Source: Novosphingobium sp. JCM 18896
GTDB lineage: Bacteria; Pseudomonadota; Alphaproteobacteria; Sphingomonadales; Sphingomonadaceae
Assembly: GCF_025938095.1 (NCBI RefSeq)
Contig: NZ_JAPCZF010000001.1
Location: 930,001 to 994,000 of the forward strand
Direction: 5' to 3'
Length of the DNA: 64,000 nt
The position numbers and the translations under genes are program-made. The notes under the pieces were generated by a model, which was not told the DNA's origin, did no database searches, and saw nothing but the letters and a program-made list of their open reading frames with translations. Positions 1 to 64,000 of this stretch are shown here, one piece after another (within the stretch, counting starts at the first letter, position 1; each line of letters starts with the position of its first letter).

Positions 1-311
1 TCCATGACTGCTTCGCCACGGCCGAGATCCTCCACTACGAGAACCTGGGCCTCTGCGGCGAAGGCGAGGCGGGGCGGCTGATCGACAGCGGCGACACCGC
101 GCTCGGCGGGCGCATCCCGGTCAACGTCTCGGGCGGGCTGCTGTCGAAGGGCCATCCGATCGGCGCCACCGGCGTCGCCAATATGGTCGAGATCGTCGAG
201 CAGCTGCGCGGCGAGGTCGGCGCACGGCAGGTCGCCGGTGCGCGCATCGGTCTGTCGCACGTCCTCGGCTTCGGCGCTGCGGCCGGCGTCCACATCCTCG
301 AGAAGGCATAG
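1..311 (+). CDS. Thiolase-superfamily protein, C-terminal end only
   Basis: This is the last ~102 residues of a thiolase or SCP-x type acyl-CoA thiolase/aldolase; the gene begins before the window. The frame is open from base 3 to a TAG at 309-311. The segment [17 protein letters not shown] carries the GHPxGATG block, whose His sits in the thiolase active site. The usual C-terminal Cys-Gly-Gly-Gly loop is replaced by [10 protein letters not shown], with no Cys. Loss of that Cys is known in SCP-x/LTP2-like enzymes that do retro-aldol or non-thiolytic chemistry on steroid side chains, so such a role is possible. An SDR gene follows after 2 bases, probably in one operon. Confidence 0.85.
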
Positions 312-313
312 TC

Positions 314-1102
314 ATGAGTGGACTGGCGGAAGGCTGGATCGACCTCACGGACCGGATCGCGCTCGTCACCGGCGCGGCTTCGGGCATCGGCCGGGCTTCG
401 GCGCGCGCGTTGGCCGCGGCAGGGGCAACGGTGCTGGCGCTCGACTTCAACGAAGCGGGCGCCGCAGAGACTGCCGATCTGATCCGCGCCGACGGCGGCG
501 AGGCCACGGCCCGCGCGCTCGACGTGACCGACGAGGATGCCTGGACCGCGCTGGGCGATTGGATCGCCGAGACCTGGGACAGGATCGACGTGTTGGTCAA
601 CAGCGCCGGCGTCGCACGCTTCGACCGGATCGAAGAAGGCATGAGCCGGACCTACCGCGAGGCTTTCGCGGTCAACGTCGACGGCTCGCTGTTCGGCATG
701 GCCATGGCGCTGCGCTTCATGCGGCCCGCGGGCAAGGGCGCGATCGTCAACATCTCGTCGACCGCCTCGCTCAAGGGCAATCCGGGCATGGCCTCCTACG
801 GCGCGAGCAAGGCCGCGATCTCGCACTTCACGCGGAGCGCCGCGCTCGAATGCATGCGCGCGGGCGGCGACATCCGCGTCAACGCCGTGCTGCCGGGCTT
901 CACCGACACCGCGATGGCCCAGGCCGTCTACGACCAGTTCGACGACAAGCTGGGCGGCCGCGACAAGACGCTCGCGGTCTTCGCCGCCGGCCGGCCCGCT
1001 CAGCCCGATGAGATCGCCAACATGGTGCTGTTCCTCGCCTCCGACCGGGCCAGCTTCGTGTCCGGCTCCACCATTTCCGTAGACCGCGCGCAAGGTGCAT
1101 AA
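314..1102 (+). CDS. SDR family oxidoreductase
   Basis: Classical short-chain dehydrogenase/reductase of 262 residues, a normal family length. The NAD(P)-binding TGAASGIG motif is at residues 19-26, NSAG (for NNAG) at 96-99, the catalytic Ser near 148-149, and YGASK gives Tyr162 and Lys166. The expected role is NAD(P)-dependent oxidation of a hydroxyl or hydroxyacyl-CoA intermediate in the cytoplasm; the exact substrate is unknown. The ATG follows an AGAAGG-like ribosome site and lies 2 bases after the thiolase stop. The 3' end nearly abuts the OYE-like gene, so thiolase, SDR and flavoprotein look like one transcript. Confidence 0.92.
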   Translation: MSGLAEGWIDLTDRIALVTGAASGIGRASARALAAAGATVLALDFNEAGAAETADLIRADGGEATARALDVTDEDAWTALGDWIAETWDRIDVLVNSAGVARFDRIEEGMSRTYREAFAVNVDGSLFGMAMALRFMRPAGKGAIVNISSTASLKGNPGMASYGASKAAISHFTRSAALECMRAGGDIRVNAVLPGFTDTAMAQAVYDQFDDKLGGRDKTLAVFAAGRPAQPDEIANMVLFLASDRASFVSGSTISVDRAQGA

Positions 1103-1124
1103 CCCGCGCGTAAGAGGACCTTTC

Positions 1125-3152
1125 GTGACCACCACAGATCCCCTGCTGCAGCCGTTCCAGACCCGCGGCCTGACCTTCAAGAACCGCATGGTTCACGCGC
1201 CGACGACGATGAACATGTCGGACGACCGCGGCTACGTCACCCGCCAGGCCGTGGGCGCCTACGAGGCCCTGGCAGCCGGCGGCTTCGGCGCGGTCTGCGT
1301 CGGCGCGACCTGCGTTCGCTGGGACGGACTGATCAACGAGCGCATGCTCGGCTTCTACGACGACACCTACATCATCTCGCAGCGCGAACTGGTCGAGGTG
1401 ATCCACAACAACAACGCGCTCGCGGGCATCCAGCTGTTCTATGGCGGGCTGATCGTCGGCGCGGGCACCTCGTTCCCGCTCGAACCCGGCAAGGGCTGGA
1501 TCCCCGGCACCGTGTCCTGGGGCCCGACCGGCAAGTACCCGATCGGCAACCAGCAGCCCGGTGTCGTCCCGACCGAGGTCTACAAGAGCCTGGTCGAAGA
1601 CTATGCCCAGGCCGCGCGGCGCTCGAAGGAGGCGGGCTACGACTACGTCTCGTTCCACTTCTGCCACGGCTCGCTGCCGCACGTGACCTTGTCGCTGCTC
1701 GAAAACCAGGGTCGCAACGACGAATATGCCGACCGCTTCCTGTTCTGCGAGCAGATCATCCAGCGCACGCAGGAGCTCTGCGGCAAGGACTTCCCGCTGA
1801 TCCCGCGCCTGGTCTGCGATGAGAACTTCGTCGGCGGCTACGACCTCGACTACTTCATCGAGCACTATGCGCCGCGGCTGCACGCACTGGGCATCGACGC
1901 GCTCGACTGCACCTTCGGCTCGATGCTTCCCGCCAAGAGCCGCGATCCCGAAGTCAATTCGGGCGAGATCATCGGCGGCGGCTTCTACGTGCCCAACCTC
2001 GTGACCCTGCCCTATATCGAGCGCATGCGCGAAGGCCTGAAGGCGCGCGACATCGACATGCCGCTGATGGGATCGTGCAACATCAACACGCCCGACCAGA
2101 TGCGCACGATGATCGGCGACGGTGCCGCCGATTTCTTCGCCTCGTGCCGCCAGTCGCTCGACGATCCCGACTTCCCGCGCAAGATCGCCGAGGGCCGCGA
2201 GGACGAGATCCGCAAGTCGACGCGCACCGGAGCATCGCTGCTCCAAGGCAACATCTTCGGCAAGGGCGTCGCCGGCTCGGCGCAGAACGCCGCTTTCGGC
2301 CGCGACCGCGAATACCGCCTGGTCCCGACCAACCGCCCCAAGCGCGTACTGATCGCGGGCGGCGGCTCGGGCGGTCTCGAATATGCGCTGACCGCACACG
2401 AGATCGGCCACAAGGTCACGGTCTACGAGAAGTCCGACCGGCTCGGCGGCGTGCTCAACTGGGCGGGCAACTATCGCACGCTGCGCAATGTCGAACAGAT
2501 CGCCTACCAGCCCGAGTGGTTCCGCACGATGATCGCCAAGCGCGGTGTCGAGGTGCGGCTCGGCGAGGAACTGACCGTCGAACGCATTCTGGCCGAGAAG
2601 CCCGACGTCGTCGTCGTCGCAACGGGTGCCAAGGCCGCGCTGCCCGAGGTCTCGGGCCTCGGCTCGGCGCTCGACAGTGGCTTCGCGCGGACGATCGACA
2701 GCGTCCTCGGCGAACGCGGCCGGCCGCTGGGCGAGGGGCCGATCGTCGTCTGGGGCGGGGCCGAAGGCATCGAGCTGGCGCTCGATCTCGCGCGATCGGG
2801 CCGCCAGGTCCGCCTGCTCGACCCCCGCGCCAAGTTCGCGCCGGCCGCCTACATCGGCTCGCGCGCGCGCTACGTCATGCTCTGGGCCGGACAGGCCGGG
2901 CTCGCGCCCGAGACCGAGGTCGAACTGACCGAAGTGGGGGAGGGCACGATCGTGGTCCGCCACGGCGATGGTCGCAGCGAGACTATTGCCGCCGCGCATC
3001 TGATCCTCGCGCCGGGCCGTGTCGCGCACGATCCGCTGTCGCGCGCGCTGCTCGGTTCGGGCATCGAGGTTCAGGTCGTCGGCGACGCCCGTAGCCCCCG
3101 ATCCTACGGCAATGCGATACACGAAAGCGCATATCTCGCCCGGCGTTTGTGA
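1125..3152 (+). CDS. Old Yellow Enzyme/2,4-dienoyl-CoA reductase-like flavoprotein with lost Fe-S and Tyr motifs
   Basis: Two-domain flavoprotein of 675 residues: an N-terminal FMN TIM barrel (about 1-370) followed by a pyridine nucleotide-disulfide type domain with GGGSGG (about 413) and a second Rossmann stretch near GGAEGIE. Family members reduce conjugated enoyl-CoAs or trimethylamine-type substrates. In the linker where the family has four Cys for a [4Fe-4S] cluster, this protein reads IRKSTRTGASLLQ and has no Cys. The catalytic Tyr of the HGYL segment is Ser (CHGSLPH). GTG 1125 is preferred to an earlier GTG at 1095 because AGAGGA precedes it and the earlier one overlaps the SDR. The reaction may differ from classical dienoyl-CoA reduction. 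Confidence 0.88.
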   Translation: MTTTDPLLQPFQTRGLTFKNRMVHAPTTMNMSDDRGYVTRQAVGAYEALAAGGFGAVCVGATCVRWDGLINERMLGFYDDTYIISQRELVEVIHNNNALAGIQLFYGGLIVGAGTSFPLEPGKGWIPGTVSWGPTGKYPIGNQQPGVVPTEVYKSLVEDYAQAARRSKEAGYDYVSFHFCHGSLPHVTLSLLENQGRNDEYADRFLFCEQIIQRTQELCGKDFPLIPRLVCDENFVGGYDLDYFIEHYAPRLHALGIDALDCTFGSMLPAKSRDPEVNSGEIIGGGFYVPNLVTLPYIERMREGLKARDIDMPLMGSCNINTPDQMRTMIGDGAADFFASCRQSLDDPDFPRKIAEGREDEIRKSTRTGASLLQGNIFGKGVAGSAQNAAFGRDREYRLVPTNRPKRVLIAGGGSGGLEYALTAHEIGHKVTVYEKSDRLGGVLNWAGNYRTLRNVEQIAYQPEWFRTMIAKRGVEVRLGEELTVERILAEKPDVVVVATGAKAALPEVSGLGSALDSGFARTIDSVLGERGRPLGEGPIVVWGGAEGIELALDLARSGRQVRLLDPRAKFAPAAYIGSRARYVMLWAGQAGLAPETEVELTEVGEGTIVVRHGDGRSETIAAAHLILAPGRVAHDPLSRALLGSGIEVQVVGDARSPRSYGNAIHESAYLARRL

Positions 3153-3291
3153 TCGGCACAGAAAATGCAACGCAGTCGATGAAAATATGCAATTGAGGGG
3201 CTTGTCTCGAACACGAAAATTGATCATTTGCGCGCCGCCGCGTTGCATTATCGCCAGCGCAAGCACGCTTTTCCGCCGTTAGCGAGGTAGA
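3153..3291 (+). promoter_or_regulatory. AT-rich leader of the TetR gene with repeated TGCAA motifs
   Basis: This 139-base gap is clearly richer in A/T than its surroundings. It contains aatgcaacgc at 3164-3173, atatgcaattg at 3185-3195, and the inverted copy cgttgcattatcg at 3241-3253. The two stronger copies face each other about 70 bases apart. Related copies occur upstream of other catabolic genes in the window, so this may be an operator region, perhaps for the TetR protein encoded just downstream. No clean -35/-10 pair could be assigned. Confidence 0.35.
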
Positions 3292-4029
3292 ATGTTGGAC
3301 AAGGTCGCCCCGCCTTCGAAGAAGGCTTCTGCCGTTTCCACCCGCGCCAAGGCACCGCCGAAGCGCAAGCGCAACCGTGCTGGACGTCCGACCGCGGACG
3401 AGCTCGAACGGCGCAAGCTCAAGGTCATGGAAGTCGCGACCGACATGTTCGTCAACCGCGGCTATGCGGCGACGACCCTGCTCGACATCGCCAAGGTCGC
3501 CGGCGTCGCCACACGCACGCTCTACCAGCACTTCGGCGACAAGGAGGCCATCTTCCAGGAGGTGATCTTCGCGCGCGACACGGCCAAGATCGACAAGCCC
3601 GTGTTCGAGCCCGGCGATGACCTGGTCTCGGCGCTGCGCAAGGCCGCGCACTATTCGTCGCAGGTCGCGCTGCGCGAACGCTCGATCGAGCTGATGCGCC
3701 TGATGATCGCCGAGTCCGCGCGTTTCCCCGAGCTGATGAGCTCGGTCGCCACGGCGATCTTCTCGCGCTTCACGCGCAACGTCGCGCAGCTGTTCACCCA
3801 GCTCGCCGAGAACGGCCTGATCCCCGAGGGCGATCACGACCAGTCGGCCGAGCTGTTCATCGACCTGATGCTCGGCCAGCGCACGGTCATGATCTATTTC
3901 GGCTGGGCCCAGGCGACGCCGACCGAGGCCGACATCGAGGCCAAGATCGAACTGTTCATCAAGGGCCGCTTCGGTGGCATCGAGAGCGCCGCGAAGCCGG
4001 ACAAGAAGGCATCGAAGAAGAAGGCGTGA
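3292..4029 (+). CDS. TetR/AcrR family transcriptional regulator
   Basis: DNA-binding regulator of 245 residues. The first 35 residues are basic and Lys/Arg/Pro-rich (KAPPKRKRNRAGRPT) and probably extend DNA contact. The TetR helix-turn-helix lies near residues 50-90, with the typical TLYQHFGDKEAIF segment. The C-terminal half is the helical ligand-binding and dimerisation domain and ends in a Lys-rich tail (DKKASKKKA). TetR proteins usually repress nearby genes until a small ligand, often an acyl-CoA in catabolic clusters, releases them. Candidate targets are the flanking OYE operon and the kinase pair that starts at 4138. The ATG follows a GAGGTAGA ribosome site. Confidence 0.92.
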   Translation: MLDKVAPPSKKASAVSTRAKAPPKRKRNRAGRPTADELERRKLKVMEVATDMFVNRGYAATTLLDIAKVAGVATRTLYQHFGDKEAIFQEVIFARDTAKIDKPVFEPGDDLVSALRKAAHYSSQVALRERSIELMRLMIAESARFPELMSSVATAIFSRFTRNVAQLFTQLAENGLIPEGDHDQSAELFIDLMLGQRTVMIYFGWAQATPTEADIEAKIELFIKGRFGGIESAAKPDKKASKKKA

Positions 4030-4137
4030 TCGCGTAATCGTGACCACGATATAACCGGCCGGGGGCGTTTGAACTGCCCTCGTCCGGCCATCCCGGCTAG
4101 AACGCGTTAAAACATCACGCATTCGCCGGGACGAGGA

Positions 4138-5166
4138 ATGACCACGCTGGAATCGCGCATCGCCGACTACCTCGGGCACCGCATGCCCGCGGCCAAGAAC
4201 GTCCAGATCGACGATCTCGCCCGCATCCACGGCGGCTCCAGCCAGGAGACCTTCCGCTTCCGCGCGCGGTGGCAGGATGACCGGGGCGACCAGGAACGCC
4301 GCCTGATCCTGCGCCGCGCGCCCGAGGCCGGGCTGGTCAACGCCGAGCGCGATCTCGAATTCAACGTCTATTCGGCGCTCGCCGGGCGCGGCGTGCCCGT
4401 ACCGACCGCGCACTGGCTCGAGCTCGACCCGCAATGGCTCGACCGGCCGTTCTTCATCATGGACCTGATGCCCGGCAAGCCCGGCCACTTCTTCCATTCG
4501 AACGATCCCTATGAAGGCCAGGGCGAGACGGTCGGCCGCAACTTCTGGCGGCATCTGGGCACCCTGGCGGCGCAGGACCACCGCGCGCTCGGGCTCACGG
4601 GCCTGCGCGGCGGCGAGGCCGACGGCGCCTACTGGCAACGCGAACTCGATCATTGGGAAGCGGCGCTCGATGCGGGCGAGGCCGTGGTCGAGCCGATCGT
4701 GCGCGGCGTCATCCGCTGGTTGCGGCGCAATCCGCCACCCGCCGCCGCCAAACCGGCGATCGTCCACGGCGACTACCGCTGCGGCAACTTCCTGTTCGTG
4801 CCCGACGGCACGATCAGCGCGGTACTCGACTGGGAGATGTGCCACGTCGGCGATCCGCTCGAGGACGTGGCCTGGGCGCTCAACCCGATGTGGTCGGTCG
4901 AAAAGCACCTGCCGCTCGACGAAGGCCTTGCGCTCTGGGAACAGGCGAGCGGCCTGACCCTCGACCGCGCGGCGCTCGACTGGTGGCGGCTCTTCGCCAC
5001 GGTCAAGGCCTGTGGGCTCTGGACCACGGCCGAGGCGAGCTTCGAGGACGGCACGAGCCGCGAGATGATCGTCGCGCTGACCGCGCTGCGCGCCAACCAC
5101 TTCCACCGCAAGGAAATGCTCGAACGTATGGAACGCCTGGGCGCGATGGGGAGTGTGGGGGCATGA
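4138..5166 (+). CDS. APH/ACAD10-type phosphotransferase family protein
   Basis: Protein of 342 residues in the aminoglycoside-phosphotransferase/choline-kinase fold family. The kinase motif HGDYRCGN (about 209-216) carries the catalytic Asp, and LDWEMCHVGDPLEDVAW (about 229-245) carries the metal-binding Asp. HGDYRxxN plus DWE is the pattern of the kinase half of ACAD10/ACAD11 and of LvaA, which phosphorylate 4-hydroxyacyl-CoAs, rather than of antibiotic kinases. The stop overlaps the next ATG by 4 bases, so the small downstream protein is co-translated. This layout resembles lvaA-lvaB. The likely role is activating a hydroxylated acyl-CoA for later elimination; the substrate is inferred only. 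Confidence 0.85.
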   Translation: MTTLESRIADYLGHRMPAAKNVQIDDLARIHGGSSQETFRFRARWQDDRGDQERRLILRRAPEAGLVNAERDLEFNVYSALAGRGVPVPTAHWLELDPQWLDRPFFIMDLMPGKPGHFFHSNDPYEGQGETVGRNFWRHLGTLAAQDHRALGLTGLRGGEADGAYWQRELDHWEAALDAGEAVVEPIVRGVIRWLRRNPPPAAAKPAIVHGDYRCGNFLFVPDGTISAVLDWEMCHVGDPLEDVAWALNPMWSVEKHLPLDEGLALWEQASGLTLDRAALDWWRLFATVKACGLWTTAEASFEDGTSREMIVALTALRANHFHRKEMLERMERLGAMGSVGA

Positions 5167-5567
5167 AGCTGACCGGAGCCACCGTCCTCGAAGGCGTGAT
5201 CGACGCGCTGCGCGACCAGGTCGCGCCGCAACTGAACGACGCTTTCGCCGCTGACGCCGCGCGCATGGCGCAGTCGCTGATCGCGATCGTCGGCCGCGCC
5301 GGCGACGACGCCGTCGCGATCCGCGTCGCCGAGAACGCGCACATCCGCGAGCTGCTCGGGCAGGGCGGACTGGCGGCAGCCGCGGCCTCGAAGGATCCAG
5401 GCTTGCGGATCAGCGAACTGGATGCCGAGAACAGCCGGTTGCGGACGCTGCTGGTCGAGCTTCATGCAAGGGTCGAGCTTGAGGACGACATCGAGGCCCG
5501 CGAGCTCGACCAGGCCATCTGGCGCGCTTTGCGGGACTTCGAAATGGCGCGCGCGCCGCGGGGGTAG
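5163..5567 (+). CDS. Small LvaB-like partner of the phosphotransferase (DUF6285-type)
   Basis: A 134-residue, largely helical protein with no membrane segment. An N-terminal helix bundle (VLEGVIDALRDQVAPQL) is followed by a region with many Glu and Arg (residues 75-130) that could form a coiled coil or dimer interface. Start and frame are fixed by the ATGA overlap with the kinase gene. Small proteins of this kind are often encoded beside ACAD10-type kinases; in the levulinate pathway LvaB is needed for full activity of the kinase LvaA. Assignment to that family rests on layout and general helix pattern, not on a search. No catalytic motif is visible. Confidence 0.65.
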   Translation: MKLTGATVLEGVIDALRDQVAPQLNDAFAADAARMAQSLIAIVGRAGDDAVAIRVAENAHIRELLGQGGLAAAAASKDPGLRISELDAENSRLRTLLVELHARVELEDDIEARELDQAIWRALRDFEMARAPRG

Positions 5568-5686
5568 GACGTTTCGAAAGACGCTGAAAGGAATGATTTT
5601 TCTGGTGTATTCACCCCCGTAACCTATGTTGAATCCGCCTCTTCCTTGTCAGCGGCAAACTATCCCACAATGGATCAGCGAGCGAG

Positions 5687-6148
5687 TTAACGCACCCGTA
5701 CCTCTTTTGGGTCGGGGTTAGCGGGATCATACGGCTGATAGAACACGTTTGTCAGATACACATGCTCAGAACCGGCACCGCAAGCTACCTTGAATTCGTC
5801 ATCAATCTGCTGCTGAGTCCTCATGGCCTTACCCCCACGCACAAACATAGTGTCCTTTCCGTTCAAGTTCATGATTATATTGGCGACGGCAAAGGGGCGG
5901 ACATGGATGCTTTCATCCTTGAAGACCTCTATCTCCTTGCTGGAGGCTCCCTGAACAACATAGTGATACATCGCATACACGCCGGCTTGCCCGTATTCCG
6001 TTACAGTTGGCGCAATCTTTAAAGGGCAAGCTCGTGTTAGCTTGAGCGGACCATTGGCTTCCGGCTTCCAACGCACGCATCCAGCGGCTGATGCCGCGAG
6101 CAAGATTGAGCCTATTGCTTTTAAAGCGACAAATGGAGCTTTCCTCAT
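5687..6148 (-). CDS. Putative lipoprotein, function unknown
   Basis: A 153-residue protein with a lipoprotein signal: basic MRKAP start, hydrophobic helix (IGSILLAASAAG) and a lipobox ending at Cys24. The mature part is small and soluble-looking, with two more Cys (about 41 and 123) that could form a disulfide in the periplasm. Base composition is clearly lower in GC than in all neighbours, and the gene is isolated between units transcribed in other directions. This suggests recent acquisition. No Shine-Dalgarno sequence is obvious. I do not recognise the family; the start could be a few codons different. Confidence 0.6.
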   Translation of the reverse strand: MRKAPFVALKAIGSILLAASAAGCVRWKPEANGPLKLTRACPLKIAPTVTEYGQAGVYAMYHYVVQGASSKEIEVFKDESIHVRPFAVANIIMNLNGKDTMFVRGGKAMRTQQQIDDEFKVACGAGSEHVYLTNVFYQPYDPANPDPKEVRVR

Positions 6149-6416
6149 GGGCTTTCACTAACGCAAGACCGTTAACGGCGACTTCCTCGTGCGCGCGAAA
6201 ACGAATTGTCTACCGCCAGAAAATTTTCGGCCCATGATCGCGGAATGGCCGAGCCGAGAGAGGTCGTTGGCCAACACGTTACGCCACCGCTGCAGCGCGT
6301 TCTGCAGACTGAAACTCCGGTCATTCTTCCACATCGATCATGGCCCTGACTACCGGCCGACTAGAAATTTGCGAGCATGTGAGCCTAACGATTCCTCAGC
6401 CAATAGTAACAGCTAT
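6149..6416. other. Gene-free, lower-GC stretch
   Basis: These 268 bases between two minus-strand genes have no credible coding frame. Composition is lower in GC than the core of the window and matches the adjacent lipoprotein gene. It should hold the promoter of that lipoprotein gene, but I could not place -35/-10 boxes with confidence. No hairpin, repeat or RNA gene was recognised. Confidence 0.4.
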
Positions 6417-7274
6417 CTACCCTCGCGCCGGCAGCTTCAGCAGCTTCGCCGCGTTATCGTAGAGGAACTTCCCCCAGACCTCGTCCTTGAACGGCACCGC
6501 GTCCATCTCGGCGAAGATGCGCGAGAGTTCGAGGCCCATAGGGAAATAGCCGCCGTAGAGCACCTTGTCGGCGCCGCGCGAGTTGGCGAACTTGATGATC
6601 GCCTCGGGCCAGTATTTCGGCGCGAAGGCGCTGGTCGAGTAGTAGAGGTTCGGCCACTTGAGCAGCAGCTTGACCGCCAGGTCCTCGTCAGGCTCAGCGC
6701 CGTGGCGCATGACCACCTTGAGCTCGGGCAGATCGTAGGCGACCTCGTCGAGGTGGCCGACCCATTGCGGCATCATCGGCACGCGCGGGCCGGGCACGCC
6801 GACGTTGATGAAGATCGGCAGGTCCAGTTCGATGCACTTGGCATAGATCGGATAGGCCTTCTTGTCGTTGATCGGCACCGGCGGGTTCTGGCCCGAGGGG
6901 AAGAACGACACGCCGCGCAGCAGTCCGGCGTCGTATTCGCGCTGGATCAGGCGGACCGCATCCATGCCCTTGTTGGGATCGACCGGGCGGATCGCGACGA
7001 AGCGGTCGGCATGGCGGCGCAGCGCTTCCTCGGCGCGGTCGTCGGACATGTGGATCACGCCGACGCGGACGTTGTGCTGGTCCATCTGCGCCAGGGTCTC
7101 GGCGATCGAGGCGAGGCGATCGTCGCCTTCGCCGATCTCGTCGGGAATCACCTTGAACATGTATTCGGCCGGGTGCGTCTTCCACTCGGTCTTGAGCGAT
7201 GCGACACCCATCTGATGCGTGTCGCGGAAGCCGATCAGCGTGTCGATCACGGGAATATCGCGGGGACGTGGCAC
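6417..7274 (-). CDS. Amidohydrolase_2-like protein without canonical metal ligands
   Basis: A 285-residue TIM-barrel protein resembling the ACMSD/amidohydrolase_2 family, which includes zinc decarboxylases and hydrolases. The barrel strand with His is seen as VVMRHGAEP (about 195) and the C-terminal IFAEMDAVPF...FLYDNAAKLL matches the family end. However, the N-terminal DxHxH pair is missing (PVIDTLIGFRD) and the usual GSDxP Asp is replaced (LYGGYFP). It may not bind metal in the normal way. The start is a GTG at 7274 behind AGAGGAAA; no in-frame ATG exists nearby. It is transcribed divergently from the ACAD pair at 7380 and may act in the same pathway. Confidence 0.8.
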   Translation of the reverse strand: MPRPRDIPVIDTLIGFRDTHQMGVASLKTEWKTHPAEYMFKVIPDEIGEGDDRLASIAETLAQMDQHNVRVGVIHMSDDRAEEALRRHADRFVAIRPVDPNKGMDAVRLIQREYDAGLLRGVSFFPSGQNPPVPINDKKAYPIYAKCIELDLPIFINVGVPGPRVPMMPQWVGHLDEVAYDLPELKVVMRHGAEPDEDLAVKLLLKWPNLYYSTSAFAPKYWPEAIIKFANSRGADKVLYGGYFPMGLELSRIFAEMDAVPFKDEVWGKFLYDNAAKLLKLPARG

Positions 7275-7379
7275 TGTTCGGCTTTCCTCTGGTATCTTCG
7301 CTGGCAGCGGTATTGCAACAGGCGTGGAGTATTGTAAAGCCGAGTGGGCGGTGCGCTGTATCGCCGGGAGAATGGACGC
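7275..7379. promoter_or_regulatory. Divergent promoter region with attgcaacaggcg motif
   Basis: This 105-base gap separates the minus-strand amidohydrolase from the plus-strand ACAD pair and must contain promoters for both. It holds attgcaacaggcg at 7312-7324. The same 13 bases recur at 22013-22025 near the other ACAD pair. This could be an operator for a common regulator. Core promoter boxes were not assigned. Confidence 0.4.
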
Positions 7380-8498
7380 GTGAATTTCGACTATACCGAC
7401 GATCAGAAAGCTTTGAAGGACGAAGCACGCCGCTTCCTCTCCGCCGTATCGCCCTTGAGCGTGGTGCGTACGGCGCTGGAGAATCCCGACGCGGGTTACG
7501 ACCGCGCGCTTTGGCAGCGGATTGGCGAGCAGGGCTGGTGCGGCGCCGCGATCCCCGAGGAATATGGCGGCATCGGCATGGGCCACGTCGAGCTCTGTGC
7601 TCTGGCCGAAGAGCTCGGCCGCGCGGTCGCACCGGTGCCTTTCGCCTCGACCGTCTACCTTTTCGCCGAGGCGCTGCTGCTCGGCGGCTCGGACGCGCAG
7701 AAGAGCGAACTGCTGCCGCAGGTGGCCATGGGCGCGCTGATCGGCACCTTGGCCGTTTCCGAAGGTCCGGGCGTGCTCGTGCCCGATCGCGTGGCGACGC
7801 GCTTCGCCGGCGGCAGGCTGACCGGCACGAAGCTCCCCGTCACCGACGGCATGGCGGCGGATCGCGCCGTGGTCCTGGCCTCGTCGGACGAGGGGCCGGG
7901 ACTCTACCTCGTCGACCTCACCGGCGCCGGCGTCGAACGCCGCCTTGTCTCGACGATCGATCCCACGCGCGGTGCGGCCGAGATCGTGTTCCGCGATGCC
8001 CCCGCAGAGCCGCTCGTCGGCGGGCTCGGCCTGCTCGCGCAGGTACAGGACAGGGCCGCCGTGCTGCTGGCCTTCGAACAGCTCGGCGGGGCCGATCGCT
8101 GCCTCGAGATGGCGCGCGACTATGCGCTCGAACGCTATGCCTTCGGCCGGCCGATCGGCTCGTACCAGGCGATCAAGCACAAGCTCGCCGACGTCTTCGT
8201 GCGCAACGAGGTGGCGCGGGCCAATGCCTATTACGGCGCCTGGGCGCTCTCGACCGGTGCGCCCGAACTGCCACTGGCCGCCGCCGCGGCGCGGGTCGCG
8301 GGATCGGGCGCCTACCTGCTGGCCTCGCGCGAGAACATCCAGACCCACGGCGGCATCGGCTTCACCTGGGAGGCCGACTGTCACTTCTTCTACCGCCGCG
8401 CGCGGCATCTCGGGCTGATCCTCGGTGCACCGCGCGACTGGAAGCGCCGGGTCGCCGACCGGCTCGAGTTGAAGCTTGCTCTGGAGACCGCAGCATGA
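7380..8498 (+). CDS. Acyl-CoA dehydrogenase, smaller subunit of a pair
   Basis: A 372-residue acyl-CoA dehydrogenase with N-terminal helical, middle beta and C-terminal helical domains. The segment RYAFGRPIGSYQAIKH and the C-terminal NIQTHGGIGFTWEAD are family signatures for FAD binding. The C-terminus lacks the YEGT loop that carries the catalytic Glu in many ACADs. Such subunits pair with a second ACAD to make heterotetramers in steroid catabolism (for example ChsE1-ChsE2). The stop overlaps the start of the next ACAD by 4 bases. GTG 7380 is chosen over an upstream GTG at 7344 because NFDYTDDQ is a typical start and GGGAGA precedes it. Confidence 0.92.
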   Translation: MNFDYTDDQKALKDEARRFLSAVSPLSVVRTALENPDAGYDRALWQRIGEQGWCGAAIPEEYGGIGMGHVELCALAEELGRAVAPVPFASTVYLFAEALLLGGSDAQKSELLPQVAMGALIGTLAVSEGPGVLVPDRVATRFAGGRLTGTKLPVTDGMAADRAVVLASSDEGPGLYLVDLTGAGVERRLVSTIDPTRGAAEIVFRDAPAEPLVGGLGLLAQVQDRAAVLLAFEQLGGADRCLEMARDYALERYAFGRPIGSYQAIKHKLADVFVRNEVARANAYYGAWALSTGAPELPLAAAAARVAGSGAYLLASRENIQTHGGIGFTWEADCHFFYRRARHLGLILGAPRDWKRRVADRLELKLALETAA

Positions 8499-9721
8499 AC
8501 TTCGACGACACCCCCGAAGAGGCTGCCTACCGCGCCACGGTCCGCGCCTGGATCGCCGCCAATGCGCCCGATCTGAGCCGGCTCTCGCCCGAGGAACGCC
8601 GCAACTGGCACCCGGCGCACAAGGAGGTCGCGCGTCAGTGGCAGGCGACCAAGGCCGATGCCGGCTATGCTTGCCTGTCCTGGCCGAAGGAGCAGGGCGG
8701 GGCCGGCGGCAGCGCGATCGAGGAGGCGATCTTCAACCAGGAAGAGAACCGCGCGGGCCTGCAGTTCACCTATTTCATGACCGGGCTGCACATGCTGCTG
8801 CCCGCGCTGATGGAGCACAACAAGGACGCGGCCTCGCTCGCGCGCGTTCCTCCCGCGGTGCGCGGTGAGGAGATCTGGTGCCAGCTGTTCTCCGAACCCG
8901 CGAGCGGGTCGGACTCGGCCGGCGTGCGCTGCGCCGCCGTGAAGGACGGCGACGAGTGGGTCATAAACGGCCAGAAGGTGTGGAACAGCGGCGCGCAGAT
9001 CGCCGACTACGGCATGCTCGTCGCGCGCACCGATCCCGACGTGCCCAAGCACAAGGGCCTGACCGTGTTCTGGCTCGACATGAAGACGCCCGGCGTCGAA
9101 GTCCGGCCGATCCGCATGATGTCGGGCGACAACGAGCTCAACGAGGTCTTCCTCACCGACGTGCGCATTCCCGACAGCCAGCGCGTGGGCGAACTCGGCG
9201 GCGGCTGGAAGGTCATCATCTCGACCCTGATGAACGAGCGCGCCGCGCTAGGTTCGGGTACCGGGCTCAACTGGCGCGACGTGATGAAGCTGGCGGGCCA
9301 AGTCGCCTCGTGGGACGGCACGGCGCTGGAGGATCCCGCCTTCCGCGAATGGCTGGCCGATCTCTACGTCGATGCCGAGGCGATCCGGCTGCTGTCGTTC
9401 CGCACCTTGACCTCGCTGTCGAAGGGCGCGGCGCCGGGGCCCGAGGGCTCGGCCGGCAAGCTGCTCTGGTCGAACCTCGCGCAGACCCTGACCGACAAGG
9501 CGCTCGACGTGCTCGACCATGCGGGGTTGATGGACGATCCCGACGAGGCGCTGCTGGGCGGCGCCTTCCAGCACCGCTTCCTCTGGGCGCCGGGGCTGCG
9601 CCTGGGCGGCGGCACCGACGAGATCATGAAGAACATCATCGCCGAACGCGTGCTGGGCCTTCCGGGCGACGTGCGCGTCGACAAGACCGTGCCCTTCCGT
9701 GAGATTCCCAACGGGCGATGA
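8495..9721 (+). CDS. Acyl-CoA dehydrogenase, larger subunit of a pair
   Basis: A 408-residue ACAD with the flavin-binding FSEPASGSDSAG segment (about 132-143) and a typical middle domain. The usual YEGT loop is GGGTDEIMKN, so Glu is absent there. A Glu in the helix-G position (LMNERAALG) could serve as base, as in isovaleryl-CoA dehydrogenase. Start ATG overlaps the previous stop (ATGA), so both subunits are co-translated, as expected for a heteromeric alpha2beta2 enzyme acting on bulky acyl-CoAs. The reaction is alpha,beta-desaturation of a CoA thioester, with electrons passed to ETF. A 99-base gap separates it from the Rieske gene. Confidence 0.92.
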   Translation: MNFDDTPEEAAYRATVRAWIAANAPDLSRLSPEERRNWHPAHKEVARQWQATKADAGYACLSWPKEQGGAGGSAIEEAIFNQEENRAGLQFTYFMTGLHMLLPALMEHNKDAASLARVPPAVRGEEIWCQLFSEPASGSDSAGVRCAAVKDGDEWVINGQKVWNSGAQIADYGMLVARTDPDVPKHKGLTVFWLDMKTPGVEVRPIRMMSGDNELNEVFLTDVRIPDSQRVGELGGGWKVIISTLMNERAALGSGTGLNWRDVMKLAGQVASWDGTALEDPAFREWLADLYVDAEAIRLLSFRTLTSLSKGAAPGPEGSAGKLLWSNLAQTLTDKALDVLDHAGLMDDPDEALLGGAFQHRFLWAPGLRLGGGTDEIMKNIIAERVLGLPGDVRVDKTVPFREIPNGR

Positions 9722-9820
9722 TCCGAGCTTGGACATCGTCGCCACGTTTTGACCTCGCGGCATGCTCACGATAGAATGACATTTGCCTGATTCATTATGA
9801 GTCGGAGCCAGGAGTTGACG

Positions 9821-10816
9821 ATGGACGCAGCCACTTCTCCCCTCGATCGCGGCTTTGCCAAGCTGCCGATCCCCTTCGGCTGGTTCGCCGTGGCGACCTC
9901 GGGCGAAATCGCGCCGGGCGAGATCAAGACGCTGCGCTATTTCGGCACCGAATTCGTCCTCTGGCGCGGCCATGACGGCAAGGCCAACGTGGTCGATCCG
10001 TTCTGCCCGCATCTCGGCGCCCATCTCGGCGTCGCCAGCGAGGTCGTCGGCAACGACCTGCGCTGCGGCTTCCACCACTGGTCGTTCGACGGCCAGGGCC
10101 GCGTTACCGACATTCCCTATACCGACGTGATCCCGCCCCAGGCCAAGCGCGGCTGCCTGCCGACCTGGCCCGTCAGCGAGAGCGACGGCGTGATCTACGT
10201 CTGGTACCATCCGAAGAAGGTCGCGCCGAAGTGGGACGTCGTGCGCCTGCCCGAATGCCCCGACGGCGACTGGGTGCTCCATTCGACCTACGACTGGGTG
10301 ATCGACATCCACGTCCAGGAAATCACCGAGAACGGCCAGGACCACGCGCACTTCAACGCGGTCCACGGAGTGCCCTTCGCGCCCAAGGGCGAGTTCAAGA
10401 TCGACGGCTGGACGCGGCGCAACACCGTCGTCGCCGAGATGAACACGCCGCGTGGGCCGATGACCGGCAAGATCGACACCACCGCGGTCGGGCCCGGCCA
10501 GTCGATGGTCGAATACATCGACGTCTGCCACGTCGTGCAGGCGCAGCAGGTCACGCCGATCGATGCCGAGCACACCCATATGCGCTGGCAGATGTTCACC
10601 CCACCGAACATCTCCGAAGGCAAGGCGCGCGTCACCGCCGCGCGTATCCGCGACCTGGTCAAGCAGGTGACCCAGGACATTCCGATCTGGAACGCCAAGC
10701 GCTTCCAGGAGCAGCCTATGCTGGTCAAGGGCGACGGTCCGCTGCTCGCCTATCGCCGCCAGTACGCGCGGTTCTACCAGTTCGACGATCCCGAGCCCGA
10801 GAGCGTGGCGGCATGA
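9821..10816 (+). CDS. KshA-like Rieske [2Fe-2S] oxygenase
   Basis: Oxygenase component of 331 residues. The Rieske cluster ligands are C62-x-H64 (CPHLG) and C82-x2-H85 (CGFHHW). The mononuclear iron triad is in QDHAHFNAVH: Asp174, His177 and His182. The pattern PFGWFAVA...RYFG...CPHLGAHLG is that of the KshA/Neverland group, which hydroxylates or desaturates steroids and related polycycles. A reductase is needed but none is seen in the window. ATG 9821 is preferred to ATG 9797 because AGGAG lies at good spacing. The gene is followed within 5 bases by a Baeyer-Villiger monooxygenase, so oxygenated ring intermediates may be handed on directly. Confidence 0.92.
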   Translation: MDAATSPLDRGFAKLPIPFGWFAVATSGEIAPGEIKTLRYFGTEFVLWRGHDGKANVVDPFCPHLGAHLGVASEVVGNDLRCGFHHWSFDGQGRVTDIPYTDVIPPQAKRGCLPTWPVSESDGVIYVWYHPKKVAPKWDVVRLPECPDGDWVLHSTYDWVIDIHVQEITENGQDHAHFNAVHGVPFAPKGEFKIDGWTRRNTVVAEMNTPRGPMTGKIDTTAVGPGQSMVEYIDVCHVVQAQQVTPIDAEHTHMRWQMFTPPNISEGKARVTAARIRDLVKQVTQDIPIWNAKRFQEQPMLVKGDGPLLAYRRQYARFYQFDDPEPESVAA

Positions 10817-10820
10817 CGGC

Positions 10821-12314
10821 ATGACCCAGGCCATGCCGAGCGAGATCCGCGAACATGCCGCGCCGCGCGGCAAGGATACCCGCTTCGTGATCATCGGTGC
10901 CGGCATCTCGGGCGTGCTCATGGCGATCAAGCTGCTCGAGCGCGGCTATCACGACATCGTGATCCTCGAGAAAGCCGGGCGTATGGGCGGCACCTGGCGC
11001 GACAACGTCTATCCGGGCGTCGCCTGCGACGTCGCCGCGCATCTCTATTCCTATTCGTTCGCGCGCAATCCGTGGTGGAACTCGCGCTACGCCAAGGGCG
11101 CGGATATCTGGGCCTATTACCGTGGCATCGCGAACCACTACGGCGTGCTGCCGCTGATCCGTTACTACGCCGAAGTGCTTTCGGCCGAGTTCGGCGATGG
11201 CCTGTGGCAGGTGACCACGCGCGACGGCGAGGTCCTGATCGCGGACGTGGTGATCGCCGCCACGGGCCGGCTCCACCGCCCGGTCATGCCCGAAATCGAA
11301 GGGCTCGACAGCTTTGCCGGCGCGCTGTTCCACACCGCGCGCTGGGACCAGTCGGTCGAACTCGCGGGCAAGCGCGTCGGCGTGATCGGCACCGGATCGA
11401 GCGCGACGCAGATCGTAACCGCACTGGCGGGCAAGGTCGAGCGGCTGTCGCTGTTCCAGCGCACCGCGCAATGGGTGTTTCCGGTCAAGGACACGCCCAA
11501 TTCGTGGTGGACCAAGCTCCGCTTCTGGCTCTCCAAGCGGCGTTGGGACGACTATTATCGCCAGCTTCGCAGCGAAACCGAAGCCCGCGGCAAGGCGGCG
11601 ACCAGCACGGTCGAGGGGCGCGCCGCGCGCGACCAGGTCTGCCACGATGCGCTCGCCGGCATCCGCGATCCCGAACTGCGCGCCAAGCTGACGCCCGACT
11701 ATGCCGTCGGCTGCAAGCGGCTCGTCTTCTCGGACGGTTTCTACGAGGCGGTCCAGCACCCGAGCGTCGACGTGGTGGTCGATCCGATCGCCCACGTCGT
11801 GCGCGAGGGCGTGGTCACCGAGAGCGGCAAGCTGCACGAACTCGACGTGCTGGCGCTGGCGACGGGCTTCGACGCGCACGCCTATCTACGGCCGATGCAG
11901 GTGATGGGCGAGGGCGGGGTATCGCTCGACGAGGTCTGGCGCGACCTGCCGCTGTCCTATCGCTCGATCATGATCCCGCACATGCCCAACTTTCTCATGA
12001 TCAACGGGCCCTATTCGCCCGGCGGTACCTCATCGGTGGTCGGCATCGCCGAGGCGCAGGTCGACTATATCCTCCAGCTGATCGACCGCATCGTCGAGCA
12101 GCAGGTCCAGATCGCACCGCGCGAGGAACCGGCGCGCGCCTGGCTCGACGGGATCCGGGCAAAGGCCAAGGATTCGGTCTGGGGCAACGGCGGCTGCCAG
12201 TCGTGGTACCTCGACAAGACGGGTACGCCGACGCTCGACACCAGCACTCTGTCCGAACTGCAGGAGCAACTCGCCGACGTGCAATGGAGCGATTTCATCG
12301 AGCGGCCGAGATAG
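10821..12314 (+). CDS. Baeyer-Villiger-type flavin monooxygenase
   Basis: A 497-residue FAD/NADPH monooxygenase. GAGISG (26-31) binds FAD, GTGSSA (190-195) binds NADPH, and FAGALFHTARWD (165-176) is the Baeyer-Villiger fingerprint FxGxxxHTxxW. These enzymes insert oxygen next to a ketone to give an ester or lactone using O2. The gene lies between a Rieske oxygenase and an alpha/beta hydrolase, which fits a hydroxylate-oxidise-lactonise-hydrolyse route for opening a ring or removing a side chain. Start ATG 10821 has a weak ribosome site; ATG 10833 is possible. The true substrate is unknown. Confidence 0.93.
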   Translation: MTQAMPSEIREHAAPRGKDTRFVIIGAGISGVLMAIKLLERGYHDIVILEKAGRMGGTWRDNVYPGVACDVAAHLYSYSFARNPWWNSRYAKGADIWAYYRGIANHYGVLPLIRYYAEVLSAEFGDGLWQVTTRDGEVLIADVVIAATGRLHRPVMPEIEGLDSFAGALFHTARWDQSVELAGKRVGVIGTGSSATQIVTALAGKVERLSLFQRTAQWVFPVKDTPNSWWTKLRFWLSKRRWDDYYRQLRSETEARGKAATSTVEGRAARDQVCHDALAGIRDPELRAKLTPDYAVGCKRLVFSDGFYEAVQHPSVDVVVDPIAHVVREGVVTESGKLHELDVLALATGFDAHAYLRPMQVMGEGGVSLDEVWRDLPLSYRSIMIPHMPNFLMINGPYSPGGTSSVVGIAEAQVDYILQLIDRIVEQQVQIAPREEPARAWLDGIRAKAKDSVWGNGGCQSWYLDKTGTPTLDTSTLSELQEQLADVQWSDFIERPR

Positions 12315-12315
12315 G

Positions 12316-13209
12316 ATGGCGCGGGTCCAGGCCAACGGCATCACGATCGAATACGAGATTTCCGGGCCGGCCGACGGCCCGGTCCTGCTGATGATCCACG
12401 GGGTCGGCGCGCAGCTGATCCGCTGGTCTCCGGGACTGATCGAAAGGTTCGAGCGCGCCGGCTTCCGCACCCTGCGCTTCGACAATCGCGACATCGGCCT
12501 GTCGAGCCACATGGACCATCTCGGCCTGCCTGACATCGCCGCCGCGGTGGCCGCGCGGCAGGCGGGCGAAGAGCCGGTGCTGCCCTATACGCTGTCCGAC
12601 ATGGCGGCCGACACGATCGGCCTGCTCGACGCGCTGGGCCTGGGTGAAGTGCATGTCCTCGGGGTCTCGCTCGGCGGCATGATCGCGCAGGTCCTGGCGA
12701 TCGAACACCCTGCGCGCGTGCGCTCGCTGGCGCTGTTCATGACGCAGAGCGGCAATATCGACCTGCCGCCCTCGCAGCCCGAGGCCATGGCGATCCTGTC
12801 GCAACCAGCGCCCGATCCGGCGCGCGACCGCGAGGCCTTTCTCACGCACCAGGTGAAGCTCAATCGCGCTCTGGGAAGCCCGCTCTATCGAGCGCCCGAG
12901 GACGAGCTGCGCACGTTCGCCGGCCTGTCCGCGGATCGTGCCTACAACCCCGCCGGCCCGGCTCGCCAGCTCGCGGCGGCGCGTGGGTCGGCCGATCGCC
13001 GGCCGGCCTTGCGTGAACTCGCGGTGCCGACGCTCGTCGTTCACGGTGCCGACGATCCGCTGATCCGGCGCGAGGCCGGGCTCGATCTCGCGCAGAGCAT
13101 TCCCGGGGCCTGGCTGCTCGAAGTGGGCGGCATGGGGCACGACTTGCCGGGCGACCTGCTCGACCTCTTCGCCGCCAACGTGCTCGCGAACTGCGCTCGC
13201 GCCGCCTGA
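12316..13209 (+). CDS. Alpha/beta hydrolase
   Basis: A 297-residue alpha/beta hydrolase. The oxyanion region is MIHGVGAQ, the nucleophile elbow is GVSLGG (Ser near 117), the acid is probably the second Asp of HGADDP (about 240), and the His is in GGMGHDLP near the C-terminus. There is no signal peptide, so it is cytoplasmic. It starts 1 base after the monooxygenase stop and is surely in the same operon. The obvious inference is hydrolysis of the ester or lactone made by the Baeyer-Villiger enzyme. Family membership alone would also allow an esterase or C-C hydrolase role. Confidence 0.92.
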   Translation: MARVQANGITIEYEISGPADGPVLLMIHGVGAQLIRWSPGLIERFERAGFRTLRFDNRDIGLSSHMDHLGLPDIAAAVAARQAGEEPVLPYTLSDMAADTIGLLDALGLGEVHVLGVSLGGMIAQVLAIEHPARVRSLALFMTQSGNIDLPPSQPEAMAILSQPAPDPARDREAFLTHQVKLNRALGSPLYRAPEDELRTFAGLSADRAYNPAGPARQLAAARGSADRRPALRELAVPTLVVHGADDPLIRREAGLDLAQSIPGAWLLEVGGMGHDLPGDLLDLFAANVLANCARAA

Positions 13210-13233
13210 GCGTTCCACGCTAAAACACAAACC

Positions 13234-13340
13234 CGTCATCCCCGCGAAAGCGGGGATCCATCTCCCACGACCTCCACGACCGCTACGGCAGAGTTCGGTG
13301 GCGGGACTGGAGATGGATCCCCGCCTTCGCGGGGATGACG
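13234..13340. repeat. Long inverted repeat (REP-like palindrome)
   Basis: Two 32-base arms at 13234-13265 and 13309-13340 are reverse complements with one mismatch. Each contains a smaller hairpin (tccccgcgaaagcgggga in the left arm). They enclose 43 bases. The element lies between the 3' ends of convergent genes. Palindromes with this core are common as dispersed extragenic repeats in sphingomonads and related bacteria. It probably also halts read-through in both directions. Confidence 0.85.
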
Positions 13341-13381
13341 ATAATGGGGTGAGGATGACGATTAGGGGAGGGCTCTCCGCC

Positions 13382-13416
13382 CCCAAAAACAACGCCCGGG
13401 CCTTTCGACCCGGGCG
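13382..13416 (-). terminator. Rho-independent terminator of the TonB receptor gene
   Basis: An 8-bp GC stem (cgcccggg 13393-13400 with cccgggcg 13409-13416) and an 8-base loop. On the minus strand the stem is followed by ttgttttt, the expected T tract. It lies 23 bases beyond the receptor stop codon. Confidence 0.85.
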
Positions 13417-13438
13417 CGCTTCCTTCTGCGGGGGAAGC

Positions 13439-15970
13439 TCAGAAATCGAGGATGAAGTCCACGCCCCAGGTCCGGGCCTGCTGGTAGGAGGCATTGGCTT
13501 CGAAATCGCCGAATTGCAGGAAATACTGCGCAGAGCGGTTGTTCGTCAGGTTGCGCCCCCACAGGCCAATCTCGCCCTTGGCCGGACCGACATTGAAGTC
13601 ACGCAGCGCGACGCGGCCGTTGAGGATCCAGCGCGCCTCGGTGAATTCATAAGGCGCGAAGGCCGGGGTCACGCTCGCCACGTCGGTGAACGGGATCGTC
13701 CGGTACTTGCCCTGGTAGGTGGCGTCGAGCCGGAAGAACATCGTCGCATCGTCGAACAGCGGCGGCGTGACGTACTGGCCGTTGAGCGAGGCGATCCACG
13801 GTGCGACGCCGGTCAGCTTGTAAGGCCGCCCCTGGGCCACCAGCGGGCTCGGGTTCTTGAGGTTGGCGTCGGTGTAGCCGACCGAGCCACCGAAGGTCAG
13901 GCCATCGGCGGGCGCGGCATTGACCTCGAGCTCGAAGCCCTTGGCGTTGACCTCGCCGTTGCTGATGACGACCACGCCCAGAGCCGCCTGGTTGACGCCG
14001 TTGAAGGTCACCACCGAGCCGCTCTGCGCCGACTGCACGTTCTTGTACTTGGCGTGCCAGAGCGCCAGGTTCACACGCAGGCGTCGGTCGAGCCATTCGG
14101 ACTTGAGGCCCACTTCCTGCGACAGCACGGTCTCGGGCTCGAAGCTGATCTGGCCGACCGCACCACCCGACAGGAAGGCCGAGGAAATCTTGGCATAGGC
14201 CAGGACGTCGTCGTTCGGCTTGTAGTTGAGGCCCACCGAGAAGGTCGGCTTGGTCTTCTCGAAATTGAACGGGAACGAGGTGAGCGCACCCGTGCCGGTG
14301 CCGCTGACGATCTCACCGGTGCCCGTGCGGCTGCCCGAGAACACGCCGCCACGAACCAGGTCACCGCGCTTCTTGTCGCGCGTGATGCGGCCACCGGCGA
14401 CGATGTCGAACTTGTCGGACAGGTGGAATTCGCCCTGGATATAGGCCGCGAGCGACGTCGCGATCGAGGTGCCGTCCTGGACATTGCCCAGCGGCAACAG
14501 TTGCGGCGTGATCGCGAAGGCGAAGTTCGGCGCCATGCCGGGCAGGCCGCTGTTGAGCTCCTTCGAGTGATACCACAGCGCACCCACGGTCAGGTCGGCG
14601 AAGTCCGAACGGTAGTTGAGCTGGGCCTCGTTGCTCCACTGATGGCCCTTGCCGTAGGAATTGCCTTCATAGCCGGCGAAGTAGGGACGTCCCGCCACGG
14701 CCGGCCCGAGCTGCGCGGCAATGTTGGCGATCGTCGCCTGGACCAGCGCGGCGTTGGCCGGATTGGCGACGTTGACGCCGGCACCCGACAGCGCGCTGAT
14801 GCCCGCGAAGGTCGCATAGGGCACGACCGAACCGGCGGTGAACTCGAGCCCGCTGAGGCCCGCGATCGTCGAGGGGCCCCAGACCTCCGACTTGCGGTAG
14901 GCGGTGATGTTCTTGAACGAGAGATCGTCGGTCAGCTGCAGGTTGATCGTCAGGTTATGCCCCGACGACTTCTGGAAGCCGACCTGGCTCCAGGCGTTGT
15001 TGGTCGCGTCGGGGCGCTGGTTGCCCGGGTTGAGCACGACCGGGCCGAAGCGACCGCCACCCGCCGGCTGCGCAGCGAGGATCTGGGCCAGCATGTTGCC
15101 GGTGAACGAGGCGCCATTGATCGCCACGGGCGCGCGCGCTTCGGGATAGACGTCGCCGCTGGTCGAATCGAACTTGTAGGTCGCCGAGAAGGTGTCGCTC
15201 GGCTCGAACTTCACCGCGGCGAAGAAGTTCTCGAAATTGCGGCCGCCGAGCCATTCGGGCGAGCGCTTGAGCTGCTGGTTGGTGAAGGGGCTGGTGTAGT
15301 CGAAAGTCGTGCCCGCGCCGAGGTTGCGCACGTCGCCGCGGCGCTCGTCGTGGACATAGGTGAAGAACGCGGAGAACGGCCCGATCTGCGGCGTGTCGAT
15401 CGTCGTGCGCACGCGCAGCTGATCGTAGTTCCCGACGGTGACTTCCTGGCGCCAGGCCAGCTCACCCTTCGGGTCGCGCGTCACGACGCTGATCGCGCCG
15501 GCCGTGGCGTTGCGGCCGAACAGCGTACCCTGCGGACCGCGCAGCACCTCGATGCGCTGGGTATCGGGCAGATCGAAGACCGAACCGCGCGTACCGCCGA
15601 TGTAGACGCCGTCGAGATAGACCGAGATCTGACGATCCTGGCTCGGTGCCGAGGCGCTGGCGAAGACGCCGCGCATGGAGAAGGAAGGCGAACCCAGCGC
15701 GCCGGCGTTCTGGCGCGACAGCAGACCGGGGGCGAGGCCGGTGAGATCGTTGACCGAGACGACGCGGTTAGCCTGGATCGTGTCGGCGCTGAGCGCGGTC
15801 AGCGCGATCGGCACGTCCTGCGCGACCTGCTCGCGCTTCTGCGCGGTGACGACGATATCCTCGAGCCCGGTGGTCTCGCTCTGCGCCCAGGCCTGGGCCG
15901 GGATGGCGGCGATTGCGGCCAAGGTGGTCGAAAGCAGCAGTCGGCTGCGCATGTTCGTGTGGCTTTTCAT
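13439..15970 (-). CDS. TonB-dependent outer-membrane receptor
   Basis: An 843-residue receptor with a signal peptide (MKSHTNMRSRLLLSTTLAA...AWAQ), a plug domain starting at EDIVVTAQKREQVAQDVPIA, the plug signature VLRGPQGTLFGRNATAGAI, and a long beta barrel that ends in a terminal Phe (GVDFILDF), as outer-membrane barrels do. It should import a substrate across the outer membrane with TonB energy. In sphingomonads such FecA/fyuA-like receptors often sit in catabolic clusters and may take up aromatics, steroids or terpenoids. ATG 15970 is supported by GGAGAGG just upstream; the longer open frame upstream has no signal peptide. The gene is single and divergent from the SDR at 16269. Confidence 0.95.
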   Translation of the reverse strand: MKSHTNMRSRLLLSTTLAAIAAIPAQAWAQSETTGLEDIVVTAQKREQVAQDVPIALTALSADTIQANRVVSVNDLTGLAPGLLSRQNAGALGSPSFSMRGVFASASAPSQDRQISVYLDGVYIGGTRGSVFDLPDTQRIEVLRGPQGTLFGRNATAGAISVVTRDPKGELAWRQEVTVGNYDQLRVRTTIDTPQIGPFSAFFTYVHDERRGDVRNLGAGTTFDYTSPFTNQQLKRSPEWLGGRNFENFFAAVKFEPSDTFSATYKFDSTSGDVYPEARAPVAINGASFTGNMLAQILAAQPAGGGRFGPVVLNPGNQRPDATNNAWSQVGFQKSSGHNLTINLQLTDDLSFKNITAYRKSEVWGPSTIAGLSGLEFTAGSVVPYATFAGISALSGAGVNVANPANAALVQATIANIAAQLGPAVAGRPYFAGYEGNSYGKGHQWSNEAQLNYRSDFADLTVGALWYHSKELNSGLPGMAPNFAFAITPQLLPLGNVQDGTSIATSLAAYIQGEFHLSDKFDIVAGGRITRDKKRGDLVRGGVFSGSRTGTGEIVSGTGTGALTSFPFNFEKTKPTFSVGLNYKPNDDVLAYAKISSAFLSGGAVGQISFEPETVLSQEVGLKSEWLDRRLRVNLALWHAKYKNVQSAQSGSVVTFNGVNQAALGVVVISNGEVNAKGFELEVNAAPADGLTFGGSVGYTDANLKNPSPLVAQGRPYKLTGVAPWIASLNGQYVTPPLFDDATMFFRLDATYQGKYRTIPFTDVASVTPAFAPYEFTEARWILNGRVALRDFNVGPAKGEIGLWGRNLTNNRSAQYFLQFGDFEANASYQQARTWGVDFILDF

Positions 15971-16268
15971 GTTACCCTCTCCCTGTCTTTCCGGCCATCG
16001 GCGCGGGACGGGCAGGGGCCTTGGAACCGCACGCCGATATCCCGTGACACCGACGAACGGAGGCATTCGCCGAACCGCCAGGCCCGACGCCGATCCGCAC
16101 TCGGATTATTGAAATACACCAATGTCAAAACGCTTTTAGGCATCGCCGAAAGCGAGTCAATTGCAATGCGCCATCCATGATGCATTTTTCTATTTTCCGG
16201 TTGATTTCCGTGTATAGCCATTCGGGAAAGCGCCGCAGGGCGTGAGGATACAGATCGGGAGAGGGCGG
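15971..16268. promoter_or_regulatory. Divergent intergenic region between TonB receptor and SDR
   Basis: These 298 bases hold promoters for the receptor (minus) and the SDR (plus). The middle is AT-rich, about 16109-16215. It contains aattgcaatgcgcc at 16159-16172, a weaker relative of the TGCAAC motif found near other catabolic genes here. No coding frame or RNA was recognised. A GTG at 16242 in frame with the SDR is a possible alternative start. Confidence 0.4.
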
Positions 16269-17006
16269 GTGAGCGCCAAACTGACGGGACGCAAGATACT
16301 AGTGACCGGGGCGGCGAGCGGCATGGGGCGAGAGATCGCGCGACTCTTCGCGGCCGAGGGGGCCGCGCTGGCATTGCTCGATCGTAATGCCGCGGGCGCG
16401 GCGGAAATCGCAGCCGAGCTCGGCGCCAGCGCCCATGGCTGCGACGTCGCCGATCGCGCCGAAGTGGATCGTGTGGTTGCGGCTGCCGGCGAAGCGCTGG
16501 GCGGTCTCGACGGTGTGGTCAACGCCGCGGGCATTCTCGACATCGTGCCTTTCGCCGATCTTTCGCCCGAGAGCTGGGATCGCATGCTCGCGGTCAACCT
16601 CAGCGGCCCGTTCAACGTGGTGAAGGCGGCGCTGCCGTTCCTCCAGGCCCCGGAACGCGCGACGATCGTCAACATCGCCTCGGTCTCGGCCCTGATGCCG
16701 ATGGCTGGAACCGCGGGCTATTCGGCAAGCAAGGCCGGCCTCGCCATGTTCACCAAGGCGATCGCCTTCGACCTCGGCCCGAACATCCGCGCGAATTCGA
16801 TCTGCCCGGGGGTGATCAAGACCGAGATGACGCGCTACCTCTGGGAGAACGCCGAGCACACCGCCCGGGCCGAGGATCGCGTCGCGCTCAAGCGCCTCGG
16901 CGAGCCCGGCGACGTAGCGCGCGCGGCGCTGTTCTTCTCGACCGAGGATTCGGGCTTCACCACGGGAACGGAGCTGCCGGTGGACGGCGGATTTTCCTGG
17001 CGGTGA
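16269..17006 (+). CDS. SDR family oxidoreductase
   Basis: A 245-residue classical SDR. The cofactor motif is TGAASGMG near residue 12, VNAAG takes the place of NNAG, and the catalytic set is Ser in IASVSA, Tyr and Lys in YSASK. The C-terminal TGTELPVDGGFSW is the common SDR end. It is expected to interconvert a hydroxyl and a ketone using NAD(H). GTG 16269 is preferred because GGGAG lies 7 bases upstream; GTG 16242 would add 9 residues that do not look like SDR sequence. It is a single gene that converges on the CoA ligase across a palindromic terminator. Confidence 0.9.
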   Translation: MSAKLTGRKILVTGAASGMGREIARLFAAEGAALALLDRNAAGAAEIAAELGASAHGCDVADRAEVDRVVAAAGEALGGLDGVVNAAGILDIVPFADLSPESWDRMLAVNLSGPFNVVKAALPFLQAPERATIVNIASVSALMPMAGTAGYSASKAGLAMFTKAIAFDLGPNIRANSICPGVIKTEMTRYLWENAEHTARAEDRVALKRLGEPGDVARAALFFSTEDSGFTTGTELPVDGGFSWR

Positions 17007-17012
17007 CTGATC

Positions 17013-17035
17013 ATCCTCCCCGTACCGGGGAGGAT
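17013..17035. repeat. Palindromic hairpin between convergent genes
   Basis: A short palindrome (atcctcccc / ggggaggat with a gtacc centre) lies 6 bases after the SDR stop and 7 bases before the minus-strand CoA ligase stop. It is symmetrical, so it can act as a terminator in both directions. Its core recurs in both outer arms of the larger repeat at 48499-48640, so it is one unit of a dispersed repeat family. Confidence 0.75.
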
Positions 17036-17041
17036 TGCGAT

Positions 17042-18697
17042 TCAGCTCAGCTCCGCCGCTGCGATCTCCTTCGCGCGCAGGCGTAGCACATCCTTCTTCA
17101 CCTTGCCCGAGGGGACGCGCGGCAGGTCGTCGACCAGGACGACGTGCTCGGGGAACTTCTGCCGGGCCAAGCCCGCTCGGTCGAGGAAGCGACGGATCTC
17201 GGCAAGGTCGATCGTCTGCCCGGCGCGCGGGATGATGAAGGCGCAGCCTTTCTCGCCCGTCACCGCGCTCGGCATCGCGACGATCGCAACCTCTGCCACG
17301 GCAGGGTGCTCGGCCAGCAGGTCCTCGACCTCCTTGGGGCTGATGTTCTCGCCCGAGCGGATGATGATGTCCTTCTTGCGCCCAGTGATGACGATGTAAC
17401 GTTCCTCGGCGATGCGGCCGAGATCACCCATGCGGAAGAAACCGTCGTCGAGGAAGGCGCCCTCGTTGTCCGAGGGGTGCAGATAGCCGACGAAAAGGCC
17501 CGGGCCGCACGCCAAGATCTCGCCTTCCTCGCCATCGGGCAGCGGCGCGTCGGTCACGGCATCGACGATGCGCATCTCGACCGGGGCGACGATCTCGCCG
17601 TCGGTCTCGGCGCCGAGCCGGGCCTGGGCGCGGTCGCGGATGCCGAGCGTCGCGGTCAGCATCTCGGTCGAGCCGTAGCAGCGGAAGAACAGGCAGTCGG
17701 GGAAGGCCGAGCTGGCGCGGCGGATCAGGTCGGGCGATACCGTGGTGCCACCGCAGAAGAACAGCCGCAGCGACGCCAGCGCCTCGGGCCGGTCCTGGGC
17801 CACGTCGAGCATCTGCTGGAGGAACGGCGTCGCGCCGCCGGTGACGGTGCAGCCGTTACGCGCGATGCAGTCGATGCCGTCCTCGGCCGCCCACACGTCG
17901 ATCAGCACCGAGGCGTTGCCGAACAGCCAGGGCATGTCGAAAGCCCAGAGCGCGCCGGTGATGTGCGTGACGGGCGAGGGCATGAACACGACGTCGGCGG
18001 GGCCGATGCCCCAGGCCTCGCCCATGGTCCTTGCGCGATGACCGTAGGAATAGTGCGTGTGCAGCACGCCCTTGGGCCGACCGGTGGTGCCCGAGGTGTA
18101 CATGACGATCAGCACAGCCGCCGGATCGACCACGGGCAGGCTGTCCGGATCGACGGGATCGCCGGCGAGGGCCTGCTCCCAGGTCAGGTCCCCGGCATCG
18201 CGCACGACGACCACGTCGCGCAGCGCGGGCAGCGAGGGGCGCAGCGCCTCGACCGCGCCATGGTGGTCGTACTTACGGAAGGTCCCCGGCACGAAGATCA
18301 GCTTCGCGCCACAGTCGGCGAGGATATAGGCGAGCTCGCTCTCGCGGTAGATCGGCGGGATCGGGTTGACGATCAGCCCGCAGATCCGCGCGGCGAGTGC
18401 GATCACCGCGGTCTCGGTCCAGTTGGGCAACTGGAACGAGACGACGTCGCCGGGCTCGAGCCCCTTGGACTGGAAAAAGCCCGCAAGCCGCAACGCCTGA
18501 TCCCAGGCCTCGGCGCGGGTGCTCCGGCGCTCTCCCTCGATCAGCAGGATGTGATCGGGATCGGCGGCCACCGCCGCGCGTGCGACATCGGCAAGCGTTT
18601 CGTTCCGCCAGTCGCCGGCATCGCGCCAGGCTTGCGCCTGCTCGTCCGACCAGCGCGTCTGGAGCCCGCTCGGGTCGGTCCGCATCGTCCAGGTCAT
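17042..18697 (-). CDS. AMP-dependent acyl-CoA synthetase (cyclohexanecarboxylate-CoA ligase-like)
   Basis: A 551-residue adenylate-forming enzyme. The P-loop-like MYTSGTTGRPKGVLHTH (about 185-201), the YGSTEM motif, GDLGRIAEE with ITGRKKD, and the C-terminal catalytic Lys in PSGKVKK are all present. It couples ATP hydrolysis to formation of an acyl-CoA in the cytoplasm. Similarity in layout is to AliA-type ligases for cyclic or branched acids. ATG 18697 follows TGAGGA, 7 bases after the Gfo/Idh stop; a longer frame upstream runs into that gene. It is the last gene of a four-gene operon with an ACAD pair, so it likely activates the same carboxylic acid. Confidence 0.92.
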   Translation of the reverse strand: MTWTMRTDPSGLQTRWSDEQAQAWRDAGDWRNETLADVARAAVAADPDHILLIEGERRSTRAEAWDQALRLAGFFQSKGLEPGDVVSFQLPNWTETAVIALAARICGLIVNPIPPIYRESELAYILADCGAKLIFVPGTFRKYDHHGAVEALRPSLPALRDVVVVRDAGDLTWEQALAGDPVDPDSLPVVDPAAVLIVMYTSGTTGRPKGVLHTHYSYGHRARTMGEAWGIGPADVVFMPSPVTHITGALWAFDMPWLFGNASVLIDVWAAEDGIDCIARNGCTVTGGATPFLQQMLDVAQDRPEALASLRLFFCGGTTVSPDLIRRASSAFPDCLFFRCYGSTEMLTATLGIRDRAQARLGAETDGEIVAPVEMRIVDAVTDAPLPDGEEGEILACGPGLFVGYLHPSDNEGAFLDDGFFRMGDLGRIAEERYIVITGRKKDIIIRSGENISPKEVEDLLAEHPAVAEVAIVAMPSAVTGEKGCAFIIPRAGQTIDLAEIRRFLDRAGLARQKFPEHVVLVDDLPRVPSGKVKKDVLRLRAKEIAAAELS

Positions 18698-18704
18698 GCC
18701 GTCC

Positions 18705-19775
18705 TCACTCTCCGTCGGCGAGGGCGATCGTGCGCCCTTCTGCCGAAGCCATGTCGATCGCATCGAGCAGCCGCGTCAAGCGTAGCGCGACGTCGAAATC
18801 GGGCACGGTGCGCGTGCCCTCGCGGATGTCCCGCGCGAAATCCGCATGGAGCTGGCCGACGTTGATCGCCGCGCCTTCGAGCCCCGCCAGGCTGGAGGCG
18901 GGCTGAGGCTCGGCATCCGCCGACGTCGTCACGGTCAGTGCGCCGCACTGGTAGCCGCCCGGATGCTGCCCGCGGATCTCGAGCGTACCCTCGCTGCCGC
19001 GTAGTTCGAAGCGCAGCGGCAGGTGCTCGCCCGCGGTGATCTCGACGCTGGAGACGCAGCCGCTGGCGTGGCGTCCGTGGATCAGCATGTGATTGGCACA
19101 GGTCCGCGCGACCTCCTCGCCGGTCCCGGCGATCGTGACCCGGTCGCGCAGGATCGAATTGCGCGCCGTGACTTCGGCATAGGCACCGACCACGGCCTCG
19201 ACCATCGCAAGCGTGTGCCCGCCGGCAATCGTCGCCAGGGTCGCGCCATTGCGGCGGTCCTGGAGGTAGGCGTAGTGCGGGGGCGCCACCGCACCCCAAC
19301 CAGCGGTCGACGAGACCACGCGCAGGCTCAGCGGCCGACCGATCGCGCCCTCGCGCACCAGCTTGGCGGCATGGCGCACGGCCAGCGCATTGGCGCCCTG
19401 TAGACCGATCGCGACATGGGTTCCCGCCTGGCGTGCTGCCGCGGCCAGTTCCTCGGCCTCCGCCAGATCGCGCGCCAGCGGCCATTCGCAGTAGACATGC
19501 TTGCCGGCTTCGAGCGCGGCCAGGACGATCGCGCGGTGCTCGGGCACCTTGACCGTCACCGCAACGACATCGACCGCGGGATCGCGGGCCATCTCGCAGG
19601 AATCGGCATAGGCCTGGTCCGCGCCGAAGGTCTCGGCGGCAAGGTCGGCGATCTCCTGCGTGCGCGCCGAAACCGCGGCGATCGCGATCTCGGGCAGGGC
19701 CGCCAGCGCGGGGAAGTGCGCATCACGCGCCCATCCGCGCTCGGCATTGGCGCCAGCGAAGCCGAAACGCAGCAT
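18705..19775 (-). CDS. Gfo/Idh/MocA-type oxidoreductase
   Basis: A 356-residue oxidoreductase. The N-terminal Rossmann fold is MLRFGFAGANAERGW (slightly degenerate GxGxxG), and HVYCEWPLARDLAEAEE matches the EKP segment of the family, with Trp in place of Lys (EWP for EKP). The C-terminal half is the alpha/beta dimer domain. Family members oxidise sugars, inositols or related hydroxyls with NAD(P). Replacement of the EKP Lys could change catalysis. ATG 19775 overlaps the ACAD stop by 1 base (TGATG). Its presence inside an acyl-CoA operon is unusual and hints at a polar or sugar-like part in the substrate. Confidence 0.85.
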   Translation of the reverse strand: MLRFGFAGANAERGWARDAHFPALAALPEIAIAAVSARTQEIADLAAETFGADQAYADSCEMARDPAVDVVAVTVKVPEHRAIVLAALEAGKHVYCEWPLARDLAEAEELAAAARQAGTHVAIGLQGANALAVRHAAKLVREGAIGRPLSLRVVSSTAGWGAVAPPHYAYLQDRRNGATLATIAGGHTLAMVEAVVGAYAEVTARNSILRDRVTIAGTGEEVARTCANHMLIHGRHASGCVSSVEITAGEHLPLRFELRGSEGTLEIRGQHPGGYQCGALTVTTSADAEPQPASSLAGLEGAAINVGQLHADFARDIREGTRTVPDFDVALRLTRLLDAIDMASAEGRTIALADGE

Positions 19776-20953
19776 CAGCGTGCCTTGGGCAGGCCGAGCA
19801 CGCGGTCGGCGGTGATCTCGCGCTGGATCTCGTTGGTCCCGCCCGAGATCGAGAAGACCCAGGACCACAGATAGTCGTAGGTCCAGGGATAGGCGATGCG
19901 ATCGCCGTCGAATTCGAGGAAGGACCAGCCCAGGATCTCGCCGACGACTTCGCTCAAAGCCTTGTGCGTGGTCGTGACCATCAGCTTCATCATCGAGCCC
20001 TTGGGTCCGGGCTCGCCGGTGCGGTCGGTCTCGGCGATATCGGCCAGGGTCATCGCGCGGATGGCGATGCAGTCGGCCTTGATCGCGGCCAGACGCTGGG
20101 CGATGCCGTCGTCCCCGATCGCCAGGCGGCCGTCCTCGAGCCGGGTCTTGCCGGCCAGGTCGATCGCGCGATTGACCCTTTCGTAGAGCTCGAGCTGATC
20201 GCCGATGAAGCCGAGGCCGCGTTCGAACGAGAGCGTCGCAAGCGCGGTCGACCAGCCCTTGCCGACCTCGCCGACGACATTCGCCAGCGGAATCCGCACC
20301 TCGTCGTAGAACACCATCGAGACGTGATCGTCCTGCAGCATGGTGCGGATCGGCTTGATGTCGATGCCGGGCGTCTTCATGTCGCAGATCACCCAGGTGA
20401 GCCCCTTGTGGCGCTCGCTCGCGGGATCGGTGCGGATCAGCAGTTCCTGATAATCGCCATATTGCGCGTCGGTGGTCCACATCTTGGCACCGTTGACGAC
20501 GATGTGGTCACCCTCGATGCGCCCACGGGTCTTGATCGAGGCGAGGTCCGAGCCGGCATTGGGCTCGGAGAAGCCCTGGCACCACAAGGACTCGCCCGAA
20601 AGGATGCGCGGCAGGTGGAACGCCTTCTGCTCGGGCGTGCCGCGCGCGATCAGCGTCGGCCCGGCGTGCATCAGCGCGACATAGGTCGTGTTGATATGGT
20701 GCGGCGCGTGGGCGCGCGCCAGTTCCTCGTACCAGATCACCTGACGCAGGCCGGACAGGCCGAGGCCGCCGTATTCCTGCGGCCAGGCGACGCCGGCCCA
20801 GCCATGGTCGTGGAGCTTGCGCTGCCAGTCGCGATCGAACTGCGCGCCGGCCTGGCCATGCGCAGGGCGGCGCGTCTGCGGCACGTTGGCCTTCAGCCAT
20901 TCGCGGGCGCGGGCGCGGAAATCGCGATCGGCTTCGGTGTAGTGGAGGTCCAT
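19775..20953 (-). CDS. Acyl-CoA dehydrogenase, larger subunit of second pair
   Basis: A 392-residue ACAD with WCQGFSEPNAGSDLAS (flavin contacts, about 115-130) and IVVNGAKMWTT. The C-terminal loop is SISGGTNEIQ, lacking the YEGT Glu. The helix-G region LSFERGLGF keeps a Glu-Arg that could be the catalytic base, as in isovaleryl-CoA dehydrogenase. The preceding ACAD gene ends 1 base before this start, so the two products very likely assemble as a heterotetramer like the steroid side-chain enzymes FadE26-FadE27 or ChsE1-ChsE2. The two chains should dehydrogenate one bulky acyl-CoA together. Confidence 0.92.
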   Translation of the reverse strand: MDLHYTEADRDFRARAREWLKANVPQTRRPAHGQAGAQFDRDWQRKLHDHGWAGVAWPQEYGGLGLSGLRQVIWYEELARAHAPHHINTTYVALMHAGPTLIARGTPEQKAFHLPRILSGESLWCQGFSEPNAGSDLASIKTRGRIEGDHIVVNGAKMWTTDAQYGDYQELLIRTDPASERHKGLTWVICDMKTPGIDIKPIRTMLQDDHVSMVFYDEVRIPLANVVGEVGKGWSTALATLSFERGLGFIGDQLELYERVNRAIDLAGKTRLEDGRLAIGDDGIAQRLAAIKADCIAIRAMTLADIAETDRTGEPGPKGSMMKLMVTTTHKALSEVVGEILGWSFLEFDGDRIAYPWTYDYLWSWVFSISGGTNEIQREITADRVLGLPKAR

Positions 20954-20954
20954 G

Positions 20955-21914
20955 TCAGTCCTCCAGTCCGGCGTGGAGCACGCGGCCGAGCAGCGCGCGC
21001 TTGGCGCCGAACAGCCGCGACAGCACCAGCGCATGCTTGAGCAGCAGATGCGCGTCGTGTTCCTCGGTGACGCCGATGCCGCCGTGGAGCTGGATCGTCG
21101 TGTCGGTCGCGGCGAGCGCGGCGCTGTTGGCGAGATGCTTGGCGACGTCGAGATGGGTAGCGGCGTCGGCGCGGCCTTCCTTGGTCGCGGCGGCGGCGTA
21201 CCAGAGCTGCGCGCGCGCCGCTTCGATCCGCACGGCCACGTCGGCACAGGGATGGCGCACGGCCTGCCACGAACCGATCTTGCGACCGAAGGTCTCGCGG
21301 ATTTTGGCATAGTCGACGATCAGGTCGAGCGCTGCCTCGGCCACGCCCAGCAGCATCGCCGCCGTGCCGAGCTCGCCGAGCTGCCAGATGTGGTCGCCGG
21401 CGAGCCGCTCGACGGGATCGGGCAAGGCACTCACGACGGCGAGCGAATTGGCCGGATCGAGCGCCGGCCGCGATGTCGTAGTAGCATCGGCCAGCGGATA
21501 GAGCAGGGCCTCGTCGGGCGTGACGAGGAGCGCCAGGGCGCTGTCGGCCGCGCCGAGCAGGCGCCAGGCCTCACCATCGGCAACGAGCAGCGCGACGCCG
21601 CGCGCACCCGAGACGATGTCGGCATCGCCGGTCAGATTGGCGGCGAGGCACTGTGCCAGCAGGTCGACCGGGCCACACTGCCGTCCCGCCTCGCGGAAGA
21701 ACAGCGCATGCTCGACCGCCGAGAGGCCGCTGCCGCCACCGCTCTCGGGCACGGCCAGCGCGAACCAGCCCATTTCAGCGAAGCGCTGGCGCGCGGCCTG
21801 GCCGAGATCCGCCGAGCCGGGCGTGTGCAGACGTGCGATCGGCAGGGCCTGAGCGACAAAGGCGGCAGCCGCCTCGGCGATCTCGACCTCGTGTCCGTCA
21901 GGCGCGAGATACAT
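20955..21914 (-). CDS. Acyl-CoA dehydrogenase, smaller subunit of second pair
   Basis: A short ACAD of 319 residues; single-chain ACADs usually have 380 or more. It keeps the C-terminal helical domain (KIRETFGRKIGSWQAVRH and TTIQLHGGIGVTEEHDAH) but has a reduced middle domain and no catalytic YEGT or helix-G Glu-Arg pair that I can see. This is typical of the accessory subunit in alpha2beta2 ACADs. It is the first gene of the operon, with a GGGGGACG ribosome site before ATG 21914. It probably supplies the FAD-binding half-site and substrate pocket for its partner. Confidence 0.9.
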   Translation of the reverse strand: MYLAPDGHEVEIAEAAAAFVAQALPIARLHTPGSADLGQAARQRFAEMGWFALAVPESGGGSGLSAVEHALFFREAGRQCGPVDLLAQCLAANLTGDADIVSGARGVALLVADGEAWRLLGAADSALALLVTPDEALLYPLADATTTSRPALDPANSLAVVSALPDPVERLAGDHIWQLGELGTAAMLLGVAEAALDLIVDYAKIRETFGRKIGSWQAVRHPCADVAVRIEAARAQLWYAAAATKEGRADAATHLDVAKHLANSAALAATDTTIQLHGGIGVTEEHDAHLLLKHALVLSRLFGAKRALLGRVLHAGLED

Positions 21915-22076
21915 TCATCGTCCCCCGCATCCCGAACCCCAATTCATCATCGTGAAAATGATCCACATGTCATGCATTAATCCCGAAACCCCTCCTAAGG
22001 CGGCGGGAAATAATTGCAACAGGCGACGGTTATTTTATCCCGATCGGATCGGCGGGACGATGAAATGCCGCAGCGC
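21915..22076 (-). promoter_or_regulatory. Upstream region of the second ACAD operon with the shared motif
   Basis: This 162-base gap has AT-rich parts and no reading frame. It contains attgcaacaggcg at 22013-22025, identical over 13 bases to the copy at 7312-7324 before the other ACAD pair. The motif is about 100 bases upstream of the ATG at 21914. It is a good candidate operator for both ACAD operons. Core promoter boxes were not assigned. Confidence 0.4.
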
Positions 22077-22955
22077 TCAGCCCGCGAAAGGCACTTCGGG
22101 AAGCCCGGGTTCACCGGGTTCGAGCGCGAAGACCGCGCCATTGGCGACGGTCGGCGGCGTGACCGGCGGCATCGCCATCTGCGTCGAGGTGACGAACAGC
22201 GTCGCGCGGTCGGGTCCGCCGAAAGCCGGCTTGGTCGGATTCGAGAAGGGGAGGGGCACGGTCCGGTCGAGCGTGCCGTCGGGGCGATAGCGCCGCAGCG
22301 CACCGGCCGCGACATTGGCCATCCAGTATCCCCCCGCCGAATCGACCGTGGCGCCGTCGGCGAAACCCTCGCCGTCGCCGAGCAGGACGAAAGGCCGACG
22401 GTTCGACAGGTTACCCGTCGCGGGATCGAGGTCGAACGCCTCGACCTGGCGTGTCGGCGAAGTGACCGCGTACATTGTCCGCCCGTCGGGCGAGAAGGCG
22501 AGGCCGTTGGCGACGTGCACGCCGGTGATCACCGGCACGAGCCTGTCGCCATCGAGCCGGCAATAGGCAGCATCGGCCGAGACCCGCTCGGCGATGAACC
22601 GGGTGTCGTAACCGCCGATCCAGAAGCGCCCCTGGCGATCGCAGGCGCATTCATGAAGATGGACATGCGACGGGAAGGGCGAGGGCACGCGGAAGGCAAG
22701 ATCATCGCTCGCCGGGTCGAAATCGTAGAGCCCGTCGGCCAGCGCCACCAGCAGCCCGCCGTCGGCCTTGAACACGAAGCCGCCGATCCGCCGCGGCATC
22801 GGCCAGACGCGGTGCTCGTTCGATTCGGGGTGCCAGCGGTGCAGTTCGGGCTCGTGCTCGCAGTTGATCCACCACAGTGCCTGTTCGGCCTCGGACCAGG
22901 CGGGCGTCTCGCCGAGGTGGTTGTTGGCGTCGAAGGCGGTGCGGACTTCGGTCAT
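22077..22955 (-). CDS. SMP-30/gluconolactonase family protein
   Basis: A 292-residue six-bladed propeller of the SMP-30/gluconolactonase/LRE family. The start NNHLGETPAWSE carries the metal-binding Glu, NGLAFSPDGRTMY and DGATVDSAGGYW give the conserved Asn and Asp metal ligands. These calcium or zinc enzymes open lactones. There is no signal peptide, so it is cytoplasmic. Its ATG overlaps the stop of the TIM-barrel gene by 4 bases. A lactonase fits a pathway with a Baeyer-Villiger enzyme, but a sugar-lactone role beside the Gfo/Idh and TIM-barrel proteins is equally possible. Confidence 0.9.
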   Translation of the reverse strand: MTEVRTAFDANNHLGETPAWSEAEQALWWINCEHEPELHRWHPESNEHRVWPMPRRIGGFVFKADGGLLVALADGLYDFDPASDDLAFRVPSPFPSHVHLHECACDRQGRFWIGGYDTRFIAERVSADAAYCRLDGDRLVPVITGVHVANGLAFSPDGRTMYAVTSPTRQVEAFDLDPATGNLSNRRPFVLLGDGEGFADGATVDSAGGYWMANVAAGALRRYRPDGTLDRTVPLPFSNPTKPAFGGPDRATLFVTSTQMAMPPVTPPTVANGAVFALEPGEPGLPEVPFAG

Positions 22956-23752
22956 CGGGCGGTCTCCAGGAACTGGCCGACATGCTCGGCGGCGCGGCGC
23001 AAGCCGGCTTCGACACCCTCGGCGGCAAGACGCGGGCCGATCACCTCGAGATCGTACCATCCGGTGAAACCGCTGCGCGAGATCGCCGGTATCAGCCGGT
23101 CGAGCGGTACGGCGCCGTCGCCGGGCACCGCGCGACAGGGCAGGCCGCGGTCGCCGTAGACGTAGTCGGCGACCTGGACGAGCGCCACGTCCGCGCCGGC
23201 TTCGGCGATCACCGCCTCGATGTCGGCATCGGTCCAGCAGGCAAAGAGGTCGATCATCACCGCGATGCCCGCACCGCGCGCCAGCGCGAGGGTATCGGCC
23301 AGACGGTGTGCGATCGAAACGTCGGCATAGAGGTGCGAGGTCGGCTCGATACCGAGCCGTAGCCCCGCCGCCCTCGCGGCTTCTGCGCAAGGCGCCATCG
23401 CGTCGGCAAAGCGCGCGGCGGCGGTGGGCCAGTTCAGGTCGCCGCGACCGCCTGTGGTCATGATCACCGTCGCAGCGCCGACATCCCGCGCTATGCCGAT
23501 GGTGCGGAGCAGGCGTTCGCGCGCGGCGTCGGTCTCGGCCGGGGTGGCATAGCCGAAGGCACGATGGGTCAGCGTCGCGACGGCGAGCCCGGCCTCGCGA
23601 AAGGCCCGCGCGCTCTCGGCCACGCCGAAGGCGAGCACCTGGTCGAGTTCGGGGCTGATCCCGCCCGCACCGATCCGCGCGATCCGTTCCACCTGTTCGC
23701 CGAGCGGCGCGGGCGGCAGGCACAGCGTGTTGATCGAGATCGCCGGATGCAT
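22952..23752 (-). CDS. Sugar phosphate isomerase/epimerase-like TIM barrel
   Basis: A 266-residue AP endonuclease family 2 type TIM barrel (xylose isomerase-like). Recognisable segments are the strand IEPTSHLYADVSIAH (Glu metal ligand), VMIDLFACW and GWYDLEVIGPRL near the C-terminus with the last Glu ligand. Family members isomerise or epimerise sugars, cleave dehydroshikimate or act on inositol products, using divalent metal. It is translationally coupled to the downstream lactonase gene and follows a small NTF2-like gene. The three may form one unit handling a polar intermediate. The substrate cannot be deduced. Confidence 0.85.
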   Translation of the reverse strand: MHPAISINTLCLPPAPLGEQVERIARIGAGGISPELDQVLAFGVAESARAFREAGLAVATLTHRAFGYATPAETDAARERLLRTIGIARDVGAATVIMTTGGRGDLNWPTAAARFADAMAPCAEAARAAGLRLGIEPTSHLYADVSIAHRLADTLALARGAGIAVMIDLFACWTDADIEAVIAEAGADVALVQVADYVYGDRGLPCRAVPGDGAVPLDRLIPAISRSGFTGWYDLEVIGPRLAAEGVEAGLRRAAEHVGQFLETAR

Positions 23753-23758
23753 GCGTGG

Positions 23759-24136
23759 TCAGCCCGCGAGCGGGGTCGATTGGAAGGCGACGAGGCGCCA
23801 GTCGCCGGCCTTCGCCCAGACCGTCGTCACGCGATTGTTGAGCCGCTTGTCGACACCCTCGACGCGCACGTCGGTGGTCATCCGGCCCGTGAGCAGCGCT
23901 GCATCGGGCGCGAGCGCGGTCACCTGCGCCTCGTCCCAGGCGATGCCGACATAGACGATCCGCCCCGCCGCCATCTTGGCGAGATAGGCCGCCCGATCGT
24001 CGACCGCGCCGGTGGCATGGGCGAAGTGCAGCCGTGGATCGAGCAGATCGGCCAGCGCCGCATTGTCGTTCGCCAGCATGGCATCGCAGCGACACTTCTC
24101 TGCCGCCAACACCGCCGTGGTCAGATCTTCGTTCAA
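23759..24136 (-). CDS. NTF2/SnoaL-like protein
   Basis: A protein of about 125 residues with the cone-shaped NTF2 fold pattern: two N-terminal helices (AVLAAEKCRCDAMLAND), ALADLLDPRLHFAHATG, and a beta-rich C-terminus ending in WRLVAFQSTPLAG. The HFAH segment resembles DUF4440-type proteins. The TTG at 24136 has a strong AGAGGAG site at 6 bases and gives the normal family length. An ATG at 24172 with a weaker GAGG would add 12 residues. Such proteins are isomerases, dehydratases, or ligand-binding helpers. It lies 6 bases before the TIM-barrel gene and heads that operon. Confidence 0.78.
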   Translation of the reverse strand: MNEDLTTAVLAAEKCRCDAMLANDNAALADLLDPRLHFAHATGAVDDRAAYLAKMAAGRIVYVGIAWDEAQVTALAPDAALLTGRMTTDVRVEGVDKRLNNRVTTVWAKAGDWRLVAFQSTPLAG

Positions 24137-24273
24137 GCTCGGCTCCTCTGCCGGGGTCGTCCTGCGGCCCATCGAATCGTCGCCTCAGCAGGTATCGAGA
24201 TTATAAGATTGCATAAAGCCTATTCCATTTTTTGGATGCGAGAGGCAAAGGCGGAGACGAGGGAGGGATCGGC

Positions 24274-24678
24274 ATGAGCGACCAGGGTTCCGTGATAGAC
24301 CGCATGTTCGCCGCGCTGGCCGCGGGCAAGGTCGAGGCCGCGCTCGCCTGCCTCTCCGACGATGCGAAGATATGGCACGGTTTCGATTGCCTGGCGCACG
24401 ACAAAGCCGCGATGCGCGCGCAATACCGGGGGCTGGTCGATGGCTTCCCGGCGCGCGATTTCGTCGACGTGCGCCGCCAGGCCACGCCCACGGGTTTCGT
24501 CCAGCAGCATGTAATGACCGCGACCACGCCGTCGGGCCAGCGCAAGGCCTGGCCGGCCTGCATCGTCGTACGCATAGAAAACGGGCTGATCACAAGGCTC
24601 GACGAATACATCGACCGCGCCGGCGCGTTCGAGCCGCCGGCCACCGGTGCGCTCGTAACGCCCGGACTAGACGACTGA
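24274..24678 (+). CDS. SnoaL-like/NTF2 family protein
   Basis: A 134-residue NTF2-fold protein: helix start VIDRMFAALAAGKVEAALACL, DDAKIWHGFDC with a pocket-lining His, and a C-terminal strand set (GFVQQHVMTATTPSGQ, VVRIENGLITRLDEYID). The pattern RIENGLITRLDEYID is typical of SnoaL polyketide cyclase-like and steroid delta-isomerase-like proteins. It may catalyse a ring isomerisation, epoxide hydrolysis or dehydration. ATG 24274 has AGGGAGGG in front. It is divergent from the NTF2-like gene at 24136 and the first of a plus-strand unit with an SDR and a cyclase-family gene. Confidence 0.85.
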   Translation: MSDQGSVIDRMFAALAAGKVEAALACLSDDAKIWHGFDCLAHDKAAMRAQYRGLVDGFPARDFVDVRRQATPTGFVQQHVMTATTPSGQRKAWPACIVVRIENGLITRLDEYIDRAGAFEPPATGALVTPGLDD

Positions 24679-24694
24679 TAGGGAGAGGAATGCC

Positions 24695-25468
24695 ATGATG
24701 CGGTTCGAAGGCAAGGTCGCGATCGTCACCGGTGGCGCGCGCGGCATCGGCGCGGCGATCGTCGCGCGGCTCGTGGCGGAGGGCGCAAAGGTGCTCGTCG
24801 CCGATCTCGATCCGCCGGCCAAGCAGAGCGAAAGCATCGTCTATCGCCGTACCGACGCGACCCAGGCCGCCGAGGTCGAGGCCGCCGTCGCCGCGGTGAT
24901 CGAGCGCTGGGGCCGGCTCGATGTGCTGGTCAACAATGCCGGCATCGGCGCGCTCGCCGAGACACCCGACATGAGCGAGGATGCCTGGGACAAGGTCTTC
25001 GCGATCAACACCAAGGCGGTGTTCCTGTTCTGCAAGGCGGCGATCCCGGTGATGCGCGGCCAGGGTGGCGGCGCGATCGTCAACGTGGCCTCGATCTCGG
25101 GCCTCGTCGGCGACTATGCGATGGGCGCCTACAACGCCTCGAAGGGCGCAGTGGTGAACTACACGCGCTCGCTCGCGCTCGACTGCGGGCGCGACCATAT
25201 TCGCGTCAACGCGCTGTGCCCGGGACTGATCGAGACCGAGATGGCCGCCGCCGCGATCGCCGATCCGATCGACCGCGCCTTCTGGTTCGATCGCATCGCG
25301 CTCGGCCGCTCGGGCCGGCCCGACGAGATGGCGGCCGTCGCCGCCTTCCTCGCTTCGGACGACGCCTCCTACATGACCGGCGCGATCGTCGCGGCCGACG
25401 GCGGCATGACGGCGCACACCGGCCAGCCCAACGCGCCCGACCGTATCCGCCAGCGAAAGCTGCGCTGA
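24695..25468 (+). CDS. SDR family oxidoreductase
   Basis: A 257-residue classical SDR: TGGARGIG near residue 11, NNAG near 87, Ser in VASISG, and YNASK for Tyr and Lys. The C-terminus SYMTGAIVAADGGMTAH is normal. It should act as an NAD(P)-dependent alcohol dehydrogenase or ketone reductase on a pathway intermediate. GGGAGAGGA precedes the two adjacent ATG codons (24695 and 24698); the first is listed. Its stop overlaps the next ATG by one base, so it is co-translated with the cyclase-family protein. Substrate unknown. Confidence 0.93.
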   Translation: MMRFEGKVAIVTGGARGIGAAIVARLVAEGAKVLVADLDPPAKQSESIVYRRTDATQAAEVEAAVAAVIERWGRLDVLVNNAGIGALAETPDMSEDAWDKVFAINTKAVFLFCKAAIPVMRGQGGGAIVNVASISGLVGDYAMGAYNASKGAVVNYTRSLALDCGRDHIRVNALCPGLIETEMAAAAIADPIDRAFWFDRIALGRSGRPDEMAAVAAFLASDDASYMTGAIVAADGGMTAHTGQPNAPDRIRQRKLR

Positions 25469-26454
25469 TGCGCCGCTGGCTCAAGCGGCCCGAAGGCTCG
25501 AACTGGGGCCAGTTCGGCGACGACGACCAGATCGGCCGGATGAACTTGATCACCCCCGCGCGCCGCCTCGCCGCGGTCGCGAGCGTGACCGAGGGCCTGG
25601 CCTTTCCGCTGAGCCTGCCGCTCGACCATCCGAAGAAGCAGGTCTTCGCCGGGCGCAATCCGCCGGTGCTCTCGCCGACGATCAGCGCCGACGGCCGCAC
25701 GATGTACGACTGGATGCCCGCCGGCGGCCCGATCGACGTGGTCAACGACGACCAGGTTCTGCTCGGCCTGCAATATTCGACGCAGTGGGACGGGCTCAGC
25801 CACTACGGCACCCGCTTCGACGCCGACGACGACGGCGAGGCCGAGCATGTCTTCTACAACGGCTATCGCATCGATCGCGACTTCGTCCTGCCGGGCGAAG
25901 GGCGGGCACCCGCGGCGCTGGCGCTCGGCATCGAAAAGCTGGCCGAGACCGGCGTCCAGGGGCGCGGCGTGCTCGTAGACCTGCGGCGATCCCCGGAGAA
26001 GGTCGGCTACGACGCGCTGATGCGCGCGATGGACGCGCAGGGCGCGGAAGCGGGCGAGGGTGACTTCCTCTGCATCCACACCGGCTACGCCGACCTGCTG
26101 CTGCGCGACGGCGCAGAAGTGTCCGACGCCGAACTCGCGGCCTGCCCGGGGCTCGACGGCAGCGATGGCGCGCTGCTCGACTGGATCGACCGCTCGGGGA
26201 TCGCGGCGATCTGCGCGGACAATTCGATGGTCGAGAAGATCGACGGGCTGAACCGCTGCGCCGGCACGGCGATGATGCCGCTGCACGCGCATTGCCTGGT
26301 CAAACTCGGCGTCCATCTCGGCGAATTCTGGTGGTTCGGCGCGCTCGGGACGGCGCTGGCCGAGCGCGGCCGCAGCCATTTCCTGCTGACCGCGCCGCCG
26401 CTCAACCTGCCCGGTGCCGTGGGCTCGCCGGTCACACCGATCGCCACAATATGA
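25468..26454 (+). CDS. Cyclase family protein (kynurenine formamidase-like fold)
   Basis: A 328-residue member of the cyclase/kynurenine formamidase superfamily, which includes metal-dependent hydrolases. QWDGLSHYGTRFDADDDG is the metal-binding region. The usual HxGTHxDxxxH motif is here HYGTRFD, so the second His is Arg, while later parts (LCIHTGYAD, CADNSMVE, PLHAHCLVKLGVHLGE) match the family. Some longer members of this group have such altered motifs. The TGATG junction with the SDR fixes the start; longer upstream frames are shadows of the SDR. It may open a ring or hydrolyse a lactone or amide, but this is not certain. Confidence 0.82.
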   Translation: MRRWLKRPEGSNWGQFGDDDQIGRMNLITPARRLAAVASVTEGLAFPLSLPLDHPKKQVFAGRNPPVLSPTISADGRTMYDWMPAGGPIDVVNDDQVLLGLQYSTQWDGLSHYGTRFDADDDGEAEHVFYNGYRIDRDFVLPGEGRAPAALALGIEKLAETGVQGRGVLVDLRRSPEKVGYDALMRAMDAQGAEAGEGDFLCIHTGYADLLLRDGAEVSDAELAACPGLDGSDGALLDWIDRSGIAAICADNSMVEKIDGLNRCAGTAMMPLHAHCLVKLGVHLGEFWWFGALGTALAERGRSHFLLTAPPLNLPGAVGSPVTPIATI

Positions 26455-26485
26455 CCCGAAAAAAGAAATCGAATTAATTTTTCGA

Positions 26486-26524
26486 TTGACGACTCGCGCC
26501 GCTTGCGAATTAATGCAACACGCG
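26486..26524 (+). promoter_or_regulatory. Sigma-70-like promoter of the IclR gene with overlapping TGCAAC motif
   Basis: A -35 box TTGACG (26486-26491) and a -10 box ATTAAT (26509-26514) are separated by exactly 17 bases. The shared motif taatgcaacacgcg (26511-26524) overlaps the -10 box and the expected start of transcription. A protein bound there would block the promoter, which fits autorepression of the regulator gene. The gap around it (26455-26537) has no reading frame. Confidence 0.6.
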
Positions 26525-26537
26525 TGAGGAGATACAT

Positions 26538-27332
26538 ATGACCATCGCCCTCGATTCCAATAAGACCAAGATCGCCAAGCGGGTGATCGAAGTGTTCGAA
26601 TTCTTCGCTTCCGAGAACCGGCGCGCGACGGTGATGGACATCGTCCGTCGCTATGATCGGCCGCAGTCGAGCACGTCCGAACTGCTCGGCGCGCTGGTCG
26701 AGCTGGGGTTGCTCTACAAGGACCCGGCCTCGCGCTCCTATGCGCCGACGCCGCGGCTCGCCGCCTTTGGTTTCGCCGCGCAACCCGAGCCGATCGCCAG
26801 CGGCCGACTGTTCGACTACATGGATCGCCTCGCGCAGACCTCGCGCGCCGGCGTCGGCCTGTTTGGCGTGGTCGGTACTCACGTCCAGCTGTTCCGCTGG
26901 GTGCAGGGCGCCGACCTGGCCAGTGGTGCGCTCGACTGCGGCGCCAGCGTGCCGCTGTCTGCCAGCCCGGTCGGCCTGCTGCTGCTGTCCTCGCTGGGGC
27001 TCGAACAGGCGAGCCGGATGCTCTGGCGCCTCAACGCCGAAGCCCCGCCCGAAGACCGCTTCAACCTGGCCGACTTCAACGAGATCGTCGCGCGTTGCGG
27101 CGAGCTCGGTCATGTCACCGGCGATTCGGGCTTCACCAAGGACAGCCGCGTCACCGCCATGCTGCTGCCCGAGGGCCTGGGCGAGCGCCGGCTCGCACTC
27201 GGCGTCGTCTATCCGACCACCGCGACGGTCAATCCCGACGCACTGCTCGCCACGCTCGAACACGGGGTTGGGCACTGCCTGGGCGAGGAGCAGGTCCTGG
27301 CCGCGCCCTTCGTGCGCTCGATGGTGAACTGA
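26538..27332 (+). CDS. IclR family transcriptional regulator
   Basis: A 264-residue regulator with an N-terminal winged helix-turn-helix (residues ~12-75: AKRVIEVFEFFASENRR, DRPQSSTSELLGALVELG) and a C-terminal GAF-like effector domain (about 90-255) ending LGEEQVLAAPFVRSM. IclR proteins bind small acids or aromatics and can activate or repress. A ribosome site GAGGAG precedes ATG 26538. It is followed within 8 bases by a TetR gene and then a CoA ligase, so two regulators are co-transcribed with a ligase. The effector may be a pathway intermediate. Confidence 0.9.
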   Translation: MTIALDSNKTKIAKRVIEVFEFFASENRRATVMDIVRRYDRPQSSTSELLGALVELGLLYKDPASRSYAPTPRLAAFGFAAQPEPIASGRLFDYMDRLAQTSRAGVGLFGVVGTHVQLFRWVQGADLASGALDCGASVPLSASPVGLLLLSSLGLEQASRMLWRLNAEAPPEDRFNLADFNEIVARCGELGHVTGDSGFTKDSRVTAMLLPEGLGERRLALGVVYPTTATVNPDALLATLEHGVGHCLGEEQVLAAPFVRSMVN

Positions 27333-27340
27333 GCGCCTGG

Positions 27341-28027
27341 ATGGCCACTGCCGCACAGTCCTCGATCAGCCACAACCAGATCGGTCAGAAGCTCGGCCGC
27401 AAGGGGCAGGAAACGCGCGAGCGGATCATCTCGGCGATGCTCCAACTGCTCGCCGATCACGACGGTCCGCCAGTGACCGTCAGCGGCGTCGCCAAGGAAG
27501 CCCAGGTCCGGCCGCCCAACGTCTACCTCTACTTCCCCGACATGGGCGAGCTCGTGCTTGCCGCTCTCTCGCGCGTGATGGACACGGCCGAGGAAGCCTA
27601 TCTCGCGCGCCTGCGCCGGCGCTGGCCCGACGAAACGCTGCACGAATGCTGCTTGGCCTTCCTCACCGCGCACTACGACTTCTGGGACCGGCACGCGCGA
27701 CTGCTCCACATGCGCAATGCCATGGCCGATGCCAGCGACCTCAGGATCCTGCGCTACCGCAACGACGTGACACTGCCGCTGATCAGGCTGCTGGCCGATC
27801 AGATCGGTTCGGGACTACGCGAGGATGCCGATATCGCCTGCGTGCTGCTGACCGGGCTCGAGCGCGTCGCCACCGTGGTCACCAATCCGCAGTTCCGCAT
27901 CATCACCGGCGGTTTCACCGAGCACGACCAGCGCACCTATGTCCGCAACCTGATCGCGGCCGAGGCCGAGATCCTGGCCGTGGTCATCGCCCATCGCCGC
28001 CCCAGCAGCGCAGCAACGAAGGAATAG
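27341..28027 (+). CDS. TetR family transcriptional regulator
   Basis: A 228-residue TetR-type regulator. The helix-turn-helix is at about 26-70 with [27 protein letters not shown], where Pro-Asn replaces the more common Ser-Xaa before LYxYF. The C-terminal part has a Trp/Phe/His-rich helix ([23 protein letters not shown]), likely part of the ligand pocket. ATG 27341 lies 8 bases after the IclR stop and has only a weak ribosome site, so translation may depend on coupling. It is followed within 4 bases by a CoA ligase. It probably reports an acyl-CoA or free acid of this pathway. Confidence 0.88.
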
Positions 28028-28031
28028 CCGC

Positions 28032-29564
28032 TTGTACATCGGCACCCATGCCCGGACGCAGCCCGACAAGCTGGCGGTCGTCCGCCCTGCCACGGGCGAA
28101 AGCCTGACCTACAAGGCGCTCGACGACCGTTCGAACCAGCTCGCGCAGCTGCTCCACGCGCATGGCCTGCGCCGCGGCGATCACGTCGCGCTCTATCTCG
28201 AGAACCACCTGGCCTTCTTCGAGGTGATCTGGGCGGGCATGCGTTCGGGGCTCTACATCACCCCGATCAACCGCTTCCTGCCCGCGGCCGAGGCCGCCTA
28301 TATCGTCGACGACTGCGATGCACGCGTGCTGATCGTCTCGGCCGCGCTCGACCAGTCGGAAGAGCTTGGCCGGCTTGCCTCACGCTGCGAGGTCAAGCTC
28401 TCGGTCGGCGGCGCGCTGCCGGGTTTCAATGACTACGACACGGCAATCGCACGCCATCGGGCCGAGCCTTTGGCCGAGGAGCCGCTGGGCACTTTCATGC
28501 TCTATTCGTCGGGCACCACGGGCAAGCCCAAGGGTATCAAGCGGCCGCTCGCCGATCTTTCCGCCAAGGACGGCAATCCCGGCATGAAGGCGACAGTCGG
28601 CATGTTCGGCATCGACGGCGACAGCATCTACCTTTCGCCCGCACCACTCTATCACTCGGCACCCGCCGGCTACGTCACCGGCGTCACCCAGGCCGGCGGC
28701 ACCGTGGTGATGATGGACAAATTCGATGCCGAGGCCGCGCTCGACCTGATCGATCGCCACAAGGTCACGCACTCGCTGTGGGTACCGACGATGTTCGTGC
28801 GCATGCTCAAGCTCGATCCCGCGATCCGTGCAAAATACGACCTGTCGAGCCAGCGCAGCGCGATCCATGCCGCGGCGCCGTGCCCGGTCGAGGTCAAACG
28901 CCAGATGATCGCCTGGTGGGGCCCGATCATCGAGGAGTTCTATTCGTCGACCGAGATGGCCGGATTCGCCAAGATCGGCAGCCGCGACTGGCTCGACCAT
29001 CCGGGATCGGTCGGCCGATCGCAGGGCAAGCCCTTCCACATTTGCGACGAGCAAGGCCGCGAACTGCCGCCCGGCGAGCCGGGGATCATCTATGGCGAGG
29101 CGCAGACCGTTACGCGCTTCACCTACCACAAGGACGACGGCAAGACCGTCGGCGCCTCACACCCACAGCACCCCGAATGGGCGACGGTCGGCGACGTCGG
29201 CTATCTCGACGCGGAAGGCTACCTCTACCTGACCGATCGCAAGGCCTTCATGATCATCTCGGGCGGGGTGAACATCTACCCGCAGCAGATCGAGGATGCC
29301 CTGGCGCTGCACCCCAAGATCGCCGACGTCGCGGTGATCGGCGTGCCCAACGAGGAACTGGGCGAAGAGGTCAAGGCCGTGGTCGAACCCGCCGAGGGCG
29401 TGGCACCGTCGGCCGAACTAGCCGAGGAAATCCGAGACTTCGTGCGCGAAAGGCTCGGCCGCCAGTTGACGCCGCGCACGGTCGATTTCACCGACGCGCT
29501 GCCGCGACTGCCCACGGGCAAGCTCTACAAGAAGGCGCTGCGCGACCAGTATTGGAAGAACTGA
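28032..29564 (+). CDS. AMP-dependent acyl-CoA synthetase
   Basis: A 510-residue adenylate-forming ligase: [16 protein letters not shown] (about 157-172), YSSTEMAG (about 304), [17 protein letters not shown] (about 384-400) and the catalytic Lys in PTGKLYKK near the end. It activates a carboxylic acid to its CoA thioester at the cost of ATP to AMP. The pattern is FadD-like (steroid or bile-acid CoA ligases belong here, but so do many others). The start is a TTG at 28032 behind GAAGGA; no earlier in-frame ATG is possible without overlapping the TetR gene. A second ligase lies at 17042, so two acids or two stages may be activated. Confidence 0.9.
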
Positions 29565-29590
29565 CAGGGCCTCGCGCCCTGCTCAATCAG

Positions 29591-29667
29591 CCCGCTCGTG
29601 CTGAGCCTGTCGAAGCACCCGGCGCAACGCTGCGCCGGCACCCGTCGACAAGCTCAGGGTGAGCGGG
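29591..29667. repeat. REP-like imperfect inverted repeat
   Basis: Arms at about 29591-29626 and 29631-29667 pair over roughly 36 bases around a 4-base loop, with several mismatches. The left arm begins cccgctcgtgctgagcctg, a core seen in dispersed repeats of sphingomonads. It lies between the convergent CoA ligase and MAPEG genes, 26 bases after the ligase stop. It likely folds as a long hairpin in RNA and stops read-through both ways. Confidence 0.75.
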
Positions 29668-29674
29668 TCTGGGA

Positions 29675-30070
29675 TCAGCCGCCGAGCAGCGGCCAGAGCA
29701 CCATCGCCAGCCCGACGACGCTGACCAGGAACACCAGCGAGCGCACCACCGGCACGCCCAAGGCATAGAGCGGCAGATAGACCACGCGCGCGCCGAGCCA
29801 TATCCAACCGCCGAGCGCGGTCATGTCGCCGGTCCGCCCAGCGGCCACGACGCCGAGCAACGCCACGATCGCGATCGGAAAGGTCTCCTGGTAGTTCGCC
29901 TGGGCACGGACCATGCGTCCGACGATCGGATCCATCGGCGGCAGCGCTTCGTCGCGCGCGCCGGTGTTCCACTTGGTGCCGTATTGGCGCGTCTTGACGT
30001 GCCCCGCGGCGAAGATGTGGACGAAGAGCAGCACGGCTCCCCAGGCCAGGATCAGAATTTCGGTGTGCAT
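29675..30070 (-). CDS. MAPEG family membrane protein
   Basis: A 131-residue integral inner-membrane protein with four hydrophobic helices: about 4-23, 62-80, 84-105 and 110-128. The sequence MVRAQANYQETFPIAI (about 52-67) is the MAPEG signature region with the conserved Arg, Asn and Glu that bind glutathione in eukaryotic members. MAPEG proteins act in glutathione or eicosanoid metabolism in animals; bacterial ones are poorly defined and may detoxify lipophilic electrophiles. It is a single gene, convergent with the CoA ligase and divergent from the enone reductase gene at 30214. Confidence 0.9.
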   Translation of the reverse strand: MHTEILILAWGAVLLFVHIFAAGHVKTRQYGTKWNTGARDEALPPMDPIVGRMVRAQANYQETFPIAIVALLGVVAAGRTGDMTALGGWIWLGARVVYLPLYALGVPVVRSLVFLVSVVGLAMVLWPLLGG

Positions 30071-30213
30071 CGTTCCCCCTCCGTCGGTCTTGCGATCGAA
30101 GCCCTGTCGTTAGCGCAATCGCGCGTGTTTGCCCCTTTTCGCCGGCATAGACCGTCCCCGCGATATGGCGCGCCGCAGCTTGCCATGATGCGGCCCGCGA
30201 TCAAGCTGGTGCA

Positions 30214-31296
30214 ATGAAGACGATGCTCGTCGTCGGTGCAACCGGCGTGATCGGCGAGGCCTGCCTCGCGCATTTTGGTGCCTTGCCCGACTGGCGCGTG
30301 ATCGCGCTGTCGCGACGCATACCCGACGGGCTGGGCCACGCGCGCCATCTGGCACTCGACCTGACCGATGCGACGGCCTGCCGCGCGGCCGCAGGCGAAC
30401 TGACGGAGGTCACCCATGTCGTCTACGCAGCGGTGTCCGAGCAGCCTGGTCTCGTCGTCGGATGGCGCGATCCCGCGCAGATGGAACTCAACCGGGCGAT
30501 GCTGGGCAACCTGCTCGACTCCCTAGTCAGCGCTCGCGGGCTGCGACACGTCACCTTGCTGCAAGGTGCCAAGGCCTATGGCGCGCACGCCGGTATCGCG
30601 CCGCGCCTGCCCGCGCGCGAGCGAGAACCGCGGGTCGAGCATCCGAACTTCTACTGGCTGCAGGAAGAGCTGCTGCGCGACTGGGCGCGGGCGCATGACC
30701 TGGGCTGGACCGTGTTCCGCCCCGGCGTGATCGTCGGCGGCGCCTGGGGCGCGGTGATGAACCCGCTGCTGGCGATCGGCGCCTATGCCGCGATCCGCCG
30801 CGAGGAGAGCAAGAGCTTCGCCTATCCCGGCGGCGTGCCGCAGATCGGCGAACTGGTCGATGCCGGGCTGCTCGCCGAGGCCTTCGCCTGGGCGGCGGAA
30901 GCCCCCGCGGCGCGCCACGAGACCTTCAACGTGACCAACGGCGACGTCTTCGCCTGGCGCACCGCGTGGCCAGCGATCGCCCGCACGCTCGGCGTCGAGA
31001 CCGGTCCCGACGAACCGTTGAGCCTCGCCGCCTATCTGATCGAGCGCGCCGATATCTGGGACCGGGTCGTCGCGCGCGAAGGCCTGCGCGCGTTGAACCT
31101 CGCGCGGTTCCTCGGCGAGAGCCATCATTATGCCGACGTCCTGCTGCAGAAGGACGCGACCGCAATCCGGCTGCCGACGCTGCTGAGCACGATCAAGCTG
31201 CGCCAGGCCGGCTTCGCCGCCTGCCGCGACAGCGAGGACGTAGTCTGCGGCTGGCTGGCCGAAATGCAGGCAAGGCGGCTCCTGCCACCAGCCTGA
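30214..31296 (+). CDS. PRISE-type SDR (progesterone 5-beta-reductase/iridoid synthase-like)
   Basis: A 360-residue atypical SDR. VVGATGVIGEACL (6-18) is the NADPH-binding start. LLQGAKAYGAH (about 110-120) matches the PRISE signature with its catalytic Lys, and FYWLQEELLRDW (about 145-156) is the active-site Tyr segment. PRISE enzymes reduce 1,4-enones such as the steroid delta-4-3-ketone or 8-oxogeranial. That chemistry fits a cluster for a cyclic enone. It starts at an ATG 17 bases after an AT-poor gap with no clear ribosome site. It ends 4 bases before the stop of a minus-strand gene, so the two are convergent. Confidence 0.87.
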   Translation: MKTMLVVGATGVIGEACLAHFGALPDWRVIALSRRIPDGLGHARHLALDLTDATACRAAAGELTEVTHVVYAAVSEQPGLVVGWRDPAQMELNRAMLGNLLDSLVSARGLRHVTLLQGAKAYGAHAGIAPRLPAREREPRVEHPNFYWLQEELLRDWARAHDLGWTVFRPGVIVGGAWGAVMNPLLAIGAYAAIRREESKSFAYPGGVPQIGELVDAGLLAEAFAWAAEAPAARHETFNVTNGDVFAWRTAWPAIARTLGVETGPDEPLSLAAYLIERADIWDRVVAREGLRALNLARFLGESHHYADVLLQKDATAIRLPTLLSTIKLRQAGFAACRDSEDVVCGWLAEMQARRLLPPA

Positions 31297-31300
31297 AGGC

Positions 31301-32470
31301 TCAGACCAAGGTCACCCCCGGATATTCGCCGATGATGATGCTCTCCATGTCGCCAAAGCCGCTGTTCGCTCCCTCGCGAATGCGGACGGGGCGATCGCGG
31401 ATCTGCCAGCGATAGTTCTCGGCGGTCTTTTCGGATGCATTGACGTCGTCGATGCACTCGCCGTCGAGGAAATCCTCGCCCTTGAAGCTGCCGTGAATCT
31501 GGTCCTTCCACGGCCCGTACATGCCGGGCAGCAGGCGGAAGCCCATTTCGGGATCGATCGCCTCAATCTCGAAGACACGCTCTTCGACCGACTTGCCCTT
31601 GCCCGCGACGATCGCGGTTATCCTCCCGTGCATCGCCGCCTTGTCACCCTGACGATAGGCGATCTCGGGATAGAGATGGAGGATCGGGATCTGGGTGCCG
31701 TCGCTCTCGTTGATGTAGCCGCTGAAGAACTCGGGCGGGCCCTCTCCGCCGAAATCGCGGAAATAGTAGGCGAGGTCGTAGCTCGTGCCGTCGGGGCGAT
31801 CGATCTGCGAGACCAGCCAGTTGAAGTGATAGGGCTGGCCGGCCTTGCTGCCGCCGGTTGCACCGATGTTGCCGGGAACGAGGTCGCTCGGATCCTTGCC
31901 GACATGCTCGCGCACGCCCCACGAATGGTCGCGGAAGCCGAACCAGTCCTCGGGCGCCACGGAGATGCGCTCGCCCTCGATCTCGATCCAGCCCGTGATC
32001 GTGCCGGCCTGATGATAGCGGATCACGTCGGAGGCTGCGCGACCGGCGGCGAAGACGGTATCCCGCTTCTCGAAGAAGGCCGGCATCGTCGCGGTGAAGA
32101 CCAGGTCGAAGGCGATCGGCTGCGCGGCATTGGGGGCCAGGGCTATGCGGATCGCCTTGAACGGCTCGATCACCTCATAGCTGAGCGGGCCGACCGAGGT
32201 CTCCTCGAGCTGCGGCCGCAGCACCCGGCTCGCGCGCACGGTGCGCTGCTGGGTGCCCCTCTGCACGCCGGCGAAACCGTCGAGCACGTTGCGGTTGGTA
32301 TACTTGCCCAGGCCGAAGCTCGCGGCGAGCGAGCCGTCCTTGCGCGCGAGCATGAACCAGACCTTCTCGGTCCAGGCCCGATCGGCCGAAGCCACCGTGG
32401 CGTGGGTGTTGACGATCTGGTGATTGAGGAATTCGTCCGTCGGCGTCAGCGGCGCGATAGTCGGGATCAT
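31301..32470 (-). CDS. Conserved protein of unknown function with RDHSWGVR motif
   Basis: A 389-residue soluble protein with no signal peptide or membrane helix. The central FGFRDHSWGVREHVG (about 185-199) is a very conserved-looking motif with Arg, Asp, His and Trp. Strands before and after it suggest a two-part beta barrel, as in AttH/CrtC-like lipid-binding or isoprenoid hydratase proteins, but this is inference. Similar proteins occur beside lipid or steroid genes in actinobacteria and sphingomonads without known role (DUF7064/DUF7065 type, from memory). It starts at ATG 32470 behind GAGG and lies 11 bases downstream of a phosphotransferase gene, so both are co-transcribed. Confidence 0.75.
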   Translation of the reverse strand: MIPTIAPLTPTDEFLNHQIVNTHATVASADRAWTEKVWFMLARKDGSLAASFGLGKYTNRNVLDGFAGVQRGTQQRTVRASRVLRPQLEETSVGPLSYEVIEPFKAIRIALAPNAAQPIAFDLVFTATMPAFFEKRDTVFAAGRAASDVIRYHQAGTITGWIEIEGERISVAPEDWFGFRDHSWGVREHVGKDPSDLVPGNIGATGGSKAGQPYHFNWLVSQIDRPDGTSYDLAYYFRDFGGEGPPEFFSGYINESDGTQIPILHLYPEIAYRQGDKAAMHGRITAIVAGKGKSVEERVFEIEAIDPEMGFRLLPGMYGPWKDQIHGSFKGEDFLDGECIDDVNASEKTAENYRWQIRDRPVRIREGANSGFGDMESIIIGEYPGVTLV

Positions 32471-32481
32471 GGAAAGGCCTC

Positions 32482-33465
32482 TCAGAAGTCGCCGCCGTCG
32501 AGCATCGCCGTCATGACGCCGAGATAGTAATCGAGATTCTTCGCGAAGTAGGCGAGCTTGGGATCCTCGCTGCGGCCGGTCAGCCACATGTTGGTGCCCT
32601 CGGCGATGATCGCGGTGATCTTTCCGATCTGCGCGATCTCGTGCCAGAACACGCCCTCGGCCGAGCGTCCCGAGGCTTCCTCCCACCAGGCGATGACCTG
32701 CGCGCGATCGGGCATGCCCGGCTGCTTCTGCGGCGTCGTCGCGCCGTGATAAGGGCAGGCGAAGCCGTAGAGCATGTAGCCGAGATCGGCGAGCGGCTCG
32801 CCGTTCAGCGCCATCTCCCAGTCGAGCACGGCGCTGACCTTGCCGTCCTGCCACATCAGGTTCGACAGCTTGGTATCGCCGTGAACCACCGCCGGCGCGC
32901 CGCTTCGCGGAGCCGGCCGCGCCAGCAGGCGGTCGTACTGTGCGACGAGGGCAGGGGCGTTCGCCGCCGCCGCGAAGGCGCGCCAGGTACGCGCATCGTC
33001 CTCGGGCGAGACGGGGGCGCCAAGCACGTCGAGCGGCTGCAGCCTCGCCAGCGAGCCGAAGGCCGAGACCCAGCGGTGGGCGATGTCGCTGCGGAACGCG
33101 TCGCTGCCCTCGACGAACCAGGGCTGGAGATCGAGGTCGTGGATCGATTCGCCGGCGACGCGCTCCATCACGAAGAACGGCACGCCGAGCGCGTGGGTAT
33201 CCTCGCTCGCCAGCACGATCTGCGGCACGGGCGGGGCACCGGGCGCCTGGCCGAGTTCGCTGTAGATCGCCGCCTGGGCGATCACGTCGTGGCCGTCGAG
33301 CATCGCCCCGGCCGAGGGCGGCAGCCGCAGGATCAGGTCGGCACCCTCGATCAGATAGGTCTCGTTGGAAAAGCCCGTGGTCAGCGGCTTCACGCCGATT
33401 ATCGTCGTGCCTTGCGGCAACATGGCTTGCAGCACGCGGGTCGTCTGGTCGAGGTCGGCGATCAT
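32482..33465 (-). CDS. APH/ACAD10-type phosphotransferase family protein
   Basis: A 327-residue kinase-fold protein. The catalytic loop is VVHGDTKLSNLMW (about 195-207) and the metal site is AVLDWEMALNGEPLADLGYM (about 214-233). The N-terminal GFSNETYLIEG and LRLPP are the nucleotide-binding strands. As for the gene at 4138, the DWE motif points to an ACAD10/LvaA-like acyl-CoA kinase and not an antibiotic kinase. It is divergent from an ACAD at 33575, so kinase and dehydrogenase share a control region; in animals the two are fused (ACAD10/11). ATG 33465 is chosen, with GGAAA upstream; ATG 33531 would add 22 non-conserved residues. Confidence 0.85.
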   Translation of the reverse strand: MIADLDQTTRVLQAMLPQGTTIIGVKPLTTGFSNETYLIEGADLILRLPPSAGAMLDGHDVIAQAAIYSELGQAPGAPPVPQIVLASEDTHALGVPFFVMERVAGESIHDLDLQPWFVEGSDAFRSDIAHRWVSAFGSLARLQPLDVLGAPVSPEDDARTWRAFAAAANAPALVAQYDRLLARPAPRSGAPAVVHGDTKLSNLMWQDGKVSAVLDWEMALNGEPLADLGYMLYGFACPYHGATTPQKQPGMPDRAQVIAWWEEASGRSAEGVFWHEIAQIGKITAIIAEGTNMWLTGRSEDPKLAYFAKNLDYYLGVMTAMLDGGDF

Positions 33466-33574
33466 GGCATTTCCATGCGAGCGATGGGACGAGCTGTCTA
33501 CACGCAATGAATTGCACTTGTCATGATTCATTTTATACCGTGTCGACGATACGACGATCGAGGAACGGGATTCG
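33466..33574. promoter_or_regulatory. Divergent promoter region of kinase and ACAD
   Basis: A 109-base region between divergent starts. It contains cgcaatgaattgcact at 33503-33518, whose GCAAT-GA-ATTGC centre is palindromic and related to the TGCAA motif seen before other catabolic genes. AT-rich sequence (catgattcattttata) lies next to it on the ACAD side. One operator could control both genes. Confidence 0.4.
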
Positions 33575-34756
33575 ATGGACTGGCTGAATGACGATCAGCG
33601 CGCACTGCGCGACATGGCAGAGACCTTCGCACGCAAGGAAGTAGAACCCGTCGCCAACCGCATCGACATGGAGGAGCGCACGCCAGACGAGCTCGTCGCC
33701 AAGGCGGCCGAACTCGGACTCTACGGTCTCTATACCAGCGAGGCATACGGCGGCGTCGGGGCGGACCTGGTCTCGGTCTGCCTGGTCAGCGAGGAGATCG
33801 CCAAGGCCAGCCCGGCCTTCGCCGGCATGCTGACCGTGCAGATAGTGCTCTGCCCGAAGACGGTCGAAATCCTCGGCACCGAGGAACAGAAACAGCGCAT
33901 CCTGCCCAAGGCGGCGGCCGGCGAGCGGCTGATGGCCTATTCGCAGAGCGAGCCCGGCGGGGCGGCCAACATCGCCGCACACCTGACCAAGGCCGTGCCC
34001 GATACGCAGAGCGAGGGCTGGCGGCTCGACGGCGCCAAGCTGTTCTGCACCCAGGGCTCGGCCCAGACCTACCTCGTCATGTGCAAGACGAAGGACCGCG
34101 ACGGCAACGAGGGCTATGGCTGCGTCATCGTCGAGGCCGAGGACGCGGGTTTCCAGGTCGCGCCCTACGAGCACAAGCTCGGCTGGCGCGGCACCAACAC
34201 CGGGCCGATCTCGTTCGACAACGTCCATCTCGCGCCCGACGACATCCTCGGCGACCTGCTCAGCGGCGGCTTCTCGCACCGCGCCGCGAACACCGCCAAC
34301 CTGCTCGCGCATTGCGCGGTCTCGGTCGGCTGCGCACAGGGCCTGTTCGACAAGACGCTCGACTACGTGAAGCAGCGCCGGCTCTACGGCCGCGACATGT
34401 CCGAATTGCAGCCGATCGCCTACTGGCTGGCCGAGAGCCACGCCAAGATCGTCGCGGCGCGCGCGCTGCTCTACGACACGGTCCGCGCCTTCGAGGCGGG
34501 TGCGATGGCGCCGGCGCAGTCGAACGTCTGCAAGACCTTCGTCTGCGAGACCATGTTCGACGTCTGCGTGAAGCTGCTCCAGCTCTGGGGCGGCAGCGGC
34601 ATCATGGATTCGACCGGGGTCAACCGCTACATGCGCGACGCCCGCGCCCAGTGCGTCGCCGAGGGCGCGAGCGAGATCCACTATGCGATCATCGCCAACC
34701 AACTGCTCCACGGGCAGCCCACCCTAGTGCCCAGCAACATCGTCAAGAAGGCCTGA
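33575..34756 (+). CDS. Acyl-CoA dehydrogenase
   Basis: A 393-residue ACAD of normal length. AYSQSEPGGAANIAA is the flavin-binding middle-domain segment, LFDKTLDYVKQRRLYGRDM is the C-terminal domain signature, and CVAEGASEIHYAI keeps the catalytic Glu of the YEGT loop. It can therefore work as a homotetramer, unlike the paired ACADs elsewhere here. It passes electrons to ETF. The ribosome site GAGGAACGGG precedes ATG 33575. Its divergent neighbour is an ACAD10-type kinase, which suggests action on a 4-phospho-acyl-CoA or a related intermediate, though this is only inferred. Confidence 0.92.
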   Translation: MDWLNDDQRALRDMAETFARKEVEPVANRIDMEERTPDELVAKAAELGLYGLYTSEAYGGVGADLVSVCLVSEEIAKASPAFAGMLTVQIVLCPKTVEILGTEEQKQRILPKAAAGERLMAYSQSEPGGAANIAAHLTKAVPDTQSEGWRLDGAKLFCTQGSAQTYLVMCKTKDRDGNEGYGCVIVEAEDAGFQVAPYEHKLGWRGTNTGPISFDNVHLAPDDILGDLLSGGFSHRAANTANLLAHCAVSVGCAQGLFDKTLDYVKQRRLYGRDMSELQPIAYWLAESHAKIVAARALLYDTVRAFEAGAMAPAQSNVCKTFVCETMFDVCVKLLQLWGGSGIMDSTGVNRYMRDARAQCVAEGASEIHYAIIANQLLHGQPTLVPSNIVKKA

Positions 34757-34839
34757 GGCCCATCATACTTTGGCAGGCTGGCTTTCGGCCAGACGGCAAG
34801 GCATCCTCCGGCGATCGACGATCGCCCGGAGGACAAGCC

Positions 34840-34980
34840 GTGACCGCACCCGACACACCCGAGAAGCCGACACCCGCAGCCGAAGAAGCCGAACGCAAGC
34901 GCAAGGAACACCTCGACGAAGCGCTCGACGAGGCCTTGGACGAAAGCTTTCCTGCGAGCGATCCGCCCGCGGTCCACTGA
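34840..34980 (+). CDS. Small acidic protein with SFPASDPP motif
   Basis: A 46-residue protein below usual gene-finding limits. The start is GTG 34840 behind a strong CGGAGGA. The body is a charged helix (EEAERKRKEHLDEALDEALDE) that holds a short repeat LDEA, followed by SFPASDPPAVH. Tiny proteins with this LDExFPASDPP ending are widespread in Proteobacteria, but their role is unknown to me. The gene follows the ACAD by 83 bases and may be independent. The sequence is low in hydrophobic residues and probably partly disordered. Confidence 0.75.
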   Translation: MTAPDTPEKPTPAAEEAERKRKEHLDEALDEALDESFPASDPPAVH

Positions 34981-35008
34981 CCGTCCATTCAGCGATTTTT
35001 AGGGAAGG

Positions 35009-35084
<76 letters not shown>

Positions 35085-35283
35085 ACACTGCCGTTTCCGA
35101 CACTCGATCGATCAGGCCGATTGCTCGGACCCGTTCGCTCGGGAGCGCTCCTAATAGCGATTGTTCGGCGGCTGGAAAGGGGGTTCTTCGAATTTTTTTC
35201 AAGTATCTGAAAATAAATCAAAATATCGTGTTTTTACGCCGAATCGCAGACGAATCGGTTGGCCTTGGCGGCCTGGTGGTGCC
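35085..35283. other. Intergenic region between tRNA-Lys and rodA
   Basis: These 199 bases contain an AT-rich block at about 35189-35236. On the minus strand it lies downstream of rodA and upstream of the tRNA, so it should contain the end of the rod operon transcript and the tRNA promoter. A T-rich run follows no strong hairpin, so I do not call a terminator. No reading frame is credible. Confidence 0.4.
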
Positions 35284-36396
35284 TCAGGAAAGGCCTGACG
35301 GGCGCACGCGCCAGCGGTCGATCGCCATCAGCGTGCCCACGCAGATCATGTTGGTCATCATCGACGAGCCGCCGTGGCTCATGAAGGGCAGCGGAATACC
35401 GACGACGGGGGCCAGGCCCATGACCATCATCGTGTTGATCATCGCATAGAAGAAGATCGTCGCGACCATGCCCGCGGCGAGGAGCTGCGAGAATCGATCG
35501 GGTGCCTTGCGGGCGACGCCGAGACCCCAGCGCAAGACCAGGAAGAAAACCAGCAGCACGAACAGGCCGCCGACCAGCCCCCATTCCTCGGCCATCGTCG
35601 CGAAGACGAAATCTGTGTGCGCCTCGGGCAGGTATTCGAGATGGCTCTGCGAGCCGTTACCGAATCCCTTGCCGAAAATACCGCCCGAGCCGATCGCGAT
35701 CTTCGACTGGGTGATGTGGTAACCCGAGCCGAGCGGATCGCTCTCCGGGTCCATGAAGATCAGCACGCGCTTGCGCTGATAGTCGTGCAAGCCGAAGAAA
35801 TAGGCGAGGGGCGCGATGATCATGCCGGCCAGGCCGCCGGCAACGAACCAGCGCAGCGGCAGGCCTGCCAGGAACATCACGACGAAACCGCCGAAACAGA
35901 TCGCCAGCGCGGTGCCGAGATCGGGCTGGATGATGACGAAGGCCGCCGGCACCGCGATCAGGCCGCCCGCGGGGACGAGGCCGCGCCAGCTCGAAGTCAT
36001 CGGTGCGGGCAAGGCATCGAAGAACCGCGCCAGCACCAGCACGATCGCCGGTTTCATCAGCTCCGACGGCTGCAAGGTCATGAAACCCAGATTGAGCCAT
36101 CGCTGGCTGCCGCCGCCGATCGCGCCGAGCATCTCGACCAGCACCAGCAGGATCAGAACGGCGAAGTAGATCGGATAGGACCCGAGCTTGAACAGCTCGC
36201 GCGAGAAGCGCGACATGACCACGGCCATGGCGAGGAACAGCACGAAGCGGATGACGTGGGTCAGCGCCCACGGCTGGAGATGTCCGCCGGCGGCCGAATA
36301 GAGCACCGCCGATCCGAACAGCACCAGCGCGGTCAGCGGCAGGATCACCTGCCAGGGCTGGCGTGCCACGGTGGCAGGGACGATCGAACGGCTCAT
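35284..36396 (-). CDS. rodA: Rod shape-determining protein RodA (peptidoglycan glycosyltransferase)
   Basis: A 370-residue SEDS-family protein with about ten membrane helices. LQPSELMKPA, QPDLGTALAI, GSGYHITQSKIAIGSGG and EAHTDFVFATMAEEWG are SEDS signatures; the Asp in HTDFVFA is in the position essential for glycosyltransferase activity. RodA polymerises lipid II into glycan strands during cell elongation, working with PBP2. Its start overlaps the mrdA stop by 4 bases. The gene order mreB-mreC-mreD-mrdA-rodA is the classic elongasome operon, all on the minus strand. The location is the inner membrane. Confidence 0.97.
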   Translation of the reverse strand: MSRSIVPATVARQPWQVILPLTALVLFGSAVLYSAAGGHLQPWALTHVIRFVLFLAMAVVMSRFSRELFKLGSYPIYFAVLILLVLVEMLGAIGGGSQRWLNLGFMTLQPSELMKPAIVLVLARFFDALPAPMTSSWRGLVPAGGLIAVPAAFVIIQPDLGTALAICFGGFVVMFLAGLPLRWFVAGGLAGMIIAPLAYFFGLHDYQRKRVLIFMDPESDPLGSGYHITQSKIAIGSGGIFGKGFGNGSQSHLEYLPEAHTDFVFATMAEEWGLVGGLFVLLVFFLVLRWGLGVARKAPDRFSQLLAAGMVATIFFYAMINTMMVMGLAPVVGIPLPFMSHGGSSMMTNMICVGTLMAIDRWRVRPSGLS

Positions 36397-38483
36397 TGCG
36401 GCAGGACGATCGTCGGTGCCGGCGTGGGCGATGCGGCAGGGGCAGGCGGCGGGCTGACCTCGACCACCGGCTCGGGCGCGGGGGCCTGCGCCTCGCGCAC
36501 CTCGGGCTGCGAGCGCGGCGCTACCGGCTCGTCCGCCGCGGCGACCGCGCTTTCCTGCGCCTGCGGCGAGACCACCGGCGCACTCACGCCGTATTGAGAG
36601 GCATAGAACGCGTATTTCGCGGCCATGCGCTCCTGCGGGGTACCGCCCCAGCCCTTTTCCATCTCGAGCAGGACGTCCATCGCCTTACCGGGATCGAACA
36701 GATAGGTCATGACGTCGCGCGCCACCGGATAGGCCGCGCCCGAACCGCCGCCGTGCTGGATCACCACGGCTGCGGCATAGCGCGGCTTGTCGAACGGGGC
36801 GAAGCAGATGAAGTGGCCGTGGTCGCGGTGCTTCCACAGGCCGCCCTTGCCGCGGCCGATGTTGAGTCCGACGACCTGCGCGGTGCCGGTCTTGCCCGCC
36901 ATCTCCACGCCGGGGACCGGCAGCTTGGCGCGACCTGCCGTACCGCGGCCGTTGACCACCTCGTTCATTGCGGCGTGAACGATGTCGAGATGCTCCTGGC
37001 TGAAGCCCATCGACTTGGCCTGTGGCTGGTTGCCGCCGTGGATCAGGCGGGGCATGATTTCCAGCCCGCTGGCGATGCGCGAGGCCATGACCGCCTGTTG
37101 CAGCGGATTGACCAGCATGTAGCCCTGCCCGATCGTCGCGTTGACCGTATCGAAGACGGCCCATTCCTTGCCGTACTTCTTCATCTTCCAGGCCGGATCG
37201 GGAACCGTGCCATAGGACTGGCCGGCGACCGGCAGCGGGAATTCCTGGCCGAGACCCAGTCGCTTGGCCATCGCCGCGATCTTGTCCATGCCGATCTGCT
37301 GGGCGAAGTGATAGAAATAGACGTCGCAGGACTGATAGATGCCCTTGGCCATGTCGACCCTGCCGTGGCCGCCGTGGTTCCAGCAGTGGAACACGCGGTT
37401 GCCGACGCGCAGGCCACCACCGCAATTGGTCGCGTCGTCGGGGCTGAGCCCGGCCTCGAGAAAGGCCAGCGCCACCATCGGCTTGACCGTCGATCCCGGC
37501 GGAAACAGGCCGCGCAGCACCTTGTTGCGCAAGGGCACGTGATCGTCGTCGGACAGCATCTTCCATTCGATGCGACCGATGCCGTCGGCGAAGCTGTTGG
37601 GATCGAAGCTGGGCATCGACACCATCGCCAGCAGATCGCCGGTCCAGCAGTCCATCACCACCACGGCGCCCGATTCGAGGCCGAGCCGCCGCGCCGCATA
37701 GTCCTGCAGCGGACCGTTGATGGTCAGGTGCAGCGGCTTGCCCGGGACGTCCTCACGCGTGTCGAGATCGCGCACCACCCGGCCCGAAGCCGTCACTTCG
37801 ACCCGACGCGCCCCCGGCTGCCCGCGCAGCAAGGTCTCGTAGTGCTTTTCGAGCCCATCCTTGCCGACCTTGTAGCCGGGGGTGACGAGCAGCGGGTTCT
37901 TGTCCTTCTCGTATTCCTCGGCCGAAGCCGGGCCGACATAGCCGATCAGGTGGCCGACCGAAGGTCCGGTCGGGTAAAAGCGCGAAAACCCGCGTTGCGG
38001 AACCACGCCGGGCAGGTCGGGCAAGCGGACCGAAACCGCGGCGAAACGCTCCCAGTCGAGCCCGGACTTGACCTCGACCGGCTGGAAGCCGTGCGCCTTG
38101 TCGAGCTTGTCCTTGAGGTCCTGAACCTCGATCGCAGTCAGCTGGAGCAACTGGCCGAGCTGGTTCACGGTCTTGTCAGCGTCGACCAGGCGCTCGGGAA
38201 TGACGTCGACGCGGAAATCGGCGCGGTTGGAGGCGAGGGGGGCGCCGTTGCGATCGAGCACCCATCCGCGACGCGGCGGAATCAGCGTCAGGTTGACGCG
38301 GTTGCTCTCGGCCTCGAGCTGGTACTTCTCGTTCTGCGCCACCGACAGGTAGGCGAGGCGGCTCGCCAGCAACACGCCCAAGCCCCCCTGGACCGCACCG
38401 AGCACGACGACGCGGCGCTCGAAGCTCTGCCGCAACAGCGCCGGGCTGGTCGTCGGCATGCGCCAGATGGCCTTCCAGTTCAT
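36393..38483 (-). CDS. mrdA: Penicillin-binding protein 2 (transpeptidase)
   Basis: A 696-residue class B PBP. A single N-terminal membrane anchor (about 24-42) is followed by a pedestal domain and the transpeptidase domain. The active-site Ser-xx-Lys is in PPGSTVKPM (about 331), the second motif is SCDVYFY (SxD, as in other PBP2 proteins), and the third is GKTGTAQV (about 531). The C-terminal ~70 residues are rich in Pro, Ala and Glu and look disordered, longer than in E. coli PBP2. It cross-links peptidoglycan during elongation together with RodA. It overlaps both mreD and rodA by 4 bases. Confidence 0.97.
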   Translation of the reverse strand: MNWKAIWRMPTTSPALLRQSFERRVVVLGAVQGGLGVLLASRLAYLSVAQNEKYQLEAESNRVNLTLIPPRRGWVLDRNGAPLASNRADFRVDVIPERLVDADKTVNQLGQLLQLTAIEVQDLKDKLDKAHGFQPVEVKSGLDWERFAAVSVRLPDLPGVVPQRGFSRFYPTGPSVGHLIGYVGPASAEEYEKDKNPLLVTPGYKVGKDGLEKHYETLLRGQPGARRVEVTASGRVVRDLDTREDVPGKPLHLTINGPLQDYAARRLGLESGAVVVMDCWTGDLLAMVSMPSFDPNSFADGIGRIEWKMLSDDDHVPLRNKVLRGLFPPGSTVKPMVALAFLEAGLSPDDATNCGGGLRVGNRVFHCWNHGGHGRVDMAKGIYQSCDVYFYHFAQQIGMDKIAAMAKRLGLGQEFPLPVAGQSYGTVPDPAWKMKKYGKEWAVFDTVNATIGQGYMLVNPLQQAVMASRIASGLEIMPRLIHGGNQPQAKSMGFSQEHLDIVHAAMNEVVNGRGTAGRAKLPVPGVEMAGKTGTAQVVGLNIGRGKGGLWKHRDHGHFICFAPFDKPRYAAAVVIQHGGGSGAAYPVARDVMTYLFDPGKAMDVLLEMEKGWGGTPQERMAAKYAFYASQYGVSAPVVSPQAQESAVAAADEPVAPRSQPEVREAQAPAPEPVVEVSPPPAPAASPTPAPTIVLPQ

Positions 38484-39037
38484 CGGCTCATGTCCAGGAA
38501 GGGAATCAGCCGGAAACGGTCGAGCCCGGCGACCACGCGGCCGACGAAGGGATAGACCAGCACCGCGAGAATGATCTGCGGAGCGAGGAAGGCAATATGG
38601 GCACTGCCACCGCCGGCATTGGCCGCGCCCAATGCCGCAACGATGTAGACCACGATCAGCGCGGTCGCGACGGCCCATTCGAGCGCGAAATTGCGCCAGG
38701 GGAAACGCAGCTCGATCAGTTCGAGCACGATCATCGCGATCGACCAGAGCAGGATCGCGCTGCCCAGCGGCTGACCGCTGTAGAGATCGTCGAAGAAGCC
38801 GAGCGGCAGCCCGGCCCAGACGGGCAGAAGCCCCGGACGCAGCTGGCGCCAGGCAAGCAGGGTCAGAAAGCCGAACGGCGGCACATAGGGCGCCGAGGCG
38901 AGGAACAGCCAGGTCGGCAGAACCGAGGCCAGCATGATCGACAGCCAAGGAACGCTGCGCGCGACGAGCGGCGAGGGCGCACGATTGATGCGCCGCTGGA
39001 AGCGGATCTGCACGGCGTGGACCAGACGCGACGGCAT
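38480..39037 (-). CDS. mreD: Rod shape-determining protein MreD
   Basis: A 185-residue inner-membrane protein with about five hydrophobic helices (WLSIMLASVLPTWLFLAS, FGFLTLLAW, SAILLWSIAMIVLEL and others). MreD proteins are poorly conserved; identity rests mainly on position between mreC and mrdA, length and topology. A motif near GFFDDLYSGQPLGS matches the conserved central segment of the family. MreD links MreC and the cytoskeleton to the elongation synthases. The N-terminal basic segment (RFQRRINRAPS) is probably cytoplasmic. It overlaps mreC by 1 base and mrdA by 4. Confidence 0.93.
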   Translation of the reverse strand: MPSRLVHAVQIRFQRRINRAPSPLVARSVPWLSIMLASVLPTWLFLASAPYVPPFGFLTLLAWRQLRPGLLPVWAGLPLGFFDDLYSGQPLGSAILLWSIAMIVLELIELRFPWRNFALEWAVATALIVVYIVAALGAANAGGGSAHIAFLAPQIILAVLVYPFVGRVVAGLDRFRLIPFLDMSR

Positions 39038-39945
39038 CAGCGCGGGCCGGGTGCTGCCGGGGGCGCGACTGCCGTTCCGGAGGCCGTGGCGACCGGCTCG
39101 GCCTGCTGCGCCCAGACGCGGTCGACCACGACGAATTCGGTTGCCGCGGGATCGGCCAGGACCCGCGCGATGGCGCCGTCGCGCGTAACGCTGGTCACCG
39201 CCGCGAGGGCGATGCCCGGACGATAGAGCCCGCCCGAGCCCGACGTGACGAAGACGTCGCCGGGTTTCAGCGGATTGATGCCGAGATTGATCAGGCGCAA
39301 CTGCAGCCGGCCGTCGCCGAGCCCCTGTGCGAAGGCCGCGACGCCATCCTGGGCGCGGCGCACGGGCACCACACTCTCGGTATCGGTGACGAGCAGGACG
39401 CGTGCGGTCGAGGAGCCGACCTCGAGGACGCGACCGACCAGCCCGAGCTGCGAGCGCACGGGCATGCCGACGACCACGCCGCGGCCGCTACCGGCGCCCA
39501 GCGTGGCGAAGCGACGCGTCGATCCGCCGGTCGCCGCGACCAGTTGCGTCGTCACCACCGGCGCAGGATCCTGCTGGGCAAGACCAAGCAGGCCCTTGAG
39601 CCGCGTGTTCTCCTCGGCGATGGCCTGGGCCTCGACGAGGCGGATCTTGGCCTCGGCCAGTTCGCGTTCGAGCTTGGCATTGCGCACGCCTGCGACGGCA
39701 TAGCCGCGCACGACGTCGAAGAAGCTCTGAGTCTCGCGCCGACCCACGGCCACGACCTTACCGCCGGGCTCGGCGGCATCGGCCGCCGCACCGCGCAGGC
39801 CGGCGAAAGCGTCGGGATTGAAGATGGAAACGATCAGGAATCCGCCGCCGACGAGCGCACCGACGATCCCGGCAATGTAGCCGAAAAACGTACCGTATTG
39901 CGCCCTGCGGGAATATCCGGAGCGCCGGTTAGGCGGCGGCGCCAT
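39037..39945 (-). CDS. mreC: Rod shape-determining protein MreC
   Basis: A 302-residue protein with a short cytoplasmic basic N-terminus (PPPNRRSGYSRRAQ), one membrane helix (about 20-42), a coiled-coil segment (about 75-110, KLERELAEAKIRLVEAQ) and a periplasmic beta domain. VVVGMPVRSQLGLVGRVLEV and LRLINLGINPLKPGDVFVT are typical of MreC. It forms periplasmic filaments that bind PBP2 and activate elongation. The C-terminal tail after residue 275 is Ala/Pro-rich. The ATG lies 24 bases after mreB, and the stop overlaps the mreD start (TGATG). Confidence 0.95.
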   Translation of the reverse strand: MAPPPNRRSGYSRRAQYGTFFGYIAGIVGALVGGGFLIVSIFNPDAFAGLRGAAADAAEPGGKVVAVGRRETQSFFDVVRGYAVAGVRNAKLERELAEAKIRLVEAQAIAEENTRLKGLLGLAQQDPAPVVTTQLVAATGGSTRRFATLGAGSGRGVVVGMPVRSQLGLVGRVLEVGSSTARVLLVTDTESVVPVRRAQDGVAAFAQGLGDGRLQLRLINLGINPLKPGDVFVTSGSGGLYRPGIALAAVTSVTRDGAIARVLADPAATEFVVVDRVWAQQAEPVATASGTAVAPPAAPGPR

Positions 39946-39969
39946 GGAGCTTTTCTCCCTCCTGGCAGC

Positions 39970-41031
<1,062 letters not shown>

Positions 41032-41197
41032 TTACCGGGCACTTACCGCGAAGCTCGCGGCGGCATGCAGGCCGGCTGGTGAGCGTGGAAGGCGGCTTCC
41101 TAGCGCAGCATTTGGCGAAAGGCCAAAATTTTGTGGCGCAATCGGGGGATAGCTTTCGGACCCCAGTCTCGAATTTCCGGCGCTTCGTCGCTATGCA

Positions 41198-43060
41198 GTG
41201 GAAGTGCTCGAAAGCTCCCCAAGAATCTCCCCGGTAATCCGACGCCTGCCCGAGGAACTCGTCAACCGGATCGCCGCCGGCGAAGTGGTCGAACGCCCAG
41301 CCTCGGCGCTCAAGGAACTGGTCGAAAACGCCATCGACGCGGGCTCGATCAACATCTCGGTCCGGCTCGCCGCCGGCGGGCTCGATCTGATCGAGGTGAC
41401 CGACGACGGTTGCGGCATGGGTCCCGCGGAAATCGCGCTCGCGCTCGAACGCCACGCCACCTCGAAACTGCCAGACGAGCATATCGAACTGGTCGCCACG
41501 CTCGGCTTCCGCGGCGAGGCGCTGCCCTCGATCGCCAGCGTCGCACGCCTGTCGATCGAATCGCGGCCACGCGGTCAGGAAGGCTGGAAGCGCGTGGTCG
41601 ACCACGGTCAGGTCGCCGAGGACGGCCCCGCCGCGCTGCCGCCGGGCACCCGCATCCGGGTGGAGGACCTGTTCGGCAAGGTGCCGGTGCGACGCAAGTT
41701 CCTGCGCACGCCGCGCGCCGAATATGCCGCCTGCCTCGACGTCGTCCGCCGACTCGCCATGGCGCGACCCGATGTCGGCTTCACGCTCGAACACGACGGC
41801 CGCCGCGTGCTCCAGGTCCAGGCCGGCGAAGGCGGGGATGGGGCGCTTGCCGCGCGCGTCTCCCGCCTCGTCGCGCGCGAGCTTGCCGACGACGGCGTGG
41901 TGATCGATGCCGAGCGCGGGTCCGCTCGGCTCACGGGGGTGGCGGGCCTACCCACCTACAATCGCGGCGTTGCCGATCACCAGTACCTGTTCGTCAACGG
42001 CCGGCCGGTGAAGGACCGGCTGCTGATCGGCGCGGTGCGCGGCGCCTATGCCGACATGCTCGCGCGCGACCGCCACGCCGTGCTCGCGCTGTTCCTCGAG
42101 CTTCCGCCCGAAGAGGTCGACGTCAACGTCCACCCGGCCAAGACCGAGGTGCGCTTCCGCGATTCCGCCTTCGTGCGCGGCTTCATCGTCGGCGCGCTGC
42201 GCCACGCGCTCGACAGCGCCGGCCAGCGCTCGGCGCAGAGCCCCGCGGCCGGGGCCATGGCCAACTGGCAGGTCGAGCCCGTCGCAGCGCCTGCTGCCTA
42301 CGTTCCGCTGACACCTGTGCCGGCGCCGCTGGGAAGCCTGTTCACGAGCTTCGATCGCGCAACGCCAGCGCGCGTCAGCGAGGTCGGGCAGAGCTGGCGC
42401 AGCTACGAGCAGGCCGTGATGGCGCCGCCCTCGGCGCGCGCCGAGGAAGCCGAAGCGATCCCCGAAGAGGCCGTAGCCTATCCGCTCGGCGTCGCGCGCG
42501 GGCAGGTGGCTGGCACCTATATCGTTGCCGAGGCTGAGGATGGCCTGGTGATCGTCGACCAACACGCGGCGCACGAGCGCCTCGTGCTCGAACGGCTGCG
42601 CGCGGCGGGAGCCCAGGGCGCGGTCGCCGCGAGCCAGGCTCTGCTGCTGCCCGAAGTCGTCGATCTCGAGGAGCCCGCCTGCGACCGGCTCGAGGAAAAG
42701 GCCGAGGACCTCGCCGCGCTGGGTCTCGCCGTCGAACGCTTCGGACCGGCCGCGATGCTCGTGCGTGCGGTGCCGACGGCCTTGGGCAAGAGCGACGTCC
42801 AGGCGCTGGTCCGCGACGTGGCCGACGATCTCGCGCAGAACGGGGACGCGCTGCTGCTTGGTGAGCGGCTCGAACACGTCCTGGCGACGATGGCCTGCCA
42901 CGGCTCGGTCCGCGCCGGCCGCGTGCTGTCGGTGATCGAGATGAACGCATTGCTGCGCGAAATGGAGCGCACGCCGCGATCGGGCCAATGCAACCACGGC
43001 CGCCCGACCTGGGTCAAGCTGGCACACGGCGACATCGAGAAGCTGTTCGGCCGCAAGTAA
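41198..43060 (+). CDS. mutL: DNA mismatch repair protein MutL with endonuclease motif
   Basis: A 620-residue MutL. The GHKL ATPase motifs are ELVENAIDAG (about 38-47), DDGCGM, HATSK and GFRGEAL. The C-terminal domain holds DQHAAHERLVLE, matching the metal-binding endonuclease motif DQHA(x)2E(x)4E, and also ACHGSVRAG and QCNHGRP. So this MutL should nick DNA itself, as in bacteria without MutH. It couples MutS recognition of mismatches to strand removal. The start is uncertain: GTG 41198 or GTG 41204, neither with a good ribosome site; RRLPEELVNRIAAGEVVERP must be near the N-terminus. Confidence 0.96.
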   Translation: MEVLESSPRISPVIRRLPEELVNRIAAGEVVERPASALKELVENAIDAGSINISVRLAAGGLDLIEVTDDGCGMGPAEIALALERHATSKLPDEHIELVATLGFRGEALPSIASVARLSIESRPRGQEGWKRVVDHGQVAEDGPAALPPGTRIRVEDLFGKVPVRRKFLRTPRAEYAACLDVVRRLAMARPDVGFTLEHDGRRVLQVQAGEGGDGALAARVSRLVARELADDGVVIDAERGSARLTGVAGLPTYNRGVADHQYLFVNGRPVKDRLLIGAVRGAYADMLARDRHAVLALFLELPPEEVDVNVHPAKTEVRFRDSAFVRGFIVGALRHALDSAGQRSAQSPAAGAMANWQVEPVAAPAAYVPLTPVPAPLGSLFTSFDRATPARVSEVGQSWRSYEQAVMAPPSARAEEAEAIPEEAVAYPLGVARGQVAGTYIVAEAEDGLVIVDQHAAHERLVLERLRAAGAQGAVAASQALLLPEVVDLEEPACDRLEEKAEDLAALGLAVERFGPAAMLVRAVPTALGKSDVQALVRDVADDLAQNGDALLLGERLEHVLATMACHGSVRAGRVLSVIEMNALLREMERTPRSGQCNHGRPTWVKLAHGDIEKLFGRK

Positions 43061-43101
43061 CCGTGTGGGAACAACGGCTCGACGTCGCGCATTGTCCACT
43101 C

Positions 43102-43596
43102 GTGAACAAAGGTCGCTTAGCTTTGATCGTGATGCCGCTCGCGCTGCTCGGCGCCTGCGGCGGGCAGACGCCCGCGGAGAAGGCCGCTTCGGACGCACGC
43201 GCCGTCGCCGAGGTCGAAGCCGTGCAGAAGCGCAAACCGCCGATCCAACCGCTCGAAATGGGCGTGGTCGATCCCAACGTGCGGCGGCTGTTCAACCTCT
43301 CGGAGCATGGCTGCGGTTTCTTCACCGATCCCAATCCCGGCGCCTTTCCACTCGCCGTCATCGGCAGCGACAAGGCGGTGTTCCAGCTCAATGGCGAGCC
43401 GGCGATCCTCGCGTCGGACAGCGGCAGCCCGGTGATCGCCGGGAACATCCACGAGAAATACGTCGGCCGGCAGCAGTCGGCGCAGCTGGAACGCGACCCC
43501 GATCGCCTGACGATCCGCGACAGCTTCGAGCGGATCGTCTATCAGGCGGCGGGCATGCTGCGTTGCTCGGAACCGGCCGAAGCCGCCGCGCGATAG
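43102..43596 (+). CDS. Putative lipoprotein, function unknown
   Basis: A 164-residue protein with a lipoprotein signal: VNKGR, a hydrophobic helix LALIVMPLALLG, and lipobox LLGAC with Cys at about 19. The mature protein begins with a charged helical stretch, then a compact domain with Cys in HGCGFF and LRCSEP that might form a disulfide. I do not recognise a family. The GTG 43102 lies 41 bases after mutL. The final 55 bases overlap the minus-strand gene at 43542, so one of the two C-termini may be misjudged, though both frames are open. Confidence 0.75.
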   Translation: MNKGRLALIVMPLALLGACGGQTPAEKAASDARAVAEVEAVQKRKPPIQPLEMGVVDPNVRRLFNLSEHGCGFFTDPNPGAFPLAVIGSDKAVFQLNGEPAILASDSGSPVIAGNIHEKYVGRQQSAQLERDPDRLTIRDSFERIVYQAAGMLRCSEPAEAAAR

Positions 43597-44582
43597 GCCT
43601 TGGCCCAGGCCAGCACGTCCTGCCGCGCCCAGGCGAGCATGTGGAAGCAGGGCCGGTACTGGCCCGCCTCGTACAACGCCTTGCGCTGCGGCGCGAAGCG
43701 CAGGGCGTCGGCGGTGGCATAGGCGTCCTCGCCGACACGCATGACGAAGGCCCCGCCGCTTTCGGGAATGGCGCCGATGAACGACAGTTCGGGGCTGATC
43801 CGGGCCACCTGTGGATCGTGCCACCACGACCAGCTACTGATCCCTCGGATTTCGGGGTTGGCTTCGAGCAGGTCCGCGACGCGCAGGTAGAGCTCGGCAT
43901 AGCCCTGGGCGTTGAAGTCCTTGACCAGGCGCCGGTCGAAATGGAGCCCCCAGACGGCCTTCACCCCGCCGAGCCGCCAGGCCATCCGCGCCATGGTCAG
44001 CGCCTGACCGGCCCCGCCCTTGAACGCCAGGCTGCGCGGAATCCCGCCGAGCGGATCGAGCACCTCGACCCCGCAGGGCAGCAGGCGGCCGCGGCAGACC
44101 GCGAAGTCCTTGGCGAAAGGGTCATGGCCGTGGCGGAAGAAGCCCTTCCGGCCTTTGCCCAGGTCGGCGACCACGCGCGCGAGATAATCGTCGAGCACGC
44201 CGCGCGCCTCGGAGGTCAGGCGCATCGGCGCGGGCGGACCGTCGACAACCGCGCGCGCGATCAGATGGAGCAGGACGAGGCGGTGATAGGCCTCGACCGC
44301 CTCCATCCCACCTGCGGCCTCGATCGTCGCGCAGGTCGCCCGCGCTTCGGCCGGAACCGCGTGATACTGCGAGCCGGCGGGCAGCGCGGCGAAAGGCGCC
44401 AGATAGGCGTCGATCGGGTGGTCGGCGAGCAGGCCCGCCGCAAGGCCGGACTCGATCTCGCGGACCATCGCGGCGATCGCGTCCGGGGGCGGCAGCGCCC
44501 GGCGCTGCGAGTCCTGGGGAGCAGGTGGCGCCGACGGGGGGGAAGGATCGGCTATGGTCTCATCCCGCTTCAAGGCTCGCAA
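43542..44582 (-). CDS. Conserved hypothetical protein
   Basis: A 346-residue, mainly helical cytoplasmic protein, no signal peptide. The N-terminal ~30 residues are Pro-rich. A glycine-rich segment near DPLGGIPRSLAFKGGAGQAL, then SSWSWWHDPQVARISPELSF, gives the most conserved-looking parts. I do not recognise the family. The start is probably TTG 44582 after GAAGGA, since no ATG occurs before residue 39. The end overlaps the convergent lipoprotein gene by 55 bases. It follows the outer-membrane gene in the same direction after 72 bases and could belong to the MerR-controlled unit, but this is unproven. Confidence 0.7.
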   Translation of the reverse strand: MRALKRDETIADPSPPSAPPAPQDSQRRALPPPDAIAAMVREIESGLAAGLLADHPIDAYLAPFAALPAGSQYHAVPAEARATCATIEAAGGMEAVEAYHRLVLLHLIARAVVDGPPAPMRLTSEARGVLDDYLARVVADLGKGRKGFFRHGHDPFAKDFAVCRGRLLPCGVEVLDPLGGIPRSLAFKGGAGQALTMARMAWRLGGVKAVWGLHFDRRLVKDFNAQGYAELYLRVADLLEANPEIRGISSWSWWHDPQVARISPELSFIGAIPESGGAFVMRVGEDAYATADALRFAPQRKALYEAGQYRPCFHMLAWARQDVLAWAKAYRAAASAGSEQRSMPAA

Positions 44583-44654
44583 CGTCCTTCTGCCCGCCAG
44601 TCTATCGCCCGCCCGTTTCTCCAGTGTTTATGGAATCTATCTTAGTGTTGCCGA

Positions 44655-45959
44655 TCAGCGCCCGAGGATGAAGCGCGCGAACAAGGTATAGCCCCAGGGA
44701 TTCTTGCCGTAGGCGACGTCGAGCGCATCGGGCTTGGCATAGAGCGCCGCTGAGCCGCCGAGCGCGAGTTCGAACGGCCCCAGCGGCACACGCCGGGCGT
44801 AGCCGAGCTGGAACTTGCTGACGCGAAACACCTGGTCGTGCAGCGGATCGGCGTGATCGGGGAAGAACTCGTCGTTGGCGACGTTCTCGAACCGGCCGAA
44901 CAGCGTGTTGCGATCGTCGAGGTCCCAGTTCGCCTCGGCCTGCCAGGCCGAGAGCGAACCGCCCCCTGAACCGTTATTGGGCCGGCGATCCTTGTTGCTG
45001 AAGGCCAGCATCGCCGCGAAGCCCTTGCCGTCATTGTAGTGCGCCGAGGCGGTGACGCGGTGCTCGTCCTCGCCCGGGTGCAGTTCCTCGGGTTCCTTGA
45101 TCTGGCCATAGCTCGTCTGCAGGGTCCAGGCGGGCGAGGGGCTCAAGGTCGCGCGGACCGACCAGCTGTCGAGCTTGGGCGTCTCGATCCCCCAGCGACG
45201 TTCGTCGGGTTCCGCCCCGCGGAAGGCCGAGGCCTCGAGCTGGAACAGCGGCGAGGAATAGCCGGCGGTGACGACGCCATAGGTGATATGCGTCGAATCG
45301 AACCAGTGGTGTGTGATCGGCGGCTCGGGATTGTAGCGGGCCGAGCCGCGCATCATGAAGGCGCTGGGGCCAAGCGCGGGTTCGCCGACCGGGCCGCCGT
45401 AAAGGAACAGCTTGTCGTCGCCGCCCAAGTCGAAGTCGACGCGCGCGGCCAGTTCCATGAACAGGTCGTGCGGATGCTGGCGATCGACCAGCGGCAGCCC
45501 GCGCGCGGTCTCGCCGGTGGCGAAGAGATTGGGGTAGCCGCGCGCGTCCATCGCCGGCTCGAGGCTCAGCATCGACTTGAGCAGAACGCGGCCGAAGCTG
45601 GTCTCGCGCTCGCCGGTGACCATCAGCATCGAGGTGACATAGGCCTTGTCGTCGCCGCGCGGCCCCGAGTGATCGGTATACTGACCCGAGACGAAGCCGT
45701 GCGCCATGACCATCCAGTCGCCCGTCGGCAGGTGCAGCCCGCGCATCGATTCATTGGCGGGCAGAAGCGCCGTGCCCGAACCCGCGCTCGGGCCGCTCGG
45801 CATCGCCTCGGCCATCTCCTCGCCATCGGCAGCCGGCATCGTGTGGCCCATGGCGGCGTGATCCGTCGCACCGTGATCGTGGTCCTGCGCCCATGCGGCC
45901 GGAGCCATGGCGATCGCCAGGGTGCTCGCGGCGAGCGAACGGACAGCCAGTTTCATCAT
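44655..45959 (-). CDS. Outer-membrane beta-barrel protein with His/Met-rich N-terminus
   Basis: A 434-residue exported protein. A signal peptide (MKLAVRSLAASTLAIAMAPAAWA) is followed by a metal-binding-like stretch DHDHGATDHAAMGHTM at about 26-41. The rest is rich in aromatic and charged strands such as SWSVRATLSPSPAWTLQTSYG and ends in FARFILGR, typical of a porin-like barrel. Two ATG codons (45959, 45956) follow GGAG; the second has ideal spacing. The gene starts 13 bases after the glutaredoxin-MauE gene and should be co-transcribed under the MerR-type promoter. His/Met clusters suggest copper, silver or mercury at the cell surface, but the function is not shown. Confidence 0.8.
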   Translation of the reverse strand: MMKLAVRSLAASTLAIAMAPAAWAQDHDHGATDHAAMGHTMPAADGEEMAEAMPSGPSAGSGTALLPANESMRGLHLPTGDWMVMAHGFVSGQYTDHSGPRGDDKAYVTSMLMVTGERETSFGRVLLKSMLSLEPAMDARGYPNLFATGETARGLPLVDRQHPHDLFMELAARVDFDLGGDDKLFLYGGPVGEPALGPSAFMMRGSARYNPEPPITHHWFDSTHITYGVVTAGYSSPLFQLEASAFRGAEPDERRWGIETPKLDSWSVRATLSPSPAWTLQTSYGQIKEPEELHPGEDEHRVTASAHYNDGKGFAAMLAFSNKDRRPNNGSGGGSLSAWQAEANWDLDDRNTLFGRFENVANDEFFPDHADPLHDQVFRVSKFQLGYARRVPLGPFELALGGSAALYAKPDALDVAYGKNPWGYTLFARFILGR

Positions 45960-45972
45960 AGTCTCCATTGTT

Positions 45973-46725
45973 TCAAAGATATTTGCCGAGCATCCAGGCG
46001 GCCATGGCCACCATGCCCAGGTTCTCGGCCAGCGAGACGAAGCCCAGCGGCACCCGGCTCGATCCACCGACGCAGGCACATTTGATGTCGCGCTTCTGGA
46101 CATAGACGGCCCAGAACACCGAGACCGCGCCGACCGTACCGATGAACAGCGCGATCGGGATCGACACCAGATCGAGCCAGTGCGCCGCCATCAGCGCGCC
46201 CGCCGACCATTCGAGGAACGGGTAAAGCCAGGCATAGGGCAGCCAGCGCCGCGCCAGCAGGTCGTAGCCGAGGAACATCGTCGCGAAGCTGTCGACGTCC
46301 TGCAGCTTGAGCATGGCCAGGATCATCATCGCGAAAGCGACGAACCATTCGCCGGCCACGACCGTCAGCGGCGTGCCGAGCACCGCGGTGCTGGCGGCGA
46401 GCGCGAGGCCCGCGGCTGTGGCAAAGACCGCGATCACCGGCACGTAGCTGGTCGCCTGCGGATCGCGGACCTTGAGGCCGAGATGACGACGCAGATCGTC
46501 GTGACCGCCGATCCGCTGGCCGTCGATGAACACCTGCGGCGTCGTCTTGACGCCGTGCTCGGCCTTGAACGCGTCGGTCTCCTCGCGCGTGGTCAGCCAG
46601 CGGTCCTCGACCGCGTAGCCACTGCTGCGCAGCAGGTGCAGCGCCCGGATTCCCCAGGGACAGACGTGCTTGTCCATGACCATGCGGTAGATCGTGGCCT
46701 TGGGCTTGGATGCTTGGCGTTCCAT
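45973..46725 (-). CDS. Glutaredoxin-MauE fusion membrane protein
   Basis: A 250-residue fusion. Residues ~10-85 are a glutaredoxin domain with HVCPWGIRALHLL, where the CxxC is CPWG (single active Cys), and TTPQVFIDG, the conserved cis-Pro segment for glutathione binding. Residues ~95-245 form a MauE-like membrane domain with four or five helices and a Cys pair in KCACVGG that may relay thiol redox power across the membrane. MauE/DoxX-type proteins support disulfide chemistry. No ribosome site precedes ATG 46725, and the predicted transcript starts only about 5 bases upstream, so it may be leaderless; ATG 46683 or 46677 are alternatives. Confidence 0.88.
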   Translation of the reverse strand: MERQASKPKATIYRMVMDKHVCPWGIRALHLLRSSGYAVEDRWLTTREETDAFKAEHGVKTTPQVFIDGQRIGGHDDLRRHLGLKVRDPQATSYVPVIAVFATAAGLALAASTAVLGTPLTVVAGEWFVAFAMMILAMLKLQDVDSFATMFLGYDLLARRWLPYAWLYPFLEWSAGALMAAHWLDLVSIPIALFIGTVGAVSVFWAVYVQKRDIKCACVGGSSRVPLGFVSLAENLGMVAMAAWMLGKYL

Positions 46726-46735
46726 GACGAATCAA

Positions 46736-46767
46736 CCTATAGCTTCCGTACCACGGTACGGAGTCAA
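46736..46767 (-). promoter_or_regulatory. MerR-type promoter/operator of the glutaredoxin-MauE unit
   Basis: On the minus strand: -35 TTGACT (46762-46767), a dyad CCGTACC-GT-GGTACGG (46746-46761), and a -10 CTATAG or TATAGG (46736-46742). The 19-20 base spacing is too long for normal sigma-70 use, as in MerR-family promoters that need twisting by the activator. The sequence TTGACTCCGTAC...GTACGGAAG matches the mer operator of Tn501/Tn21 as I remember it. The dyad also overlaps the ribosome site of the divergent merR-like gene. Confidence 0.9.
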
Positions 46768-46770
46768 GCA

Positions 46771-47169
46771 ATGGCGCTCACCATTTCGGAACTGGCGCGC
46801 GGCGCCGGGGTGGGGGTGGAGACCGTCCGCTTCTACCAGCGCAAGGGCCTGCTGTTCGATCCGCGCCCCGGCTCGGTCGCGAGCCCGCCAGGGCGGCGTC
46901 ACTATGGCGACGACGAAGTGCGCCGGCTACGCTTCATCCGCGGCGCTCAGCGCGCGGGCTTCACGCTCGAGGAAATCCGCGAACTGATGGACCTCGATCG
47001 CAGCAACGACCGGCCGAAGGCGCGGGCGATGGCGCGCGCGCGGATCGTCGAACTGGACGCGCGGATCGCCGAACTCGAGGCCGCGCGCCGCTCGCTAGAA
47101 AGCCTGGCCCGCGAGTGCGCCAAGTCCGACGAGGGCCCGTGCCCGATCATCGAGGCCTTCGAGCGCTAA
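46771..47169 (+). CDS. MerR-family metal-responsive regulator
   Basis: A 132-residue MerR-family protein. The winged helix is at 1-70 with VGVETVRFYQRKGLL (about 13-27), almost the mercury MerR sequence. The dimer coiled coil spans ~75-110. The metal loop is ECAKSDEGPCPIIEAF with two Cys spaced as C-x7-C, the CueR spacing, not the C-x8-C of mercury MerR. The dimer-partner position (Cys82 in MerR, Ser77 in CueR) appears to be Arg. So the operator looks mercury type and the metal site copper type. ATG 46771 follows CGGAG, which lies inside the operator, so binding also limits its own synthesis. Confidence 0.92.
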   Translation: MALTISELARGAGVGVETVRFYQRKGLLFDPRPGSVASPPGRRHYGDDEVRRLRFIRGAQRAGFTLEEIRELMDLDRSNDRPKARAMARARIVELDARIAELEAARRSLESLARECAKSDEGPCPIIEAFER

Positions 47170-47315
47170 ATCGCCGCCAAAATGGAGCGTTCAGGAACCG
47201 GCGTACGATAAGCGGGTTTATCGAGTGCTTGCCGGTGCCCTGACTTGCACCCCGTACCCCGCCCCCGCTCAAAAGCCAGCGCTCCGGCAAGCTCCCTCCA
47301 GATCAGACGCTCGCC

Positions 47316-48416
47316 TCAGACGTTGAACTTGAAGTGCAGGCAGTCGCCGTCCTGGACGACGTACTCCTTGCCTTCCTGGCGCAGCTTGCCGGCATCCTTG
47401 GCGCCGCTCTCGCCGTTCAGCGCGACGTAGTCGTCATAGGCGATCGTCTCGGCGCGGATGAACCCGCGCTGCATGTCCGAGTGGATCTCGCCCGCGGCCT
47501 CGGGGGCCTTGGCGCCCTTGTGCACGGTCCAGGCGCGCGCTTCCTTGGGGCCGACGGTGAAGAAGGTCAGCAGATGGAGCAGATCGTAGCCCGAGCGGAT
47601 GATGCGCGCGAGGCCGGTCTCGTGCAGACCCAGCTCCTCAAGGAAGACCATGCGCTCTTCGGGATCCATGCCGACCAGTTCGGCCTCGATCGCCGCCGAG
47701 ACGATCACCGCGTTGGCGCCTTCGGCCTTGGCCTTCTCGAACACCTTGGCCGAGAAGGCGTTGCCCTCGGCGGCGCTCTCTTCCTCGACATTGCAGACGT
47801 AAAGCACGGGCTTCGAGGTCAGCAGCTGCGCCTGGGCGAAGACGCGGGCTTCATCGTCGTCCTTGGGCTGGGTCAGCCGCGCGGGCTTGCCGTCGCGCAG
47901 CAGGTCGAGCGCCTGGCCGAGCACCGAGGCGATCACCTTCGATTCCTTGTCGCCCTGCGCCGCCTTCTTCTGCGCCGCGGGGACGCGCTTCTCGAGGCTT
48001 TCGAGGTCCGACAGCATCAGCTCGGTCTCGACCGTCTCGGCGTCGGAAATCGGATCGACCTTGTTGTCGACGTGCTGGATGTCGTCGTTCTCGAAGCAGC
48101 GCAGGACGTGGACGATCGCGTCGACCTCGCGGATGTTGCCGAGGAACTGGTTGCCCAGGCCTTCACCCTTCGAGGCGCCGCGCACGAGGCCGGCGATGTC
48201 GACGAAACCGAGCTGGGTGGGGATGATCTTCTGGCTGCCGGCGATCTCGGCCAGCTTGTCGAGCCGTGGATCGGGCACGCCGACCTGGCCGACGTTGGGC
48301 TCGATCGTGCAGAACGGATAGTTCGCCGCCTGCGCCGCCTGCGTCTCGGTCAGCGCGTTGAACAGCGTCGACTTGCCGACGTTGGGCAGGCCCACGATCC
48401 CGCAACGAAAACCCAT
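47316..48416 (-). CDS. ychF: Redox-regulated ATPase YchF (OLA1 family)
   Basis: A 366-residue Obg-like P-loop protein. GLPNVGKST is the Walker A motif at about 8-16, DIAGLVRGASKGEGLGN is G3, and the G4 motif NVEE replaces NKxD, which explains ATP preference in this family. The C-terminal TGS-like domain starts near FFTVGPKEARAW and ends KEYVVQDGDCLHFKFNV. YchF binds ribosomes and affects stress responses. The ATG 48416 has GGAG at ideal spacing. The upstream frame stays open into a broken SDR gene, but this ATG and ribosome site mark the true start. Confidence 0.96.
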   Translation of the reverse strand: MGFRCGIVGLPNVGKSTLFNALTETQAAQAANYPFCTIEPNVGQVGVPDPRLDKLAEIAGSQKIIPTQLGFVDIAGLVRGASKGEGLGNQFLGNIREVDAIVHVLRCFENDDIQHVDNKVDPISDAETVETELMLSDLESLEKRVPAAQKKAAQGDKESKVIASVLGQALDLLRDGKPARLTQPKDDDEARVFAQAQLLTSKPVLYVCNVEEESAAEGNAFSAKVFEKAKAEGANAVIVSAAIEAELVGMDPEERMVFLEELGLHETGLARIIRSGYDLLHLLTFFTVGPKEARAWTVHKGAKAPEAAGEIHSDMQRGFIRAETIAYDDYVALNGESGAKDAGKLRQEGKEYVVQDGDCLHFKFNV

Positions 48417-48498
48417 GATATGCTCCGAATGATGCTTGAGCGCGCGCCCATACCGGGGTGCGGGGGAAAAGGCCAGCGGGGGAGGCGTAACACCTTGC

Positions 48499-48640
48499 AT
48501 CCTCCCCGGTACGGGGAGGGGGACCGTCCCCGCGCAAGCGGGGATGGTGGAGGGGGCTCTCCGGCAAACACGTCGTCCCGCCCGGAGAGCCCCCTCCGTC
48601 ATTCGCTCCGCGAATGCCACCTCCCCGTGCCGGGGAGGAT
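48499..48640. repeat. Nested palindromic repeat element (~142 bp)
   Basis: Outer arms at 48499-48519 and 48620-48640 are 21 bases each, reverse complements with one mismatch, and each is itself palindromic (atcctcccc...ggggagg). Inner arms pair 48552-48564 (gggggctctccgg) with 48583-48595. The core is the same as in the hairpin at 17013-17035. The element lies between ychF and the broken SDR gene. It looks like a small mobile or REP-type repeat; no terminal duplication of target sequence was seen. Confidence 0.8.
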
Positions 48641-48649
48641 GAAGAAACG

Positions 48650-49652
48650 TCAATCCAGCACGGCCTTGCCCCAGGCCGCGTAGGGGCTCTTCTCGAGCAG
48701 GCCGCGCTGGGTCTCGGCCGAGACGCGGTTGATCTCGAGCTGCGGCTTGTTGCCCGGATGGACCGGACGGCGCAGCGGGCGCGTACCCGCAGGCAGGGCG
48801 GCGATCTCGGCAATGGCCCTGGGCACCTCGATCGGATCGGGCAGGCCGGGGGGGCAGGGCTGCGGGAGCGGCCCCACCACCGGGCATCCGGCTCATCTGC
48901 GCGACCAGTTCGGGATAGCCGGCCTTGTGCTTGTCGTCGGCCCGCGCTGCCAGCGCCGCAGTATAGCGCGCACGGTTCCGGCCGATGCCCGTGGGAAAGC
49001 CGCCGGGCTCTATGATCACGACTTCGATGCCGTGCGGCGCGAGTTCGTAGGCGATCTGCTCGCTCATCGCCTCGACCGCGAACTTGGTCGACGAATAGAG
49101 CCCGCCCGCGGGCATGATGATCCGCCCCTGCTGCGACGAGACGTTGAAGATCAGGCCCGACTTGCGGCGGCGCATGCCGGGCAGCACCGCGCGCATCGTC
49201 CGCTGCAGGCCGAAGACGTTGGTATCGAAGGTCAGCTTGGTCGCTTCGAGGTCCTGCACCTCGACCGGGCCGGCGATGTTAATGCCGGCGTTGTTGACCA
49301 GCGCGTCGAGCGGCCCGCCGTTGCGCTTCTCGGCCTCGGCGACCGCGGCGTTGACCGAGTCCTCGGACAGGACGTCGAGCGGCAGGACCTGGAGATCGAG
49401 CTTCTCGTCGCGCGCCACCTTGAGCAGCGCCTCGCCCTCGGGCCGCGGCAGGTTGCGCATCGTCGCGAAGACGCGCGCGCCGAGCCGCGCATAAAGCAGC
49501 GCCCCGACGTTTCCGAAGCCCGACGAGGTACCGGTGACGAGGAAGCTCTTGCCCGCGAGCGGCTTGGTGCCTTGGGCGGAGCCGGGAACCGCAGCCGCGG
49601 CGGCGAGGGCGCCGCTACCGGCCAGAAGCGAGCGACGGGTGATCTCGGGCAT
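48650..49652 (-). pseudogene. SDR with Tat signal, frameshifted in a C7 run
   Basis: The N-terminus has a twin-arginine signal (EITRRSLLAGSGALAAAAA), then an SDR with TGTSSGFG (about 41-48), NNAG (about 120), Ser in NVSSQQG and YSSTK. The frame is intact to about residue 260, then leaves the SDR frame. The proper C-terminus (LPDPIEVPRAIAEIAALPAG ... AAWGKAVLD) lies in the +1 frame and ends at TGA 48652-48650. The switch coincides with a run of seven C on the minus strand (G7 at 48848-48854); six would restore one frame of about 333 residues. Either a true frameshift mutation, phase variation or a sequencing error. Exported SDRs are uncommon. GGAGG precedes ATG 49652. Confidence 0.85.
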
Positions 49653-49736
49653 GGCCTGAACCTCCTGCGATGACGCGCGGAGGATATACCGATGCCGGGG
49701 ATAGTCGAGCTAGGCGACTGTAACGAAGTGTTCGCG

Positions 49737-50306
49737 TCAGTCCTGCAGCCGCAGCGCGACGTCGTTCATGAAGCGCGTGTCGTCGCCCTTGGCCAGCCAT
49801 TCGCTCTCGGCCGAGATCGCGCCGAGCATGTCGGCGAGGTCGTCCATCTCGCTCTTGGCGTAGTTGCCGAGGACGTGACCGGTGACGCGGTCCTTGTGGC
49901 CGGGATGGCCGATGCCGATGCGCACGCGGCGGAAATCGGCGCCCAGATGCTGGTCGATCGAGCGCAGGCCGTTGTGTCCGGCGGTGCCGCCGCCCTGCTT
50001 GATCTTGACCTTGAACGGCGCGAGATCGAGCTCGTCGTGGAACACGGTCAGCGCGTCGAGGCCGAGCTTGTAGAAGCGCAGCGCCTCGCCGACCGAGCGG
50101 CCGCTCTCGTTCATGAAGGTGGCGGGTTTGAGCAGGAGTATCTTCTGGCCGGCGATGCGGCCTTCCTGCAGCCAGCCCAGGAACTTCTTCTGGACCGGGC
50201 CGAAATCGTGGACTTCGGCGATCGTGTCGAGCGCCATGAAGCCGATGTTGTGCCGGTTCATCGCATATTGCGGACCGGGATTGCCGAGGCCGACCCAGAG
50301 CTGCAT
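49737..50306 (-). CDS. pth: Peptidyl-tRNA hydrolase
   Basis: A 189-residue enzyme. WVGLGNPGPQYAMNRHNIGF (4-23) has the conserved Asn and the catalytic His of HNxG; LLLKPATFMNESG (about 58-70) and FHDELDL (about 90-96) contain the other active-site residues, and GGGTAGHNGLRSI follows. The enzyme releases peptides from prematurely ended peptidyl-tRNA in the cytoplasm and is essential. It lies downstream of rplY in the same direction, the usual pairing in bacteria, with a hairpin in the 52-base gap. Length is normal. Confidence 0.97.
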   Translation of the reverse strand: MQLWVGLGNPGPQYAMNRHNIGFMALDTIAEVHDFGPVQKKFLGWLQEGRIAGQKILLLKPATFMNESGRSVGEALRFYKLGLDALTVFHDELDLAPFKVKIKQGGGTAGHNGLRSIDQHLGADFRRVRIGIGHPGHKDRVTGHVLGNYAKSEMDDLADMLGAISAESEWLAKGDDTRFMNDVALRLQD

Positions 50307-50323
50307 CGAAATCCCCGGAAAGT

Positions 50324-50351
50324 CGTCGTCCCGGCTTTCACCGGGACGACG
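50324..50351. other. Perfect 11-bp hairpin between rplY and pth
   Basis: Arms cgtcgtcccgg (50324-50334) and ccgggacgacg (50341-50351) with a 6-base loop. There is no T tract on either strand, so it is not a standard intrinsic terminator. On the transcript it lies 7 bases after the rplY stop and could reduce or process the downstream pth message. Confidence 0.7.
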
Positions 50352-50358
50352 GGTATTC

Positions 50359-50973
50359 TCAAGCGTCGGCGGCCGGCGTCTCGTTGTCGCCTTCTTCGCT
50401 CTTCAGCGCCGAAGGAGCAACGATCGTCGCGATCGTCAGGTCCGCTTCGTGGCTGCCGTCGGTGGCACCGGCGGGCAGCTTGATGTTGTTGATGTGGATC
50501 GAATCGCCCACGTCCAGGCCGGTGACGTCGATCTGGATGTCATCGGGGATCTTGTCGGCTTCGACGACGAGGTCGAGGCTATGGTGGACGATGTTGAGCA
50601 CGCCGCCCTTCTTGAGGCCCGGCGACTTCTCTTCGTTGATGAAGACCACGGGCACGTTGACGTGGACCTTGGCGTTCTTCGAAACGCGCAGGAAATCCGC
50701 GTGCAGCGGGCGATCGGTCACGGGGTGGAACGCGACGTCCTTGGGCAGGGTCCGCACCTTCTTGCCGCCGACTTCGACCTCGACGATCGAGTTGAAGAAG
50801 TGACCGGTGCCGAGCTGACGGACCAGTTCCTTCTCCTCGACGTGGATCGAGAGGGGCTCTTCGTTGTTGCCATAGACAACGGCGGGGACACGGCCAGAAC
50901 GACGCAGGTCACGGGAGGCTCCCTTGCCAGCCCGTTCGCGCGTCTCTGCCGGCAGGTTAAGCGTATCGCTCAT
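50359..50973 (-). CDS. rplY: 50S ribosomal protein L25/general stress protein Ctc
   Basis: A 204-residue L25 of the long Ctc type. The N-terminal L25 domain (about 5-92) binds 5S r[27 protein letters not shown] is its start and [14 protein letters not shown] is also typical. The C-terminal TL5-like beta domain (about 100-190) contains [17 protein letters not shown]. The acidic tail ([12 protein letters not shown]) is unstructured. It stabilises 5S rRNA in the large subunit and helps under stress. The ATG 50973 is preceded by AAGG at 9 bases. It is the first gene of the rplY-pth pair. Confidence 0.97.
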
Positions 50974-51093
50974 GGTACTTGCCTTTCGAAAACACTGGAT
51001 TGCACATGCTTCGCCGTCACGCCTCCAGGGATGACCATGACGGGAAGCGGGCGCGGTTAGCGGCAAAGTCCCGGAAATGCAAGGCCGCAGCGG

Positions 51094-51960
51094 CTATTGC
51101 ACACGCGTGATCGTATAGCCTCGCGCCGCGAGCAGGGCCGGCAGCCCCTCGGTCCCCGCCATATGCGCCGCACCGAGCGCGACGAAGGGGTGTTGCCCCT
51201 GGCCCAGCATGGCGACGAGACGTTCGCTCCAGGCGCGGTTGCGCGCGGTGAACAGCGCCGCGCGCAGCTCGGGATCGGCGAGCAGGCCCTTGCCGGTCTC
51301 ACGCTCGATCGTGGCCATGTCGCCCTTGCGCCAGGCCGCAGCGAGGTCGCCGCTCTCGTTGTCGATCGCGCCTTCGTCGCGCAGGACGGCGTTCAGCAGA
51401 TCGCGCTGCTCCGCTTCGGGCAGGGCATCGAACAGGCCGAGTTGCGCGGCGGCGCCTTCGAGCTCGACCACCGGGCGATGTTCGGCCGCGGCGAGGACCG
51501 CGCGGTCGATCCCGTTGCCGGCATCGTCGCGCCCCTGGCTGGCGCGCGCGAGCGACAGCGCCACGGCCCAGGTCTCGACACCGGTGAAGCTCGCCTCGCG
51601 CGCGCCGACCTTGCTCATCAGCGCGGCAAGCCGCGGGCGCAGCGCCGGGTCGATCCGCGCCGAGACCGGCGGCAGGCCCGGACTCTTGGACATGGCGGCG
51701 AAGGTCTTCTGTAGCGCCGCCTGATCGGCGAGATTTCCGACCTCGACGACGATCCGATCGCTGTCGCGCAGCGCCGCATCGACCTTGCCCGAGCGCCAGA
51801 GCACGGGGCGTTCGAGCGCGTGGATCGTGCCGAACAGATAGCCGCGCTCACCATGGACGCCGTCCACGCGCCAGAGCGCCGGATTGGCCGGCTCGGGCTC
51901 GGCGGCGCATGCCGCGAGCAGCGCCGCCAGGGCGACGGCGATCAGGCCGCGCACGCGCAT
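51094..51960 (-). CDS. TraB/GumN family lipoprotein
   Basis: A 288-residue protein. The N-terminus MRVRGLIAVALAALLAAC is a lipoprotein signal with Cys at 18. The family motifs are GYLFGTIHALERP (about 40-52) with the conserved His, and the C-terminal GAAHMAGTEGLPALL with a second His. TraB/GumN proteins are thought to be metalloproteases (related to TIKI), cutting peptides or pheromones outside the membrane. It follows a paralogous gene after 1 base, so the two form an operon. The two proteins share the same length of core but differ in anchoring, this one being a lipoprotein. Substrate unknown. Confidence 0.88.
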   Translation of the reverse strand: MRVRGLIAVALAALLAACAAEPEPANPALWRVDGVHGERGYLFGTIHALERPVLWRSGKVDAALRDSDRIVVEVGNLADQAALQKTFAAMSKSPGLPPVSARIDPALRPRLAALMSKVGAREASFTGVETWAVALSLARASQGRDDAGNGIDRAVLAAAEHRPVVELEGAAAQLGLFDALPEAEQRDLLNAVLRDEGAIDNESGDLAAAWRKGDMATIERETGKGLLADPELRAALFTARNRAWSERLVAMLGQGQHPFVALGAAHMAGTEGLPALLAARGYTITRVQ

Positions 51961-51961
51961 G

Positions 51962-52909
51962 TCACTGCACGCGGGTGGTCTTGAGGCCCTGCGCGGCAAG
52001 CTGCTCCTGCAGGCTGCCCGGCCCGGCGAGGTGCCCGGCGCCGACCGCGACGAAGACCGTGCCCGGCGTATCGAGCCGCTGCTTGACCCATTGCGCCCAG
52101 GCCTTGTTGCGGTTGACCAGCAGCATCTCGATCAGCGCTGGATCGTCCTCTTCGTCGTTCATCAGCTTCGCGAGCGTCTCGGCATCGCCGCGGCGCCAGG
52201 CGGTGACCATCTGGCCGAGCTGCTCGGCCACGGTCGGCAGCTGCTCGACGACGTCGGCGAAATAGCGCTTCTGCGCGTCCAGCGGCAGCGAATCGAACAG
52301 GCCGATCTGGAAGGCCGGGGTCTCGAGCCCCGTGTGCTTGCGGCCGAGCGCCTTGGCCTGCGCGTCGAGCACCTGCTCGACCCCGAACTTGGGATCGTAG
52401 CCCGTGCGCATCAGCGGCAGGGTCGAGAGCGCCACGGCCGCATACCAGGGCTCGTAGCCGTCGAAAGCCTGGAGCGGCAGGCCGAGCCCGCCGAGCTGCT
52501 TCTCGTAGGCCGCCTTCTGCGCCGGGGTCAGCAGGCCGCGCAGCGACTGGCCCTGCGGCAGCACCGCGTGCTCGAGCACGAGCCGCTGCATTTCGGTGGG
52601 ATCGGCCTCGGTGATCTCGGTGACCAGTTCCTGCGAGCCGTCGAAGGCCTCGCGCACGGGCCCGTGGAACCAGTCGATGCCTTCGGGCAGCGCGTGGATC
52701 GTGCCGAACAGCCAGATCGTCGTATCCTCGTCGGACAGCTTCCACAGCGCCGGGGCGATCTTCTCCGCCGTGGGGGCCGGACTCGGGGAAGGAACCGGGG
52801 CAGGGGGAGAAGCGGCCACGGTCGCGGCTGGCTGGGCCGATGCCGTGACCGACAGCGCCGAGACGATCGCGAGGAACAGGCAGGCGAGCCGACGGAAGAG
52901 CGATTGCAT
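51962..52909 (-). CDS. TraB/GumN family protein with Sec signal
   Basis: A 315-residue exported protein. The signal peptide is MQSLFRRLACLFLAIVSALSVTASA, followed by a Pro/Ala-rich linker (about 30-50). WLFGTIHALPEG (about 66-77) and VGAGHLAGPGSLQEQL (about 287-302) are the GxHxL-type motifs of the TraB/GumN family; EPWYAAVALSTLPL is also typical. It is likely a periplasmic metalloprotease-like enzyme and a paralogue of the next gene downstream. No lipobox is visible. ATG 52909 gives the longest good signal peptide. The function in sphingomonads is not known to me. Confidence 0.9.
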   Translation of the reverse strand: MQSLFRRLACLFLAIVSALSVTASAQPAATVAASPPAPVPSPSPAPTAEKIAPALWKLSDEDTTIWLFGTIHALPEGIDWFHGPVREAFDGSQELVTEITEADPTEMQRLVLEHAVLPQGQSLRGLLTPAQKAAYEKQLGGLGLPLQAFDGYEPWYAAVALSTLPLMRTGYDPKFGVEQVLDAQAKALGRKHTGLETPAFQIGLFDSLPLDAQKRYFADVVEQLPTVAEQLGQMVTAWRRGDAETLAKLMNDEEDDPALIEMLLVNRNKAWAQWVKQRLDTPGTVFVAVGAGHLAGPGSLQEQLAAQGLKTTRVQ

Positions 52910-53032
52910 GGCCTTGGTATAGGCAGCGGATTCTCACCCGTCGATGAACGGCCTGCCAGAATCTACAGTCCGTTTTCCCGGTGATCCGACTCCTGTTGAC
53001 CCTGCATGCCCCGTGCGCCAAAGGCCCGAGCC

Positions 53033-53947
53033 ATGTCCGCCCCATCTCTGACCGGTTCGAAACCGCTTTCCTTCCAGGAGATGATCCTGCGCCTCCACTC
53101 GTTCTGGAACGCGCAGGGCTGCCTGATCCTGCAGCCCTATGACATGCGCATGGGTGCCGGCACCTTCCACCCCGCGACGACCCTGCGCGCGCTCGGCCCC
53201 GAGCCGTGGAAGGCCGCCTACGTCCAGCCTTCGCGCCGGCCGACCGACGGTCGCTACGGCGAAAATCCGAACCGGCTGCAGCACTATTACCAGTACCAGG
53301 TGATCCTCAAGCCGAACCCCGAGAACCTGCAGGAACTCTACCTGCAGAGCCTGGCGGCGATCGGCGTCGATCCGCTGGCGCACGACATCCGCTTCGTCGA
53401 GGACGACTGGGAAAGCCCCACTCTAGGCGCCTGGGGCCTCGGCTGGGAAGTCTGGTGCGACGGCATGGAGGTGACCCAGTTCACCTATTTCCAGCAGGTC
53501 GGCGGTTTCGACTGCAAGCCCGTCGCGGGCGAACTAACCTATGGCCTCGAACGCCTGGCGATGTACATCCAGGGCGTCGACAACGTCTACGACCTGCGGT
53601 TCAACGACGCCGGCGTGTCCTATGGCGACGTGTTCCTCAAAAACGAGCAGGAACTCTCGAAGTACAACTTCGAAGTTGCTGATACCGAACAGCTTTTCAA
53701 GGGCTTCCAGCACGCCGAGGCCGAGGCCAAGCGCTGCATCGAAGCGCAGATCCCGCTCGCGGCCTACGACCAGGCGATTGAGGCCAGCCACCTGTTCAAC
53801 CTGCTCCAGGCGCGCGGCGTGATCTCTGTGCAGGAGCGCGCCAGCTACATCGGCCGCGTACGCGATCTGGCCAAGGGCGCCTGCCAGGCGTGGATCGAGA
53901 AGAACCAGGCCGAATGGGCCGAGAAGTTCCCGGGGTGGACGGTATGA
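53033..53947 (+). CDS. glyQ: Glycyl-tRNA synthetase alpha subunit
   Basis: A 304-residue class II synthetase alpha chain. [19 protein letters not shown] is the typical start; [20 protein letters not shown] is motif 2-like, and [16 protein letters not shown] is motif 3 with the ATP-binding Arg. The alpha chain binds glycine and ATP; with GlyS it charges tRNA-Gly as an alpha2beta2 enzyme. ATG 53033 is preferred because AAGG precedes it; ATG 53006 would add 9 residues. The stop overlaps the glyS ATG (ATGA), as usual for this pair. Confidence 0.97.
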
Positions 53948-56040
53948 GCGATTTCCTCCTCGAACTGCGCTCGGAAGAGATCCCCGCACGAATGCAGGCC
54001 GGCGCGCGCGCCAGCCTCGAGAAGCTGTTCCGCGAACAGCTCGCCGCCGCCGGGCTCAAGCCGGGCGCGATCACGGTCTGGTCGACGCCGCGCCGGCTCG
54101 CGCTGATCGCGCGCGACCTGCCGCTCGCCACCGAGGCCGTCAGCGAAGAGCTCAAGGGTCCCAAGACCTCGGCACCGCCGCAGGCGCTCGAAGGCTTCCT
54201 GCGCAAGACCGGCCTGACCCAGGACCAGCTCACCGAGCGCGACGGCATCTATTTCGCCGTCACCGAAAAACCCGGCCGCGCCACTAAGGACGTGCTGGCC
54301 GAGGCGATCCCGGCGATCGTCCGCGCCTTCCCCTGGCCCAAATCGCAGCGCTGGGGCGCCGCCTCGATCTCCACCGAGAGCCTGCGCTGGGTGCGTCCGC
54401 TCTCGGGCATCGTCGCGATCCTCGGTGAGGACCTCGTCGAGACCGCGGTCGGCGACATCGTCTCCGGCTATGCCACCAAGGGCCACCGCTTCCATCACCC
54501 GGGCGAGATCACCATCGGCGGCGCGCACGACTATGCCGACAAGCTGCGCGCCTGCCACGTCCTCGTCGACCACGAGGAACGCCAGGACATCGTTCGCGCG
54601 AAGGCCGCCGAGGCGGCGAGCGTCACGGGCCTGACCCTGGTGGAGGACGAAGGGCTAGTCATCGAGAACGCCGGCCTGACCGAATGGCCGGTGCCGCTGC
54701 TCGGGCGCTTCGACGAAGAGTTTCTTGAGGTTCCGCCCGAGGTCATCCAGCTAACCGCCCGCACAAACCAGAAATATTTCGTCTGCGAGAAGGATGGCAA
54801 GCTTGCCAATGCCTTCGTCTGCACGGCCAATATCGAGGCCAGCGACGGCGGTGCGGCGATCGTCGACGGCAACCGCAAGGTCCTCGCCGCACGCCTCTCC
54901 GACGCGCGCTTCTTCTGGCAGCAGGACCGCAAGGTCGCGCTCGCCGATCAGGCGAAGAAGCTCGAACGCATCACCTTCCACGAAAAGCTCGGTACGGTCG
55001 CCGACAAGGTCGAGCGCGTCGCCAAGCTGGCGCGCTGGCTGGTCGAAGAGGGTGTGGTAAAGGGCGCCGACGCCGATCAGGCCGAACAGGCCGCGCGTCT
55101 CGCCAAGGCCGATCTCGTCACCGAAATGGTCGGCGAGTTTCCCGAACTTCAAGGCCTTATGGGCGGCTATTACGCTCGCGCCGAAGGTTTACCTGATGCC
55201 GTCGCCGATGCCATCTGCGATCACTACAAGCCGGTCGGGCAGGGCGATGACGTGCCGACCGCGTCTTTGACGGTCGCGGTCAGCTTGGCGGACAAGTTCG
55301 ATACGCTCCAGAGCTTCTTCGGAATCGACGAGAAGCCCACGGGCTCGAAGGATCCCTTCGCGCTGCGCCGCGCGGCGCTGGGCATCATTCGCCTGATCAC
55401 CGAAAACGGCCTGCGCATGAGCGCGGGCGAGGGCGAACTCCTCGACTTCTTCGCCGACCGCCTCAAGGTTCAGCAGAAGGAAGCCGGCGTCCGCCACGAC
55501 CTGATCGACGCGGTCTTCGCACTGGGCGGGGAGGACGATCTCGTCCGGCTGCTCGCGCGCGTCCATGCGCTGCAGGCGTTCGTCGGCACCGACGACGGCA
55601 CCAACCTGCTCGCCGGCTACAAGCGCGCCGCCAATATCCTCAAGAAGGAGGACTGGCACGGCAGCGAGGGCGAGATCGCGCGGACCGGCGAGGAAGATCC
55701 GCTGGCCCAGGTCGACGATCCCGATCTCGCGCCCGTCATCGCCGCCAAGATGGCCCAGCGCCATGCGCAGGACCTGTCCTATACGCCCGAACCCGCCGAA
55801 AAGGCGCTAATCGACGCGCTCGACGCGGCCGGTCCGCAGGCCGCCGCTGCGGTGGATGCCGAGGATTTTGCGACGGCCATGGCCGCGCTCGCGACTTTGC
55901 GCGCGCCGATCGACTCGTTCTTTGATAGCGTGACGGTCAACGACAGCGACGAGATCAAGCGTCGGTCGCGGCTCGACCTGCTCGCGCGGTTCCGCCAGGC
56001 CGTGCACGGCGTGGCCGACTTCTCGAAGATCGAAGGGTGA
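53944..56040 (+). CDS. glyS: Glycyl-tRNA synthetase beta subunit
   Basis: A 698-residue beta chain. It begins [17 protein letters not shown], a highly conserved start. The N-terminal part binds tRNA; the HD-like segment near ARWLVEEGV...[22 protein letters not shown] and [10 protein letters not shown] is characteristic; the C-terminal part is a DALR-like anticodon-binding domain. It supplies tRNA recognition for the GlyQ catalytic subunit. Length is normal for alphaproteobacteria. It is translated in coupling with glyQ. It is followed by 143 bases of leader before ppdK. Confidence 0.97.
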
Positions 56041-56067
56041 CGGCCAGCACGCCACCCTATCGCAGTT

Positions 56068-56133
56068 GAGAGATTACCGGGAGATTCCCAGCCTTTAGAG
56101 GCTACCCCTCAGGATGGGGTGTCATACGACACC
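56068..56133 (+). promoter_or_regulatory. Leader of ppdK with competing hairpins
   Basis: The gap between glyS and ppdK can form several small hairpins: gggagattccc, agcctttagaggct, acccc-tcaggat-ggggt (56104-56120) and ggtgtc-atac-gacacc (56118-56133). The last two share bases 56118-56120, so only one can form fully at a time. This is the arrangement of an attenuator or RNA switch, but no known riboswitch class was recognised. The ribosome site GAGGAAAG is ~45 bases further on. Confidence 0.35.
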
Positions 56134-56183
56134 TGCGTCCCCCAAGCGCCAATTCGGCCCAAGTGCCAGTGAGGAAAGCGACG

Positions 56184-58843
<2,660 letters not shown>

Positions 58844-58847
<4 letters not shown>

Positions 58848-59587
58848 CGCTTCCAGCCACTTAGCGTCAAAATCTCGAAACGCTCGGTAGTACGACCGTC
58901 TTCGCCCGCCGCGGCGAAGGCGGTTCGTGCCCGGGCCAGCGCGGCCTTGCCCAGCGGCGGGCCGGCACGGTCGAGCACGTTCGACAGTCCTTGCGCCCGC
59001 AGGTCCCCGATCAGCCGCTCGAGCGAGGAGAACCGCACGTCGAGCGAACGGCTGTCGATCACCGGATCGGCGAAGCCCGTGCGCTGAAGCAATTGCCCGC
59101 CGGCGCGTACGTCGACTTGCGGATGGATCCGCGGGGCCGGGCGGTCCCCATCGGCCGCGAGCATCGCCTCACGCAGCACGGGCAGGCTCCCGGCGGCCAT
59201 GAAGCTCGCGATCATCAGCCCGCCGGGCGCAAGCGCGCCGCGCAAGTGAATCAGCGCGCCGGGCAGGTCGTTGACCGTGTCGAGCGTGCCGAGGCTGGCG
59301 ATCAGGTCGAAGCCTCCGGAAGCGAAGGGTCGCTCTTCGTCGAAGCCACGCGCGGGCTCGACGCTTTCGGTGCCGGGGCCGAGCCCGACCGCGAGCATGC
59401 CGGTAAAATCGCCGATCACCAATGCTTTGCGCGGCTCGACTCGCAGGAACGAGAGCCGGTCGAGCACGTCGTCGACCATATCGGCCATCAGATAGCGCGG
59501 CGCGTCGGGTACCTGCTGCAGCGCAAGCATGCGACGGCGAGCGGCGAGACGGCGGGCAGGGGCGAAGATCCGGGGCGGGGAGGCCAT
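58844..59587 (-). CDS. SAM-dependent methyltransferase (BioC/NDUFAF5-like)
   Basis: A 247-residue class I methyltransferase-like protein. The start IFAPARRLAARRRMLALQ and DMVDDVLDRLSFLRVEPRKALVIGD resemble the BioC/NDUFAF5 group, in which the last segment is SAM motif I, though the usual GxGxG is weak (IGDFTGMLAVGLG). FDLIASLGTLDTVNDLPGAL is motif II to III. It may methylate or hydroxylate a protein or quinone-related target; in mitochondria NDUFAF5 acts on complex I. ATG 59587 is listed, GTG 59590 is equally possible. It is divergent from the ComF-type gene 47 bases away. Confidence 0.85.
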
Positions 59588-59634
59588 CACCGCCCCATGG
59601 CGCGCTGGCGTCAGCTTGGCTAGTCTCTGACGTC

Positions 59635-60375
59635 ATGCGGTTCGCCCAAGCCCTGGTCCCGGTAACCGATCTGGTCTTCCCGCCGCGCTGTCCGCTCTGC
59701 GGCGAGGGCATCGGCGCGCAGACCGGGCTCTGCGCCGCCTGCTGGGGCGAACTGGTGATCCCCGGCGAGCCGGCCTGCGGGCTGTGTCAGCGGCCAATGG
59801 GCGACAGCATCACCGCCGGAGCGGTCTGCGCACCGTGCCTGGCACAGCCGCCGAAACACGACGGCGTCGCCGCAGGCACCCTCTATAACGCGGCCTCGCG
59901 GCGACTCGTGCTCGCCTTCAAGCACGGCCAGCGCATCGCGCTCGCGCCGATGATGGCGCGGCTGATGGCCGCCAAGTTGAGCATGGTCGAGCCCGACTGG
60001 CTCGTCGTGCCCGTACCCTTGCACCGCTGGCGGCTGTGGCAACGCGGGTTCAACCAGGCGGCACTCCTCGCCGGCGAGATCGCCCGGTTGCGCGGAGCCA
60101 GGCTGGCAGTGGACCTGCTCGAACGCCGCAAGGCGACGCCCACGCTCGGCGGGCTCGGCGCCAAGGCGCGTGGACGGGCGCTCTCGGGCGCGATCGCGGT
60201 CAATCCCAGGCGCAGAGCCTCGCTGAGCGGCGCGAAAGTCGTGCTCGTCGACGACGTGCTGACCAGCGGCGCGACCAGCGAGGCCTGCGTCTCGGCACTC
60301 AAACGCGCGGGCGCGGAAACCGTGATCGTGGCCTGCTTCGCGCGGGTATTGGATGAGGCGCTGCCCACGGGCTGA
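59635..60375 (+). CDS. ComF/GntX family phosphoribosyltransferase-like protein
   Basis: A 246-residue protein. Four CxxC pairs in the first 70 residues (CPLC, CAAC, CGLC, CAPC) should bind zinc as a double zinc ribbon. The C-terminal part is a PRTase fold with VPVPLHRWRLWQRGFNQA (about 123-140) and VVLVDDVLTSGATSEA (about 203-218), the PRPP-binding motif. ComF helps DNA import during natural transformation in Gram-positive bacteria; in Gram-negatives (GntX) the role is less clear. ATG 59635 fits the family start; earlier frames overlap the divergent methyltransferase. A single gene. Confidence 0.92.
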   Translation: MRFAQALVPVTDLVFPPRCPLCGEGIGAQTGLCAACWGELVIPGEPACGLCQRPMGDSITAGAVCAPCLAQPPKHDGVAAGTLYNAASRRLVLAFKHGQRIALAPMMARLMAAKLSMVEPDWLVVPVPLHRWRLWQRGFNQAALLAGEIARLRGARLAVDLLERRKATPTLGGLGAKARGRALSGAIAVNPRRRASLSGAKVVLVDDVLTSGATSEACVSALKRAGAETVIVACFARVLDEALPTG

Positions 60376-60410
60376 ACGGCAATCCAGCCCATCCTGAATG
60401 GGCCGAAAGC

Positions 60411-60445
60411 ACAAACGAAAACGCCCGGAGCCGAAACTCCGGGCG
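60411..60445 (-). terminator. Rho-independent terminator (best on the minus strand)
   Basis: Stem cgcccggag (60422-60430) with ctccgggcg (60437-60445) and a 6-base loop. On the minus strand it is followed by ttttcgttt; on the plus strand only by tcctcgt. It therefore fits the small minus-strand gene at 60497-60688 best, though it can also end the ComF transcript from the other side. Confidence 0.8.
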
Positions 60446-60496
60446 TCCTCGTGACGAAACTAGTGGACGCTGCTTTCGCAGTTCGCCGGCCACCCC

Positions 60497-60688
60497 CTAT
60501 GGCCAGTTCGCCCGATCCCTCATTCGGCTCGCCCAGGCTTGCGCGGGCGTTAGCCTATCCCCGAACCATGGCGCTTTGTTCCGCACCGTATTCCGGTTTG
60601 CAGACCTCGCGGCCTGCCCGAGCGTTTTCCTCGGAACCGCGCGGAAATGAAAGCCCTTCGGCCTTGGTTGATGGATTTTGGTCTCCAT
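60497..60688 (-). CDS. Small basic protein, 63 residues
   Basis: A short open frame of 63 residues starting METKIHQPRPKGFHFRAVP and ending SRMRDRANWP. It is strongly basic with three Trp and no membrane segment. Codon use is less GC-biased than in neighbours, which lowers confidence. A minus-strand intrinsic terminator sits 52 bases after its stop, which would otherwise have no gene to serve. There is no clear ribosome site before ATG 60688. It might be a nucleic acid-binding or ribosome-associated protein, or the region could be a small RNA. I do not recognise a family. Confidence 0.5.
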   Translation of the reverse strand: METKIHQPRPKGFHFRAVPRKTLGQAARSANRNTVRNKAPWFGDRLTPAQAWASRMRDRANWP

Positions 60689-60748
60689 CTGTGGTTATCG
60701 TGCAACAAGTTTGCGCGAGCGCCGCTTTCACCTAGGATCATCACGATT

Positions 60749-61132
60749 ATGACGACCACTTCCGCCCCGACCAGCGATCGCGAGAAGGGCACCGCCTTCC
60801 TGCCCCGCTTCGACGCCCAGGGCCTGCTGATCGCGATCGCGGTCGATTCGACCACGCAGGAGATCCTGATGGTCGCCTATATGGATGCAGAAGCCCTGGC
60901 GAAGACCCGCGAGACCGGCCTCGCGCACTTCCACTCGCGCTCGCGCGGCAAGCTCTGGCTCAAGGGCGAAACCTCGGGCCATTTCCTGCGCGTGCAGGAA
61001 ACCCGCGTCGACTGCGACCAGGACGCGCTGGTCATGCTGGTCAAGCCCGAGGGCCCGGCCTGCCACACCGGCGCCACGAGCTGTTTCTATCGCAAACTCG
61101 AAGGCGACGAACTCGCCCCGATCGCAGGCTGA
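60749..61132 (+). CDS. hisI: Phosphoribosyl-AMP cyclohydrolase
   Basis: A 127-residue monofunctional HisI. FDAQGLLIAIAVDSTTQE, MVAYMDAEAL, HFHSRSRGKLWLKGETSGH and VDCDQDALVMLV contain the Asp and Cys metal ligands; GPACHTGATSCFYR has the other zinc Cys and His. The enzyme opens the adenine ring of phosphoribosyl-AMP in histidine synthesis. No hisE domain is fused. ATG 60749 fits the usual N-terminus; an in-frame start further upstream would lie over the small minus-strand gene. Only a weak TAGGA stands upstream. The next gene follows after 13 bases. Confidence 0.95.
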   Translation: MTTTSAPTSDREKGTAFLPRFDAQGLLIAIAVDSTTQEILMVAYMDAEALAKTRETGLAHFHSRSRGKLWLKGETSGHFLRVQETRVDCDQDALVMLVKPEGPACHTGATSCFYRKLEGDELAPIAG

Positions 61133-61145
61133 GGAGAGGCCCAGA

Positions 61146-62948
61146 ATGCCGAGCTACAAGGCGCCGACGCGCGACACCCGGTTCATCATCAACGAAGTGC
61201 TCAAGCTCGAGGGCTACGGCAATCTTCCCGGCTTCGCCAATGTCACGCCCGACATCGTCGATGCGGTGATCGAGGAATCGGGTAAGTTCGCCGCCGAGGT
61301 GCTCGCGCCGCTCAACGCCAGCGGCGATGCCGAGGGCTGCACCCGCGCCGCCGATGGTTCGGTGACGACGCCGCAGGGCTTCAAGGCCGCGCATGGCCAG
61401 TTCCGCGAGGCGGGCTGGGGCACGCTTTCGGCACCCGAGGAATTCGGCGGGCAGGGCATGCCGCACGTCCTCGGCTTCGCGCTCGAGGAATACATGTCGG
61501 CCGCCAACCAGGCCTTCGCGATGTATCCGGGGCTGACCAACGGCGCGGTCTCGGCGCTGCTCGCCAAGGGCTCGCCCGAGCTGCAGGCCAAATACCTGCC
61601 CAAGATGATCGCCAACGAGTGGCTCGGGACGATGAACCTGACCGAGCCGCAGTGCGGCACCGACCTGGGCCTGATCCGTACCAAGGCCGAACCGCAGGCC
61701 GACGGCTCCTTCGCGGTGACCGGCACCAAGATTTTCATCTCGGCGGGTGAGCACGACCTGACCGACAACATCATCCACCTGGTGCTCGCGCGGCTGCCCG
61801 ACGCGCCCGGCGGGACCAAGGGCATCTCGCTGTTCGTCGTGCCCAAGTTCCTCGTCGGCGACGATGGTTCGCTCGGCGCGCGAAACGCGGTCTCGTGCGG
61901 CGCGATCGAGCACAAGATGGGCATCCACGGCAACGCCACTTGCGTGATGAATTACGACGGCGCGACGGGCTGGCTGGTCGGTGAGGAGAACAAGGGCCTC
62001 GCCGCGATGTTCATCATGATGAACGCGGCGCGGCTCGGCGTCGGCATCCAGGGCCTGGCCCAGGCCGAGGCCGCCTATCAGAACGGCGCCCAGTACGCGC
62101 GCGAACGCCGCCAGGGCCGCGCGCTGACCGGACCCGCCGAACCCGGCGCTCCGGCCGATACGCTGCTGGTCCATCCCGACGTGCGCCGCATGCTGATGGA
62201 CGCCAAAGCCTTCACCGAGGGCATGCGCGCGCTGGCGCTTTGGTGCGGCCTGCTCGTCGACGTCGCGCACCAGGCGCCGAGCGAGGAGGAACGCGACGCG
62301 GCCGACGATCTCGTCGGTCTGCTGACCCCCGTGATCAAGGGCTATGGCACCGACCGCGGCTTCGCCACGGCGGTCGACATGCAGCAGATCTGGGGTGGAC
62401 ACGGCTATATCGTCGAGAACGGCATGGAGCAGTTCGTCCGCGATGCGCGCATCGCTATGATCTACGAAGGCGCCAACGGCGTCCAGGCGATGGACCTCGT
62501 CGGCCGCAAGCTGGCGCTCAAGGGCGGCCGCGCGATCCAGGCCTTCTTCGCGCTAGTCGATGCCGAATGCGCGAGCGCCAAGGAGAACGAGAAGCTGGCC
62601 GACGTGGCCACGCGGATCGAGAAGGCCAATGGCGAGCTCAAGGCCGCAACCATGTGGTTCCTGCAGAACGCCATGGCCAATCCCAACAACGCCGGCGCCG
62701 GCGCGACGCCGTACATGCAGCTGACCGGGATCGTCGCGCTGGGCCTGATGTGGCTACGCATGGCCAAGGCTTCGACAGAATCCCTGGCCGCGGGCACCTC
62801 GGATACGGCCTTCTACGAGGCCAAACTGACCACCGCGCGCTATTTCGCCGAGCGCTACGCTCCCGATGCCGGCGCGCTGCGTCGCAAGATCGAGGCGGGG
62901 GCCGAGGCGCTGATGGCGCTGCCGGCGGAGGCTTTCGAAACCGCGTGA
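61146..62948 (+). CDS. Long acyl-CoA dehydrogenase, DmdC/3-methylmercaptopropionyl-CoA dehydrogenase-like
   Basis: A 600-residue ACAD of the long type. MNLTEPQCGTDLGLIRTKA (flavin contacts) and IFISAGEHDLTDNIIHLVLARL are typical of the DmdC group. The catalytic Glu is in AMIYEGANGVQAMDLVGRKL (about 445). The C-terminal ~130 residues are the extra helical domain found only in this group. Members dehydrogenate medium or long acyl-CoAs; true DmdC acts on methylmercaptopropionyl-CoA, but most sphingomonad homologues serve fatty acid oxidation. A GGAGAGG ribosome site precedes ATG 61146. It lies 16 bases before the FkbH-like gene. Confidence 0.92.
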   Translation: MPSYKAPTRDTRFIINEVLKLEGYGNLPGFANVTPDIVDAVIEESGKFAAEVLAPLNASGDAEGCTRAADGSVTTPQGFKAAHGQFREAGWGTLSAPEEFGGQGMPHVLGFALEEYMSAANQAFAMYPGLTNGAVSALLAKGSPELQAKYLPKMIANEWLGTMNLTEPQCGTDLGLIRTKAEPQADGSFAVTGTKIFISAGEHDLTDNIIHLVLARLPDAPGGTKGISLFVVPKFLVGDDGSLGARNAVSCGAIEHKMGIHGNATCVMNYDGATGWLVGEENKGLAAMFIMMNAARLGVGIQGLAQAEAAYQNGAQYARERRQGRALTGPAEPGAPADTLLVHPDVRRMLMDAKAFTEGMRALALWCGLLVDVAHQAPSEEERDAADDLVGLLTPVIKGYGTDRGFATAVDMQQIWGGHGYIVENGMEQFVRDARIAMIYEGANGVQAMDLVGRKLALKGGRAIQAFFALVDAECASAKENEKLADVATRIEKANGELKAATMWFLQNAMANPNNAGAGATPYMQLTGIVALGLMWLRMAKASTESLAAGTSDTAFYEAKLTTARYFAERYAPDAGALRRKIEAGAEALMALPAEAFETA

Positions 62949-62964
62949 AGGTCCGACCACGCCG

Positions 62965-64000
62965 ATGACCATCGCCCACGAGGTCAAGCTCGTCGTCTGG
63001 GATCTCGACGACACGTTCTGGCAGGGCACGCTCTCGGAGGAGGCGATCACCCCGATCGCCGCCAATTCCGAGCTCGTGCGCCTGCTGGCCTCGCGCGGGA
63101 TCGTTTCGTCGATCTGCTCGAAGAACGAAAAAAGCGCTGTAGAAATGCAGCTCAGAGCTTTGGATATATGGGATTATTTCGTTCTGCCCAGCGTCAGCTT
63201 TGCGGCCAAAGGACGCGCCATCGCCGAACTGGTCGAAGCGCTGCAGCTGCGTGCCGAGAATGTCATCTTCATCGACGACAATGCTTCGGTGCGCGCCGAG
63301 GCCGCCTTTGGCTGCCCGGGCCTGCAATGCCTGGCCAGCCCCGACGAACTGCGGGCGGCGCTCGATAGCCCGCATCTTCGGGGCAAGCCCGACCCGGACC
63401 TGACGCGCCTTGCCCAATATCGCGCGCTCTCCGATCGCTTCGATCGCCGCCAGAACCACGCGGCGGGCAACGAGGACTTCCTCCGCCAGAGCGAAATCCG
63501 CATCGAGATCGACTATGCGGTCGAGGAGCACCTCGATCGCGTGGTCGAAATGATCAACCGTTCGAACCAGCTCAACTTCACCAAACGGCGCCTGCCCGGC
63601 GCGGAAGCACGCGCCGAATTCGTCGCGGAGCTGAGCCGGTTCGGCTTCAAGGCCGGCGTGGTTCGCGCATCGGACAAGTACGGCGACTACGGCGTCGTCG
63701 GCTTCTTCATGACCCTCGCCACGCTCAAGACATACCGGCTCGAGCACTTCGTGTTCTCGTGTCGAATAATGAACATGGGGATTGAGCAATATGTCTATGA
63801 ATACCTGAAGAAACCCGAGATTGAAATTGCGGCACCGGTGGCCAATGGCCTGGCGGCATATCCGCGGGTCGACTGGATCGAATTCGGCTCGGCGGTACGA
63901 AGCGCCGACCATCTACGCGATCGCGAGATCGTGCTGATCGGCGGCTGCGACATGCTCCAGCTCTCGACCTATTGCGGCGGGCGCTCGCGCGAGTTCACCA
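62965..64000 (+). CDS. HAD-superfamily FkbH-like protein, 3' end outside window
   Basis: At least 345 residues, open to the window end. VVWDLDDTFWQGTLSE (8-23) is the HAD motif I with DxDxT, SSICSKNEKSAV is motif II, and VIFIDDNASVRAEAA is motif III-IV. HAD-IIIC/FkbH proteins load glyceryl or other acyl units onto carrier proteins in natural product or surface-polysaccharide synthesis. After ~160 residues comes a GNAT-like part (IEIDYAVEEHLDRVVEMINRS, VVRASDKYGDYGVVGFF), then a region with LIGGCDMLQLSTYCGG. The sequence has AT-rich patches near 63120-63180 and 63740-63840, unlike its neighbours. ATG 62965 is the first good start. Confidence 0.85.
   Translation, partial: MTIAHEVKLVVWDLDDTFWQGTLSEEAITPIAANSELVRLLASRGIVSSICSKNEKSAVEMQLRALDIWDYFVLPSVSFAAKGRAIAELVEALQLRAENVIFIDDNASVRAEAAFGCPGLQCLASPDELRAALDSPHLRGKPDPDLTRLAQYRALSDRFDRRQNHAAGNEDFLRQSEIRIEIDYAVEEHLDRVVEMINRSNQLNFTKRRLPGAEARAEFVAELSRFGFKAGVVRASDKYGDYGVVGFFMTLATLKTYRLEHFVFSCRIMNMGIEQYVYEYLKKPEIEIAAPVANGLAAYPRVDWIEFGSAVRSADHLRDREIVLIGGCDMLQLSTYCGGRSREFT

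Follow-up and report, generated by a model that had tools for sequence, protein, structure and literature searches.

The window analysed here is the whole stretch of 64,000 nucleotides from Novosphingobium sp. JCM 18896, in which a MerR-family regulator gene and a glutaredoxin-MauE gene diverge from a short region that carries a promoter/operator. The features of the locus are as follows:

46736-46767, minus strand: MerR-type promoter/operator (from the sequence, a pattern count and conservation in 82 promoters)
46762-46767, minus strand: -35 box TTGACT
46746-46761, minus strand: dyad CCGTACCGTGGTACGG, a perfect 16-bp palindrome
46736-46741, minus strand: -10 box TATAGG
45973-46725, minus strand: glutaredoxin-MauE fusion of the SmGrx3 type, 250 aa (Pfam, alignment, AlphaFold2)
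44655-45968, minus strand: exported His/Met-rich protein, predicted porin-like beta-barrel (AlphaFold2 model, orthologues)
46771-47169, plus strand: divergent MerR-family regulator, 132 aa (profile matches, alignment)

The minus strand from 46767 to 46736 reads directly as TTGACT-CCGTACCGTGGTACGG-AAGC-TATAGG, with a -35/-10 spacer of 20 bp and an orientation toward the glutaredoxin-MauE open reading frame (45973-46725). The initial annotation of this site had named the TTGACT box, the dyad, the -10 box and this orientation, all of which are confirmed by the direct read, and its assignment of the target as a glutaredoxin-MauE fusion is borne out by both Pfam profiles scoring over their cut-offs (PF00462, 32.5 vs 22.9 bits; PF07291, 50.7 vs 27 bits). 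It had placed the -10 box at 19-20 bases; the spacer is 20 bp here, while 19 bp is the value of the R100 mer promoter. The likeness that it saw to the Tn21/Tn501 mer promoters holds for layout and dyad type: the window dyad fits the proteobacterial MerR signal, TCCGTAC-(4)-GTACGGA (7-4-7), given in the cited part of Permina et al. (2006, PMC1526738), and the R100 mer promoter TTGACTCCGTACATGAGTACGGAAGTAAGGT, with its 19-bp spacer, also fits the window site. According to that same part of the source, 19 bp is the norm for mer promoters, and a few mixed-type mer promoters have 20 bp (PMC1526738).

The pattern TTGACTCCGTAC-N2..6-GTACGG has a single match in the window, while none of 100 shuffles contains it, and the perfect dyad occurs twice in the 5.33-Mb genome, in which TTGACT plus the dyad would be expected about 1e-4 times by a base-composition estimate with G+C assumed to be 66%. 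Among 82 distinct promoters preceding glutaredoxin-MauE genes, the window's included, TTGACTCCGTAC, a centre that is mostly YATG, GTACGGA and then TATA are near-invariant; the distance to the best -10 box is 20 bp for 74 of them and 22 bp for the other 8. A chance palindrome was ruled out by the shuffles, the two genomic copies, the absence of matches to a reversed control pattern and the 82 near-invariant promoters. More broadly, we judge it extremely improbable that the site is inert, whether as a relic or as a chance match, because the -35 box, dyad and -10 box are all near-invariant in these promoters and the control pattern gave 0 matches in 119 genomes.

The fusion protein joins a glutaredoxin domain with the monothiol site CPWG (Cys22), which is CPYG in most of 42 relatives, to a helical membrane domain with an invariant CACVGG (Cys216 and Cys218); all three of these cysteines are invariant in the 42 aligned proteins. 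In its AlphaFold2 model (mean pLDDT 82.7), residues 7-84 form a glutaredoxin fold (best match in the fold search 3msz, Z 11.4, rmsd 1.5, 74 aligned residues), and the matches listed cover mainly the glutaredoxin domain (residues 6-86), not the MauE half. The porin-like gene begins, at its predicted start codon, about 4 nt past the glutaredoxin-MauE stop codon, and the two genes likely form one operon. The mean pLDDT of the porin-like model is low (65.2), so that we read no more than "outer-membrane barrel" from this model. Downstream (3') of the porin-like gene, on the minus strand, a 346-aa open reading frame (window 43545-44582) has no Pfam or NCBIfam match. Elsewhere, window 48480-48650, within a 778-aa minus-strand open frame, is rich in inverted repeats (CATCCTCCCCGGTACGGGGAGG ... 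CCTCCCCGTGCCGGGGAGGATG).

The two-domain architecture is that of SmGrx3 of Sinorhizobium meliloti (SMa0280), which the cited part of PMC6315971 describes as a CPYG glutaredoxin with a MauE domain. The same part reports low deglutathionylation activity, lists heat shock as an inducing condition, and records that the Smgrx3 mutant had no phenotype, free-living or symbiotic, the function being reported as unknown (PMC6315971). A copy of this gene type on S. meliloti pSymA (L240), which may be SMa0280 itself, has CPYG where the window protein has CPWG; it shares with the window system CACVGG and a divergent two-cysteine MerR, and it has the same promoter with two mismatches, TTGACTCTGTACCATGCTACGG-n4-TTATAG. 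The description of SmGrx3, as far as the cited part goes, gives it neither a regulator nor a role in metal handling (PMC6315971). For a monothiol glutaredoxin of Synechocystis, GrxC, induction of the gene by copper shock is reported in the portion of PMC4182526 that we cite.

The regulator ATG (46771) lies 3 bp past the -35 box of the glutaredoxin-MauE promoter, and the operator edge GGAG just 5' of it is possibly the ribosome site. The protein is over the curated cut-offs of the MerR superfamily profiles (PF13411, 69 vs 21.6 bits; PF09278, 69.1 vs 25.4 bits). Its best NCBIfam model is TIGR02051 MerR, at 104.3 bits under the cut-off of 150.85, and it scores 85.4 bits against CueR (TIGR02044), under the cut-off of 147.4. 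Its only two cysteines, Cys116 and Cys124, are spaced C-x7-C, and there is no cysteine at the position of MerR Cys82. Tn501 MerR binds Hg(II) through Cys82, Cys117 and Cys126, and Cys82 belongs to a trigonal Hg site in which its mutation lowers Hg affinity (PMC5027573, in the part cited); in the alignment to MerR, the window regulator has the Cys117 and Cys126 equivalents and lacks Cys82. We compared 85 distinct regulators that go with a CCGTAC site, R100 MerR among them: the Cys82 column holds Cys in R100 MerR only, Arg in 82 and His in L086, and is unreadable in the fragment L109, while the other two sensor cysteines are present in 84 of 85. The C-x7-C spacing is found in 82 of 85, the exceptions being R100 MerR (8 between), L086 (6) and the fragment L109; one regulator (L185) has one extra Cys elsewhere in the stretch ahead of the sensor pair.

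The regulator shares with Tn21/Tn501 MerR and its operator the TCCGTAC-4-GTACGGA dyad, the TTGACT -35 box, the divergent layout and the nearest place in the tree, but differs in lacking Cys82, in having C-x7-C (C-x8-C in MerR) and a 20-bp spacer (19 bp with MerR), in the absence of mer genes and in its score under the MerR cut-off. With CueR, HmrR and CopR it shares two sensor cysteines 7 apart and targets of the multicopper oxidase and P-type ATPase kinds, and CueR flanks the same fusion gene in other bacteria; it differs from them in its CCGTAC (not CCTTCC) operator, its place outside the CueR clade, its score under the CueR cut-off and the lack of an aligned Ser77. Ser77 is the mark of monovalent-metal sensors according to the cited part of PMC11591864; its place is a two-residue gap in the clade alignment, and 35 residues back from the first Cys stands Arg81, with Ser78 nearby. 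Mean identity of the clade to R100 MerR is 55% over residues 1-75 and 26% in the sensor region, against 34-41% and 30-38%, respectively, to three CueR proteins. In a midpoint-rooted tree of only 135 columns, 61 clade rows (60 distinct) group together with support 100/98, and the clade adjoins R100 MerR and one alphaproteobacterial Tn21-like MerR with support 94/91, just under the 95/80 mark of the tool. The reading "CueR by another name" was ruled out by the operator (CCGTAC, not CCTTCC), the CueR score and the tree.

The same data bear on a possibility that has to be weighed against a copper or silver switch, namely that the regulator still senses Hg(II), bound linearly by two thiolates, and that the operon serves to protect thiols from mercury. 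Linear binding is possible with two cysteines, the operator and the DNA-binding half are Tn21-like (the 55% identity to R100 MerR in residues 1-75, vs 34-41% to the three CueR proteins), and the clade adjoins R100 MerR in the tree; on the other hand, Cys82 is absent in every aligned clade member except the unreadable fragment L109, and the genes around the site, described below, also speak against it.

The divergon is widespread. In 284 of 72,556 plasmid records a match spans 80% or more of the fusion, 29 of 387 genomes of a class sample match the fusion at E 1e-30, and 424 stretches of the GTDB collection encode a relative at E 1e-3, the best 80 of which were taken for the locus analyses of GTDB relatives. 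We compared 131 glutaredoxin-MauE loci, with the window genome and near-copies included. A divergent two-cysteine MerR with a CCGTAC promoter is present in 79 of these; one more (L031) has a MerR with the box CCGTACCACACTACGG, outside the search pattern, and two have a CCGTAC box without an adjacent MerR. At one locus (L083) a CCGTACCATGGTACGG promoter precedes glutaredoxin-MauE with no MerR match within 3.5 kb, and this promoter is possibly an in-trans target.

Other regulators accompany the fusion elsewhere. Three of the 131 loci have CueR with a CueR box and a further one (L136) has a CueR box and a CueR that is unlabelled; boxes of the CCTTCC-GGAAGG type go with CueR, and two CueR partners are over the CueR cut-off (163.1 and 161.7 vs 147.4 bits). 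In 9 of 131 loci the gene directly ahead of the fusion is of the CsoR family, and another 3 have a CsoR-type box alone. CsoR is a repressor of a protein family unrelated to MerR. All 11 CsoR-family sequences near the fusion show C..H..C, which we take to be a copper fingerprint; the one that was scanned has no NCBIfam model over cut-off. No regulator or box was found under the search criteria in 33 of 131 loci, five of which (L033, L075, L121, L131 and L140) have a CueR- or CsoR-like gene farther off or on the opposite strand.

Within about 6 kb on each side, copper genes were found in 20 of the best 80 of 424 loci and not in the other 60, and mer genes in 0 of these 80. The mer queries were the mer proteins of R100 and of a Methylobacterium plasmid, a set that finds mer genes in alphaproteobacterial mer loci. 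Over all 131 loci the only one with mer genes is a CueR-type plasmid locus (L034), with a mer operon about 4 kb away. CopB is present in 14 of the 80 loci, vs roughly 0.5% expected (about 1.2 copies per 3.3-Mb genome; rough figures), an enrichment that does not count independent events, since these loci were kept for matching the window best and include near-copies. Five of ten annotated plasmid loci carry copper genes: copABCD in Blastomonas; CueR, a cupredoxin, a copper oxidase and DUF305 in Paracoccus; a P-type ATPase, CueR, a multicopper oxidase and DUF305 in Dinoroseobacter; a multicopper oxidase-CopB pair in Alteromonas; and a CopA-family copper-resistance protein in the cyanobacterium Leptolyngbya. 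The other five have none beyond the regulator.

The earlier remark that no merT, merP or merA was in view is thus correct, no mer gene lying near the site, and no MerA over cut-off was found in the genome itself. A decayed mercury operon nearby was ruled out, there being no MerA over cut-off in the genome. On another contig (C26:70476-71317, L160) there is a MerT-like gene at 29.6 vs a cut-off of 32.9 bits. The MerR divergent from it retains three cysteines in the sensor region, and the operator is GTCTGTAGCGGCTACAGAC; with a regulator of its own and an operator of another sequence, this gene is not where the window site came from. Judging from the mer genes at 0 of 80 and 1 of 131 loci (the latter CueR-type, L034), the lack of a MerA over cut-off in the genome and co-targets that are mostly copper genes, together with the missing Cys82, we consider it distinctly unlikely that the regulator still responds to Hg(II).

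We also surveyed mer loci in 289 genomes of the class. A single MerR is over the family cut-off (L215), with the operator CCGTAG-TTGA-CTACGG and merT, merP and merA, and 13 further loci have mer-type genes beside a regulator. The box CTGTAG-3-CTACAG is found in 10 of these 13 (L217, L219, L220, L221, L226, L227, L230, L232, L234 and L235); L228 has a one-base variant of it, L229 has CCGTAG-TTA-CTACGG, and L236 has no such box. The alphaproteobacterial mer regulators resemble the window regulator in being MerR-family proteins divergent from their targets, but differ in having mostly CTGTAG-3-CTACAG before merT, merF or merA and, in those read, a Cys near the Cys82 place. In L225, and as near-matches in L223 and L233, a CCGTAC-like box lies on the same strand as a MerR-like gene. 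These MerR-like genes fall outside the clade in the tree, and some of them adjoin mer-like or P-type ATPase genes.

Sites were also sought in 119 same-family genomes, with the site pattern at up to one mismatch and the reversed pattern as control. There are 30 sites in 23 of the 119 genomes and none for the control, and 23 of them lie ahead of glutaredoxin-MauE at no more than 300 bp. The other seven include a site (L205) that precedes a heavy-metal P-type ATPase followed by a multicopper oxidase and CopB, and the second perfect operator copy of the window's own genome (C6:58027-58048, L163), which lies upstream of multicopper oxidase-CopB. At the C6 site no clade regulator adjoins, and the CopB match on that contig is split over two places. 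Two sites (L206 and L209) have orthologues of the porin-like gene directly behind the operator, without the fusion, and one (L211) precedes the gene of a DUF305 protein that also has a sub-threshold MerC match (16.3 vs 27.6 bits). Another two (L188 and L190) lie just upstream of Cys-rich peptides of 25 and 30 residues that share GC[RK]CNPCTCK[TN]CNC and have no Pfam match; by their sequence these peptides are metallothionein-like. No recognised mer gene stands behind any of the 30 sites in the 119 genomes. All 23 site-bearing genomes carry a clade regulator at E 1e-28, 2 of the 25 regulator-bearing genomes have no site, and 94 of the 119 have neither, a co-occurrence that is partly expected because most sites flank the regulator gene.

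The initial annotation had seen here a mercury-type control site recruited for a thiol-redox membrane protein. As the account of a local oddity this is not supported: as a divergon the pair is widespread, with 79 of 131 loci, the regulator lacks Cys82, the co-targets are mostly copper-defence genes, the fusion is elsewhere found with CueR or CsoR, and the sampled mer loci mostly have another palindrome. Because the regulator lacks one of the three metal-binding cysteines and copper-defence genes stand behind the site in many alphaproteobacteria, the most likely reading is a switch that responds to copper (or silver) but reads DNA as the mercury type does, and Cu(I)/Ag(I) would be the favoured metal.

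A broader sensor of thiophilic metals or thiol stress (Cu, Ag, Au, Hg, electrophiles, heat), with the fusion as an enzyme of general thiol repair that is often found in the company of copper genes, has also to be considered. A monothiol glutaredoxin and the invariant CACVGG cysteines suit thiol chemistry, and SmGrx3 has low deglutathionylation activity with heat shock listed as inducing, in the cited part of PMC6315971. Moreover, when Dinoroseobacter shibae was compared with and without a 102-kb plasmid bearing genes annotated for copper/cobalt transport, there was a slight difference for silver, while copper, cobalt and zinc tolerance was the same, according to the part of PMC9426580 cited here; in a different D. 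shibae strain a plasmid likewise of 102 kb, possibly the same one, has the fusion gene next to CueR. This change in silver rather than copper tolerance (PMC9426580) is in line with a broad sensor, and it speaks more for Ag(I), or for redundancy, than for a simple role in copper. Copper is, however, what the CueR and C..H..C CsoR partners and the multicopper oxidase and CopB co-targets point to, and we regard the broad sensor as unlikely.

Taking together the site, its conservation, the regulator clade, the loss of Cys82 and the co-occurrence with copper genes, all read from sequence, we consider it probable that the regulator is a two-cysteine MerR-family activator with a Tn21-MerR-like head that serves as a Cu(I)/Ag(I) switch for the glutaredoxin-MauE/porin-like operon. 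Counting against this are the missing aligned Ser77, the Smgrx3 mutant free of any phenotype (PMC6315971), the D. shibae comparison (PMC9426580), the 33 of 131 loci in which neither regulator nor box was found under the search criteria, the 60 of 80 loci and five of ten plasmid loci that showed no copper genes, the mer operon near L034, and the sub-threshold MerC match of the DUF305 protein. MerR-family proteins activate by metal-driven untwisting of promoter DNA. The 46771-47169 product would bind its own CCGTAC-N4-GTACGG operator, and the metal-free dimer on the dyad would hold RNA polymerase at the overlong 20-bp spacer in poor geometry; Cu(I) or Ag(I) at Cys116 and Cys124 would then untwist the spacer and turn the operon on. 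In trans, the regulator probably also acts at the second perfect site before copA (multicopper oxidase)-copB on contig C6. During copper stress, the task of glutaredoxin-MauE, presumably in the inner membrane, is probably to repair or shield thiols on the membrane side, or else to deal with metal bound to glutathione as a putative substrate. A full-text search of the open-licence literature, which is no proof of absence, gave no recognised report linking glutaredoxin-MauE to copper or describing a CCGTAC copper MerR.

The metal specificity of MerR-family regulators is assigned from operator sequences (the aim of PMC1526738, as stated in the cited part), and by operator and nearest relative the present clade would be named mercury regulators, while its sensor residues and targets say copper/silver. 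We lean towards regarding the clade as a distinct MerR lineage that has kept the mercury operator and DNA-reading head, has lost the third mercury cysteine, and now runs a dispersed copper/silver-defence regulon in alphaproteobacteria, including a membrane-tethered monothiol glutaredoxin of the SmGrx3 type, a His/Met-rich porin-like barrel and metallothionein-like peptides. It would then be an example from nature of the half of MerR that reads DNA parting company with the half that senses metal, and, if this is true, a mercury-type palindrome is no predictor of mercury sensing and the wrong metal could be assigned to biosensors that use CCGTAC promoters. It would also offer a candidate role for SmGrx3-type glutaredoxins, which are repeatedly neighbours of copper genes, in several alphaproteobacteria as well as in Alteromonas and a cyanobacterium.
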